From Candidatus Avidehalobacter gallistercoris (GTDB taxonomy: Bacteria; Bacillota; Dehalobacteriia; UBA4068; UBA4997): a DNA stretch of 49,265 bases. The translations under genes and the position numbers were made by a program. Location of the stretch: contig DVMH01000004.1 in assembly GCA_018715045.1 (NCBI GenBank), positions 1-49,265 on the forward strand, in the 5' to 3' direction. Position 1 is the first letter of the stretch; every line of letters starts with the position of its first letter. A model generated the notes under the pieces. It searched no databases. It saw only the letters and a program-made list of their open reading frames with translations, and was not told where the DNA came from. This document shows, piece after piece, positions 1 to 49,265 of this stretch.

Positions 1-48
1 CCTTAATTTTACTATATTTGCCCGAAGGCGGTCAAGTTCTTTGCGCAA
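1..48 (-). other. possible 5' end of a further gene, cut by the window edge
   Basis: Directly after the stop codon of the PRC-barrel gene, the same frame stays open to the window edge. It encodes a lysine/arginine/glutamate/leucine-rich stretch (RKELDRLRANIVKLR) that looks like a coiled-coil start. A TTG at 46-48 could be the initiator, but no convincing Shine-Dalgarno sequence precedes it. It could equally be chance or a readthrough extension of the upstream gene. Only 16 codons are visible, so no function can be given. Confidence 0.2.
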
Positions 49-54
49 ATTCGC

Positions 55-315
55 TTAAGCGTCCGGGTTTATGTCAACGACGATAACCTCAGATCCCACC
101 TTGCATACCTTATCCCAAGGTATGTGCAGCAAATGACGGTCGCCGCCAAAGCGCCGCCGCTCACTGAAAGGGTATTCAGTACGGCGGGGAATGATTATTT
201 CTTCAATCAGGCCGCTGGCCGGGTTTACCACCAAATCGGCATCGCCCACCAGCCCCAGAATCTCGCCGTCAAAAATATTAATGATACGCTTGCCCAAAAG
301 CTGACTTAAACGCAT
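55..315 (-). CDS. YlmC/YmxH family PRC-barrel protein
   Basis: An 86-residue protein made of a single PRC-barrel-like domain. It opens with MRLSQLLGKRIINIFDG and ends in an IPWDKVCKVGSEVIVVD strand, the pattern of the small YlmC/YmxH family of Firmicutes. The family is often annotated as sporulation-associated, but its molecular role is not established. It has no signal peptide or membrane segment, so it is probably cytoplasmic. A Shine-Dalgarno sequence (GGAGGG, on the minus strand) just upstream of the ATG fixes the start. It lies 56 bases downstream of dut and may share its transcript. The family call is good; the function is open. Confidence 0.8.
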   Translation of the reverse strand: MRLSQLLGKRIINIFDGEILGLVGDADLVVNPASGLIEEIIIPRRTEYPFSERRRFGGDRHLLHIPWDKVCKVGSEVIVVDINPDA

Positions 316-371
316 AACTGCCCTCCGCCCGCTGTGCTTTGTTTTAGTTTATGCTATGGGTACAGGCAATA

Positions 372-815
372 TTACAGACCGGAATGACCAAAGCCGCCCT
401 CGCCTCGCTCACTATTCAATAAAACTTCCTCCGGCTGCCAGACCGCTTGCAGGCAGGGTGCAAAAACCAGCTGTGCAATGCGCATACCACGGCTTATGGT
501 AAAATCATCCTGTCCCAGGTTTATCAGAATAATCCCCATCTCACCGCGATAATCCGCGTCAATAGTACCGGGTGTGTTCAAACAGGTTATACCGTATTTA
601 AGCGCCAAACCGCTCCGAGGCCGCACCTGCGCCTCATAGCCCGCTGGTATTTCCAGGAAGAGGCCAGTGGGTATCAGCCGCCGCTCGCCGGGAACCAGCG
701 TTACGTCCGCGTCTATACAGGCCAGCAAATCCATGCCCGCCGCCTGCGCTGTCTCATATTTTGGCAGCGGCAGTCCGGTATACTCCGCCGCCGTTTTTAC
801 CTTGACAGTCAGCAT
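372..815 (-). CDS. dut: dUTP diphosphatase (dUTPase)
   Basis: Trimeric dUTPase, which hydrolyses dUTP to dUMP and pyrophosphate. This keeps uracil out of DNA and supplies dUMP for dTMP synthesis. All five family motifs are visible in order: AGMDL near residue 26, [31 protein letters not shown] and a C-terminal [10 protein letters not shown]. The usual end of motif 5 is closer to GFGSTG, so the HSG ending is a mild variation. The length of 147 residues is normal. The ATG lies inside the end of the M16 peptidase gene (7-base overlap, 809-815), so the two are probably translationally coupled. Confidence 0.95.
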
Positions 816-2074
816 GAGAGCAGCCCGGGGAGATCCACTTTAGGTTCCTCGGCCCCCACTGTCGAAAGCACCAGCTTCTCAGGAGTAAGCAATGATGCCG
901 CCAGCCGTTTTACTTCTGCACAGGTGACGCGCATAATTTTGTCCACCTGCTCCTCCACTGTCTGCACCTCGCCGTATACTGTCTCGGTACGCCCCAGACG
1001 CACCATCACGTTGGCGGAGCTTTCCAAACCCATCAGTAAACCGGCCTTAAACTGCGCCTGAGCCCGCTTGAGTTCATCCTCTGTCACACCGTCAGCCGCG
1101 ATTTTTGCCATCTCGCAGCCCAGCACTTTAAGCAGCTCGTCCACCCGATTAAGGCTGGTGGAGGCGTAGGCGGAAAACGCGCCGCCAAATCTCTGCGCCG
1201 CCACCGAAGAATAGACGCTGTACGTCAGCCCCCGCTTCTCCCGCACCTCCTGAAATAGACGCGAAGAAGCGCCGCTGCCCAGGATACTGTTCAGCATATT
1301 CAACGTGTAAATGTCCGGATCGTCACCGGAAAGCCCTGGCACGCCAAGCATCACATGAACTTGCTCAATGTCCTTATGTACGTGCACCGTACCGCTGCTG
1401 TAAACGGACGCGGAGAGCTTGGGCTTGTTCCATCCAGCTCCGGCATAGCTGGTCGTGTTCAAATACTTTTCCGCCATCGCCAGAGCCTGCTCCCGCGTTA
1501 CGTTCCCGGCCACCACCAGTACAGTATGCTCCGGTGCGTAATGGGCGCGGCAGTAGTGCTCAATATCTTCCCGCGTAAAGCCGGAGACAGATTCCACCGT
1601 GCCGATAACCGGAAGCCCATAGGGGTGGGTGGGCAGCAGCTTGCGGTTGAACATCTCGCCTACCAAATCATCCGGCGTATCCTCATACATATTGATCTCT
1701 TCCAAAATCACGCCTTTTTCTTTCGCCCACTCCGCCGCCGGAAAACGCGCGTCCAGATACATGTCGCTCAGCAGATCAAGGCAAAGTTCAAAATCCTCCG
1801 CGAGGGAGCGGGTGTAATAACAGGTATATTCGCGCGAGGTAAAGGCGTTCATCTGCCCTCCAACGTTTTCTAGCAGCTGGGCGATCTGCTGAGAATTGCG
1901 CCGCCCGGTGCCCTTGAACAGCATATGCTCCACCACATGGGAAACGCCAGCCTCATCCGCCTGCTCATAAGCCGAACCCGTGCCAGCCCATAGTGCCGTC
2001 GTCACCGAATAGGCGTCGGGCAGATACTCCGTCAGCACTCGCAGGCCGTTTGATAAAACATCTTTGCAAACCAT
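809..2074 (-). CDS. M16 family zinc peptidase (processing-peptidase type)
   Basis: A 421-residue insulinase/mitochondrial-processing-peptidase-type protein. The inverted zinc motif [11 protein letters not shown] near residue 46 supplies the two histidines and the catalytic glutamate. The later [16 protein letters not shown] segment is characteristic of the M16 C-terminal half. There is no signal peptide, so it is probably cytoplasmic. In Firmicutes this family (YmxG/PepR type) sits close to pnp, dut and ymxH, as it does here. The natural substrate is not known. A TGGAGTG Shine-Dalgarno sequence precedes the ATG. It overlaps dut by 7 bases downstream. Confidence 0.88.
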
Positions 2075-2113
2075 AAAAACACTCCATTATATAAGCAAAT
2101 TTTTATTTATAGT

Positions 2114-3265
2114 TTATTCGCCGCCAAACGGCAAAATCCTCTTAAGAGCGGTAGCGAGCCTTGCAGCATTAACACGCCAGCCGGGCGGCTGATACGAAGC
2201 TCCAGCCAGCAGATTCACCTGCCCCAGTAGCTCTCCCTGATATGTCACCGAAAGTGTGCCGAGCAAATCACCTGCTTTAATTGCATCCAGTTCACCCATT
2301 TCACGCCAGCAATACGCTGTTTCCAGCCCCGCCACATCCATGGGCACAGTGACCGTCAAATCGACCGCCGCAACCGCAGGCAGCAAAACGCCCCCTCCGC
2401 CTGCGCTAAACCAGCCCAGCTGCTTGCCGCGTGTCAGAAGCGTCACATTTTTAAATTCGTCGATACCATAATTCAGCAGATTCAGGCTTTCATTATAGCG
2501 GTTCGGGCTGTGCAGCACCACGGCAATAACGCCGCGCCCATTCCTCTCCATACTGCTGACCAGACAGGCGCCGGCTGCATTGGTTGTACCGGTTTTAATA
2601 CCCGTTACGCTGTCGTCCATCGCCAGCAGTTTGTTGGTATTTTTCAGGCTGCGGTTATAACTGCCGCCCGTCATCTCGCCATAGCTGCTGCCCACGCGGC
2701 TGCGGAACTCCTCATTCCGCATGGCCTCACGCGAGAGTATAGCCAGCTCATAACAGCTTAGCGTATGCCCCTCCGCCGGAAGACCGTTGGTGTTTTGCAG
2801 ACTGGCGCCAAAAAGACCCAGCGCATCAGCTTTCAAATTCATCAGCCGCACAAAAAAAAGCTCGCTGCCCACAACTCCCTCGGCAATGGCATAGCAAGCG
2901 TCATTAGCGGATTTCAACAATGCCGCGTCCAGCAGCTCTCCCAGTGTGAAACTCTCTCCGGCCAGCAGTCCTACGCTGCTTTCGCCTACGGCTGCCGCTT
3001 TTGACGTCACGATACATTCCCGTTCCAAGGGCGCAATGTCCAGCGCCAGCAAAGCCGTCAACACTTTGGTAGTGCTGGCAGGAGGCAGCTCTTCATAGCC
3101 GTTATGCTCCCACAGCACCTGCCCCGTCATCATGTCCAGCAGCAGAGCGCTTTCAGCTCCCACCTGCGGTTCCGCCGCCCGCGTTGACTGTGGGCATAGG
3201 CATAGAACAGCGCAAACCAGCCATAATATGCAGTTTTTCCAGTTGCTTCTCAGCGCTCTCACCAC
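2114..3265 (-). CDS. dacF: D-alanyl-D-alanine carboxypeptidase (DacF-type, penicillin-binding protein)
   Basis: Serine-type DD-carboxypeptidase (peptidase S11), which removes the terminal D-Ala from peptidoglycan stem peptides outside the cytoplasmic membrane. It has an N-terminal signal peptide (WLVCAVLCLC with a cleavage region near STRAAE). The three active-site motifs follow: PASTTK (SxxK), SAND (SxN) and GIKTGTT (KTG). The C-terminal third is a PBP5-type beta domain. At 383 residues it has the usual length. The start is a GTG; a second GTG follows immediately and cannot be excluded. The gene lies between an M16 peptidase and a degenerate NodB-fold protein. Compared with spore-forming relatives, no spoIIA operon follows it. 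Confidence 0.9.
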   Translation of the reverse strand: MVRALRSNWKNCILWLVCAVLCLCPQSTRAAEPQVGAESALLLDMMTGQVLWEHNGYEELPPASTTKVLTALLALDIAPLERECIVTSKAAAVGESSVGLLAGESFTLGELLDAALLKSANDACYAIAEGVVGSELFFVRLMNLKADALGLFGASLQNTNGLPAEGHTLSCYELAILSREAMRNEEFRSRVGSSYGEMTGGSYNRSLKNTNKLLAMDDSVTGIKTGTTNAAGACLVSSMERNGRGVIAVVLHSPNRYNESLNLLNYGIDEFKNVTLLTRGKQLGWFSAGGGGVLLPAVAAVDLTVTVPMDVAGLETAYCWREMGELDAIKAGDLLGTLSVTYQGELLGQVNLLAGASYQPPGWRVNAARLATALKRILPFGGE

Positions 3266-3309
3266 TTTATCACCATTTTATCGCTAATATCAGCTGCCAT
3301 TCTCCACTT

Positions 3310-4050
3310 TTAACTGCTCTTGGTCAGATTCTCCGCCACAGTGCGGCTAGAAAGACCCTTGGCAGCGAACTCCGGCAGTATCACGTTCAGCGCGGCCACC
3401 GTCACGTCACGTGGGCAAATGGTCACAAAGCTGCCCGCTTCGGCCTGCTGCAGCACAGTAGCAATGATTTCCTCGGCATTTTCCGCCGCCCAATCGCCGG
3501 AATCCACACTGCCCAACACCACGATAAGTCCCGCGTCTGCCGCCGCTCGCTTCACGTCTTCGCTGATCAAGCCACCCTCCGGCAGATAGAGCAACGGCGT
3601 TTCGCCTGTCGCCTCCTCCAAGGCCGCCACACAATCCGCTATTTCCGCCTTCGCAGCAGCCAAATCCTGCGGCGCGCCGCCATCAGTCATGCCGCCCAAC
3701 ACGCCAAGCTGGTGCCCGCCCGTCTGAATGGAAAGCAGCAAATCCGGCTGATTTACCGCAAAATCACGGCTGATGAAAAAGCTGGCCTTGGCGTTATTAT
3801 CCGCCAGCACGGAGAGCATTTTCCGCAGCACCCCGCAGTCCACATCCGGCTCTACCTCCACCAGCCAGCTGACAGCATTGTTAGCAGCCTCGCCCGACGA
3901 AAAAACGGGTGCTCCCGCCAGCCCTGCACTGACCCAGCTTGCTACCTGCTCGTTTTGCCCTAAAAACTGCACCGTGCCACCCAATATCACCAGCACCGCC
4001 AGCATGGTCAGCCGTACCAGCCAGCGCCGGGATAGAAATATCGTCCGCAT
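3310..4050 (-). CDS. degenerate NodB-fold (polysaccharide-deacetylase-like) membrane-anchored protein
   Basis: A 246-residue protein with one N-terminal hydrophobic anchor (LVRLTMLAVLVILGGTVQFL), then a domain that follows the NodB fold strand by strand. Each catalytic motif is altered. The TFDDG site reads VSWLVEVEPDVD, the HxxxH metal site reads GGHQLGVLGG, RPPYG reads YLPEGG, and the terminal LHD reads ICPRD. The SVDSGDW segment still aligns with the SVDTxDW of active enzymes. It therefore probably cannot bind metal or deacetylate glycans, and may bind glycan or act as a scaffold at the envelope. It is followed by dacF. The deacetylase at 21348-22334 keeps all its motifs and serves as an internal control. 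Confidence 0.65.
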   Translation of the reverse strand: MRTIFLSRRWLVRLTMLAVLVILGGTVQFLGQNEQVASWVSAGLAGAPVFSSGEAANNAVSWLVEVEPDVDCGVLRKMLSVLADNNAKASFFISRDFAVNQPDLLLSIQTGGHQLGVLGGMTDGGAPQDLAAAKAEIADCVAALEEATGETPLLYLPEGGLISEDVKRAAADAGLIVVLGSVDSGDWAAENAEEIIATVLQQAEAGSFVTICPRDVTVAALNVILPEFAAKGLSSRTVAENLTKSS

Positions 4051-4070
4051 AACACCACCCCGCTGAAAAC

Positions 4071-4114
4071 AAAAAAAGCTCTCATAAGCCGTTTGTCACA
4101 GCTTATGAAAGCTT
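4071..4114 (-). terminator. intrinsic terminator downstream of pnp
   Basis: A 14-bp stem with one wobble pair (4076-4089 with 4101-4114) and an 11-base loop is followed, reading on the minus strand, by seven T residues (the A run at 4071-4077). It starts 36 bases after the pnp stop. This is the expected end of the rpsB-to-pnp transcript. Confidence 0.8.
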
Positions 4115-4149
4115 TTTACAATTTATGCCATGCATATGGCGCAATCGTT

Positions 4150-6276
4150 TTACAGAGTAGCTTTGCGGGAAAGTTTGATTTTGCCCTGCGCGTCAATACT
4201 AATTACTTTCACCGTAATCATATCGCCCTCTTTGCAGATATCCTCTACCTTGGCCACGCGGGTCTTATCCAACTCAGAGATGTGAACCATACCCTCTTTG
4301 CCCTTACCGCCGAACACACCGGGCAGAATTTCCACAAACGCGCCAAACTCCTTGACGCCGACCACCTTGCCTGTATAAACCTTGCCGATTTCCGGCTCGG
4401 CCACGATAGCCTCAATGATTTCCTTAGCCTTCAGACCAGCTTCGGCATCTACACTGGCAATGGAAACGATACCACTTTCATCTACATCAACCTGCGCTCC
4501 GGTTTCCTCAACAATGCGGCGAATGGTCTTACCGCCGCTGCCGATGACCTCACGAATCTTATCGGGATGAATAGCGATAGACATAATGCGGGGCGCATTC
4601 TTGGAAATATCTTTTCTGGGCTCGGAAATACAATCCAGCATTTTGCCAAGAATGAATGCCCGACCTTCTTTGGCCTGCGCCAGCGCCGCCGTCAAAATTT
4701 CCTTATTGATACCGGCGATTTTAATATCCATCTGAATGGCCGTGACGCCCTTGGTAGTGCCGGCCACTTTGAAATCCATATCACCAAGGAAGTCTTCCAT
4801 ACCCTGAATATCGGTCAGGATAGTCATATTCTCGCCATCGCTGATCAACCCCATAGCCACACCGGAAACCGGGGCGGAAATCGGCACGCCCGCAGCCATC
4901 AAACTCATGGTACTGGAGCAAACAGAAGCCATCGAGGTGGAGCCGTTGCTCTCGATAGCCTCAGAAACCATACGAATAGCATATGGGAATTCCTCCGGAC
5001 CAGGGATAACCGGCTCAAGAGCCCGTTCTGCCAGCGCACCATGACCGATCTCACGGCGACCTGGGCCGCGCATCGGACGGGTCTCGCCGGTGCTGTAAGG
5101 CGGAAAGTTATACTGATGCATATAACGCTTCGAAGTTTCCAGCCCCAAACCGTCCAGGGTCTGGGATTCGGAGAGCGTGCCCAGTGTGCAGATGTTCAAC
5201 ACCTGCGTCTGGCCGCGGGTGAACAGCGACGAGCCGTGCACCTTGCCCAAAATATCAACCTCACAGGTGATGGGGCGCACCTCGTTCAGCGCCCGGCCGT
5301 CGATACGCAGCTTGTCGCGGGCAATCATGGTGCGGAAAACGCTCTTCTCCATCTTGTCAATAAACTTGGCAATGTTTTCCTGCTCGTCAGCATACTCCTC
5401 ACCGGAAAAACGCTCGGCAATGGCGGCCTTGGTACCCTCCAGCAGATCTTCGCGTTCCTGCTTGGGCAGCTTTTCCACCGCGCATTTATGCACGGCAGCG
5501 GCCAGCTCGTCTTTATACGCCATGATAGCCGCTTCCAGCTCCTCGTTAACGTGTTCTTCCTCGAAAACTTCTTTCTCCTTAGCCAGCCCCATAGAGAGAG
5601 CTTCAGTGCGAAAATCCTCAATAAAAGCCACGATGCGCTTGATTTCCTCATGCGCTGTCAAAATGGCATCAAGAATAGTCTCCTCTGGTATCTCGGCAGC
5701 GCCAGCCTCCACCATCATAATGGCATCTTTTGTACCAGCCACAGCAATGTGCATAACACTTCTGGCTTTCTGCTCCACGGTTGGGTTAACGACAAATTTG
5801 CCATCCACCATGCCCATGATAACTCCCGCAATAGGCCCGTTAAACGGCGCATGTGAGATGTGCAGAGCGGCAGAAGCGCCGCACATAGCCGTTATTTCCG
5901 GCGGGCAGTCATGATCCACCGAAAGAATGGTAGCAATGACCTGAACGTCCTTACGGTAAGCCTTCGGAAACAGCGGACGCAATGGCCGGTCAATAAGACG
6001 GGCATTTAAAATTGCCTGATTGCTGGCACGCCCCTCACGCCGGATAAAACCGCCTGGGATCTTACCCACGGCGTACATTTTTTCTTCATAATCAATCGTC
6101 AACGGGAAAAAGTCAATCCCATCCTTGGCTTTTGACGCAATGGTGGCCGTGGCCAGCACCGCTGTCTCGCCGTAAGTAATAAACACCGCGCCGCTGGCCT
6201 GCTTGGCCATTCTGCCGGTTTCCATGGTCAGCGTTCTGCCGCCCACTTCAATGCTTTTTCTCAAAATTTCTGTCAT
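4150..6276 (-). CDS. pnp: polyribonucleotide nucleotidyltransferase (PNPase)
   Basis: A 708-residue phosphorolytic 3'-5' exoribonuclease. It degrades mRNA using phosphate, releases nucleoside diphosphates, and acts as a trimer in the cytoplasm. Two RNase PH-like modules are visible, separated by an all-helical linker. The second carries TRGQTQVL and [14 protein letters not shown], which contains the catalytic aspartates. A KH domain ([15 protein letters not shown]) and a C-terminal S1 domain ([16 protein letters not shown] to GKIKLSRKA) follow. The gene sits behind frr rather than behind rpsO, the more common partner. A strong hairpin lies in the 164-base gap upstream and a terminator lies downstream. 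Confidence 0.97.
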
Positions 6277-6385
6277 CCTTGCCTCCTGAAATTTTCATGC
6301 TTTTACCTCTAAAGTATCAAGTTGTTATTCGACAGATAGTTGGATTTTCCTGCCGGTGCGGGCATTTTTATCCACATATAAGCGA

Positions 6386-6413
6386 ACCGGCAGCCTGAAT
6401 ATGGGCTGCCGGT
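6386..6413 (-). promoter_or_regulatory. GC-rich hairpin in the frr-pnp intergenic region
   Basis: A perfect 10-bp inverted repeat (6386-6395 with 6404-6413, 8-base loop) lies in the pnp leader, between the frr stop and the pnp start. It has no T run after it on either strand, so it is a poor intrinsic terminator. A processing or stability element in the pnp leader is plausible by analogy with RNase-cleaved pnp leaders elsewhere, but that is inference. Confidence 0.55.
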
Positions 6414-6440
6414 AGGTATTCTGTCATTTTGACGCCAAAA

Positions 6441-7000
6441 TTAAACGGAAAGAATGTCTTTCTCTTTCTTTTTCAATGTCTCATCGATTTTTTTAATAAA
6501 ATCGTCGGTCTGCTTCTGCGACTTATCAAGTGCATTTTTTACCTCGTCTTCCGAGGCCTCGCTTTTCTTCTCCAATGCTTTTAGCTTATCGTTCACGTCG
6601 CGGCGAATATTCCGCACGGAAACCTTCGCCTCCTCAGCACGCTTGTCACAGCTCTTCACCAGCTCTTTGCGTCGTTCCTCAGTCAACGGCGGTATGGCCA
6701 GACGAATTATCTGACCGTCGTTGGTGGGGTTGATACCGAGATCAGACGTCTGAATAGCTTTCTCAATCGCCTTTATCATACTGCGATCCCATGGCTGCAC
6801 TGCCAGCAGGCGTGCTTCCGGCACCGAAATGGAGGCCATCTGCGCAATCGGCGTGGGCGTACCATAATAATCTACCATAATCTTGTCGAGAATAGCCGGG
6901 TCGGCGCGTCCAGCGCGCATTACGGCAAAATCCTGACACATAGCATCATAAGCTTTCTGCATTTTTTCTTCAGCGGTCTGCAATATTTCCTTGCTCGGCA

Positions 7001-7001
<1 letters not shown>
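6441..7001 (-). CDS. frr: ribosome recycling factor
   Basis: A 186-residue RRF. With EF-G it splits post-termination ribosomes into subunits. The three-helix-bundle signature is clear: DKIMVDYYGTPTPIAQMA, the GINPTNDGQIIRLAIPPLTEERRKELVK block, and a long basic C-terminal helix. Its ATG overlaps the pyrH stop by one base (TAATG), so it is translationally coupled to pyrH. The uppS-cdsA-dxr genes that usually follow frr in Firmicutes are replaced here by pnp. Confidence 0.97.
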
Positions 7002-8651
<1,650 letters not shown>

Positions 8652-8693
8652 TTAATTTTCCTCCTTAAATTAGGTGTTCGTGTTTTGTTTACT

Positions 8694-8729
8694 AAAAAGA
8701 GGCAGAGAGGCAAGCCCCCCTACCTCTTT
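8694..8729 (-). terminator. attenuator or partial terminator between rpsB and tsf
   Basis: On the minus strand a purine-rich arm (8714-8729) pairs with a pyrimidine-rich arm (8696-8711) over about 15-16 positions, including several G-U pairs, with a tight loop. It is followed by five T residues. It sits in the 106-base gap between rpsB and tsf. This shape suits partial termination that lowers tsf relative to rpsB, or an RNA end. Strength in vivo is unknown. Confidence 0.6.
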
Positions 8730-8757
8730 TGCAAGGTCATAACGTTTCGTCCGCAGC

Positions 8758-9501
8758 TTATTCCGCAGCGGCTTCCTTGGCCGGAGCTTCGGTTTCCGCC
8801 GGAGCTTCCGCCATCGACATACCCTGATTGCCCTCAATAACAGCGTCAGCCATCTTGCCGGTCAACAGACGTACGGCGCGGATAGCGTCGTCATTGCCGG
8901 GAATGGGATAATCAATTTCATCCGGGTCGCAGTTAGTGTCCACAATAGCCACGATCGGGATATGAAGACGCTTGGCCTCAGCCACAGCAATGCGCTCTTT
9001 TCTGGGATCGACGATGAACATCGCACCGGGCTGCTTCTTCATATCCTTAATACCGCCCAAGAAGCGCTCCAACTTTTCCATCTCATGGTTCAGTACGGCA
9101 ACTTCTTTCTTCGGCAGTTTCTCGAATGTGCCGTCTTCCTGCATTTTCTCCAGCTCACGCAGGCGGCGCACACGGGTCTGGATCGTTTTGAAGTTAGTGA
9201 GCATACCGCCCAGCCAACGCTCATTAACATAAAACATACCACAGCGGGTGGCCTCTTCCTTGATAGCCTCCTGAGCCTGCTTCTTGGTGCCGACGAACAG
9301 TATATCCTTGCCCTCGGCGGCCACGGACTTCACAAAGTTGTATGCATCGTCAACCTTATGCACTGTCTTCTGCAAATCGATAATGTAAATACCGTTTCTT
9401 TCAGTGAAGATGAAACGCGCCATTTTAGGGTTCCATCTTCTGGTTTGGTGACCGAAATGTACACCGGCCTCCAACAGCTGTTTCATGGAAATTACTGCCA
9501 T
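8758..9501 (-). CDS. rpsB: 30S ribosomal protein S2
   Basis: Ribosomal protein S2, 247 residues from the chosen start. The family signature runs from [19 protein letters not shown] through [11 protein letters not shown] and [13 protein letters not shown] to [22 protein letters not shown] low-complexity alanine/glutamate/proline tail ([15 protein letters not shown]) extends the C terminus. An upstream in-frame start would add 41 residues, but that stretch contains the Shine-Dalgarno sequence (AAGGAGG) and looks like leader RNA, so I place the start at 9501. It is the first gene of the rpsB-tsf-pyrH-frr-pnp operon, with its own promoter and a structured leader. Confidence 0.97.
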
Positions 9502-9529
9502 TTTTTCTTCCTCCTTTTTGTTTAGCCTC

Positions 9530-9590
9530 CGGCTGTTTCCAAAGCCCCGCATACGCTTGCGCGTACACTGGCGAAGCCGATCCACAGCCG
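9530..9590 (-). ncRNA. predicted structured rpsB leader (candidate S2 autoregulatory RNA)
   Basis: In the roughly 105-base rpsB leader, a perfect 7-bp outer stem (9584-9590 with 9530-9536) encloses two small hairpins. One is closed as GGC-TTC-GCC. The other is a stem of about 7 bp with a GCAA tetraloop (9551-9566). This makes a three-way junction just upstream of the Shine-Dalgarno sequence. S2 represses its own operon through leader RNA in other bacteria. Whether this element does so is inference, since I cannot test covariation. Confidence 0.4.
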
Positions 9591-9612
9591 TGTTTATTTC
9601 AAGCCGCTTGTT

Positions 9613-9641
9613 ATTATACCACAAAAAAAGCTGCGCTGCAA
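9613..9641 (-). promoter_or_regulatory. sigma-A-type promoter of the rpsB operon
   Basis: A perfect -10 TATAAT (9613-9618) lies 17 bases from a weak -35 TTGCAG (9636-9641) on the minus strand. The -35 falls inside the 3' arm of the preceding terminator. The predicted transcription start near 9606 gives a leader of about 105 bases. Confidence 0.65.
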
Positions 9642-9676
9642 GCCGTTTTTTACATAATTTTCGGCTTGCAGCGCGG
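9624..9676 (-). terminator. intrinsic terminator downstream of the lipoprotein gene
   Basis: A 15-bp stem with one G-T pair (9662-9676 with 9631-9645) and a 16-base AT-rich loop is followed on the minus strand by seven T residues (A run from 9623). It lies about 20 bases after the lipoprotein stop. It shares sequence with the rpsB promoter. Confidence 0.85.
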
Positions 9677-9695
9677 TTGTTTGGTATTTTTTGTT

Positions 9696-10457
9696 TTACT
9701 GAATAACGTCCAGGAATTTGCCGATGATTTTGCCGTCCTTATAGAGCAGTAGATATTCCCAATCGTCAGCGCCCTCAGTGCTGATTTCCGCCTCAACAAT
9801 CATCACGATTTTACCGTCGGCGTCCACATAGAAAGCATCGTCACTGAATTCCCGCCATCTGTGCTTAACGCCGTCGTTCATATTCTCGGCAATGTAGTTC
9901 TCCAACGCCACCGCAATATCATCGTCGGTAATGGAAGCCTGCGCCAGCGCCAGGTCATCGTCCATCGGATAACCGGTCAGCTTGTCATAGACAAAACTCT
10001 CCACCTCGCCGTCTGTGCCGTAATCGGGAATTTCTTCCTTAAACAGCACAATAGAGAGAGTGTTATCAGTTTCGATGATGTACGGCTCCACGTGCAGACA
10101 GGCGCTGCTTTCCGGCGTTTCACGCAGCCATTCCAGGCAGTCTTCGGCCTCATCCTGAAGCTCGGAGTTCAGCATTTTCAAGCCAGCGCTGTCGCCAACA
10201 TCTTCAAAGCCCGGAACCTGTACCACGTAATCGCCGCTTTTCTCGTCCACCAGCAGCGTCAGGTTGTCAACCTTGTTGTAGCTTTGCCAGTCCACATTAT
10301 AGTCGCCTTGCGACGGCAGATCCGTTTCACCCGGCTGGCCGTCCTGCGGTTTGCCGTCAGAACAACCAACCAGTGCCAGCACCACCAACAGCAGCCCCAA
10401 CAGTCCTGCTAAAATCCGGTTCACCTTTCCCCAGGATATTGCATTAGTTTTGTACAT
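9696..10457 (-). CDS. predicted lipoprotein of unknown function (RsiV/PdaC-like C terminus possible)
   Basis: The 253-residue protein has a lipoprotein signal: a hydrophobic stretch ([18 protein letters not shown]) ending in a lipobox cysteine, then a low-complexity hydrophilic linker. It is therefore probably anchored to the outer face of the cytoplasmic membrane. The acidic body has the repeated alpha/beta look of DUF3298/RsiV or PdaC extracellular domains, ending in [19 protein letters not shown]. This match is weak and no catalytic motif is visible. The start is set by an AGGAGG Shine-Dalgarno sequence; an upstream start would add 19 residues. It occupies the place where codY follows hslU in Bacillus, but is unrelated to CodY. 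Confidence 0.7.
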
Positions 10458-10570
10458 TTGTTTACCTCCTGTAAAAAATCCGTTTTCTCTTAGCAAACTA
10501 TACTCTTTTTTCACTCTCTGCTATAAATACAGTTTGCGGCAGTTTTTTCCTGCACAAAACCGGAAATTTT

Positions 10571-11944
10571 TTACAATATATAGCGGCTCAAATCCTCGTT
10601 ATCCGCCAGCGCAGAAAGTTTATTTTCCACGTAGGCGCGGTCGATGACAACTTTATCCAGCGAAGCATCCGGCGCAATGAACAACAGATCCTCCAGCACC
10701 TTTTCCAACACAGTGTGCAGGCGGCGCGCACCAATGTTCTCAGTGGTGGCATTCACCTGGTAGGAGATCTCAGCCAGTGCGTTCACGCCATCCTCGGCAA
10801 AGGTAACGTCCACCCCATCAGCCTGAAGCAGCGCCATATATTGTTTAACCAGCGAGTTCTGAGGCTCCAGCAGAATACGGCGAAAGTCTTCCTCTGTCAG
10901 GCTTTCCAACTCCACACGGATCGGAAAACGACCTTGCAGCTCGGGTATCAGATCGGAGGGTTTGCTCATCGAAAATGCACCAGCCGCAATAAACAAAATG
11001 TAATCGGTTTTCACCTGCCCATACTTGGTCATCACTGTGCTGCCCTCCACAATGGGCAAAATATCACGCTGCACGCCGTCTCGCGCCACGTCGGCAGAAT
11101 TGTTGCCGCGCCCGGCGATTTTATCGATCTCATCAATAAACACTATACCGCTTTGTTCCGCCCGCTCAATAGCTTTGGCAGTAACATCATCCATATCCAG
11201 CAGTTTGGTGCTTTCCTCCTGCACCAGGATCTTGCGAGCCTCACGAACAGAGAGCTTGCGTTTATGCGTTTTTTTTGGCATAATGCTGCCCAGCATATCC
11301 TGAATATTGATACCCATTTCCTCCATGCCAGTGGGCGCAAGCTGCTGTTCCTCCACCTCAATTTCCACTAGATGGTCTTCCATCTCGCCCAGCTCCAGCA
11401 TACGGCGCACCTGCTCGCGCCTGTTTTTGTTATCCTCCAGATACTGTCGATCCTCTGGGCTTTCGGGTTCATTATTACTGTTCCCGCCGAAGAACATTTC
11501 CATCGGATTTTTAGCCTTTCGTTCGCGTTTGGTGGGAGCAAGCAGCTCCAGCAGGCGTTCTTCCGCCGCCGCCTCGCCCTGCGGACGCACACGCTCAATT
11601 TGCTCCGCTTTCACCATACGCACGGCGGTTTCAGTCAAATCACGGATAATACCCTCCACATCGCGGCCAACATACCCCACCTCGGTATATTTGGTGGCCT
11701 CCACCTTGATAAACGGTGCGTTCACCAGCTTGGCAAGACGGCGCGCAATTTCGGTTTTGCCCACGCCTGTGGGGCCGATCATAATGATGTTTTTCGGCAT
11801 GATCTCGTCCTGAATAGCCGCGCCCAGCTGCTGGCGACGGTAGCGGTTGCGCAACGCCACCGCCACGCTTTTTTTGGCGGCCAACTGACCAACGATGAAT
11901 TTATCAAGCTCAGAAACGATTTGTCTAGGCGTCAGTTCATGCAT
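10571..11944 (-). CDS. hslU: ATP-dependent protease ATPase subunit HslU
   Basis: AAA+ unfoldase of the HslUV (ClpYQ) protease, which unfolds substrates and feeds them into the HslV chamber. It starts with the [17 protein letters not shown] helix. The Walker A motif GPTGVGKT lies near residues 57-64, followed by the GYVGRD pore loop, the inserted I domain (about 110-240) and Walker [13 protein letters not shown]. It ends in the conserved short tail DLSRYIL, which docks into HslV. The length of 457 residues is normal. GAGGAGG precedes the ATG. It lies 12 bases after hslV, so the pair is one transcriptional unit. Confidence 0.97.
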
Positions 11945-11956
11945 AACTATCCCTCC

Positions 11957-12493
11957 TCAGGCTTCTTCCACGATAATATTTTTATTGGTAAAAATGCAGA
12001 TATCAGAGGCAATATCAATTGCATCATGGGCGATTTCCGCCGCCGTCATATCAGTGTGAGCTATCAGCGCCCGCGCCGCCGCAAGAGCATATGCGCCGCC
12101 GCTGCCGATAGCCGCAATACCATCGTCCGGCTCAATAACCTCGCCGTTGCCGGAAAGTATCAGCAAATCGCCGCTGCCAGCTACTACCATCATAGCCTCA
12201 AGATTGCGCAGCACTTTGTCGGTACGCCATTCTTTGGCCAGTGTCACCGCAGCTCTGGTCAGGTTTCCGTTATACTCTTCCAGATAACCCTCAAATTTCT
12301 CCGATAGAGTGAAAGCGTCGGCCACCGCCCCGGCAAAACCGATAACAACCTGATTTTTATATAAACGCCGGACTTTCCGCGCGCCCTGTTTCATCACAAT
12401 ACTCTGCCCCAGCGTCACCTGACCGTCGCCAGCCACGGCCACCTTACCGTTTCGCTTCACACCACAAATTGTAGTACCTCTGAGTTCCACCAT
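11957..12493 (-). CDS. hslV: ATP-dependent protease proteolytic subunit HslV
   Basis: Proteasome-like threonine peptidase that forms the HslUV proteolytic core. From the chosen ATG the protein starts [13 protein letters not shown] short propeptide (MVELRG) would be cleaved to expose the nucleophilic threonine. [10 protein letters not shown] and a [12 protein letters not shown] segment follow, as in the family. The mature length of about 172 residues is normal. An upstream in-frame start would add 29 residues, but AAAGGAGG sits immediately before the internal ATG, which is preferred. In Bacillus xerC precedes hslV; here a 237-base non-coding gap carrying a promoter takes its place. Confidence 0.96.
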
Positions 12494-12564
12494 CGTTATT
12501 CCTCCTTTAGCTTGGTTATCTTGCGCAACATCCTGTATAATTCTTCCGATGATATATACATATT

Positions 12565-12576
12565 GAGACATGTCTC
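12565..12576. promoter_or_regulatory. 12-bp perfect palindrome in the hslV leader
   Basis: GAGACATGTCTC reads the same on both strands and lies about 70 bases upstream of the hslV start, downstream of the predicted promoter. It could be an operator for a dimeric regulator. It does not match CIRCE or the CtsR box, so a heat-shock role is not supported. A palindrome this short may be chance. Confidence 0.3.
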
Positions 12577-12630
12577 CCATAAATTACCCCAAGCATCCTT
12601 GCCTGCGGTATACTATTTATCCTGCTCAAC

Positions 12631-12659
12631 ATAATAAAGCAGATCATTGCCAGCGGCAA
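12631..12659 (-). promoter_or_regulatory. promoter of hslVU
   Basis: On the minus strand, -35 TTGCCG (12654-12659) and -10 TATTAT (12631-12636) are separated by 17 bases. This predicts a start near 12624 and a leader of about 130 bases. It lies in the 237-base gap between trmFO and hslV. The rest of this gap shows no coding signal or xerC remnant. Confidence 0.5.
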
Positions 12660-12730
12660 ACTATCGGTAAACTATACAACATTAGCTGCGCCGCAACATT
12701 TTTCAGACCATATTTCAAACTATACCCCTG

Positions 12731-14098
12731 CTACTCGCTTAGCTTATCTAAACTATCACCAACTGCTTCCACCTGATAAAGCGGGCTGTTTGCCTGGAGC
12801 CAGTTCAAGGCTCTTTCGGCAATCTTCAGATTTTTCTGCTGCTTACTGCGCAACTTATAGCCCAGCGGCTCGATCAGCCCAAACGTTACGTTCATCGGCT
12901 GAAAATCTACACTCGGAGTTTGCAGGTGCGCAAGCAGCCCACCCAACGCCGTCTCGCGCGGCCAGAAGAACGGTTCTTCACCTTTTGCCCGTCGCGCCGC
13001 ATTAAAGCCCGCCGCCAACCCGCAGGCCGCACTTTCCACATAACCCTCCACGCCGGTTATCTGCCCGGCAAAGTAAAGGCGCCTATCGCTTTGCAGAGAA
13101 AGGTCAGCGTTCAACAGCTGGGGCGCGTTCAAAAACGTGTTGCGGTGCATCACGCCAAAGCGTAAAAATTCCGCATTCTCAAGTCCGGGTATCAGGCGAA
13201 AAACCCGTTGCTGCTCACCCCATAGCAGGCGAGTCTGAAAACCCACCAGATTAAACATACTGGCCGCTGCGTTGTCTTGCCGTAACTGTACAACAGCATA
13301 TGCCTCACGCCCCTCATTGTGGGGATCAGGCAATCCCACCGGTTTCATAGGTCCAAAGCGAATGGTATCCTCACCCCGGCGCGCCATGCTTTCGATCGGC
13401 ATACAGCCCTCAAAATCTTTTTCGCTCTCAAAATGGTGCAGAGGCGCGCGCTCCGCCGCGATAAGCTCCTGATAAAAGCGCAGATATTCGTTCTTGGTCA
13501 TCGGACAGTTCAGATAATCGCCACGCTCGCTTTCGCCTTTGCCATAGCGCGAACCCCAATATGCTTTGGTCATATCGACCGTCGTTCCGTCCACGATAGG
13601 CGCCACCGCGTCATGGAAGTGCAGATAAGACACTCCCAGCCGCCGCTGCAAATCCGCTGCCAGCGCGTCGGAGATCAACGGCCCCGCCGCGACGATAACC
13701 AGCGAGTCATCATCCAACAGCCCGTTAAGAGATGTGATCTCCTCACGCCGCACGGTAATATTCGGGCAGCTCTCAATACTCTCCGTCACCTGGCGGGCAA
13801 AGCTCTCCCGGTCTACCGCAAGAGCGCCGCCCGCCGGTACCCGCGTTGCGTCGGCGCAGCGCATTATCAGCGAGCCCTGCCGCCGCATTTCTTCTTTCAG
13901 CAGACCAACAGCATTGGTAAGCCCTGCCGCGCGAAGCGAATTGCTGCACACCAACTCGGCAAAATCCGCCGTATGGTGCGCCGGAGACCTCCGTTCCGGA
14001 CGCATTTCGTAAAGCGTAACTTCAGCTCCCTGCGCCGCTGCCTGCCAGGCGGCCTCAGATCCGGCCAGCCCCGCGCCGATAATTTTAATTTGTTTCAT
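12731..14098 (-). CDS. trmFO: methylenetetrahydrofolate-tRNA-(uracil-5-)-methyltransferase TrmFO
   Basis: FAD- and folate-dependent enzyme that makes 5-methyluridine at position 54 of tRNA. The protein begins MKQIKIIGAGLAGSEAAWQ, a GxGxxG FAD-binding fold. The family blocks YEMRP, HHTADFAELVCSNSLR and the C-terminal YFAGQITGVEGYVESAACGL follow. The length is about 455 residues. A TTG two codons upstream is also possible, but the ATG at 14098 gives the canonical N terminus. It directly follows topA, as in most Firmicutes. Confidence 0.96.
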   Translation of the reverse strand: MKQIKIIGAGLAGSEAAWQAAAQGAEVTLYEMRPERRSPAHHTADFAELVCSNSLRAAGLTNAVGLLKEEMRRQGSLIMRCADATRVPAGGALAVDRESFARQVTESIESCPNITVRREEITSLNGLLDDDSLVIVAAGPLISDALAADLQRRLGVSYLHFHDAVAPIVDGTTVDMTKAYWGSRYGKGESERGDYLNCPMTKNEYLRFYQELIAAERAPLHHFESEKDFEGCMPIESMARRGEDTIRFGPMKPVGLPDPHNEGREAYAVVQLRQDNAAASMFNLVGFQTRLLWGEQQRVFRLIPGLENAEFLRFGVMHRNTFLNAPQLLNADLSLQSDRRLYFAGQITGVEGYVESAACGLAAGFNAARRAKGEEPFFWPRETALGGLLAHLQTPSVDFQPMNVTFGLIEPLGYKLRSKQQKNLKIAERALNWLQANSPLYQVEAVGDSLDKLSE

Positions 14099-14116
14099 AC
14101 TCAATATACCCGCAAA

Positions 14117-16267
14117 TTATTTTTTCGCCTTTTTAGCAGCTTTCTGAGCCGCGCGCTGCATGGCAGCATCACCTGATTTGGTCTTTTTGCGCTTCGTCTT
14201 GGCGTTCGTGGAACAATCCTGATTGGGACAAATCCTAACGGTTTCCCCAGAGCGATTAGTACGCTCAGCCAACTGTGTGCCGCAGACGGAGCACTTCTCC
14301 TCAATCGGTTTATCCCATGAAACATATTTGCATTTTGGGTAATTGCTGCATCCGTAAAAGACTCGTCCGCCCCGGCTTTTGCGCTGAATGATGTCGCCGC
14401 CGCAGGCCAGGCATTTAACCCCGGCGGGTATCACGATCGGTTTGGTGTTGCGACATTCCGGAAAACCGGAACAGGCCAGAAATTTGCCGTAACGTCCAAG
14501 CTTATAAACCATTGGTTTGCCGCAAAGCTCGCAGATATCGCCACTGTATTCCGGCGTTAAATCAACCTTTTGAAGCTCGCTTTCAGCACGGGCAAGTTCC
14601 TCGGCAAACGGACCATAGAAATCACGTATCACCTGCCGCCAGTTGCGGTTGCCCTCCTCCACCTCGTCCAGGCTGGCCTCCATACCAGCAGTGAAGTCTA
14701 TATCAATTACATCGGGGAACCCCTCTTTCAGAAGATTCACCACAACGGAGCCAAGCTCGGTGGAATAAAAGTGTTTATCCTCGCGCACTACATAGCCGCG
14801 CCCCAGAATGGTATCAACAATCGGAGCATAGGTGCTGGGGCGGCCGATACCTTTTTCCTCCAGCGTTTTCACCAGCATAGCCTCGGTATAGCGCGGCGGC
14901 GGCGCAGTGAAATGCTGCTTCGGGTCCAGTTTTTCGGCGAAGAGCGTCTGCCCCTCGGTCAAGGCGGGCAAGAAGCCCAAATTTTCCTTTTCGCCCTCGT
15001 CGTCGCGGCTTTCAATATACACCTGCATGAAACCGGGGAATTTGATGACCGAACCGGAGGCGCGGAATGTATAGGAGCCATTCTGAAGATCCACCGTAGT
15101 GGTATTAATTACGGCAGAGGCCATCTGGCTGGCAAGATAACGCTCCCATATCAGCTTGTAAAGCTTGTACTGCTGTGGGTTTAAAAACTGCTTGATATCA
15201 GCAGGACGCAGGTTGATATCCGTCGGGCGTATCGCCTCATGCGCGTCCTGTATCTTCCCCCTGCCACGATAGACGCGGGGTTTTTCCGGCAGATAATCCG
15301 CGCCGAAATGCCCTTTTATATAATCGGCACAGGCAGCCTGAGCTTCTGGCGAAATGCGCGTAGAATCCGTTCTCATATAGCTGATAAGGCCAACCACACC
15401 GAGCTTACCCAGCTCAATGCCCTCGTAAAGCTGCTGCGCCAGCTGCATGGTTTTCTTGGTAAGAATACCGTATTTGCGGTATGCTTCCTGCTGCATACTG
15501 CTGGTAGTAAAAGGCGGCACCGGGTTACGCTCGCGCGAACGCTTGGTAATACTGGAAATTTTGTATTCTTTCCCCTCTACATCAGCCAAAATCTGCTGCA
15601 TGGCAGCCTCGCTGCCCACCTCCGCCTTTTTACCGTCTATTTTCACCAACTGCGTCTCCAGCCGCCCCTCCGGCGTGGCAAGAATAGCTGTAAGAGTCCA
15701 GTATTCCTCCGGCTGGAAAGCGTTGATTTCGGCCTCGCGGTCACAAATCATGCGAACGGCCACACTCTGCACCCGCCCGGCGGATAAGCCCTTTTTTACC
15801 TTGGCCCATAAAAGCGGCGAAAGCTTATAGCCCACCAGCCTGTCCAGCACGCGGCGCGCCTGCTGCGCATAAATTCGATCCATATCCAAACCATGCGGCT
15901 GTTTGACGGCCTTTTTGACGGTCTCCCTGGTGATCTCATGGAACTCGACGCGACAGTTTTCGCCCACATTGTCGAGATATTCTTTCAGGTGATAGGCAAT
16001 CATTTCACCCTCGCGGTCAGGGTCACTGGCCAACAGAACGCGGTCAGCCTTTTTGGCCTCGTCTTTCAACGCCTTTATAACGCCGCCTTTACCACGAATA
16101 GTGATATAGCGCGGCTCAAAATCGTTATCCACGTCCACGCCAAGCGTACTTTTTGGCAAATCCCTCACGTGCCCCATTGATGACATAACAGTGTAATTAC
16201 GCCCCAGATATTTGCCAATCGTCTTAGCTTTGGTCGGTGATTCTACGATAATCAGAGTTTTTCCCAT
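14117..16267 (-). CDS. topA: DNA topoisomerase I (type IA)
   Basis: Relaxes negative supercoils by single-strand passage. The N-terminal TOPRIM domain (TLIIVESPTKAKTIGKYLG, then LLASDPDREGEMIAYHL) is followed by the type IA core. The catalytic tyrosine lies in ISYMRTDSTRIS. Three C-terminal zinc-ribbon modules follow, with Cys pairs in CELCGKP/CSGFPEC, CLACGGD/CSNYPKC and CSVCGTQ/CPNQDC. A lysine-rich tail closes the 716-residue protein. It lies 36 bases after dprA and 18 bases before trmFO, the conserved dprA-topA-trmFO order. Confidence 0.97.
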   Translation of the reverse strand: MGKTLIIVESPTKAKTIGKYLGRNYTVMSSMGHVRDLPKSTLGVDVDNDFEPRYITIRGKGGVIKALKDEAKKADRVLLASDPDREGEMIAYHLKEYLDNVGENCRVEFHEITRETVKKAVKQPHGLDMDRIYAQQARRVLDRLVGYKLSPLLWAKVKKGLSAGRVQSVAVRMICDREAEINAFQPEEYWTLTAILATPEGRLETQLVKIDGKKAEVGSEAAMQQILADVEGKEYKISSITKRSRERNPVPPFTTSSMQQEAYRKYGILTKKTMQLAQQLYEGIELGKLGVVGLISYMRTDSTRISPEAQAACADYIKGHFGADYLPEKPRVYRGRGKIQDAHEAIRPTDINLRPADIKQFLNPQQYKLYKLIWERYLASQMASAVINTTTVDLQNGSYTFRASGSVIKFPGFMQVYIESRDDEGEKENLGFLPALTEGQTLFAEKLDPKQHFTAPPPRYTEAMLVKTLEEKGIGRPSTYAPIVDTILGRGYVVREDKHFYSTELGSVVVNLLKEGFPDVIDIDFTAGMEASLDEVEEGNRNWRQVIRDFYGPFAEELARAESELQKVDLTPEYSGDICELCGKPMVYKLGRYGKFLACSGFPECRNTKPIVIPAGVKCLACGGDIIQRKSRGGRVFYGCSNYPKCKYVSWDKPIEEKCSVCGTQLAERTNRSGETVRICPNQDCSTNAKTKRKKTKSGDAAMQRAAQKAAKKAKK

Positions 16268-16303
16268 GCTTCGCTGCTCCTCATAATTTATATTAAAGCT
16301 CTT

Positions 16304-17404
16304 TTATACATTATTACGTATATAATATTGACCGTCAAGACGGCGAATAAACCCTCGCAATTCACACATCGTCAGCAAAGCAGCCAGATCGGCGGTGTTC
16401 AAGGTAAGCTCCCGCGCAATATCATTAAAATGCCGCTGCTCCACCAGATAATCCAACAGACGTGTCTCATCAGGAGTTAAATCAGAAACGGACAAAGGTG
16501 CAAACAGCGTTTGCTGCACGCTTTGCCCCAAGGGGCTGGAAAAATCCTCCAGCACGTCTTCCGGACAGGCCACAGGCTTTATGCCGCAGTCTTTGATCAT
16601 GCGATGGGTGCCACGGCTGGCCGGGCTGAAAATGCTGCCCGGCACGGCGTAAATGCTCCGCCCCTGCTCCAGTGCATAATCCACCGTGATTTGGGTACCG
16701 CTTTTCAGACCCGCCTCCACAACGATAACGCCTTGGCTGAGCCCACTGATAATACGGTTCCTGATCGGAAAGTTTTTCGCCAAAGGCTGCATACCAAGAG
16801 GATATTCACTGAAAATACAGCCGTTTTGCGCCACCTGCTCGAACAGCTCGCGATTCTCACGCGGGTAAACGATATCAATGCCACAGCCCAGTACGCCTAT
16901 GGTTTTGCCGCCAACATCCAACGCCGCTTTGTGGCCACAGGTGTCAATACCCCGCGCCAGGCCGCCCACGATCCAGGCGCCCGCCTTGGCCAGTCCTCCA
17001 GCCAGATAGCTTGCCGCCTGCCGGCCATAAGGCGTTGCACGGCGCGAACCAATCATTGCCAACGTTAAGGCGCCGTCGGGCGGCAGTTCGCCGCGATAAA
17101 ACAGCAAATACGGCGGCTCGGTTATTTCAGCCAGCAGTTTGGGATAACGCGGGTCGTCCAACGTCAGCAGCTTCGCGTCGGAACGCAGAAAGCGTTCGTA
17201 TAACGCCACCAAATCAAGTCCGCGCATTTCCTCGGTCATGGACTGGTAATTTACGCCGCGCCCCAACACATCCGGCCATTTGCCAGAAGCCTCCCATGCC
17301 GCCTCCGCATTGCCAAAATATGAGAGCAATGCCGTAAGCCGCGCATTACCAATTTCCGATAGGCTATGCAGACCCAGCAGATGCATAATACCCAAGAGCC
17401 TCAC
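16304..17404 (-). CDS. dprA: DNA-processing protein DprA/Smf
   Basis: Loads RecA on incoming single-stranded DNA during natural transformation. A SAM-like helical N-terminal region (LLGLHSLSEIGNARL) precedes the Rossmann-like DNA-binding core. The core carries GSRRATPYG, GGLARGIDTCGHKAAL, the LGCGIDIVYPREN block and SGTQITVDYALEQGR. A C-terminal winged-helix segment (LLDYLVEQRHFNDIARELTLN) completes the 366 residues. The start is a GTG; an ATG six codons downstream is an alternative. It is 10 bases after ddl. Together with comM at 22394 it hints at competence, though no uptake machinery is in the window. Confidence 0.94.
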   Translation of the reverse strand: MRLLGIMHLLGLHSLSEIGNARLTALLSYFGNAEAAWEASGKWPDVLGRGVNYQSMTEEMRGLDLVALYERFLRSDAKLLTLDDPRYPKLLAEITEPPYLLFYRGELPPDGALTLAMIGSRRATPYGRQAASYLAGGLAKAGAWIVGGLARGIDTCGHKAALDVGGKTIGVLGCGIDIVYPRENRELFEQVAQNGCIFSEYPLGMQPLAKNFPIRNRIISGLSQGVIVVEAGLKSGTQITVDYALEQGRSIYAVPGSIFSPASRGTHRMIKDCGIKPVACPEDVLEDFSSPLGQSVQQTLFAPLSVSDLTPDETRLLDYLVEQRHFNDIARELTLNTADLAALLTMCELRGFIRRLDGQYYIRNNV

Positions 17405-17414
17405 CCCCTGCGCC

Positions 17415-18644
17415 TTATGCCTTTCCGCCTTTTACACCGCCGCCACCGGCTAATGAGGCGAGAATGTTCGTGTCATAAGAAAAAGTCAGTTTATCCTTGG
17501 CGCGCTGCCGCCAGAGTGCGGTCTCCACCAGTTCGTTTATCAGCTCGGAAAAATCCAACCCGCTAGCCTGCCAGAGATAAAACGAGAGCGAGCCGGGAAT
17601 GGTGTTGATCTCATTCAAATAGATTTTTCCATCGCGCCCGTCGATCATCACGTCCACCCGCGCCATGCCACAGCCGTCCAAAGCCACAAATGCCCGCTGT
17701 ACCAGACGCTGAATTTCCACAGACATCGCCTCGGGCAGATCAGCCGGAACCTGCCGCCGGGAACTTCCCATGCCCGCCTTAGCTCCTCCTGATGCTCCTT
17801 TCGCGCCGCTTTTGACGCCTTTTGCACCCTCACCGCCGCTCATATACTTATCCTGATAAGTCAGAAAAGCATGGTCGGTCAGCGGCTCCTCGCAAACGCT
17901 GGCCCGCGTCGCCGTACCATGTCCCAGCACCGCGCAGTTAATTTCCCGCCTATTGTCCAGGCATGGCTCCACCAGCAGGCGGCCGGAGAACCCGGCAGCA
18001 TCGGATAGCGCCCGCTCCAGCTCCGCTGCGTCCGCCGCCCGGGCAATACCCACACTGCTGCCCAAATTTGAGGGCTTCACGATAACGGGATAGCCAAACG
18101 CTTCTTCCACCTTTTTTATCTGCTCCGACGGCGCGTTAAACCACTCATCCGCCGTAAACCATACCGCAGGAAGCACCGGAAGCCCATTCGCGGCCAGCAC
18201 ATTCTTCATCATAATTTTATCCATCCCCACCGCAGCGGCCAGCACTCCCGGCCCCGCGTAAGGTATATTCAAAAGCTCCAGTAAGCCTTGCAGACAGCCG
18301 TCCTCGCCGTGTGCACCGTGCATTACCGGCAGAAACACGTCCAGCGGGAGTTCCTGCTCTCTGGCAAACAGCCCCTTACCCCGCCAAACCAGTTTGTGTA
18401 CGCCACGGTCAGCGGTCATCTGCACTCGCTGGCATTTAGCCAAAAGCCCTGGCAGGTCGGCATAATTCGCCATTTCCTTGAGAGCATCACCTGTATACCA
18501 AAGCCCGGCCTTGCTGATGTAAACAGGAATAACGTCATACTTCTGCTCATCTGCGGCAGACATCGCCTGCACAGCAGAGATAATAGAGATCTCATGTTCC
18601 ACCGAGGGCCCGCCATAGATAATACCCAAACGAATTTTATGCAT
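17415..18644 (-). CDS. ddl: D-alanine--D-alanine ligase with a glycine/lysine-rich loop insertion
   Basis: ATP-grasp ligase that makes D-Ala-D-Ala for peptidoglycan. It shows GGPSVEHEIS at the N terminus, VKPSNLGSSVGI for nucleotide binding, and the omega-loop QDKYMSGG with the Lys-Tyr pair of dipeptide ligases rather than the histidine of D-Ala-D-Lac enzymes. NEINTIPGSLSFYLW provides the magnesium ligands. Residues 270-297 form a low-complexity glycine/alanine/lysine/serine insertion inside the omega-loop region, and the C terminus ends in another glycine-rich tail. At 409 residues it is longer than usual (about 310-370). It lies directly behind the membrane MurF gene. Confidence 0.93.
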   Translation of the reverse strand: MHKIRLGIIYGGPSVEHEISIISAVQAMSAADEQKYDVIPVYISKAGLWYTGDALKEMANYADLPGLLAKCQRVQMTADRGVHKLVWRGKGLFAREQELPLDVFLPVMHGAHGEDGCLQGLLELLNIPYAGPGVLAAAVGMDKIMMKNVLAANGLPVLPAVWFTADEWFNAPSEQIKKVEEAFGYPVIVKPSNLGSSVGIARAADAAELERALSDAAGFSGRLLVEPCLDNRREINCAVLGHGTATRASVCEEPLTDHAFLTYQDKYMSGGEGAKGVKSGAKGASGGAKAGMGSSRRQVPADLPEAMSVEIQRLVQRAFVALDGCGMARVDVMIDGRDGKIYLNEINTIPGSLSFYLWQASGLDFSELINELVETALWRQRAKDKLTFSYDTNILASLAGGGGVKGGKA

Positions 18645-18659
18645 ATTGCCGCCCCTTTC

Positions 18660-20300
18660 CTATAAATAACTGTCCGGCAAATCGTTCTCAAACAATACAT
18701 AATCGCCGGAACGAACCCAGCCGCGCATAAACGCCGCCGCCTCGGACAAATCCGCCGCCACAAAGTATTGAGAATGTGGCAAATCCGCGTCTTGCAACCC
18801 CGCCAGCAGTGGTTCGCTCTGCTTATGACCCACGATAATGATAAAATCAAGCTTTGATGCAGCATAGGCGGCAAACTCGCGATTCAGACGAAATTGCTCC
18901 GCCCCAAGCTCCACCATGCCCGGCGTGATGATCATCTTGCGCCCACCCGGCATAGCCGAGAGTACGTCCACAGCCGCCTTAGCTCCGGCAGGATTGGAAT
19001 TGAACGCGTCGTCAATAATCGTGAAGCCCCCGGCGTTTTTAACCGCCAAACGGTGCTCCACCGGCGGCACTTGCGCCACCGCCCGCGCGATAACAGGAAG
19101 AGTAATACCCAAATGCTCGGCCACCGCCGCCGCCGCCAGAATATTATACACGTTGTGTTTCCCCAAAAGACGAGTATGTATTGGCTGAGTGCCCTGGGGC
19201 GTTGCCAGAGTAAAGCTCATTCCCTGCGGCGAAAAAGCAATATCTTTCGCCGTATAGGCAGCATCCGCGCTTTCCAGTCCATAGGACAGCACCGAAACCG
19301 TCAAATTCTGCGCCTTTTTACGTATGATAGGGTCATCAAAATTCAGTACGGCCAGCCCATCCGGCGGCAAGCTGTCAATCAGCTCAAATTTGGTAGCAGC
19401 CACCGTTTCGATATCATGAAACGTTTCCAAATGCTGCGGCCCAATCGCCGTCACAATGCCAATCTGTGGATGAACAATATCGCAAAGCTCTTGGATATCG
19501 CCTTTTTGCCTTGCCCCCATTTCAGCCACAAAAACCTGATGAATAGGCTTCAATTGGTTCCGCACCGTCAGCGTGATACCAAGCGGCGTGTTATAGCTGT
19601 CGGGCGTTACCAGAGTATGTTTCGCCTCAGAAAGCACTCTCCCCAGCACAACTTTACTACTGGTTTTGCCATAGCTGCCGGTGATACCAATACGCAGCAG
19701 CTGCGGCATTTCGCCAATAATGCGCGCCGCATCTTGAATAAAGCGCTGATTTCTGGCCTCTTCAAACGGCTGCCGCACCGCCACCGCCAGCCACATCACA
19801 TACGGCAGCGCCTCCACCAGCACCGCACCCAGCATTACGGACAACCGCAGCGCCGCCCATTGAGTGTTACCAAGCAGCGCAATGCTCACAAGCACGCCTA
19901 GCAACGCCGCCACCGGCAAATACGCCGCCATATAAAGCCGTTTTGCCCGGTCAGTCCACACCAGCGGCTTCTTCACAGACGGACGGCGCCAGCAAGCAAA
20001 CTGCACAACTGCCAGCACTGCTGCCACGTAAAGCGTCCATGCCGGGCGAAAAATGGCAGACAACGCCAACACGACCACTGCCAATACGTCAGCAAGCGGA
20101 AAATCAGCGTGCATCCGCCCTTTCAGCCAGCGCAGATATCGTTCCGGCCGGTAGCTGTTCTGCTGCGCCATGTGCAGAAAGTATGCCAGACGACGCGCCG
20201 CATAGCCCAGCCACAAAGCCAGCACAGCAGCGAATGCCGCCATCTGGAAAATCAGTATATTGTAGGAGTTTTGGTCAAACGCTATTTCGATAATTTCCAT
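18660..20300 (-). CDS. murF: membrane-anchored MurF-type Mur ligase
   Basis: ATP-dependent ligase of the Mur family, expected to add D-Ala-D-Ala to the UDP-MurNAc-tripeptide. Instead of the normal soluble UDP-binding N-terminal domain, residues 1 to about 180 form a hydrophobic region with about five predicted transmembrane segments (roughly 17-35, 69-85, 88-104, 122-143, 148-175). The Mur core follows, with P-loop GITGSYGKTSSK near 205-216, the EMGARQKGDI block, LLGKHNVYNILAAAA and DDAFNSNPAGAKAAVDVL. The start at 20300 is chosen because AGGAG lies ten bases upstream. The neighbouring ddl supports the MurF role. Whether it uses the soluble nucleotide precursor or a lipid-linked one is open. 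Confidence 0.85.
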   Translation of the reverse strand: MEIIEIAFDQNSYNILIFQMAAFAAVLALWLGYAARRLAYFLHMAQQNSYRPERYLRWLKGRMHADFPLADVLAVVVLALSAIFRPAWTLYVAAVLAVVQFACWRRPSVKKPLVWTDRAKRLYMAAYLPVAALLGVLVSIALLGNTQWAALRLSVMLGAVLVEALPYVMWLAVAVRQPFEEARNQRFIQDAARIIGEMPQLLRIGITGSYGKTSSKVVLGRVLSEAKHTLVTPDSYNTPLGITLTVRNQLKPIHQVFVAEMGARQKGDIQELCDIVHPQIGIVTAIGPQHLETFHDIETVAATKFELIDSLPPDGLAVLNFDDPIIRKKAQNLTVSVLSYGLESADAAYTAKDIAFSPQGMSFTLATPQGTQPIHTRLLGKHNVYNILAAAAVAEHLGITLPVIARAVAQVPPVEHRLAVKNAGGFTIIDDAFNSNPAGAKAAVDVLSAMPGGRKMIITPGMVELGAEQFRLNREFAAYAASKLDFIIIVGHKQSEPLLAGLQDADLPHSQYFVAADLSEAAAFMRGWVRSGDYVLFENDLPDSYL

Positions 20301-20324
20301 GTAAGTTAAGCTCCTCTTGAGCAA

Positions 20325-21125
20325 TTATTGCTTTTCCGGCTGCAAAAAATTGTCCGCAATGGCCAGAAACTCTGGCAGAAACTCCAAAAAAGCAAAATGC
20401 GTGCCGCCTTTTTTCACAATAAGCGCCGCGTCCTGCATTTGTTTAGCCATCTTCTCGCCGTCGGAAAGCGGCGTAGCGGTATCGTTTTCACCCCAAAAAA
20501 GTATCGTCGGCACGGTCACCTTGGGCAGGTTAACCGTCTGATCCTCGTTCACTGTTTTCACAAACACTGCCCGCATAACCTCGCTGGCATTGCGGTAATC
20601 CTCCGAACCGCTTTTATTCCTGGCGTTTTGCAGCATCTTTTCCTTATGCACCGAGAGCCCCGGTAGAGAAAGCAGCTTTTTCGCCGTCTTATAGCTGTAC
20701 ACTTTAACGTAATAATCCAACCCCCGGTGCGGCGGTAACCCGGCGCACCCAGTGAGGATCATTTTATGCGGAATTTGCTGCGCCGCCAACCGCAGCGCCA
20801 AACGTCCACCGAACGAATGGGCTATGATAATGGGCGGCCTATCGCAGTTTGCCTTGATGAAAGCAGCCAGCATGGCGGCATAGTCGTTCGTATCCCACAC
20901 TGCTGGAGGTTCGGGGCTGATACCAAAGCCCGGCAAATCAAAATCGTATACAAGAAAATTGGGCATTAAATGGCGGAACACTGGCAGCATCGTCTCAGAC
21001 GAGCAGCCCCAGCCATGCAGCAGCAGCACCGGCCAACCTGCGCCTCCCACCAGATAGCAAACCTTTTGCAGAGCCTCCGCCTTATATATGAACTCTCCCA
21101 ATTTGGGGCCGGTCAAAGAAGTCAT
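20325..21125 (-). CDS. alpha/beta-hydrolase fold protein
   Basis: A 266-residue alpha/beta hydrolase with all three triad positions: the nucleophile elbow AHSFGG, an aspartate in GENDTATP and a histidine in GGTHFAF. The oxyanion-loop motif LLHGWGCSS is also present. There is no signal peptide, so it is probably cytoplasmic. Its substrate cannot be read from sequence. It is the first gene of a unit with the membrane MurF and Ddl (24-base gap), which hints at a role in precursor metabolism. The ATG is chosen over a TTG two codons upstream because AAAGGA sits nine bases before it. Confidence 0.85.
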   Translation of the reverse strand: MTSLTGPKLGEFIYKAEALQKVCYLVGGAGWPVLLLHGWGCSSETMLPVFRHLMPNFLVYDFDLPGFGISPEPPAVWDTNDYAAMLAAFIKANCDRPPIIIAHSFGGRLALRLAAQQIPHKMILTGCAGLPPHRGLDYYVKVYSYKTAKKLLSLPGLSVHKEKMLQNARNKSGSEDYRNASEVMRAVFVKTVNEDQTVNLPKVTVPTILFWGENDTATPLSDGEKMAKQMQDAALIVKKGGTHFAFLEFLPEFLAIADNFLQPEKQ

Positions 21126-21205
21126 GGTCAATTGTCCTTTCAGCCGCCGCGGTTTTCCCGCACCAGTTTCTACTTATACGAGAATTGCAGCGTAAACCAG
21201 TTTTT

Positions 21206-21234
21206 ATTATATACAAACTTCAGCGGCTTTGCAA
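21206..21234 (-). promoter_or_regulatory. promoter of the hydrolase-murF-ddl-dprA-topA-trmFO unit
   Basis: On the minus strand, -35 TTGCAA (21229-21234) and a perfect -10 TATAAT (21206-21211) are separated by 17 bases. It lies between a terminator and the alpha/beta-hydrolase gene, giving a leader of about 75 bases. This is one of the best promoter matches in the window. Confidence 0.75.
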
Positions 21235-21301
21235 CCATCTGCCCCAAAATATTATGCGGCAGCAAAACGTTTCAGCAGCAAAATTTACTATAAGACACAG
21301 A

Positions 21302-21327
21302 AAAGCCCGGCGTTGCTGCCGGGCTTT
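21302..21327 (-). terminator. intrinsic terminator downstream of the polysaccharide deacetylase
   Basis: A perfect 10-bp stem (21302-21311 with 21318-21327) with a 6-base loop lies 20 bases after the deacetylase stop. On the minus strand it is followed by a short T run. It separates the unit that starts with the electron-transfer complex from the murF unit. Confidence 0.75.
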
Positions 21328-21347
21328 CATCGCGATAAGCAAAATTT

Positions 21348-22334
21348 TTATTCCGTCTTAGAGGGATCAGCGGCAGCTTTAACGTCGCTGCCGGCATAAA
21401 CCAGCTCGCTGACGGTGACCACCTCGTAGTTTTGCTCAGCCAGAGCCTCGAGAATACGAGGCAAAGCCTCCAAAGTGTATTCACCGTTTTCGTGCATCAA
21501 AATAATATCGCCAGGCTTCACGACGTTCATGACAGAATTATACACCGCGTCAGCGGACTTAGCACGCCAGTCCTCGGTATCCAGCGACCATAGCACAGAT
21601 ATCATGTTTTGGCCGGTAATATCCTGCTTCACATCATCATTCAACGCTCCATAAGGCGCACGGAACAGATAAGGCGCCGAGCCCACCGCGTCGATAAACG
21701 CCTTGGCCACTCGGGCAAAATCAGCCGCCCGATCCTCGGCAGAAAGCGTGGTCTGCTTGGCATGAAACCATGAATGGCTGCCCAGCTCGCACCCGGCGGC
21801 CAGAACCTGCTGCGCCAGCTCAGGATTGTTCTCCACATAACGCCCCAGCGCAAAGAATGTCGCCCGCGCGTCATGCTCCTGCAAAATCTCCAGAATTTTG
21901 GGCGTTTTGGCCTTAAAAAGACCATCGTCAAACGTCAGCGCCACCATTCTGCCTGCCGAGCGGTTGGAGAACACCGAACCGCGCCGCACACAGCTGAGAG
22001 TATATTCCTGCAGTGCCGCCCCTTGCACATAAACTCGTGCAGCCTCGGCGTTGCTGGTGATATTCTGGCGCTCAAAAAGCTCGTATTGTTCCGGCACTAC
22101 CTGAAAATTCTCGTCCAGTTTAGGACGCACTATGTATGTTTCCTCATAGATATCAAGCGCCATTTTGGTGAGGTCAGGCGCAGTCCATGTTTTGGACGGC
22201 CTATACGAGGAACTGGCATTTTCATCCATTTCCGCCGCAGTATTGAGCGAACATCCCGCAAAAAGTACGGCCAGCAGCAATAAAGTCAGTAGCCGGGCTG
22301 CCGCACCCGGCGTTATTTTCTGATTGATAAGCAT
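21348..22334 (-). CDS. polysaccharide deacetylase (NodB domain) lipoprotein
   Basis: A secreted, lipid-anchored NodB-type deacetylase, 328 residues from the chosen start. The N terminus has a hydrophobic segment ending in LFAGC, a lipobox. After a variable region the NodB domain (about 135-310) keeps all motifs: MVALTFDDG, GSHSWFH (metal histidines), FRAPYG, SLDTEDW and ILMHENG. It probably removes acetyl groups from peptidoglycan or another surface glycan, with substrate unknown. The ATG at 22334 follows a GAGGG Shine-Dalgarno sequence. A terminator lies just downstream. It is the intact counterpart of the degenerate NodB protein at 3310-4050. Confidence 0.9.
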   Translation of the reverse strand: MLINQKITPGAAARLLTLLLLAVLFAGCSLNTAAEMDENASSSYRPSKTWTAPDLTKMALDIYEETYIVRPKLDENFQVVPEQYELFERQNITSNAEAARVYVQGAALQEYTLSCVRRGSVFSNRSAGRMVALTFDDGLFKAKTPKILEILQEHDARATFFALGRYVENNPELAQQVLAAGCELGSHSWFHAKQTTLSAEDRAADFARVAKAFIDAVGSAPYLFRAPYGALNDDVKQDITGQNMISVLWSLDTEDWRAKSADAVYNSVMNVVKPGDIILMHENGEYTLEALPRILEALAEQNYEVVTVSELVYAGSDVKAAADPSKTE

Positions 22335-22393
22335 AATTTCCCTCAAAAGAATTCCCACAACTATTGTCCTGTCACTAATCTATTAAGCCCGTG

Positions 22394-23944
22394 CTATTTA
22401 TATGCCGCAAACTGTTCCAGCCCGCGATACTGCACGGCCTCGGCCAAATGCGCCGCCTCTATTTGCTCCGCCCGCGCCAAATCAGCAATCGTCCGCGCCA
22501 CTTTCAGCAGACGGTCATGCCCGCGAGCGGAAAGTTGCAGCTGACGGAACACCTGCGCCAGCAGCCCCCTGGCCTCCGCCGTCAACTGACAGAATTTTTC
22601 CAGCTGAGTATGACTCATGTCAGCATTAGCAAAAATGTTTTCACCGGCAAAACGCTCCAGCTGAATTTGCCGCGCCATCATTACTCGCTTTTTGATCTCC
22701 GCCGACGTTTCTGGACGCTCGTCATCTGCCAGGTCAGCAAACTCCACCCGCTGCACATTAACTTGCATATCAATTCTATCCAGCAGCGGACCGGAAACCC
22801 TCCCCAGATAACGCGAAACCTGATACGGCGTACAGGTGCATTGCTTCAAAGGGTCGCCCAGAAAACCGCAGGGGCAAGGGTTCATCGCAGCCACCAACTG
22901 AAAAGACGCGTCATAATCCTGCCGCCCCTGCACGCGCGAAACGGTGACCACCTTATCCTCCAGCGGCTGGCGCAGCGCTTCACGCACATCTCGCGAAAAC
23001 TCCGGCAGTTCGTCCAGAAAAAGCACGCCGTTATGCGCCAGGCTGACTTCACCAGGGCGCGGCACCCGCCCGCCGCCAATTACGCTCTGCGGGCTGGCCG
23101 TATGGTGCGGTGCACGGAAAGGACGCGTAACTATCAGCGGCGAATGTTCGGGCAGCAGGCCGCAAATGCTGTAAATGCGCGTAACTTCCAGGCTTTCGGC
23201 CAGCGTCAAATCCGGCAGAATACCAGGCAATCGCCGCGCCAGCATCGTTTTGCCGCTACCTGGCGCCCCCACCATCAGCAGATTATGCCGCCCTGCTGCT
23301 GCAATTTCCATCGCCCGCTTCGTCGCCTGCTGCCCCTTAACATCGGCCATATCCAGCGAGCCCGCACCCTGATTTTGCGACTGGTCAAAAAGTGACGCTG
23401 CGTCCACTACGGTCGGCTCGATATACTTCTCACCCTGCCAGAACTTCACAAACTGCGCGAGATTCTCAATACCAAACACCCGCGTCTGGCCGAGAAGCGC
23501 ACCCTCCTTGGCGTTGGCAACGGGCAGCAGCAAGTCGCTTATCCCCTTATCCGGCAGAATATAGGTTATCGGCAACACGCCGTTGATGCTGCGAAGAGCG
23601 CCGTCCAGAGAAAGCTCGCCCAGAAAAACGGTTTTATCCAGCTGGGCATTGTTCGCAGCAAGCTGCCCAGTGGCCAACAATATACCGACGGCAATTGCAA
23701 AATCAAGGCTTGCGCCCTCTTTCTTCACGTTGGCTGGGGCAAGGTTCACCGTAATCCGCTGAAATGGAAACTCCAGACCGCTGTTTTTAAGCGCTGTCCG
23801 CACCCGCTCACGGCTTTCGCGCACGGCAGTGTCCGGCAGGCCGACAATTTCAAACGCGGGCATACCGCTTGATACGTCCACTTCAACCTGCACCATATAC
23901 GCCTCTGCACCTTGCAGAGAGCAGCTTTTCACAATCGCCAGCAT
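22394..23944 (-). CDS. comM: YifB/ComM family Mg-chelatase-like AAA+ ATPase
   Basis: A 516-residue protein with an N-terminal Lon-protease-like S5 fold (MLAIVKSCSLQGAEAYMVQVEVDVSSG), then a Mg-chelatase-type AAA+ domain. That domain has Walker A GAPGSGKTML and Walker B HNGVLFLDELPEF. The C-terminal domain has a cysteine pair (CPCG, then CTC) between the two halves. In naturally competent bacteria ComM is a helicase that promotes branch migration during transformation. Its role in Firmicutes is less studied. Co-occurrence with dprA fits DNA uptake or recombination. It follows the tautomerase gene after 23 bases. Confidence 0.92.
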   Translation of the reverse strand: MLAIVKSCSLQGAEAYMVQVEVDVSSGMPAFEIVGLPDTAVRESRERVRTALKNSGLEFPFQRITVNLAPANVKKEGASLDFAIAVGILLATGQLAANNAQLDKTVFLGELSLDGALRSINGVLPITYILPDKGISDLLLPVANAKEGALLGQTRVFGIENLAQFVKFWQGEKYIEPTVVDAASLFDQSQNQGAGSLDMADVKGQQATKRAMEIAAAGRHNLLMVGAPGSGKTMLARRLPGILPDLTLAESLEVTRIYSICGLLPEHSPLIVTRPFRAPHHTASPQSVIGGGRVPRPGEVSLAHNGVLFLDELPEFSRDVREALRQPLEDKVVTVSRVQGRQDYDASFQLVAAMNPCPCGFLGDPLKQCTCTPYQVSRYLGRVSGPLLDRIDMQVNVQRVEFADLADDERPETSAEIKKRVMMARQIQLERFAGENIFANADMSHTQLEKFCQLTAEARGLLAQVFRQLQLSARGHDRLLKVARTIADLARAEQIEAAHLAEAVQYRGLEQFAAYK

Positions 23945-23967
23945 AATTATCTCCCAAACCCAGTTTG

Positions 23968-24315
23968 TTAACGGCCAAGCAGTGTGCCTTTAGTACCCCA
24001 ATCGCTGAAGCAGGAAAAGGTCAGATTAACAGACTCCTCGTTAAGCCCCAGCACCTCAGCCACCGTTTTGAAAGCAGCTTCCGTAAAAATCTTCTTCTGT
24101 TCAAACGGAATGTCACCGGAAAAGCGCGCATCAATAAAGGCAAAATCGCCGCGCTCACCCCGGTAAAACATCGTCTGTCCAGCGGCAATTTCTACCATCA
24201 GCAACGCCTCTTTTTTGCCAGGGATCAGCTCCACCGCCCGTGCCAGCCCTGATTTCAGCGCAATTTGCTGCTCGGCAGAAACCGGCTTGCTGGTAGACAA
24301 TCTTATGTAAGGCAT
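23968..24315 (-). CDS. MIF-like tautomerase
   Basis: A 115-residue protein starting MPYIRLSTSKPV, so removal of Met exposes the N-terminal proline that is the general base in the tautomerase superfamily. Length and layout (two beta-alpha-beta units, ending NLTFSCFSDWGTKGTLL) fit the macrophage-migration-inhibitory-factor branch rather than the 60-residue 4-oxalocrotonate tautomerases. The start at 24315 is supported by GAGAGGTG upstream; an earlier start would bury the proline. The physiological substrate is unknown. It lies between ispA and comM. Confidence 0.75.
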   Translation of the reverse strand: MPYIRLSTSKPVSAEQQIALKSGLARAVELIPGKKEALLMVEIAAGQTMFYRGERGDFAFIDARFSGDIPFEQKKIFTEAAFKTVAEVLGLNEESVNLTFSCFSDWGTKGTLLGR

Positions 24316-24326
24316 GAAATCACCTC

Positions 24327-25244
24327 TCAACAGTCGCGTTTCAGGCAATACGCAGCGATCCCCCGCAAAAGTTCGCCCGCATCTCCCAAAGGTTCCAACG
24401 TTTTCATCGCCTGGCAGGTAGCTGCGTCCGCTTCCTGCAAAGCGCCATTTAAGCCCATAAGCGAAACGTAAGTCACCTTACCGTTAGTGATATCGCTGCC
24501 AGTAGGCTTCCCAAGTTTCGCCGCATCACCAGTCACATCCAGGATATCATCGGTTATCTGAAACGCCATACCAAATTGATAACCAAACAACTCTAATATC
24601 ACGCGTTCCTCCTCGTCCACCCCGGCCAAAATACCGCCCGTCACTACCGCCGCCGCCAAAAGCGCCCCGGTTTTTGCCATGTGTATGTTGCGTAAGGCTG
24701 CAAGACTGAGTTTTTGGCCTTCCGCCGCCAGATCCAATGCCTGGCCGCTGACCATTCCGCCCAAGCCCGCCTGCCAGGCAAAATACCGCGCCGCCTGCCG
24801 CAGTAATTCCGGCTTGCCCGGCGACGCCAGCAGGCAGCAGAAACAGTGCGTCAGCAGAGCGTCACCCGCCAGAATAGCCGTACCCTCGTCAAACTGTTTG
24901 TGACAGCTTGGCTGGCCGCGCCGCATATCGTCGTCGTCCATAGCGGGCAGATCGTCATGAATCAACGAATAGGTGTGCAGCATTTCAATGCCCGCCGCAA
25001 ACGACAGATAAGACTTTGTCTCCTCCTCCGTCTTACCACCAAGACTCTCCAACGCCGCCAGAAACAGCAGTGGACGCAAACGTTTGCCTCCGGCCATCAG
25101 ACTGTACCTTATAGCAGCCAGCAGACGCTCAACACCTGTGCCGCTGGGCATATTTTGGCTCGCCGTGGCCAAAGCTTTCTCCAGCGCCTCTTCTACCCAA
25201 ATCCGACGTGATGTCAAATACTCAGCAACCTGCATTTCGTTCAT
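24327..25244 (-). CDS. ispA: short-chain polyprenyl diphosphate synthase (farnesyl diphosphate synthase type)
   Basis: Head-to-tail condensation of isopentenyl diphosphate with allylic diphosphates, giving geranyl and farnesyl diphosphate for undecaprenyl carriers and quinones. The first aspartate-rich motif is LIHDDLPAMDDDDMRRG near residue 90 and the second is FQITDDILDVTGD. GKRLRPLLFLAA provides substrate-binding basic residues. The protein has 305 residues from the ATG at 25244, which follows AAGGAAG; a GTG three codons earlier is less likely. It begins 16 bases after the preceding oxidoreductase gene and is probably co-transcribed with it. The xseA-xseB and dxs neighbours seen elsewhere are absent. 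Confidence 0.94.
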   Translation of the reverse strand: MNEMQVAEYLTSRRIWVEEALEKALATASQNMPSGTGVERLLAAIRYSLMAGGKRLRPLLFLAALESLGGKTEEETKSYLSFAAGIEMLHTYSLIHDDLPAMDDDDMRRGQPSCHKQFDEGTAILAGDALLTHCFCCLLASPGKPELLRQAARYFAWQAGLGGMVSGQALDLAAEGQKLSLAALRNIHMAKTGALLAAAVVTGGILAGVDEEERVILELFGYQFGMAFQITDDILDVTGDAAKLGKPTGSDITNGKVTYVSLMGLNGALQEADAATCQAMKTLEPLGDAGELLRGIAAYCLKRDC

Positions 25245-25260
25245 CAGCCGCACTTCCTTT

Positions 25261-28200
25261 TTATCTGTTCATCTGCCGCCATGATTTCTGTGAGGTGCTT
25301 TCGTTTTCAAACTCACGGTAAACAGCCGCACCTGGTGCAGCCAAGACGGCTTCTGTAAACTTCCGGCTTGCGACACTGTTGGCACAGCCACACAAAGCGT
25401 CCGCATAGGCAGGAATTTTTTCCGCCAGAGCACGGCGCAGCGTCTGCAAATCAGCAAACGGCTGCTCACGCCCCACGGCAGCAACAAAGGCGGCAAAAAG
25501 CTGCCAGTTCTCCTGCCCGTTATAAGGACGAATCGCTGCCTGCACCTGCTGCATACGTCCCTCAAAGTTCACATAGCTGCCCGTTACCGCACCAAAGCCG
25601 GAAAGAGGCAGTAAAACTTTGGCGTAGGGGTAAGCGCGGCCATAGTTCGCATCAGCCTCAAAGATGAAATCCACGTTCTCCGCTACCAGCGCAGGCAGAT
25701 CAATGCCAAACAGCAGTACAGCCTTAAGTTTGCCAGCCTCAATATCATCATAAAGCATGTGCAGATCACGGGTTATACCCAAATCAGCCGTAACGCGGCT
25801 GTTCACGTTGGCCAAAAGCTGCAGGACGGGTAAATTCAACACCGCCGCCAGCTTAAACAGCGCTTGCAGCGCAGGAGCTGCAAGTCTGCTTGCATCAAAT
25901 ACCAACAGCGGTTTTTCAGCCTGCTTCAGAGCCGCGATGATTGAAGCCGCCCGCGCCTTGATATCATCAGCCACAGGAGCGTCAGCGTCCGCCAACGCTA
26001 TCAGCAAATCAACCTTGCCATCCAACGAAAAACACTCGGCAGCAGATTCCGCCAACTTGCCAGCCTTATCAGCCAGCAGCAGCAACTTATGCCCTGCCAC
26101 TGCCGCTTTAGTCAGACGCGACCCCACCAGCGGATAGAGCGCCGGCAAATCATTGCCCACTGCCAGCACTACGTCCGCAGTTTCTGTATCTTCAACCCGT
26201 GCGGTGGAACAGCCAAAACTGCCAGCCATCGCATTCGGTGCGTAAATATTTTCGGTGCCGATAGCGTTTTCCGCCAGATAATGCGCCAGGAACATTTCTT
26301 CCGCCGTCAGTTGATCACCAATAGCCACGCCGATAACGTCACTGCCCAGGCTCTCGCGCAAGGAATTGACCGCCGCAGCCGCAGCTGTCACTGCACGCTC
26401 CGCCGGAACCTCGCACATACCCTCGCCGAAATCCACGCCTGCGGTGGGTTGGCCAGTGGCCGTCATCGCGTGGGGGTAGGCAAACCGCCCCGCCTTGCAA
26501 AGGCGGCTTCCCGCCTCCGGCACCACTTTGGCCACAAAATCGCCCTTATGACAAATTTCCAGCTGACAGCCCTCGCCGCAGAAACTGCAAATACCAGCCG
26601 TTTTGACTGTATTAAGAGGCACAGGCTTCAGCCACGGCTGACGCTCCTGCAACGCCCCTGTGGGGCATACGGCAACGCACTGGCCGCAGCTTTGACAACG
26701 GCTGTTATCCAGAGGCAGGTTAAAATCAGCGCTGACCACGGTATCGAAGCCACGGCCATAAAGCCCCAGCGTATTCACCCCGCTCACTTCCTCACAGGCG
26801 CGAACGCAGTTGCCGCAAAGAATACACTTGTTTGGGTCTCGCGTAATGAACGGATGACTCAAGTCCTTGGGATGCTCGGCAATCTCACCGGCAAATTTTT
26901 CCGGCTGCACATCATATTGCCGCGCATAATGCAACAGCTTGCACTCAAACACATCGCCGCAGCCGCACTCAAGGCACCGGCTGGCCTCATACATCGCCTC
27001 GTCCTGCGTATAACCCTTGGCCACCTCAGTGAAGCTGCTTTTGCGGTATTCCGGATGCAGATAACTGATGGAAACACGGTTAATACGCGTCTTTTGGGCA
27101 AATTCCTCCGGAGCCGGCTCACCATTGGTACAGTAATACGGTTTTGTTTGCGGCTGCATTTCGCCGCGCAGATATTCGTCAATTACTTTGGCGCACTCCT
27201 TGGCATGAGCTACCGCCTGAATGGCGATACCCGGGCCGTCGTTAATGGCGTCGCCGCCCGCGAACACACCGGGAATAGAGGTGGCGTAAGTGCCCTCCTC
27301 GGCCTTAATTGTGTGCCAGTCAGTATACTTAAGGGCCGCCGTCTGTTCGCCTAAATCCAGAGGCAGAACTTTCTGACCGATAGCCGCGATGACCATATCC
27401 ACCGGGAGAATTTCCACTGCGCCCTCGATTGGCACGGGGCGGCGCCGGCCGGAAGCATCAGGCTGCCCCAGCTCCATTTGCTGCAATTCAATACCCGTAA
27501 CATGGCCGTCTTCGCCGACAATTCGAGTGGGCGCGACCAGAAATTTGAACTGCACGCCCTCTTCTTTAGCCTCACGGATCTCGGTAAACTCCGCAGGCAT
27601 TTCAGCTTCTGTCCGGCGGTAGATAATATAAACCTCGCTTGCCCCCAGACGCACGGCGGTGCGGCAGGCATCCATCGCGGTGTTGCCGCCGCCAACCACG
27701 GCCACCCGGCCGCCCAAGCTCTTCAGACGCTCCAACGCAACATTACCGAGGAAGTCGATACCGCCAACTACGCCCGCCAGTTCCTCGCCTGGACAGTTAA
27801 GCGCCGCGCTCTGCCATGCCCCGGTAGCAAGATAAACGGCATCATATTCGCGCTGCAAATCAGAAAAAACAAGGTTTGTTCCCAACTTCTGCCCAGTGCG
27901 TATCTCCACGCCCAGCTTCTTAATTAAATCAATTTCCAAATCGAGAATATTTTTGGGCAGACGATATTCCGGTATGCCATAGCGCAGCATACCGCCTGCC
28001 TGCGGCATCATCTCAAAGATAACGGCATGATGGCCTGAGAGTTCCAGAAAATATGCTAACGTGAGCCCCGCCGGGCCGCCGCCAATAACGGCAACCTTTT
28101 TCCCGGTCGCCGCTTTTTTTTGCGGCAGATAAGGCTCCTTTTGATTCAGGTCGATATCGGCCACATACTGCTTCAGCCGCGCAATGTTGATAGGATGCTC

Positions 28201-28680
28201 TACCTTGGCGCGGCGGCAGGCCGTCTCGCAGGGATGAGGGCAGACGCGCCCCAGTGACGCTGGTATCGGATAATATTCCTTAATTAATTGCAGCGCTTCC
28301 TCAAAGCGGTTGTTAGCAATCAGCCCCACATAGCCCTGGCAGTCGCTGCCGGCGGGGCAGGCCAGCTGACAAGGGGCAACACAATCGCCCTTGTGGTTGG
28401 AAAGCAGCAGTTCCAAAGCCATCTGGCGGGCACGGCGCACCTCCGGCGTATTGGTGTGAATAACCTGACCGTCCGCCGCCTCAGTGGCACAGGCACGGCA
28501 CAACCTGGCTGAACCCTCTATAGCAACCACACAAAGGCCGCAGGCTCCGTAGGGCTCCAGGCTCTCGTCGTAGCACAGCGTGGGAATTTCTATGTTATAG
28601 CGGCGAGCAATGCTCAGAATCGTCTCGCCTGTTTTGGCGCAGAGCTTTCGCCCGTCTATCGTTATATTAATTTCCGTCAT
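25261..28680 (-). CDS. NuoG-like iron-sulfur protein with fused GltD/NfnB-type flavoprotein module (StnC-like)
   Basis: A modular electron-transfer subunit of about 1139 residues, cytoplasmic. Residues given count from a GTG three codons upstream. The order is: N-terminal [2Fe-2S] domain with Cys at about 39-64; GltD-type Cys cluster (about 103-158); FAD fold with GGGPAGLTLAY near 203; NAD(P) fold with GGGNTAMD near 333; two [4Fe-4S] ferredoxin clusters (about 622-675); and a molybdopterin-type Fe4S4 motif (CSFCGEGCQLEIC, about 701) leading a NuoG-like domain. No catalytic Cys or selenocysteine of formate dehydrogenase is visible, so a true formate dehydrogenase is unlikely. With the NuoE and NuoF homologs upstream this matches the Stn-type transhydrogenase known from Sporomusa. 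The start at 28680 follows GAGGTG. Confidence 0.8.
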   Translation of the reverse strand: MTEINITIDGRKLCAKTGETILSIARRYNIEIPTLCYDESLEPYGACGLCVVAIEGSARLCRACATEAADGQVIHTNTPEVRRARQMALELLLSNHKGDCVAPCQLACPAGSDCQGYVGLIANNRFEEALQLIKEYYPIPASLGRVCPHPCETACRRAKVEHPINIARLKQYVADIDLNQKEPYLPQKKAATGKKVAVIGGGPAGLTLAYFLELSGHHAVIFEMMPQAGGMLRYGIPEYRLPKNILDLEIDLIKKLGVEIRTGQKLGTNLVFSDLQREYDAVYLATGAWQSAALNCPGEELAGVVGGIDFLGNVALERLKSLGGRVAVVGGGNTAMDACRTAVRLGASEVYIIYRRTEAEMPAEFTEIREAKEEGVQFKFLVAPTRIVGEDGHVTGIELQQMELGQPDASGRRRPVPIEGAVEILPVDMVIAAIGQKVLPLDLGEQTAALKYTDWHTIKAEEGTYATSIPGVFAGGDAINDGPGIAIQAVAHAKECAKVIDEYLRGEMQPQTKPYYCTNGEPAPEEFAQKTRINRVSISYLHPEYRKSSFTEVAKGYTQDEAMYEASRCLECGCGDVFECKLLHYARQYDVQPEKFAGEIAEHPKDLSHPFITRDPNKCILCGNCVRACEEVSGVNTLGLYGRGFDTVVSADFNLPLDNSRCQSCGQCVAVCPTGALQERQPWLKPVPLNTVKTAGICSFCGEGCQLEICHKGDFVAKVVPEAGSRLCKAGRFAYPHAMTATGQPTAGVDFGEGMCEVPAERAVTAAAAAVNSLRESLGSDVIGVAIGDQLTAEEMFLAHYLAENAIGTENIYAPNAMAGSFGCSTARVEDTETADVVLAVGNDLPALYPLVGSRLTKAAVAGHKLLLLADKAGKLAESAAECFSLDGKVDLLIALADADAPVADDIKARAASIIAALKQAEKPLLVFDASRLAAPALQALFKLAAVLNLPVLQLLANVNSRVTADLGITRDLHMLYDDIEAGKLKAVLLFGIDLPALVAENVDFIFEADANYGRAYPYAKVLLPLSGFGAVTGSYVNFEGRMQQVQAAIRPYNGQENWQLFAAFVAAVGREQPFADLQTLRRALAEKIPAYADALCGCANSVASRKFTEAVLAAPGAAVYREFENESTSQKSWRQMNR

Positions 28681-28694
28681 TTTGCGCACCTCGC

Positions 28695-30455
28695 TTATTT
28701 AACTTCCACCGCGCCAAAGCGGCATACGGCGGCGCAATTGCCGCATTTGATACACTTGGCCTCGTCGATCACAAAAATCTCGCGCAGTTCGCCGTCGATC
28801 GCCCCCACAGGACATTTACGGGCACAGAGCGAGCACCCCCGACATTTATCAGGACTAATATGATAGGTAAGCAGATCGCGACAGCTTTTGGCCGGGCAGG
28901 AATGCCCTGCAATATGCGACTCGTATTCCTCCGGGAAATAGCGCAGAGTGCTCAGCGCCGGGTTGGGAGCCGAAGCCCCAAGGCCGCAAAGCGAGCCTAC
29001 TTTGGTGTACTCACCCAGCTGCCGCAAAAGTTCAATATCGTCGGGCTTACCCTCGCCCCTGGTAATGCGCGTCAAAATTTCCAGCATACGCTTAGTACCG
29101 ATTCGGCAGGCTACGCACTTACCACAACTCTCTTTTTGGGTGAAATCGAGGAAAAAGCGCGCCATATCAACCATACAGGTCGTATCGTCCATGATAATCA
29201 TGCCGCCGCTGCCCATGATAGCGCCGGTTGCCGCAATGCTTTCATAATCGATAGGCGTGTCCAGCAAATCTGCCGGTATGCAGCCGCCGGATGGCCCCCC
29301 CATCTGCACAGCCTTAAAAACACCGTCTCCTTTCACACCGCCGCCAATGTTAAAGATAACCTCACGTAGCGTAAGCCCCATCGGAACCTCTACCAGACCG
29401 CCGCGCTTGATTTTGCCCGCCAGTGCGAAAACTTTGGTGCCCTTGCTGCCATCGGTACCATAAGCCGCAAAAGCTGCGCCGCCATGACGTATGATCCAGG
29501 CCACGTTGGCCAGCGTTTCAACGTTATTAATGTTGGAAGGTTGCTGCCAAAAGCCCTTTTGCGCCGGGAAAGGCGGTTTCAGACGCGGCATACCGCGCTT
29601 GCCCTCCAAAGACGCCAGAAGCGCCGTCTCCTCACCGCATACGAACGCTCCGGCTCCCGCCTTGATGTAAATATCAAAATCCCAGCCGCTGCCGAAGATG
29701 TTTTGCCCGAGGAAGCCATGCTCCCGCGCCGCTTTCATAGCAATTTCCAGGCGTTCAATACTTAAGGGATACTCCGCCCGCACGTAAATCACACCCTGGT
29801 GGCAACCAATTGCCCGCGCCGCGATCGCCATACCCTCCAGCACCGCATGCGGGTCGCTCTCCAGCACACTTCTGTCCATAAACGCGCCGGGATCGCCCTC
29901 ATCCGCATTGCAGATAATGTATTTTTCATCGCCCGAAGCATTCCGGCAGGCGTTCCACTTAAACCAGGTGGGGAAACCAGCCCCGCCGCGCCCGCGCAGA
30001 CCAGACGTTTTAATTTCTTCAATAATATCCTCCGGCTTCATCTCGCAAACGGCCCTTTTGAGAGCCTGATAGCCGCCGCGCTCAATATAATGTCCGATAC
30101 TTTCCGGATCAATAACGCCGCAGTTACGGAGTGCTATACGAGTCTGCCGGGTGAGAAAACCAAGTTCGTCTTCCGCCAGCAGCAATTCCTGTTGCACCTT
30201 GCCGCCCACAATATGCTGCTGCACGATTTGCTGCGCTTTAGCCTCGTCCACCCGGCCATAAAAATAACTTTGACCGCCGTCGATAATCTCCACCAAAGGC
30301 TCGGCAAAGCAAAGCCCGATACAACCGGTGCGCTCCGTCCGGATATTAAGCCCGGCAGCGCTCAAGGCGGCGTCCAAAGCAGCCTTAGTCTTTTGCGCAC
30401 CAGCGGCCATGCCGCAGCTACCCAGACCTACCTTTATCCTGATATCAGCGTTCAT
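28695..30455 (-). CDS. NuoF/HydB-like NADH-binding flavoprotein subunit (StnB-like)
   Basis: A 586-residue FMN- and NAD(H)-binding subunit. The N-terminal thioredoxin-like [2Fe-2S] domain has Cys at 14, 45 and 49. The NuoF core follows with GRGGAGFPTWFKW (about 155-167) and NADEGDPGAF (about 183-192), then an SLBB segment. A [4Fe-4S] site is formed by Cys 444, 447, 450 and 490. A C-terminal two-cluster ferredoxin (CRGCSLCARKC and CIKCGNCAAVC) ends the protein. This architecture is shared by bifurcating HydB, NADH-dependent formate dehydrogenase and Stn complexes. Its ATG overlaps the upstream NuoE-like stop in ATGA. No hydrogenase H-cluster subunit is in the window. Confidence 0.9.
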   Translation of the reverse strand: MNADIRIKVGLGSCGMAAGAQKTKAALDAALSAAGLNIRTERTGCIGLCFAEPLVEIIDGGQSYFYGRVDEAKAQQIVQQHIVGGKVQQELLLAEDELGFLTRQTRIALRNCGVIDPESIGHYIERGGYQALKRAVCEMKPEDIIEEIKTSGLRGRGGAGFPTWFKWNACRNASGDEKYIICNADEGDPGAFMDRSVLESDPHAVLEGMAIAARAIGCHQGVIYVRAEYPLSIERLEIAMKAAREHGFLGQNIFGSGWDFDIYIKAGAGAFVCGEETALLASLEGKRGMPRLKPPFPAQKGFWQQPSNINNVETLANVAWIIRHGGAAFAAYGTDGSKGTKVFALAGKIKRGGLVEVPMGLTLREVIFNIGGGVKGDGVFKAVQMGGPSGGCIPADLLDTPIDYESIAATGAIMGSGGMIIMDDTTCMVDMARFFLDFTQKESCGKCVACRIGTKRMLEILTRITRGEGKPDDIELLRQLGEYTKVGSLCGLGASAPNPALSTLRYFPEEYESHIAGHSCPAKSCRDLLTYHISPDKCRGCSLCARKCPVGAIDGELREIFVIDEAKCIKCGNCAAVCRFGAVEVK

Positions 30456-30952
30456 GCCTTATCTTCCTCCTTTGCAGCGGCAGCCAAATCACTTAGCACC
30501 TTCCGCACCGAATTGCCCGTCAGATTACCATAAACCTCGCCGTTGATCATCATAGCCGGAGCCAGCGAACAACAACCGAGACAAGCCACGTGCTTCAGCG
30601 AGAACAAGCCGTCCGCCGTCGTCTCACCGTCTTTGATGCCAAGTTCTTCGGTAATAATAGCGGAGATACTTTCCGCTCCGTTCACATGACAGGCCGTGCC
30701 CTGACAGAGCATAATCAGATAGCGCCCCACCGGCTGCAGCCGGAACTGGGCGTAAAAGGTGGCCACCCCCATAATTTGGGCAGGCGCAATCCCTGTCGCC
30801 TTGCTGATAGCGATAAGCGCCGCCCGCGGCAGATAGCCGTAAATATCCTGCGTATGTTGTAAAATTGTAATAAGCGAACCGGGCTTCGCCGCGTATTTCG
30901 CCAGAACCGGCTCCAGCTTTGCCAAATCCACCTGCTGTGTGCTTTGCGCCAT
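30452..30952 (-). CDS. NuoE/HydC-like [2Fe-2S] subunit (StnA-like)
   Basis: A 166-residue thioredoxin-like [2Fe-2S] protein of the 24 kDa complex I family. The cluster ligands lie in LCQGTACHVNG and VACLGCCSLAP. A helical N terminus (LAKLEPVLAKYA, then LITILQHTQDIYGYLP) is typical. It would pass electrons to or from the NuoF-like partner, whose gene overlaps it by four bases. AGGAGGGAG precedes the ATG. It is the first gene of the electron-transfer unit, behind a predicted promoter. Confidence 0.92.
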   Translation of the reverse strand: MAQSTQQVDLAKLEPVLAKYAAKPGSLITILQHTQDIYGYLPRAALIAISKATGIAPAQIMGVATFYAQFRLQPVGRYLIMLCQGTACHVNGAESISAIITEELGIKDGETTADGLFSLKHVACLGCCSLAPAMMINGEVYGNLTGNSVRKVLSDLAAAAKEEDKA

Positions 30953-31021
30953 TATTTACTCCCTCCTGCGTTATACCCAATACTAACAATATATACCGCA
31001 CCGGCGGCTGAATATGACCGC

Positions 31022-31037
31022 CAGCGTTTCAACGCTG
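31022..31037. promoter_or_regulatory. perfect dyad in the leader of the NuoE-like operon
   Basis: CAGCGTT and AACGCTG form a perfect inverted repeat with a 2-base spacer, about 70 bases upstream of the NuoE-like start. It lies 20-30 bases downstream of the predicted transcription start, a position suited to a roadblock operator. It does not resemble the Rex consensus. The regulator is unknown. Confidence 0.35.
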
Positions 31038-31061
31038 TTCCGCAAATTTCATTTCAACAAT

Positions 31062-31090
31062 ATTCTACAACAATATTGCCGCTTTGTAAA
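31062..31090 (-). promoter_or_regulatory. promoter of the NuoE-like operon
   Basis: On the minus strand, -35 TTTACA (31085-31090) and -10 TAGAAT (31062-31067), each one mismatch from consensus, are separated by 17 bases. It lies just after the carB-dapF terminator and about 110 bases before the first gene. It could drive all genes down to the terminator at 21302. Confidence 0.7.
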
Positions 31091-31111
31091 AGCATAATTT
31101 TTGCCTGATAC

Positions 31112-31147
31112 GCAAAAAGCCGGAAAGACCTTGGCACCTTCCGGTTT
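31112..31147 (-). terminator. intrinsic terminator downstream of carB-dapF
   Basis: A stem of about 9 bp with one wobble (31117-31125 with 31139-31147) is followed on the minus strand by five T residues. It begins about 30 bases after the carB-dapF stop, closing the carA-carB unit. Confidence 0.7.
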
Positions 31148-31178
31148 AATGCGGTTATTCTGAGATTCAGGTTTTAAA

Positions 31179-34100
31179 TTAAATTTCAACCTCGCCGTCG
31201 AACAGGTTTTCAGCGCTGCCGGTCATGATAACATTTTCGCCATCATAGCTGATTTGCAGATCGCCGCCCGGCTGCTTAACGGTAATTTCATCGCCCTTGG
31301 CGCAATAACCATTCAGCACCGCCGCCACCACTGCCGCACAGCTGCCAGTGCCGCAGGCTGAGGTATAGCCGTTGCCGCGTTCCCATACGCGCATATCCAG
31401 AGTACGCTTGCCCAGCACACGAACAAATTCCACATTCACGCGCTCCGGGAACCATTCATGGTGCTCAAAGTACCAGCCAATCTGTTTGAGCGGCACCTGA
31501 TCCGGGTTATCGCAAAAGACGACCAAATGCGGGTTGCCGACAGAAAGACAGGTGGCGTTATACACCTTGCCCTGTACGGTGATAGGCTGATTGATAAATG
31601 TTTCGCCATCCACCAGCATCGGCAGCGCCTCAGGATTCAGCAGCGGTTTGCCCATAGATACAGCCGCGCCCCACACCCGTCCGTTCCGCTTGATCAGCGA
31701 AAGCTGCTTCACACCATAATCGGTTTCGATAGTCATATTCATTTTCTCTACAATTTTATGGTCATAGAGATATTTGCCGACGCAGCGAATCGCATTACCG
31801 CCAATACCGCCATTGCTGCCATCCATGTTATATACTTTAACATACACGTCCGCCTTATCAGACGGGCAAATCATCACCATACCATCTCCGCCCACGCCGC
31901 GGTGGCGACTGCACAGCCGCACTGCCAGACCAGCTGGGTTGTCCAAATGCTGCTCCAGGCAGTTAAAATAAATGTAATCGTTGCCACAGCTCTGCATTTT
32001 GGTGAATTTCAGCTTTTCAGGCTCGCGCCGCAGATTATTAATATCAACCAGCTCAATACTATCCTGCGTATACAGGCTTTGCAGACTATCGGCCAGAACG
32101 TTAGCCGTATCGATGGAAGTCAGACAGGGAATGCCGCGTTCCACAGCCTTGCGGCGGGTGATAACGCTATCTTTGTTGGGATTACGCCCCTTGGCAGAGG
32201 TGGAGATAACAAAGTTGATTTTCCCCTGCTCCATCAGCTTCAACGCGTTGTTCGCGCCCTCGTGGATTTTCTCCACAAAGAAAGAATCGATCGAAGCGTC
32301 GGCCAAAACCTTACCGGTACCGGCAGTGGCATAAATTTCAAACCCCATATCGGCGAACTTCTTCACCACATGGACAATTTCCGACTTATCGCGGTCATTA
32401 ACGGTAACGAACAGGCCGCCCTTTTTATCCAGATTATAACCTGCTGCCACCAACCCCTTGTAAATGGCTTCCTCAAAGCTTGTGCCAATGCCCAGCACCT
32501 CGCCGGTGCTTTTCATTTCCGGCCCCAGTTGGTTATCTACATTCAGCAGCTTTTCAAATGAGAAGATAGGCACTTTCACCGCGCAATAGCAGGGAATCGG
32601 ATAAAGCCCGGTGCCATAGCCCATGTCGGCAAGTTTCTCGCCCAGCAAAGCTCTGGTGGCCAAATCAACCATCGGCACACCCGTCACTTTGCTCAAATAA
32701 GGAATGGTACGGGATGAGCGCGGGTTAACCTCGATGACGTACAGTTTGTTGTCCTTAATCAGATATTGAATATTGACAAGGCCATGTGTTTCCAGCTCCA
32801 CTGCCAGCTTTTTGGTGGTTTCCACAATCGTTTCCACCATATCGTCATTGATGTTATAGGAAGGATAAACCGCGATTGAGTCGCCGGAATGGATCCCCGC
32901 CCGCTCAATATGCTCCATAATACCGGGTATCAGAATATCCTCGCCATCGCAGATAGCATCGATCTCCAACTCGATACCCTGCAAATATTTGTCGATCAAC
33001 ACCAGATTGTCTACGTTTTGCTCCAAAATGATCGCCATATACTCTTTGATATCGTCCTCATTAAAGGCGATGATCATGTTCTGGCCGCCCAGTACATAGG
33101 AGGGGCGCATCAACACCGGATAACCGATATGCTCCGCTGCTGCCAACGCCTCTTCAGTGGTTTTAACCGTCTCGCCCTTGGGGCGTGCAATGCCCAGTTT
33201 GTTCAGCAACTCGTCAAAACGGCCTCTGTCCTCCGCGCGGTCAATGCTGTCCGCCGAGGTGCCAAGAATACGGATACCGTTTTTGTCCAGATAATTAGTC
33301 AGCTTAATGGCCGTCTGCCCGCCGAAAGCCACCACCACGCCGTAAGGCTGCTCGGTGGCGATGATATTGCTCACGTCTTCTTCAGTCAGAGGCTCGAAGT
33401 ATAGCCTGTCCGCTGTGTCAAAGTCGGTGGAAACAGTTTCGGGATTGTTATTGACAATAGCCACCTCATAACCCGCCCGTTGCAGCGCCCAAACGCAATG
33501 CACCGAAGCATAGTCAAACTCAATACCTTGACCTATACGAATAGGCCCGCTGCCCAGCACCATCACGGTGGGCTTGGCTTTTTTGCGCTCTGCCAGAAAC
33601 TCCGCTGCTTCGTTTTCCTCATCATAAGTGGAATAGAAATATGGCGTTTCGGCCGCAAACTCAGCTGCGCAGGTATCCACCATTTTATAAACAGCGCGGC
33701 GTGGGTTGGCAATCTTCTGGCCGGAAAGTTTTTCGATAACTCTGTCCGGGAAGCCCAATCGCTTGGCCGCAAGATATTTAGCATCATCCAGCCCTTGTAT
33801 GAGACTGGCCTCCATACCGGCAATATTGGCGATTTTGCTCAGGAACCACATATCGATTTTGGTAATATCGTGGATCTCCGCTATGCTTATGCCATGCTTT
33901 ATCGCCTGATATATAACGAACAGACGTTCGTCGGTGCAGTTATAAAGTGCCGCTTTGATTTCCTCCGGCGTCATTTCCAGCTGACGGTGGGCGTTTAAAT
34001 CAGAGAGGCCTATCTCCGCCCCGCGCACCGCTTTCATCAACGCCTGCTCAAAGCTGGTGCCGATAGCCATCACCTCGCCGGTAGCTTTCATCTGGGTACC

Positions 34101-35216
34101 AAGGTCGCGTTTAGCATAAACAAATTTGTCGAACGGCCACTTGGGGAATTTGACAACAACATAGTCCAGCGCCGGCTCAAACGCAGCGGCGGTTTTGCCG
34201 GTAACGGCATTCCTGATTTCGGAAAGCGTATAGCCAATGGCAATTTTTGCCGCAACCTTGGCGATCGGATAGCCAGTTGCCTTGGAGGCCAACGCTGACG
34301 AACGTGAAACGCGCGGGTTCACCTCAATTACAGCGTATTCAAAACTATTGGGATTCAGCGCAAACTGACAGTTACAGCCACCCTCGACCTGAAGCTCGTT
34401 AATAATATCCAGCGCCGCTGTACGCAACATTTGATATTCCTTGTCAGAAAGGGTAACAGCGGGGGCAACAACAATGCTGTCGCCGGTATGTACTCCCACA
34501 GGGTCCAAGTTTTCCATTGAACAGACAGTGATATTATTGCCCAAGCTGTCGCGCATAACCTCAAACTCAATTTCTTTCCAGCCTGCCACAGATTTCTCCA
34601 GCAGTACCTGATGAATAGGGGAAAGGCGCAGGCCGTTATCGGCAATTTCTCTGAGCTCCGCCTCGTTTTTCACAATGCCGCCGCCGCTGCCGCCCAGCGT
34701 AAATGCGGGCCTCACAATAACCGGATAACCCAGCTTATCCGCCAGTGTTACCGCATCCTCCAATGTATTGACGATATCGGACGGAATACAGGGCTGACCA
34801 ATCTTCAGCATGGTTTCCTTGAAAAGCTGCCGGTCTTCGGCGCGCTCAATGGTATCCGGGCGCGCCCCCAGCAAACGCACATTGTGCGCAGCCAGAAAGC
34901 CTTCCTTTGCCAGCTGCATGGAAAGCGTCAGCCCCGTTTGGCCGCCCAGAGTGGAAAGTATACTGTCCGGTTTTTCCTTTTCAATAATCCGGCGCAACAC
35001 GGGCAGTGTCAGCGGCTCAATGTAGATTTTGTCCGCCATCGCGCTGTCGGTCATGATGGTGGCCGGATTGGAATTGACCAGAACCACCTCCAGGCCATCT
35101 TCTTTCAGTGCGCGGCAAGCCTGCGTTCCGGCGTAATCAAATTCAGCCGCCTGGCCGATCACGATAGGGCCGGAGCCAATTACTAAAACTTTTTTGATTC
35201 CGGGATTAAGCGGCAT
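31179..35216 (-). CDS. carB: carbamoyl-phosphate synthase large subunit fused to a diaminopimelate-epimerase domain
   Basis: One uninterrupted 1345-residue reading frame. Residues 1 to about 1067 are a full CarB: two ATP-grasp halves ([12 protein letters not shown] and [10 protein letters not shown]), the oligomerisation region and the MGS-like allosteric domain ([13 protein letters not shown] to [11 protein letters not shown]). CarB makes carbamoyl phosphate from bicarbonate, ATP and ammonia supplied by CarA, for pyrimidines and arginine. After only about six residues a full DapF domain follows (1074-1345). It keeps GNDYIYF, the YNMDGS asparagine, [24 protein letters not shown] and thus the second catalytic Cys (1288). 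The first catalytic Cys is Gly 1139 (codon 31800-31802). DapF normally makes meso-diaminopimelate from the LL form. The ATG overlaps the carA stop (TAATG). Confidence 0.93.
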
Positions 35217-36292
35217 TATTTTTCCTCCTTATGCGCATCAATCAGCGCCACAAATCTATCAAACAGGAATGAGGTATCCAGGGGACCAGCCGCCGCCTCC
35301 GGGTGAAACTGTACCGAAAACACCGGCTTGTCCAGATAATCAACACCCTCGCAGGTGCCGTCGTTGGCATTTACAAAACGCACCTTAGCGTCCGCCGGCA
35401 GCGTATCATTCAGCACGGCGTACCCATGGTTCTGGCTGGTGATATAAACCTGCCCTGTCTCCACGTCTTTCACCGGTTGATTGGCGCCGCGGTGACCGTA
35501 ATGCAGCTTGTCCGTTTTGGCACCATGCGCCAGAGCCAGAAGCTGATGCCCCAGACAGATACCAAACATTGGCACGCCGCCTTTCAACACTTCTTTAAGC
35601 TCCGCCACGATATTCATATTGTCCGACGGATCGCCAGGCCCGTTGCTGAGCATGATGCCGTCCGGGCGCTCGGCCAGAATATCCGCCGCCTTAGCAGAAG
35701 CTGGCATATTTACTACGCGGCAACCGCGCTGTTCCAAACATCCCGCGATACTGCCCTTGGCACCGAAATCCCACAGGACGACCTTGCGCCCCTCGCCAGC
35801 AGGCGCCACGTCCGCCCGGCTGACACTGTTCACTGAATCGGTTATGCGATATGCTTTTATCTCAGCTAAAACCTCCGGCGTAACCTCAGGATTAGCAGTT
35901 ATCCTGGCGTTCATCACGCCATGCTCACGGATAATGCGGGTTAAAGCACGGGTATCAATACCAGCAAGACCTGTTATATGATTCTCCATTAAAAAAGTGT
36001 CAAGACTGCCCTCAGAACGGAAGTTGGAGGGTTCCCGGCACCATTCACGCACGATATACGCTTTTAAGTGGGGCTTTGCACTTTCAAAGTCAGCGGGAAT
36101 AACGCCATAATTGCCGATCAGCGGAAATGTCTGCACAACGATCTGGCCGTAAAAGCTGGGGTCAGTCAATGTTTCCAGATACCCCACCATGGCCGTGGTG
36201 AAAACCAGCTCGCCAGTTACCTCTCCTGGCCAGCCGAATGCTTCGCCCGCAAACACACGGCCATTCTCCAAAATCAGATATAGCTTCTGCAC
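35216..36292 (-). CDS. carA: carbamoyl-phosphate synthase small subunit
   Basis: Glutamine amidotransferase subunit that hydrolyses glutamine and channels ammonia to CarB. The N-terminal CarA domain ([18 protein letters not shown]) is followed by a class I glutaminase. The nucleophile lies in [18 protein letters not shown], with the SQNHGYAV block and the catalytic histidine in [12 protein letters not shown] place the start at the GTG at 36292, since GGAG sits eight bases upstream and the resulting N terminus matches the family. A GTG three codons earlier overlaps the Shine-Dalgarno sequence. It ends in a one-base overlap with carB-dapF. Confidence 0.95.
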
Positions 36293-36341
36293 CAAAACCA
36301 CTCCTGTTCCTAAAATACCTACCTTACTTCCAAATTGTCTA

Positions 36342-36371
36342 ATTATAGCATATATAAAGGTTATAAATCAA
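36342..36371 (-). promoter_or_regulatory. promoter of carA-carB
   Basis: On the minus strand, a perfect -10 TATAAT (36342-36347) with an extended TGC before it lies 18 bases from -35 TTGATT (36366-36371). The leader of about 40 bases shows no attenuator hairpin or anti-terminator, so PyrR-type attenuation is not evident here. Confidence 0.7.
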
Positions 36372-36408
36372 TAGTCTGACGGTACATATTGCGTTTTTGA
36401 CAAAATTT

Positions 36409-36437
36409 AACCTCCCCCGATTTGTTCGAGGGAGGTT
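36409..36437 (-). terminator. hairpin terminator downstream of the cadherin-like protein gene
   Basis: An 11-position stem with one or two wobble pairs (36409-36419 with 36427-36437) and a 7-base loop begins 14 bases after the stop codon. The T run after it on the minus strand is interrupted (AAATTTTG), so termination may be incomplete. Confidence 0.55.
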
Positions 36438-36451
36438 TGAATTAATTTGCT

Positions 36452-38482
36452 TTAATCGTCATCATCCATGTTATAGGTGATAATGACTTCCTTGCTGGCA
36501 TTGTTATATTTGCATTCGCATTGCAGCTTCTCCGAAACGTAACGGATCGGCACAAAAGTGGTGTTGGCCTTGATTTCCGGAGCTACGTCGAAATCCTTGA
36601 TGACTTTGCCGATATCCATATACATACGCTCGCCGTCCTTGCTTATGGTAATCTGCTTGGCGGTGGAGTTGTAGTAAACGTTGGCGCCAAGCGCCTCGGC
36701 AATCACACGCAATGGCACCTGCGTACGGCTGCTGTTAATATACGGCGCACTGCTGAGTTGTTTGGTCTGGCCGTTGACGATGTAGCTGGTGCTGCCAATA
36801 CGCAGAACCACCTTAACCGGATCGCCTTCGGTCGTACTGCCGCTACGGTCAATTGTGAGACGATAGGTATTGCTGTCGCCATTTTCCGCTGTCACCATTA
36901 TTACCACGTTAGTGAAGCTGTCCGCCAGAGAATATTCATCGGAAGATCTGCCGCTTTTCACCGTATCGCCATTAACTGTAATAGTGGCCGAGCTGTCTTC
37001 CGCCGTAGGAGTTACGGTGTAAACATCAGCCGCATCGCTTACCGACGCTTTATAGGTGTAAGTCTTGGAATTGAAGCTGGGCGAAATCGTTACCTGAACG
37101 CCGTCCACATAAAGTTCCAAGTCCTCCAGAGTATCAGTGTCATCAAGTTGACGGCCGACGATTTCAAAATCATAATCTTTATACACCTTGAAGCTGGGGC
37201 TGTAAGAACGAATTGTTACCGTCTCATCGCTTTCCAGCCTGATAGGCGTGCAGTAATCATCGTCCTCCAGCATGATCACGGTATCGCCATAAGCCAACAG
37301 AGCAATGCCGTCGCTGTCATCCAGCGAGGGGCGGAAACTGAAATAAGCGGAATCATCGCCAGCAATCAACTCATAATCATAAGTGTAAGAATCGAAACCG
37401 GGATCCGCCTCGATCTCCGAGAGACTGCTCTCCGTCTTAGAAGAACCGCGTTTAATCCGCAGGTTGTCCAGTGCGGCGGTACTACCGCTGCTGACAATAG
37501 CGCGAACGATATTTAAAGTGTATTCCTCGGTATCGCCGTCCTCATCGGTTATCTTCATGGTATAAGAGCTGCCGCCGGTGCTGCTGGAAAGCTCGCTGCT
37601 TTCGTCACCGTCGCGCACCGTTTTGCCGTTGATTTTCACAGTGTCACAGTCATCACCATATTCCGGCGTCAGCGTGACCGACTTCACATTGCTGGGCAGG
37701 CAGATATAATAATCTTGCACATTCTCGTCAAAATTCGGGAAAATTTCATATTCATCGCTACCATTTTTTGCCGTCAGATCATCCAGCAGTTCCTTGGCAC
37801 TGCTGGAGGCACTGCTACTGCGGCTGATCACGAATTTATATTCCGCCACCTCATCGTCGTCCTCGTTATACACGTTCAGATAGACGCTGACAGTGCCGCT
37901 CTTAGGCACGCTGATGTTCCATGTGTTGTTGGAGGAGCCGCTGTCGTTGCACTCCACCTCATAATCGCTGTCGGTCAGATAGGCTTTAAGCTTTACCTTG
38001 TCCACATCCAGCGGTACCACAAGCTTGTTTGTATCATCCAGAGATGTAAATTCCTTTTCAAAATCATCGGCAGTGAAAAGGACAGATTCAATGCCCTCCA
38101 TACCGCGCGTCAAATCCAGATAATAACGTTCCTGACGGTCGCCGTCGTCGTCATATACATTGATGGTGACACGAATGGTTTCACCCTCGTCCAGCGCCAC
38201 ATAATAATCGTCGCTGCTGTCCTGATTGACCTCGCCAGTAACGGTGTAAGAGCCGTCAATCACGCGGGGCACGATCTTAACGCGCCGCCACTCAACAGTC
38301 TTTTCCATGTTGCGCTCCAAATCGTCCGAAGTAATTCTGACGCGGCTGGACGAGTCATAATAATCGTAGAGATCAATCCGATCCAAATCGTAGGTGTCTG
38401 CCGCCGCAACCGAAGCCAAGCCTAAAAACAGCGTACAGGCCAGCACCAGCAGTATAAAAACATCAGATTTTCGCTTAAACAT
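36452..38482 (-). CDS. secreted cadherin-like beta-sandwich repeat protein with C-terminal copper-amine-oxidase-type domain
   Basis: A 676-residue exported protein. The signal peptide is MFKRKSDVFILLVLACTLFLGLASVAAA. The middle is very acidic and contains at least three beta-sandwich repeats of the cadherin-like type (about 225-330, 335-440, 440-545). They share a pattern ending in GDTEEYTLNIVR, YKDYDFEIVGR and GDSNTYRLTIDR. Two more degenerate copies precede them. The last 110 residues are a copper-amine-oxidase-N-like domain (PYINSSRTQVPLRVIAEALGANVYY, then TTFVPIRYVSEKL), a common non-enzymatic cell-surface module. No sortase or SLH motif is visible. The start follows AAGGAGG. It probably has an adhesive or envelope role, not proven. 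Confidence 0.8.
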   Translation of the reverse strand: MFKRKSDVFILLVLACTLFLGLASVAAADTYDLDRIDLYDYYDSSSRVRITSDDLERNMEKTVEWRRVKIVPRVIDGSYTVTGEVNQDSSDDYYVALDEGETIRVTINVYDDDGDRQERYYLDLTRGMEGIESVLFTADDFEKEFTSLDDTNKLVVPLDVDKVKLKAYLTDSDYEVECNDSGSSNNTWNISVPKSGTVSVYLNVYNEDDDEVAEYKFVISRSSSASSSAKELLDDLTAKNGSDEYEIFPNFDENVQDYYICLPSNVKSVTLTPEYGDDCDTVKINGKTVRDGDESSELSSSTGGSSYTMKITDEDGDTEEYTLNIVRAIVSSGSTAALDNLRIKRGSSKTESSLSEIEADPGFDSYTYDYELIAGDDSAYFSFRPSLDDSDGIALLAYGDTVIMLEDDDYCTPIRLESDETVTIRSYSPSFKVYKDYDFEIVGRQLDDTDTLEDLELYVDGVQVTISPSFNSKTYTYKASVSDAADVYTVTPTAEDSSATITVNGDTVKSGRSSDEYSLADSFTNVVIMVTAENGDSNTYRLTIDRSGSTTEGDPVKVVLRIGSTSYIVNGQTKQLSSAPYINSSRTQVPLRVIAEALGANVYYNSTAKQITISKDGERMYMDIGKVIKDFDVAPEIKANTTFVPIRYVSEKLQCECKYNNASKEVIITYNMDDDD

Positions 38483-38538
38483 AACAATCCTCCTTATACA
38501 CAACCTTAAACACAATAATTTGCCATTTATTTATAACC

Positions 38539-38567
38539 ATTTTATCATATAAATATAGAATACACAA
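38539..38567 (-). promoter_or_regulatory. promoter of the cadherin-like protein gene
   Basis: On the minus strand, -10 TAAAAT (38539-38544) with an extended TGA lies 17 bases from a weak -35 TTGTGT (38562-38567). It sits in the 150-base gap behind cdd, with a leader of about 50 bases carrying the AAGGAGG site. Confidence 0.5.
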
Positions 38568-38632
38568 CAGGTTAATCACAAGTTTTACGCCAATATTCAG
38601 CAAAAATCCGCTGTCAGCACTCTCTATTTCTC

Positions 38633-39103
38633 TCAGCCATTAAAGCTGAAAACCCTTGGCAGCATATCGGAAAGCCGCCATACCTGCCAAACGTTTTCCT
38701 CCACCGCTCCGAAATCACCCTCAGCCGGCAGTATGATAGGGAAATCCGGACGGACAAACTCGGAGAGCACCTGCAAACAAAGGGCACAAGGCTGCGCCGT
38801 CACCGCCAAAGCCAAAGGCGGCATCTCCGGCGAAAGCAGCCCCTGCGCCACCGCCGACCATATCGCCACCCGCTCGGCGCACACCGTCGCCCCATAGGAA
38901 ACATTCTCCACATTACAGCCCAGCGTTATCTCACCGCCGGCCAACAGCAGCGCCGCCCCCACACTGAAATGCGAATACGGCGCATAGGCCCGTCCCGCCG
39001 CCAGCTCCGCCTGACGCAAAAGTTCCGGCGCGTAAACCGGCAGCATATCGGTCTGATACGCCTGCAAATTTTTGCCGTCTAATCCAGGTATTTTGTCTGC
39101 CAT
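38633..39103 (-). CDS. cdd: cytidine deaminase
   Basis: Zinc-dependent deamination of cytidine and deoxycytidine to uridine forms (pyrimidine salvage). The 156-residue protein shows YAPYSHFSVGAALLL, GCNVENVSYGATVCAERVA (zinc Cys and catalytic Glu) and PCALC (two zinc Cys). The last motif reads PCALCLQ instead of the common PCGxCRQ, a mild variation. The ATG at 39103 is chosen because GAGGTG lies six bases upstream; a GTG three codons earlier overlaps that site. It follows the methyltransferase gene by about 15 bases. Confidence 0.92.
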   Translation of the reverse strand: MADKIPGLDGKNLQAYQTDMLPVYAPELLRQAELAAGRAYAPYSHFSVGAALLLAGGEITLGCNVENVSYGATVCAERVAIWSAVAQGLLSPEMPPLALAVTAQPCALCLQVLSEFVRPDFPIILPAEGDFGAVEENVWQVWRLSDMLPRVFSFNG

Positions 39104-39118
39104 TTTGCTCACCTCATT

Positions 39119-40192
39119 TTATAATGCGTAAATATTCGTCTCCCAGCCAGGAATATACGGATGATGCCGCAAATACAGCCGGTAGGCCGGGTTCATCTGC
39201 ATCAAAAGCAGCGGCAGACGGTAAATATCCTCTGTACGGTGATATGCCGCCAGAGCCAGCTTGGATTTTCTTGCCGCCAGCAATTTTGCCGCCCCCAGCA
39301 GCGCCTGTTCCTCCGCACCCTCCACGTCAAATTTTATCATTGTGGGCGGCGCAGTCATATCACCCCGCCAGAGCCCGTCAAGGCTGACGGCCGCCGTCTT
39401 GCCCTTTGCGTCAGCCTTAATCGCCGAATTGCGCCCTGACCGCCCAGCAAACGGCAAACTACCGTCCTGCGACCAAATTGCCAGCGGCAGCGCATGAAAA
39501 TCACGCAAATTGCCGCAGTTTATCACCAGCTTGCAGTAATTCTTCGGATCCGGTTCCAAAGCCCAAATTTCCTGATAGCGGCCATCAGTCAGCCGCAGAA
39601 AATCGCGCACAGTATCACCGTCATACGCGCCCAAGTCGAGATAAACCTCATCCTCTTGCAGGTTAAGCAAGCGCCACGCTGCATCGCGCGGACTTTCCGC
39701 CGCCCAGAGATACTGCGGCTTTCCCGTCCAGAGGTAGGCTAAATAATTCTCATACACCTGGCGGGAGAGCTCATCCGCCCAAACATCCGCCGCCGCCAAA
39801 AGTTCACTGTTATGCGCTGCCGTGAACGCTTCGTCAAACAGCGCCCCGCCAAAAAGCGGCAAATGCGGTGCGTATACCTCCTGCTCCTGCGTTAACGCGC
39901 GGATACGCGCCAGTACTTCCGGACGCTCGGTGCCAAAGCTCACCAGCACGCACATTGCGCCGAAGCGCTCTTTCGCCTGCGCATATGTCAGAACCGGCAG
40001 CCCATGGAAGTTCTGCCCGCGCACAAATTCGTCGCTGGCAAAGATACCGGCAGGCCTCAAATCATATTGCGCCAGCGCCGATATCAGCTTGTCCGCTCCG
40101 TCGCCCATGCCGTACAGCACCAGAGGTTTTTTTTGGTGCCGAAGCCGCGCGAAAAGCGGCTCTTCTTCCCGCCAGACAGACTGCACCGTCAT
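39119..40192 (-). CDS. FkbM family methyltransferase with N-terminal Rossmann-like domain
   Basis: The C-terminal half is an FkbM-type SAM-dependent methyltransferase, with the SAM loop YLDLGAYDGDTVRDFL near 184-197, an acidic strand end ALEPDPKNY and the later MIKFDVEGAEEQALLGA. The N-terminal 120 residues form a nucleotide-binding-like fold (LVLYGMGDGADKLISAL, CVLVSFGTERPEVLARI) of the type fused to sugar-modifying enzymes. The acceptor, probably a glycan or surface sugar, is unknown. The ATG at 40192 touches the AGGGGGG site, so a GTG two codons later (40186) may be the true start. Confidence 0.82.
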   Translation of the reverse strand: MTVQSVWREEEPLFARLRHQKKPLVLYGMGDGADKLISALAQYDLRPAGIFASDEFVRGQNFHGLPVLTYAQAKERFGAMCVLVSFGTERPEVLARIRALTQEQEVYAPHLPLFGGALFDEAFTAAHNSELLAAADVWADELSRQVYENYLAYLWTGKPQYLWAAESPRDAAWRLLNLQEDEVYLDLGAYDGDTVRDFLRLTDGRYQEIWALEPDPKNYCKLVINCGNLRDFHALPLAIWSQDGSLPFAGRSGRNSAIKADAKGKTAAVSLDGLWRGDMTAPPTMIKFDVEGAEEQALLGAAKLLAARKSKLALAAYHRTEDIYRLPLLLMQMNPAYRLYLRHHPYIPGWETNIYAL

Positions 40193-40199
40193 CCCCCCC

Positions 40200-41162
40200 T
40201 TATATCAACAAAAATACCGCGTAACATAAAAGAGCCAGACAAAAGCCCAAAAGCTTCCAACGCCCGCGCCGCGCGTAAAGCACCGGCAGCATGGAGGCAA
40301 CAGCCAGCGCCCCCAGCGCCAGCAGCCGATACGCCTGCTCATCGAAGATATAGATAGTACCGGCAGTATAGAGAAGATCTGACAGCGCAAGAATACTGAA
40401 ATTGAACAGATTGCTGCCAAGGATATTGCCACAGGCCGCGTTAAAATTGCCCAGCCGTACCAGCTGGATCGTGGAGACCAGCTCCGGCAGCGAGGTGGCA
40501 ACGCCAAGAAACAGTGCGCCGGCCAGCGATGTTTCCAGATCATAAGCCAGCTTCAGCTGCTCCGTCACCAGAGTCAGAGCAATACTTGTCAACACCAACA
40601 ACGCCGCCAGCCCGGCGAAGCGTATAAGCAGCCGCCCGGCGTCCGCCTCCGCCGACTCCGAAGCGTCTTCATCCTCGGCAGAAAGCGAACGCACTCCCAG
40701 CGCATACAGCAAAAAAATCAGCCAGGATACGATGTTCAGACCGGCAAAATAAATATTGAACCGCACGGTAAGTATGGCAAGCAGGGCATAAATCAGCAGC
40801 ACCGCCATAAGCGGCAGGCGCTGCTCCCGCGCCGCCGACTGACTGTATACCCTGCGAAAAAGCAGCAGCGAAACCGCTGCAAGCGCTGCCAGATTAAACA
40901 GGTTGCTGCCCAGAATGTTGCCAACCACCATCTGCGGTTCGTTCAGAAAAGCCACGGCGGCCAAGCTGGTGAACAGCTCCGGCAACGACGTCACCGCCGC
41001 CAGCAGCACCCCTCCCAAAAATGCGCCGGACAGGTTCGTCGCCTTATCCAGCGTGTCCACACAGACCGAAAGCGCCAGCGAGAGTAAAATTACCAGTACA
41101 GCCAGCCCGGCATAAACAAACAGCATCAGCAGCAACCGCCTTATCACAAGCGTTTGCTTCAT
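40200..41162 (-). CDS. Na+/Ca2+ exchanger family (CaCA) membrane transporter
   Basis: A 320-residue integral membrane antiporter with about ten hydrophobic segments in two inverted halves. The two alpha repeats are plain: AAVTSLPELFTSLAAV with GNILGSNLFNLAAL, and GVATSLPELVSTIQLV with GNILGSNLFNFSIL. The acidic Glu in each TSLPE motif is the cation site. A short acidic cytoplasmic loop separates the halves. It probably exchanges calcium for sodium or protons at the cytoplasmic membrane. No strong Shine-Dalgarno sequence precedes the ATG. It lies between the asparaginase and the methyltransferase genes. Confidence 0.9.
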   Translation of the reverse strand: MKQTLVIRRLLLMLFVYAGLAVLVILLSLALSVCVDTLDKATNLSGAFLGGVLLAAVTSLPELFTSLAAVAFLNEPQMVVGNILGSNLFNLAALAAVSLLLFRRVYSQSAAREQRLPLMAVLLIYALLAILTVRFNIYFAGLNIVSWLIFLLYALGVRSLSAEDEDASESAEADAGRLLIRFAGLAALLVLTSIALTLVTEQLKLAYDLETSLAGALFLGVATSLPELVSTIQLVRLGNFNAACGNILGSNLFNFSILALSDLLYTAGTIYIFDEQAYRLLALGALAVASMLPVLYARRGRWKLLGFCLALLCYAVFLLI

Positions 41163-41198
41163 TTTAAGCTGCCGGACGGCAAAATATGTTAGCCTTCT

Positions 41199-42185
41199 TT
41201 AGTATTCTATAAAGCAGCGGGCAATATCGGCATTGCCAAGGTTGCACGCCAGCGCCAGCATCAACAGCACCCGTGCTTTTTGCGGCGAAAAATCGCCGCC
41301 TGCAATCAGACCTGACAGCGTCGCCCGCGTCAGCCCCGTCTGGCAGCGCGAAGTCACCACGCAGACCACGCCCTCGCCCATAATTTCATTTAGATGCTCG
41401 CCCACCGCATCGGAAAAGGTACCGTTGCCGAAGCCCGCTACCACTACGCCGCAAGCGCCCAGATCGGCCATCACGTTCAACAGGCGCGCGTCCGCCCCGC
41501 CCGACATATAGAAAATATCCACCGGGGGCAAATCATGCACGTCAGAGAGTTTAAACTCGCTGTTATAGGTGTGGCGCGAACAAGGCGCGGCAAAGAAACG
41601 CACCGTTCCCGCCAGCACATAGCCAAGAGTGCCAAAATCACCACCGCAGAACGTATGAACCCGGCAGCTATCCTGCTTCACCGCGCCGCGTGCCGAAAGA
41701 ATCGTGTCGTTCAGCACTACCAGCACCCCCTTGCCGCAGCTGGCATCATCGGCTGCTACTGCAACCGCGTTATAAAGGTTAACCGGGCCGTCGGATCCAT
41801 AGGCGGAAAGCGGGCGCATCGCGCCCACCACCACCACTGGTTTTTGTGTTGTCAATGTCAGATTCAAAAAATACGCCAGTTCCTCCAGAGTATCGGTGCC
41901 GCTGGTAATCACCAAACCATCCACTGTGCAGTCCGCCAGCAGCTCCGCCGCACGACGGGCAATGCTCAGCCAAACCTCCGGCGTGGCATTTTCGCTGGCA
42001 ATACTGCAAAAATCCTCCGAAATAATTTCCGCCAGTTCGTTGATTTCCGGCACGCGGTGCAACAGACTGTCAATCACTGCCGCGCCAGCCGTATAACCAA
42101 AAAAATCGACTGGCGAGGGAGCCAAACCAGCAATCGTGCCGCCGCTGCCCAAAATATAGATCCGCTTTTTCTTTTGCTCTATCAT
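41199..42185 (-). CDS. L-asparaginase
   Basis: Hydrolyses asparagine to aspartate and ammonia. The first active-site threonine is in LGSGGTIAG. The second active-site block reads ITSGTDTLEELAYF, where serine replaces the common histidine. The tyrosine in FFGYTAG, the aspartate in YGSDGPVNLYNAV and the lysine in RGAVKQD are retained. The protein has 328 residues and no signal peptide, so it is cytoplasmic even though the sequence resembles type II enzymes. It follows the thioredoxin-reductase-like gene by 30 bases. Confidence 0.92.
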   Translation of the reverse strand: MIEQKKKRIYILGSGGTIAGLAPSPVDFFGYTAGAAVIDSLLHRVPEINELAEIISEDFCSIASENATPEVWLSIARRAAELLADCTVDGLVITSGTDTLEELAYFLNLTLTTQKPVVVVGAMRPLSAYGSDGPVNLYNAVAVAADDASCGKGVLVVLNDTILSARGAVKQDSCRVHTFCGGDFGTLGYVLAGTVRFFAAPCSRHTYNSEFKLSDVHDLPPVDIFYMSGGADARLLNVMADLGACGVVVAGFGNGTFSDAVGEHLNEIMGEGVVCVVTSRCQTGLTRATLSGLIAGGDFSPQKARVLLMLALACNLGNADIARCFIEY

Positions 42186-42215
42186 TTCCGCTCGATCTCC
42201 AAAAAAATTATTGAT

Positions 42216-43121
42216 TTAGGCCCCACGCAAATACGAGATGGCCGCAGAAGCAGCCACCGCGCCATCCGCCGCCGCCGTTACCAGCTGACGCAAAGGCTTT
42301 TCCCGGCAGTCGCCCGCTGCAAACAGTCCGGGGATATTAGTCTTACAGTCCTCGCCCACCAGCAGATAACCCGCTTCGGAGAGAGTTACATAAGGCTGCA
42401 AAAGCTCGTTTGCTGGTATTTTGCCCACCGCCAGAAAGGCCGCGGATACCGGCAGTTCTTCCTCGCCCGCCGGCGTGGTCAGGAGCAATTCCTCCAGCCT
42501 TTTCTCTCCCGTGATCTCCGCCACTTCAGCCGGCATATGGGCAACAATTCTACTCTCCTGGGCGGCTCGCTCGGTCAGCGCCTTTTCAGCACGGAACTCA
42601 CTTCGTCGGTGAATCAGATGCACACGGGAACATATACCCGCCAAAAACAGCGCTTCTTCCAGCGCCGTATTGCCGCCGCCGATGACCGCCACTTCCTGGC
42701 CGCGATAAAGCGCGCCGTCACAGGTGGCGCAAAAAGAAACTCCGCGCCCCAGAAATTTCTCCTCGCCAGGACAATGCAGGCGTCTGGGGCTAACGCCCAC
42801 TGCCCAAATAAGCGTGCGCGCCTGATACTGACCGCCTGTCGTAGTCACCGTTTTAACCGCGCCTTCCGGTTCGATTTGTTTAGCCGCCTCGTATTTGATT
42901 TGCAGACCCACTGCCTCCACCTGCTCTAAAAGCTGCTGTGCATAGGCCGCCCCGCTGATTTTGGGAAGCGCCGGGTAATTTTCCACCTCAGGGCTCACTA
43001 CGATTTGGCCGCCATGTACCTCCGCCTCCAGCAGCAGTGTGGAAAGTCCTCCCCTGAGCGTATACAGCGCGGCTGAAAGCCCCGCCGTGCCGCCGCCGAT
43101 AATTATAACGTCATAAATCAT
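42216..43121 (-). CDS. thioredoxin-disulfide-reductase-like flavoprotein
   Basis: A 301-residue pyridine-nucleotide disulfide oxidoreductase of the thioredoxin reductase type. It has an N-terminal FAD fold (YDVIIIGGGTAGLSAALYTLRGG), the redox pair CATCDG near residue 132, an NAD(P) fold (VAVIGGGNTALEEALFL) and a C-terminal FAD block (IPGLFAAGDCREKPLRQLVTAAADGAVAA). Reduction of thioredoxin is the likely role, but a ferredoxin- or other disulfide-linked partner cannot be excluded. The NAD(P) loop is followed by HRRSEFRAEK, an arginine-rich segment that suits NADPH. It starts two bases after mscS. Confidence 0.9.
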   Translation of the reverse strand: MIYDVIIIGGGTAGLSAALYTLRGGLSTLLLEAEVHGGQIVVSPEVENYPALPKISGAAYAQQLLEQVEAVGLQIKYEAAKQIEPEGAVKTVTTTGGQYQARTLIWAVGVSPRRLHCPGEEKFLGRGVSFCATCDGALYRGQEVAVIGGGNTALEEALFLAGICSRVHLIHRRSEFRAEKALTERAAQESRIVAHMPAEVAEITGEKRLEELLLTTPAGEEELPVSAAFLAVGKIPANELLQPYVTLSEAGYLLVGEDCKTNIPGLFAAGDCREKPLRQLVTAAADGAVAASAAISYLRGA

Positions 43122-43123
43122 GC

Positions 43124-43927
43124 TTACACCTCCCGTTCGATATGTACATCCAGCTGCGGATAAGGTATGGAGATATCCTCCTGCTTAAAGCGCCGCAGAA
43201 CTTCTTCCTGTAAATAGTAGAACACCGGCCAGTAGTTATCGCTGGCGCACCACGCGCGGAAATCCAGCTCCACCGAGGCGTCCTTATGCGCCGCCACGCC
43301 GACAAACGGCTCTGGATCTTGAAGAATTTTCTCGTTAGCTGCCGCGATATCCAGCAGCACCCGACGCGCCTGGTCGATATCGTCACCGTAGCCAATATTT
43401 ACTTTCACGTCCACCCGGCGAGCTTCTTTCCGCGAGCAGTTGACAATAACATTGCCGATAAGAGTATTGTTCGGCACCACTACATACTTATTATCCAGCG
43501 TATGCAGGCGGCAGTTAAAGAGATGAATTTCATCGACCACACCGCTCTGCCCAGCGCTCTCGATAAAATCGCCCGCCTCAAACGGCTTGTTAACAATAAT
43601 AAGTATTCCCGCCGCCAGATTGGAAAGGCTGTTTTGCAGGCCCAAGGCAATAGCCGCTGCCGCCGCCGATAACAGCGCTACCAGCGATACCACCGATACG
43701 CCCAGGGTAGAAAGCACAATGACCGCCAAAATGATAAACAATACCGTCTTGACGCAGATCCGCAGATAGCCCACCACGATCTTATCCAGTCGCGATCTGG
43801 ACGCCGTCTTATCAATAAACATCAATATCAGGTCAATAATGATCAACCCGATGATAAAAGTGACCGCCGCCGCCAGCACATGCTCGCCTATGGCCTGCGC
43901 TTTTTCCAACACAAAATCCGTATTCAT
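43124..43927 (-). CDS. small-conductance mechanosensitive channel (MscS family)
   Basis: A 267-residue membrane channel that releases solutes on hypo-osmotic shock. It has three hydrophobic segments, the third being the pore helix with the Ala/Gly pattern VSLVALLSAAAAAIALGLQNSLSNLAAG. The beta domain carries KPFEAGDFIES and VVPNNTLIGNVIVNCS, the MscS signature, and an alpha-beta C terminus follows. AAGGGG precedes the ATG. It is followed after two bases by the thioredoxin-reductase-like gene, and lies 47 bases behind cobC. Confidence 0.93.
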   Translation of the reverse strand: MNTDFVLEKAQAIGEHVLAAAVTFIIGLIIIDLILMFIDKTASRSRLDKIVVGYLRICVKTVLFIILAVIVLSTLGVSVVSLVALLSAAAAAIALGLQNSLSNLAAGILIIVNKPFEAGDFIESAGQSGVVDEIHLFNCRLHTLDNKYVVVPNNTLIGNVIVNCSRKEARRVDVKVNIGYGDDIDQARRVLLDIAAANEKILQDPEPFVGVAAHKDASVELDFRAWCASDNYWPVFYYLQEEVLRRFKQEDISIPYPQLDVHIEREV

Positions 43928-43974
43928 AATATCTACCCCTTAAAATATGCCCCGATTTATACAAAAAAATAAAT

Positions 43975-44568
43975 TCAAAACAGCCTCTCTGGCTCCGGCA
44001 GCCGCTTTTGCCGCCAAAGTTCCCTGTCCAGCCAAACGCGCCAGCCGCCACCGTTTTCCGTCATAAAATCGTAATAGCCTCTCCCGGTATACGATGCAAG
44101 CAACGCCATAATGGTGCCGCCATGCACCACTAAAGCCGCCCTGTTAATGTGCTGGTATAAGATAAGCTCCGCCACCTGTTCAAAGCCGCGTATACAGCGG
44201 GCGGCAAACTCCGCCCGGCTCTCGCCGCCAGGAAAAGGAAGTTCGCCGCCGCTTGCCACCCATTCTTGATAAGCCACGCTGCCGCTCAAATCCTGATAAT
44301 TCTTATGCTCAAAAGCACCGAAATCACACTCGCGAAAGTCGTCGATAACCAGCGGCGAAAGTTGCGGGTAAATTATCGCTGCAGTCTGCCGGCAGCGCAG
44401 CAATGGGCTAACAAACACCATGTCCGCCTCCGGATACCGTTTCCCCGCCAAATGCTCACGCAGCGCTCCCACTCCTGCGGGGCAAAGCGGCTCGTCCGTC
44501 TGACCGATGTATTCCCGGCGCAGGTTGCCTGCCGTCTGACCATGGCGAATTAACAAAAGCTCTGTCAT
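43975..44568 (-). CDS. cobC: histidine phosphatase family protein, probable alpha-ribazole phosphatase
   Basis: A 197-residue phosphoglycerate-mutase-like phosphatase with the phospho-histidine motif LLLIRHGQTAGN at the N terminus and the second histidine in LVVHGGTIMALLA. The ECDFGAFE block is typical of CobC. Its place directly behind the cobalamin genes supports dephosphorylation of alpha-ribazole-5'-phosphate or cobalamin-5'-phosphate, the last step of nucleotide-loop assembly. On sequence alone it could be a general histidine phosphatase. It starts 7 bases after the short CobU paralog. Confidence 0.82.
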   Translation of the reverse strand: MTELLLIRHGQTAGNLRREYIGQTDEPLCPAGVGALREHLAGKRYPEADMVFVSPLLRCRQTAAIIYPQLSPLVIDDFRECDFGAFEHKNYQDLSGSVAYQEWVASGGELPFPGGESRAEFAARCIRGFEQVAELILYQHINRAALVVHGGTIMALLASYTGRGYYDFMTENGGGWRVWLDRELWRQKRLPEPERLF

Positions 44569-44575
44569 AGCATCC

Positions 44576-44974
44576 TCATTTCAACTGCTGTGGCAGGCCG
44601 CAAAACACACGCCAAACGCCCTCCGCCTGAGCCGCAAGCCGGCAGCAGCTGCGTCCGACCATCTCACGGTGTTCACGCCCCTCTCGTTCGATTGGCACCA
44701 GGCCAGCGCCAATCTCGTCACACAAAACAACGAAACCCGGCCGCGCTGCTAAAGCGTCCAGCCATGTTTCCAAACATACTGAGTCCACACCGGAAATACG
44801 CTCAAGCAGCAAATGCAGGCCGCAAAGCGCCCGATGCTCAGCCATATCCGGCAATTCGCCCGGCGTAAGCTCCAGCTGCGCACCGTCAGCAATTTCGTTG
44901 TATGCCAGATTAAACTGCCGCCGCGCCCAGACCAGTTTGCCTTGATTGGCGCCTCCCACTACCAAATACATCAT
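44576..44974 (-). CDS. short CobU paralog with degenerate P-loop
   Basis: A 132-residue protein that aligns with both ends of CobU. The N terminus reads YLVVGGANQGKLVWARR, a P-loop where leucine replaces the Ser/Thr after the lysine. The middle, including the guanylylated-histidine segment, is missing. The C-terminal block is well kept: LCDEIGAGLVPIEREGREHREMVGR to VFCGLPQQLK matches the NEVGxGIVP region of CobU. It is unlikely to be a complete kinase/guanylyltransferase and may act with the full-length paralog two genes upstream. It lies between cobS and cobC, so a cobalamin role is likely. Confidence 0.7.
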   Translation of the reverse strand: MMYLVVGGANQGKLVWARRQFNLAYNEIADGAQLELTPGELPDMAEHRALCGLHLLLERISGVDSVCLETWLDALAARPGFVVLCDEIGAGLVPIEREGREHREMVGRSCCRLAAQAEGVWRVFCGLPQQLK

Positions 44975-44985
44975 TTCCTCCCAAA

Positions 44986-45759
44986 CTATAACACCTGCAA
45001 TTTTTGCAGGACTAACAGCATAATCAACCAGCCAAGCTCAAGCATCTGCAAAAACCAGCCTGCCAAATCACCGTTGATACCGCCGAAATCACGGTATGAC
45101 ACCCGGCGGAACAGCCAAAAGCAGCCCGCCGCAAGCCCCAGCGAGAGCACACCGGCAAGCCAGTTCATGCCCAGCATCACCCCGGCAATCAGCACCAGCC
45201 AGCAGCAGAGAGCCGCTGTCACCCCGCTCCGTTCCGCGTTACCGGCAAACGTGGCCGCCAAACCGCTTTTCTTAGCGCAGCGCAAATTGACAATGCCAAG
45301 GCCGGAAAGTGTACGACAAAGCGGGAACATCAGCGCCGCCCAAAAGCAAACGGGAGCCGCAGGTCTTATTTCTGTCCACACGGCAAAATACGCCAGCAGA
45401 TAACAGACCAGACTGATCAATGCAAACGCGCCGATATGAGAATCTTTCAGTATCTCCAGCCGGCGTTCTTTCGTCTGCCAGGAGCTCAGCGCGTCCGACA
45501 CGTCACAGAAACCATCCATATGGATGCCCCCGGTGATCAGCACGGGAATCAGCGTACAGCCCGCCGCAAACAATACCCGGCCAAACGCCAGCTTCACAGA
45601 CAACCAACACCAAAGCAGCAGCACAGCGCTCACCAGAAGCCCCACCAGCGGAAAAAACGCCAGCGCATACGCCATGTTTTGACGCGTCCAATTAATCTGC
45701 GGCACCGGCAGCTTGGAATAGAGCGATAGCGCCACCAGCATACTTTTCCAGATGTTCAT
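44986..45759 (-). CDS. cobS: adenosylcobinamide-GDP ribazoletransferase (cobalamin synthase)
   Basis: Membrane enzyme that joins adenosylcobinamide-GDP with alpha-ribazole (phosphate), giving adenosylcobalamin (phosphate). The 257-residue protein has about six hydrophobic segments. The family motif GGIHMDGFCDVSDALSS lies at about 77-93, followed by LKDSHIGAFA, which hold the metal and phosphate ligands. Its start overlaps the cobU stop in ATGA (45756-45759), showing coupled translation. The C terminus is followed after 11 bases by the short CobU paralog. Confidence 0.95.
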   Translation of the reverse strand: MNIWKSMLVALSLYSKLPVPQINWTRQNMAYALAFFPLVGLLVSAVLLLWCWLSVKLAFGRVLFAAGCTLIPVLITGGIHMDGFCDVSDALSSWQTKERRLEILKDSHIGAFALISLVCYLLAYFAVWTEIRPAAPVCFWAALMFPLCRTLSGLGIVNLRCAKKSGLAATFAGNAERSGVTAALCCWLVLIAGVMLGMNWLAGVLSLGLAAGCFWLFRRVSYRDFGGINGDLAGWFLQMLELGWLIMLLVLQKLQVL

Positions 45760-46292
45760 ACGCCAAAGTCCTCCGCTTTTCTCTTATGATAGATGGGCAG
45801 GCCACAGCAGACCTCCACCACACAGTCAGCCGCCGCCGCAATCAGGCAGTTCAGCCGCCCAAGCGCGGTTATATATGTCCGCATTTCCGGCGTACAGGGA
45901 GCGCCTGCGCTGAAAACGTCATTGGAAACAACCACCACATCAAGTCCTTCCGCCAGCAGTCGCTCGATACCCGCCATAATAGCATCCGGTGCGTTTACCC
46001 CCGCACCGCCCGTAAGATACAATTCGTTTCCCAGCAGCGTAGAAGCACATTCCAGCAATGCCGCCGCGCCGGGGCAATATAAATCCAGACCAGCCAGATC
46101 AAGCGCCCTTTCTACGGTATGAAAGCCTTTGCCCGCACGCATCTGCCGGTGGCGGCAAATGCGGCGTTCGCTCTCTGCGTCATCCACCTGCATGGTGGCG
46201 ATATAATAACGCTGGGAGGATAAGCTCACCGCCAGCTGTTCCGCATATTCAGATTTGCCGCTGGCCGCGCCGCCCAGCACCAATGCAAGCAT
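45756..46292 (-). CDS. cobU: adenosylcobinamide kinase / adenosylcobinamide-phosphate guanylyltransferase
   Basis: Phosphorylates adenosylcobinamide and activates it with GTP to adenosylcobinamide-GDP. The Walker A motif is intact (LVLGGAASGKSEYAEQL), and the segment YIATMQVDDAESERRICRHR holds the guanylylated histidine. The C-terminal block, which should read like NEVGxGIVP, is VSNDVFSAGAPCTPEM and so is altered, while the short paralog keeps that region. The protein has 178 residues, the usual size. The ATG at 46292 is preferred to one five codons upstream, which overlaps the Shine-Dalgarno sequence. It is coupled to cobS by a four-base overlap. Confidence 0.85.
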   Translation of the reverse strand: MLALVLGGAASGKSEYAEQLAVSLSSQRYYIATMQVDDAESERRICRHRQMRAGKGFHTVERALDLAGLDLYCPGAAALLECASTLLGNELYLTGGAGVNAPDAIMAGIERLLAEGLDVVVVSNDVFSAGAPCTPEMRTYITALGRLNCLIAAAADCVVEVCCGLPIYHKRKAEDFGV

Positions 46293-46398
46293 AGTGCCCT
46301 CCCTCATGGGTATTAATAAAATTTTCCGCTATATGTGTTTAGTTTCGCTATACTAAATTTCGCAGAGAAAAATTATCCAGGCCCTGTTAAAAGATTTT

Positions 46399-47466
46399 TC
46401 AAAGCTTTTCTTCCAATTCAGTATAATCCGCCAACCGCGCTTCGGCATAAGTGCTCATCTCATTGTAGACGGCAAGCCCCAATTGCAGCACGGGCAGAAA
46501 CGCCACAGCGCCTGTTCCCTCTCCCAGACACATATCAGCCTGCAGGGGAGCGCGCAACTCCAACGCCTGCAACACCATTTGTCCGGCCGGCTCCTTAGAA
46601 CAGTGGCTGGCCAGCATATAATCACCCGCCAAGGGGCAGATACTTTTTGCCACCAGCGCCGCCGTAGCCGAAATAACGCCGTCGATCAGCACAGGCAGCT
46701 TATATACCGCGCCGCCCAGAAAGACGCCGGCCAAACCAGCGATATCCAAACCGCCCACCTTGGCAAGAACGTCCAGCGCATCATCAGGATCAGGATTATT
46801 CACCGCAACAGCCTGTTTGATAGCGTTGATTTTGCGCTGCATACCTGCGCGCGTCAGCCCCGAGCCTTTGCCGGTCATCTTTTCCACCGGCTCGTGCAGC
46901 AAAACGCTTAAAATAGCGCTGCTGGTGGTGGTGTTACCGATACCCATCTCCCCGGTGGCAATCACATCATAACCAGATAAAGCCAGCTGCCCCACCATAT
47001 CAATACCAGCGGCAATGGCGCGCTTGGCCTCGTCCAGCGTCATGGCCGGTTCATGTACTATATTTTTGGTGCCCATCGCGATTTTGCGGTCAATGATACC
47101 GGGATTATCAAATATATGGTTAACACCGATATCCACGGGGAAGATATCGATTCCCGCGTGTCTGGCCATGATGGCCACGCTGGTGTTACCATGGGTAAAA
47201 TTCTCGGTGACGGAGGTGGTCGCTTCCTGCCCCACCTGGCTCACACCCTCGGCCACAACACCGTTATCCGCGCACATGATGATCAGCCCGGGTTTGCTCA
47301 GCGTCACCCTGGCCGTACCGCGCATGGCCGCCACCCGGCAGATGTACTCCTCCAGCATCCCCAGGCTGTAAAGAGGCTTGCCGAGACTTTTCCAATGTTG
47401 ATAAGCCGCATCATAGGCTGCTGCCGACGCGGGCTGAATTTTTGTCAACGCTTCCGATAATTCCAT
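46399..47466 (-). CDS. cobT: nicotinate-nucleotide--dimethylbenzimidazole phosphoribosyltransferase
   Basis: Makes alpha-ribazole-5'-phosphate from nicotinate mononucleotide and a lower-ligand base. The 355-residue protein is clear from IIMCADNGVVAEGVSQV, FTHGNTSVAIMARHAG, GEMGIGNTTTSSAIL, the KVGGLDIAGLAGVFLGGA block and the C-terminal LGEGTGAVAFLPVLQ with its catalytic glutamate. GAGGAGG precedes the ATG. It is the first gene of the cob cluster. A 106-base AT-rich gap without visible structure separates it from cobU. No cobalamin riboswitch fits into the 80 bases upstream. Confidence 0.96.
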   Translation of the reverse strand: MELSEALTKIQPASAAAYDAAYQHWKSLGKPLYSLGMLEEYICRVAAMRGTARVTLSKPGLIIMCADNGVVAEGVSQVGQEATTSVTENFTHGNTSVAIMARHAGIDIFPVDIGVNHIFDNPGIIDRKIAMGTKNIVHEPAMTLDEAKRAIAAGIDMVGQLALSGYDVIATGEMGIGNTTTSSAILSVLLHEPVEKMTGKGSGLTRAGMQRKINAIKQAVAVNNPDPDDALDVLAKVGGLDIAGLAGVFLGGAVYKLPVLIDGVISATAALVAKSICPLAGDYMLASHCSKEPAGQMVLQALELRAPLQADMCLGEGTGAVAFLPVLQLGLAVYNEMSTYAEARLADYTELEEKL

Positions 47467-47497
47467 TTCTGTGCCTCCTCGCCAACTGTTAAGTTAT

Positions 47498-47526
47498 ATT
47501 ATAATGCAGGCTCGCCCCAAAAACCA
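47498..47526 (-). promoter_or_regulatory. possible promoter of the cob cluster
   Basis: A perfect -10 TATAAT (47498-47503) lies on the minus strand about 30 bases before cobT. The hexamer 17 bases further upstream (TGGTTT) is a poor -35. Readthrough from the radical SAM gene is an alternative. Confidence 0.35.
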
Positions 47527-47546
47527 GAGGTTTGCCAAATTTTATA

Positions 47547-48464
47547 CTATTTGTGCAGCACACCTGTCAAATCAAAGGACGGAATAAAATCGACACAGGC
47601 CGACGTCAGATCCTGCACATAGCCGTCCTCCCAGCCGCTTGCCCAGAGATACTCCTCCGCTGCGGCATATTCCTCCACTGAGAGCGTTCTTCTCAGCTCC
47701 GGGCAGCCGGAAAGATTGCCGCAGGGGGTATATTGCCCCATCAGACTAAACAACACATCGCCTGGCTGAAAATGTGCGCACAGCCAGTCAATGACGCGCA
47801 TGGTATTATCCACATTGCCAGGCAGCACCAGATGACGGATAAGTACACCGCTTTTAAGCAAGCCGTTCTCATCCAGTTGATACCGCCCCACCTGGCGAAA
47901 CATTTCCAATATCGCCTGCTCTGCCGCCTCGGGATAATTACCCGCACGGGAATAGCGCAGCGCCAGGTCAGACGTGGCGTACTTAAAATCCGGCAGGTAT
48001 ATCTGAATTTTACCCTCCAGCCTCCGCAGCGTCTCCACTCGCTCGTAACCGCTGGTGTTGTATACCACCGGAAGCAGCAACGGCTCCGCCAGCGCCTCGC
48101 CGATTGCCTCAGCAAAATGTGTTGGCGTAACGAGATTGATATTATGTACACCTTCCCCCGCCAGCTCAAAAAAAATCTCACGCAGGCGCGCCACACTGAT
48201 CGTCTCGCCGAAACAACCGCGGCTGATAACATCGTTCTGGCAGTATACGCAGCCAAGTGGACAACCGGAGAAAAACACCGCGCCGCTCCCTCGGGTGCCG
48301 CTTATACAAGGCTCCTCGCCGAAATGCGCCGCTGCCCGCGCCAACACCGGCAACAGCCCCATACGGCAAACGCCCTCGCCCGCTCCCGGAGAAGCGCTTA
48401 TAGTGCGCTCCCCCTGACAGCGACGAGGGCATATTTCACAATTTATCGTCTCTTTCATAATCAT
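47547..48464 (-). CDS. PflX-type radical SAM protein (COG1313 family)
   Basis: A 305-residue radical SAM protein. The [4Fe-4S]/SAM motif is CPLGCVYC (Cys 68, 72 and 75). Four further cysteines near the N terminus (CEICPRRC, C33) could hold a second metal site. The blocks EEPCISGTRGSGAVFFSG, HNINLVTPTHF, VYNTSGYERVETLR and IYLPDFKY are the hallmarks of the family resembling pyruvate-formate-lyase activases. No glycyl-radical partner is in the window, so the substrate is unknown. There is no strong Shine-Dalgarno sequence; the third codon (ATG at 48458) is an alternative start. Confidence 0.85.
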   Translation of the reverse strand: MIMKETINCEICPRRCQGERTISASPGAGEGVCRMGLLPVLARAAAHFGEEPCISGTRGSGAVFFSGCPLGCVYCQNDVISRGCFGETISVARLREIFFELAGEGVHNINLVTPTHFAEAIGEALAEPLLLPVVYNTSGYERVETLRRLEGKIQIYLPDFKYATSDLALRYSRAGNYPEAAEQAILEMFRQVGRYQLDENGLLKSGVLIRHLVLPGNVDNTMRVIDWLCAHFQPGDVLFSLMGQYTPCGNLSGCPELRRTLSVEEYAAAEEYLWASGWEDGYVQDLTSACVDFIPSFDLTGVLHK

Positions 48465-48481
48465 AAACTCACAATATTTGT

Positions 48482-49129
48482 CTATTCGTGCAGTAAGCCG
48501 CGAATTCTCAGCGCCGCCATAACCAAATCAGCGGCTTTTTCAAAGCCAATTTCGGCAGTGTTGATGCAAAGATCGTAATTCTGCGCATCATACCAATCCA
48601 GCCCGCCCGTATAATATTTGAAATAGCTGCGGCGGTTAATATCCGTCTGCGTCACCAGCCGCCGCGCTTCACTGAGCGAAACGCCGTAACGCTCCTGCAC
48701 GTTTTCGGTGCATACGGTTAAAGGCGCATAAACATAAAGACGCAAAAGGTTCGGCTTGCCGCGAAGTACAAAGCCGGAGCAGCGCCCAATGATCACGCAG
48801 GTCTCCTGCTGCGCCAGATTACTGATGACCTTGGCCTGCAGGCGGAACAAATTGTCGTCGGAAACAAATTTTTCGTCGTCCGGCGAGAGTATCGCCTCCA
48901 AATCGGCCTTGCTGTATTTGCGGAACAGGCGATTTCTCACGTTTTCATCAAACTGCACAAAGAAACGCTCATTAATGCCGCTGAACTCAGAGCTTAAGCG
49001 TGACAAGTCGCGGTCGTAATACTCCACGCCCAATCTTTCCGCCAGCATCACACCGATAGTTTTACCGCCGCTGCCAAAGCCACGTTCAATCGTAACGCAG
49101 AAATTGTTGTTAGCCTGCCCGTTTTCCAT
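48482..49129 (-). CDS. cytidylate-kinase-like family protein
   Basis: A 215-residue P-loop protein with the N-terminal nucleotide loop ERGFGSGGKTIGVMLAERLG, a YYDRDL block, CVIIGRCSGFVL and LRLYVYAPLTVCTENV. It matches the cytidylate-kinase-like family common in Clostridia, which differs from true Cmk (the loop reads GSGG-K rather than GxxGxGKS/T). Nucleotide kinase activity has not been shown for most members and the substrate is uncertain. AGGGGTGA precedes the ATG. It lies between an ABC-transporter ATPase and the radical SAM gene. Confidence 0.82.
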   Translation of the reverse strand: MENGQANNNFCVTIERGFGSGGKTIGVMLAERLGVEYYDRDLSRLSSEFSGINERFFVQFDENVRNRLFRKYSKADLEAILSPDDEKFVSDDNLFRLQAKVISNLAQQETCVIIGRCSGFVLRGKPNLLRLYVYAPLTVCTENVQERYGVSLSEARRLVTQTDINRRSYFKYYTGGLDWYDAQNYDLCINTAEIGFEKAADLVMAALRIRGLLHE

Positions 49130-49154
49130 AAACGCATCACCCCTTGCGCAAATT

Positions 49155-49265
49155 TTATTCGCCGAGATAAGCTTTCTTGACGGAATCGTTATTCAGAAGT
49201 TCCTTTGCCGGGCCGTCCAGAATGATGTTGCCCGTCTCCAGCACATAGGCACGGTCAGCAATGGA
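49155..49265 (-). CDS. livF: branched-chain amino acid ABC transporter ATP-binding protein (C-terminal end)
   Basis: Only the last 36 codons are inside the window; the gene continues past the right edge. The visible end (RAYVLETGNIILDGPAKELL, then VKKAYLGE) matches the conserved C terminus of LivF-type ATPases that energise branched-chain amino acid uptake. The D-loop and Walker motifs lie outside. A related LivG or other ABC ATPase is possible, but the AYLGE ending favours LivF. Confidence 0.8.
   Translation of the reverse strand, partial: SIADRAYVLETGNIILDGPAKELLNNDSVKKAYLGE

Follow-up and report, generated by a model that had tools for sequence, protein, structure and literature searches.

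In Candidatus Avidehalobacter gallistercoris, a Mur ligase embedded in the membrane appears to have displaced the canonical soluble MurF and probably ligates D-Ala-D-Ala to a lipid-linked muropeptide. The replacement itself is well supported by genome comparisons, because no canonical MurF was found in most carriers of the membrane form, the catalytic residues are kept and the ddl-murF site is used in at least two relatives. MurF is generally treated as a near-universal, cytoplasmic enzyme that performs the last soluble step before MraY. The window analysed here, that is, the whole stretch of 49,265 nucleotides of contig DVMH01000004.1, carries on its minus strand the cassette of three open reading frames described in the original prediction, encoding a hydrolase, the membrane MurF and Ddl (Table 1). 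In relatives the gene order is mostly kept rather than scattered; both the hydrolase and Ddl adjoin the membrane MurF at 66 of the 80 loci surveyed, supporting the three genes as a conserved module. Shine-Dalgarno-like sequences precede the start codons of both the hydrolase and MurF genes, and a promoter-like site follows, reading along the minus strand, a terminator-like hairpin. Such a site is present where one strong promoter had been proposed, but it is suggestive at best: the scan returned nine promoter-like and eight terminator-like sites, compared with 4.8 (sd 2.1) and 7.1 (sd 2.8), respectively, in shuffled sequence. Given that dprA starts only ten bases past Ddl, the cassette transcript may well continue into it.

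Table 1 Features of the membrane MurF cassette (positions refer to the window)
Feature	Position	Strand	Basis
Terminator-like hairpin, after upstream polysaccharide deacetylase gene	21301-21328	minus	terminator scan
Promoter-like site TTGCAA-17-TATAAT	21206-21234	minus	promoter scan
Hydrolase	20325-21125	minus	ORF from ATG 21125; Pfam
Membrane MurF	18660-20300	minus	ORF, Shine-Dalgarno-like sequence and ATG start, Pfam, TIGR01143, structure model
Membrane domain, residues 1-200, where the UDP-MurNAc-binding domain should be	19701-20300	minus	all-helical models
Family signature HMAQQNSYRPE, residues 43-53	20142-20174	minus	alignment
P-loop GITGSYGKT, residues 205-213	19662-19688	minus	alignments
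DDAFNSNP block, residues 430-437	18990-19013	minus	alignments
ENDLPD block, residues 538-543, where canonical MurF has KGSR	18672-18689	minus	motif count
Ddl	17415-18644	minus	ORF; Pfam and subfamily profiles
Gly/Lys/Ala-rich insert in Ddl loop after invariant K266-Y267	17757-17843	minus	alignment

The sequence AGAGGAG lies ten bases 5′ of the ATG at 20300, and we accordingly take the membrane MurF to be a protein of 546 amino acids rather than the product of the 554-aa open reading frame starting at TTG. In the 553-aa translation of positions 18660-20321, Pfam recognized Mur_ligase_M (213-401) and Mur_ligase_C (423-544) and nothing else, the N-terminal Mur_ligase domain being absent from the scan. 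The murF profile TIGR01143 matches over positions 55-403 of 418 with 254.9 bits, below its curated cut-off of 288.6; the four profiles ranked next (221 to 134 bits) likewise represent MurF or MurF fusions, and the nearest folds to the ligase core are the MurF structures 4qf5, 4cvm and 3zl8. Phylogenetically, the membrane forms group as one clade (SH-aLRT 100), separate from canonical MurF. A plasmid collection contained 20 records matching the protein, none of which reaches 80% query coverage, and the 12 matches listed align with the ligase core only. The persistence of the ATPase core and the DDAFNSNP block, noted originally, is borne out by alignments of 54 membrane forms with 25 canonical MurF: positions conserved at 100% in both sets include G208, S209, G211, K212 and T213 as well as N237, E260, H290, K304 and R417, D431 is found in 100% of the membrane forms and 88% of the canonical ones, and the DDAFNSNP block is mostly conserved. 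The membrane MurF retains, in other words, the P-loop, Glu, His, Lys, Arg and Asp residues that we take to be catalytic in Mur ligases, the shared lysine presumably being the carbamylated one.

The N-terminal part is entirely different. An AlphaFold model (pLDDT 92) has an all-helical domain of about 200 residues at the position of the UDP-binding domain, and in two models residues 2-196 form helices only, with the ligase core starting at about residue 200. Structure prediction and Pfam therefore agree with the claim that membrane segments have replaced the soluble N-terminal domain. The proposed number of about five segments is fair but not exact, since the hydropathy profile of this protein has four distinct peaks and a fifth overlapping the first. 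Across 43 sequences between 3 and 11 peaks were counted, a spread caused by the hydropathy threshold splitting peaks, and the structure models were relied on instead. No Pfam family exceeded its cut-off in the membrane domain of this protein and, among the matches listed for 42 members, none matched more than three; neither a PDB sequence search (best E 0.15) nor Foldseek (best E 0.75) returned a convincing relative, and the best VIA-align result, with a Z of 5.3 and an rmsd of 4.8 across 105 residues, lies within the noise for helical bundles. This lack of fold relatives does not prove a new fold. Within the family, Q46 and Y50 of the HMAQQNSYRPE signature are invariant in the 43 aligned sequences, and of the 12 invariant or near-invariant residues of the domain, 10 fall in segments that carry positive charge and are predicted to face the cytoplasm; the two exceptions lie near the start of the following helix. 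It could be argued that the protein is still the MurF of the cell, acting on soluble UDP-MurNAc-tripeptide and merely tethered near MraY by its membrane domain: the core is closest to MurF by both profile and fold, and replacement at the genome level does not by itself determine the acceptor. However, the models leave neither a residual UDP-binding domain nor space for one, and the best-conserved residues of the membrane domain gather at the interface predicted to be cytoplasmic, which exceeds the needs of a tether; we consider this reading unlikely.

The host genome, a draft in 38 contigs estimated to be 95% complete, contains five genes with Mur_ligase_M (PF08245), which we read as MurE, MurD, MurC, the membrane MurF and a putative FolC (443 aa). 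Its dcw cluster (gene names assigned by eye) runs intact to ftsZ from the gene of a penicillin-binding protein, which lies at the end of the contig; mraY follows murE after 12 bases, and there is no murF in the cluster. Searches with PF08245 and TIGR01143, together with inspection of the dcw cluster, yielded no second, canonical MurF, and the membrane MurF is the only MurF candidate of the host. Six matches to the transpeptidase domain PF00905, several of them at contig ends and perhaps representing fewer genes, suggest that the host needs pentapeptide.

Carriers of both forms are also the exception in larger samples. Of 299 genomes from the phylum, each at least 90% complete, 18 encode the membrane form, 275 canonical MurF (E 1e-82) and seven neither; a single genome (G254) has both, compared with about 16.6 expected under independence, although 12 of the 18 carriers belong to one class and the counts are not independent. 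Among 30 genomes of the class that are at least 85% complete, 23 encode the membrane form, four canonical MurF and none both, with three lacking a match (E 1e-58). Furthermore, in 45 of 50 carriers chosen from several lineages, including isolates of Gracilibacillus, Evansella and Aquibacillus, no protein scores above the murF cut-off; many carriers are metagenome-assembled genomes and possibly misbinned, among them proteobacterial and planctomycete ones (L047, L054, L072). These distributions, like the host genome, run against the suggestion that the cassette is an additional ligase set accompanying a canonical MurF. Were the membrane form instead an accessory enzyme of a different pathway, for example a CapB-like capsule ligase or part of a resistance cassette, working beside a normal MurF, this would fit the five of 50 carriers and G254, in which canonical MurF is also encoded, but neither the remaining 45 nor the other 17 of the 18 carriers in the phylum sample, nor the location of the cassette where two relatives have ddl-murF; already disfavoured on these grounds, such a role appears very improbable.

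That location emerges from comparison of gene orders. Canonical relatives have pda-ddl-murF-dprA-topA-trmFO (G035) or ddl-murF-dprA-topA-trmFO (G037), whereas a relative with the membrane form has comM-pda-hydrolase-membrane MurF-Ddl-dprA-topA-trmFO (G011), and another the same order without pda (G036). Thus, ddl-murF of the two canonical relatives occupies the chromosomal site that holds the cassette in the host and others. The canonical murF of G041 (same class) and of G026 and G030 (same taxonomic order) has no dprA or topA in the surrounding 11-15 kb covered, and G220 and G248, both outside the class, carry cassettes that do not adjoin dprA-topA. The argument from site is accordingly partial, with the cassette apparently standing where at least two relatives have ddl-murF.

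The replacement and the gene context make D-Ala-D-Ala very probably the donor. Pfam identifies the neighbouring ligase as a D-Ala-D-Ala ligase, and its scores exceed the cut-offs of both PRK01966.1-4 (329.8, cut-off 262) and TIGR01205 (282.4, cut-off 245.65). It is the sole full Ddl match in the host genome, in which two other proteins weakly match part of the profile. The K266-Y267 pair, which we read as a marker of D-Ala-D-Ala-type Ddl, is kept in 84 of 84 aligned sequences; the Gly/Lys-rich loop is variable among them. In canonical MurF, the KGSR motif lies close to the Mur ligase site for the amino acid to be added, and in the 25 canonical sequences K and S are present in 100%, G in 76% and R in 80%. 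By contrast, none of the 99 membrane forms whose C terminus is complete has a KGSR-like motif, and all 99 have END (ENDLP 96, ENDLL 2, ENDFP 1), as counted without the earlier DLP/NDL C-terminal filter, which had dropped one sequence of more than 500 aa (L120, ENDFPD). The loop preceding MxELG also differs, being T459-P460 in the membrane form and L-G in canonical MurF. Taken together, these two changes indicate that the donor, or the way in which it is bound, may differ from that of canonical MurF.

The remaining partner is assigned by Pfam to the alpha/beta hydrolases, and its S104-D215-H243 triad is intact and invariant in the alignment. The closest profile is NF058580 (EstV-like), at 129 bits far below the EstV cut-off of 300. 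The hydrolase is present in 17 of the 18 membrane-MurF carriers of the phylum sample, no non-carrier has one at a comparable score, and it co-occurs with the membrane MurF even in genomes where the genes are unlinked. Judging from this distribution, it is co-inherited with the membrane MurF genome-wide, a link that points to a likely pathway for a so far unassigned hydrolase family. Such a tie to an enzyme with an invariant triad, like the altered C terminus and 459-460 loop, would be expected if a MurF-derived ligase added another unit, such as a D-amino acid dipeptide or a depsipeptide, and the hydrolase edited the wrong product. Yet the neighbouring Ddl has the features of a D-Ala-D-Ala ligase given above, scores far below the cut-offs of the D-Ala-D-Lac and D-Ala-D-Ser models among the matches listed, and serves a host whose transpeptidase domains normally need D-Ala-D-Ala, which leaves this possibility improbable.

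Handling of D-Ala-D-Ala at the membrane, as first proposed, remains the best reading, although it is one that we infer. Ddl would make D-Ala-D-Ala, and MraY would make lipid-linked MurNAc-tripeptide directly from UDP-MurNAc-tripeptide; at the cytoplasmic face, the Mur ligase core would use ATP to activate the tripeptide carboxylate, to which the dipeptide would be joined. The membrane domain would stand in for the UDP-binding domain, which makes lipid-linked MurNAc-tripeptide (lipid I or II) the most likely acceptor, and the co-inherited hydrolase would be an accessory that the ligase cannot do without, perhaps an editing enzyme or a subunit. More tentatively, many bacteria of several lineages might complete the pentapeptide after MraY, by a two-component lipid-linked D-Ala-D-Ala ligase with an obligate hydrolase, which, if true, would give peptidoglycan synthesis an alternative sequence of steps. 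Recurrent replacement by a ligase devoid of the UDP-binding domain would imply that cell-wall steps need not always come in one order. If the replacement is true, genomes seemingly without murF need not be without MurF activity, and inhibitors against the UDP site of MurF could miss bacteria with the membrane form. The carriers in Gracilibacillus, Evansella and Aquibacillus are culturable, making direct testing possible.

A literature search of open-licence PMC papers found, in the parts of the texts covered, none on membrane MurF, and the closest known systems differ from it in various respects. With MurF it shares the central and C-terminal ligase domains, the P-loop and a related DDAFNSNP block, and Ddl adjoins murF in several canonical loci too; it is set apart by the helical membrane domain in place of the N-terminal UDP-binding domain, by ENDLPD in place of KGSR, by its below-cut-off score and by its own clade. 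CapB/PgsB-type proteins combine a membrane anchor with a Mur ligase fold; judged by description, their role in polyglutamate synthesis and their gene context distinguish them. A further parallel is MurT, which, according to PMC6085368, is a Mur ligase in which no UDP-binding domain is seen, works on lipid I/II rather than UDP-linked precursors and needs its partner GatD. The membrane MurF is likewise a Mur ligase without a UDP-binding domain and with a conserved partner. However, MurT amidates D-Glu using ammonia from a glutaminase and has no such membrane domain, the conserved partner of the membrane MurF is an alpha/beta hydrolase, and the MurT profile gives the membrane MurF itself only 25 bits (cut-off 800). 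By analogy with MurT, the acceptor of the membrane MurF would, somewhat more probably than a soluble one, be lipid-linked.

The cassette in the window consists of an alpha/beta hydrolase gene, a membrane MurF gene and a Ddl gene. Upstream of the hydrolase gene lie a terminator-like hairpin, which follows a deacetylase gene, and a promoter-like site. Ddl is followed after ten bases by dprA and then by genes for a topoisomerase and a trmFO-like protein (the latter two, like the upstream comM, were named by eye). The ATG at position 20300 was taken as the start of the membrane MurF because it is preceded by AGAGGAG. Directly after K-Y, the cassette Ddl contains an insert of low complexity, rich in Gly, Lys and Ala (window positions 17757–17843), which varies in length and is closed by a conserved G-M (94–96% of 84 aligned sequences); this insert could be a flexible, positively charged loop at the active site, docking to the membrane or to the ligase.

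Features of the cassette and their positions in the window
Feature	Coordinates	Strand	Basis
Alpha/beta hydrolase	20325-21125	minus	ORF, Pfam
Mur ligase (membrane MurF)	18660-20300	minus	ORF, Pfam; ATG start
D-Ala-D-Ala ligase (Ddl)	17415-18644	minus	ORF, Pfam

The only Pfam matches of the Mur ligase are to the central and C-terminal Mur domains. Its nearest profile is that of MurF, but it scores under the cut-off of that profile and leaves profile positions 1–54 unmatched. In the AlphaFold model, computed with 43 sequences (pLDDT 92.2, pTM 0.86), residues 2–196 form seven helices and the ligase core follows; modelling of the first 200 residues by themselves reproduced this arrangement (pLDDT 92.1, pTM 0.85). 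The ligase core aligns with MurF structures (4qf5, E 5.7e-28; 3zl8, Z 39.5, rmsd 3.9 over 377 residues), and searches of PDB and Pfam with the membrane domain yielded no convincing relative. Positions conserved at 100% in both 54 membrane forms and 25 canonical (soluble) MurF include the P-loop, E260, H290, K304 and R417, whereas T459-P460, N473 (in place of His) and the C-terminal ENDLPD (in place of KGSR) are fixed differently. Among the membrane forms whose C terminus is complete, all 99 in the unfiltered set have END followed by L or F, and none has a KGSR-like motif. As judged from the alignments, this pattern indicates that the catalytic engine is kept and the substrate-facing edges are altered. 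In a quick tree, with the caveat of long outgroup branches, the membrane forms constitute one clade (SH-aLRT 100) beside canonical MurF (96).

The genomic distribution of the two forms indicates that the membrane MurF takes the place of canonical MurF. Five Mur_ligase_M (PF08245) genes are present in the host genome (1.45 Mb, 95% complete), and in its dcw cluster, annotated by eye from translations, mraY comes straight after murE. The comparison samples are draft genomes, many of them MAGs, and the counts are not phylogenetically independent: among 61 genomes of the host and its relatives, sorted by reading of the match rows, 25 score above the murF (TIGR01143) cut-off, 31 others have a membrane-type match only, two (G002, G015) have a fragment and three (G004, G032, G033) neither form. 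Matches at E 1e-58 were obtained in 27 of the 30 genomes of the class Dehalobacteriia that are at least 85% complete (4 canonical, 23 membrane type, none with both); G002, G004 and G015 gave none at this threshold. Across 299 phylum genomes with a completeness of 90% or more, the membrane form profile matches 18 (E 1e-100) and murF 275 (E 1e-82), 274 of these over the cut-off. Both forms occur in G254 alone, and seven genomes, including G155, G160 and G175, have neither; these are candidates for divergent or additional types of MurF. Outside the class, the carriers (G116, G220, G248, G254, G267, G320) are spread over five families; in three of them (f79, f86, f73), other genomes have canonical MurF and lack the membrane form. 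From a scan of named genomes, 80 of 202 loci were kept and 50 of these taken, one per genome; 45 of the 50 carriers (completeness not given; four are closely related to the host and share their coordinates with genomes in the set of 61) lack any match above the murF cut-off.

Two further observations concern gene architecture. In G138, G205 and G254, the canonical MurF matches lie within open frames of 839–841 aa, so that a fused second domain is likely, perhaps an alanine racemase. In Gracilibacillus suaedae (L063, L064, L066, L067) and G. lacisalsi (L083, L085), several contigs per genome bear closely similar copies of the membrane MurF, located at contig ends or close to them; either the gene is truly duplicated or the assembly contains a repeat.

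The cassette can also occupy the chromosomal place of ddl-murF. Canonical relatives of the same class have the order pda-ddl-murF-dprA-topA-trmFO (G035; pda, polysaccharide deacetylase gene) or the same without pda (G037), and carriers have comM-pda-hydrolase-membrane MurF-Ddl-dprA-topA-trmFO (G011) or, likewise, the order lacking pda (G036). The same site thus carries the ordinary pair in some genomes and the cassette in others. Other settings count against this argument: in the 11–15 kb fetched, neither dprA nor topA accompanies the canonical murF of G041, from the same class, or that of G026 and G030, from the same order, and different genes flank the cassettes of G220 and G248, two genomes from outside the class.

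Hydrolase and Ddl flank the membrane MurF directly and in the same direction in 66 of the 80 loci. In seven more, a contig end cuts one side and the other partner is present; L054 lacks an adjacent hydrolase, L073, L082 and L086 lack both adjacent partners, and in L064, L067 and L085 the uncut side is without a partner. Where the hydrolase is not adjacent (G072, G087, G092, G094), it is encoded elsewhere (280–316 bits). Among genomes picked by us, it scores at least 280 bits in 13/13 carriers and at most 76 bits in 12/12 canonical-only genomes. In the phylum sample it reaches at least 257 bits in 17 of the 18 carriers, the exception being G014, where a contig end lies at the membrane MurF; among the remaining 281 genomes just two pass E 1e-35 (130 and 127 bits). 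Within the class, it is found at E 1e-10 in 24/30 genomes and is missing from six: the four canonical ones, plus G004 and G014. Collectively, these counts, unlinked cases included, indicate that the hydrolase goes with the membrane MurF and not just with the neighbourhood. Its S104, D215 and H243 are kept in all 81 aligned sequences that were left once weak, short and identical rows had been removed. The cassette is broken up in three small Bacilli/Tenericutes-like genomes (L073, L082, L086), which retain the hydrolase elsewhere; the membrane MurF adjoins murE in the first and lies near topA in the other two.

Within the membrane domain, mean K+R over the family, in segments with limits set by us, is 6.5 (residues 34–69), 5.6 (94–119) and 4.5 (173–198), against 0.9 (70–93) and 0.3 (141–148). 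By the positive-inside rule, the conserved motifs and the ligase are thus predicted to face the cytoplasm. Ten of the 12 (nearly) invariant membrane-domain residues (H43, Q46, Y50, K110, K111, T116, R118, P178, E180, A191) are located in positive segments; the remaining two, R121 and L122, lie close to where the next helix starts, at residue 117.

The N-terminal domain of Mur ligases grips the uridine of the substrate. In the route that we propose for the membrane form, MraY would move MurNAc-tripeptide onto lipid, and the membrane MurF would then add D-Ala-D-Ala, the product of the neighbouring Ddl. The murE-mraY adjacency and the transpeptidase domains in the host fit such a lipid-linked tripeptide route, without constituting proof. 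The hydrolase may act on a wrong product, by editing or releasing it, or, alternatively, may form a complex with the membrane MurF, as GatD does with MurT. MurT/GatD uses lipid I and II as substrates rather than UDP-linked precursors, and the N-terminal region was in that case a short mobile segment (PMC6085368). In the membrane MurF, the uridine-gripping domain is replaced by a membrane domain whose conserved polar patch is predicted to face the cytoplasm.
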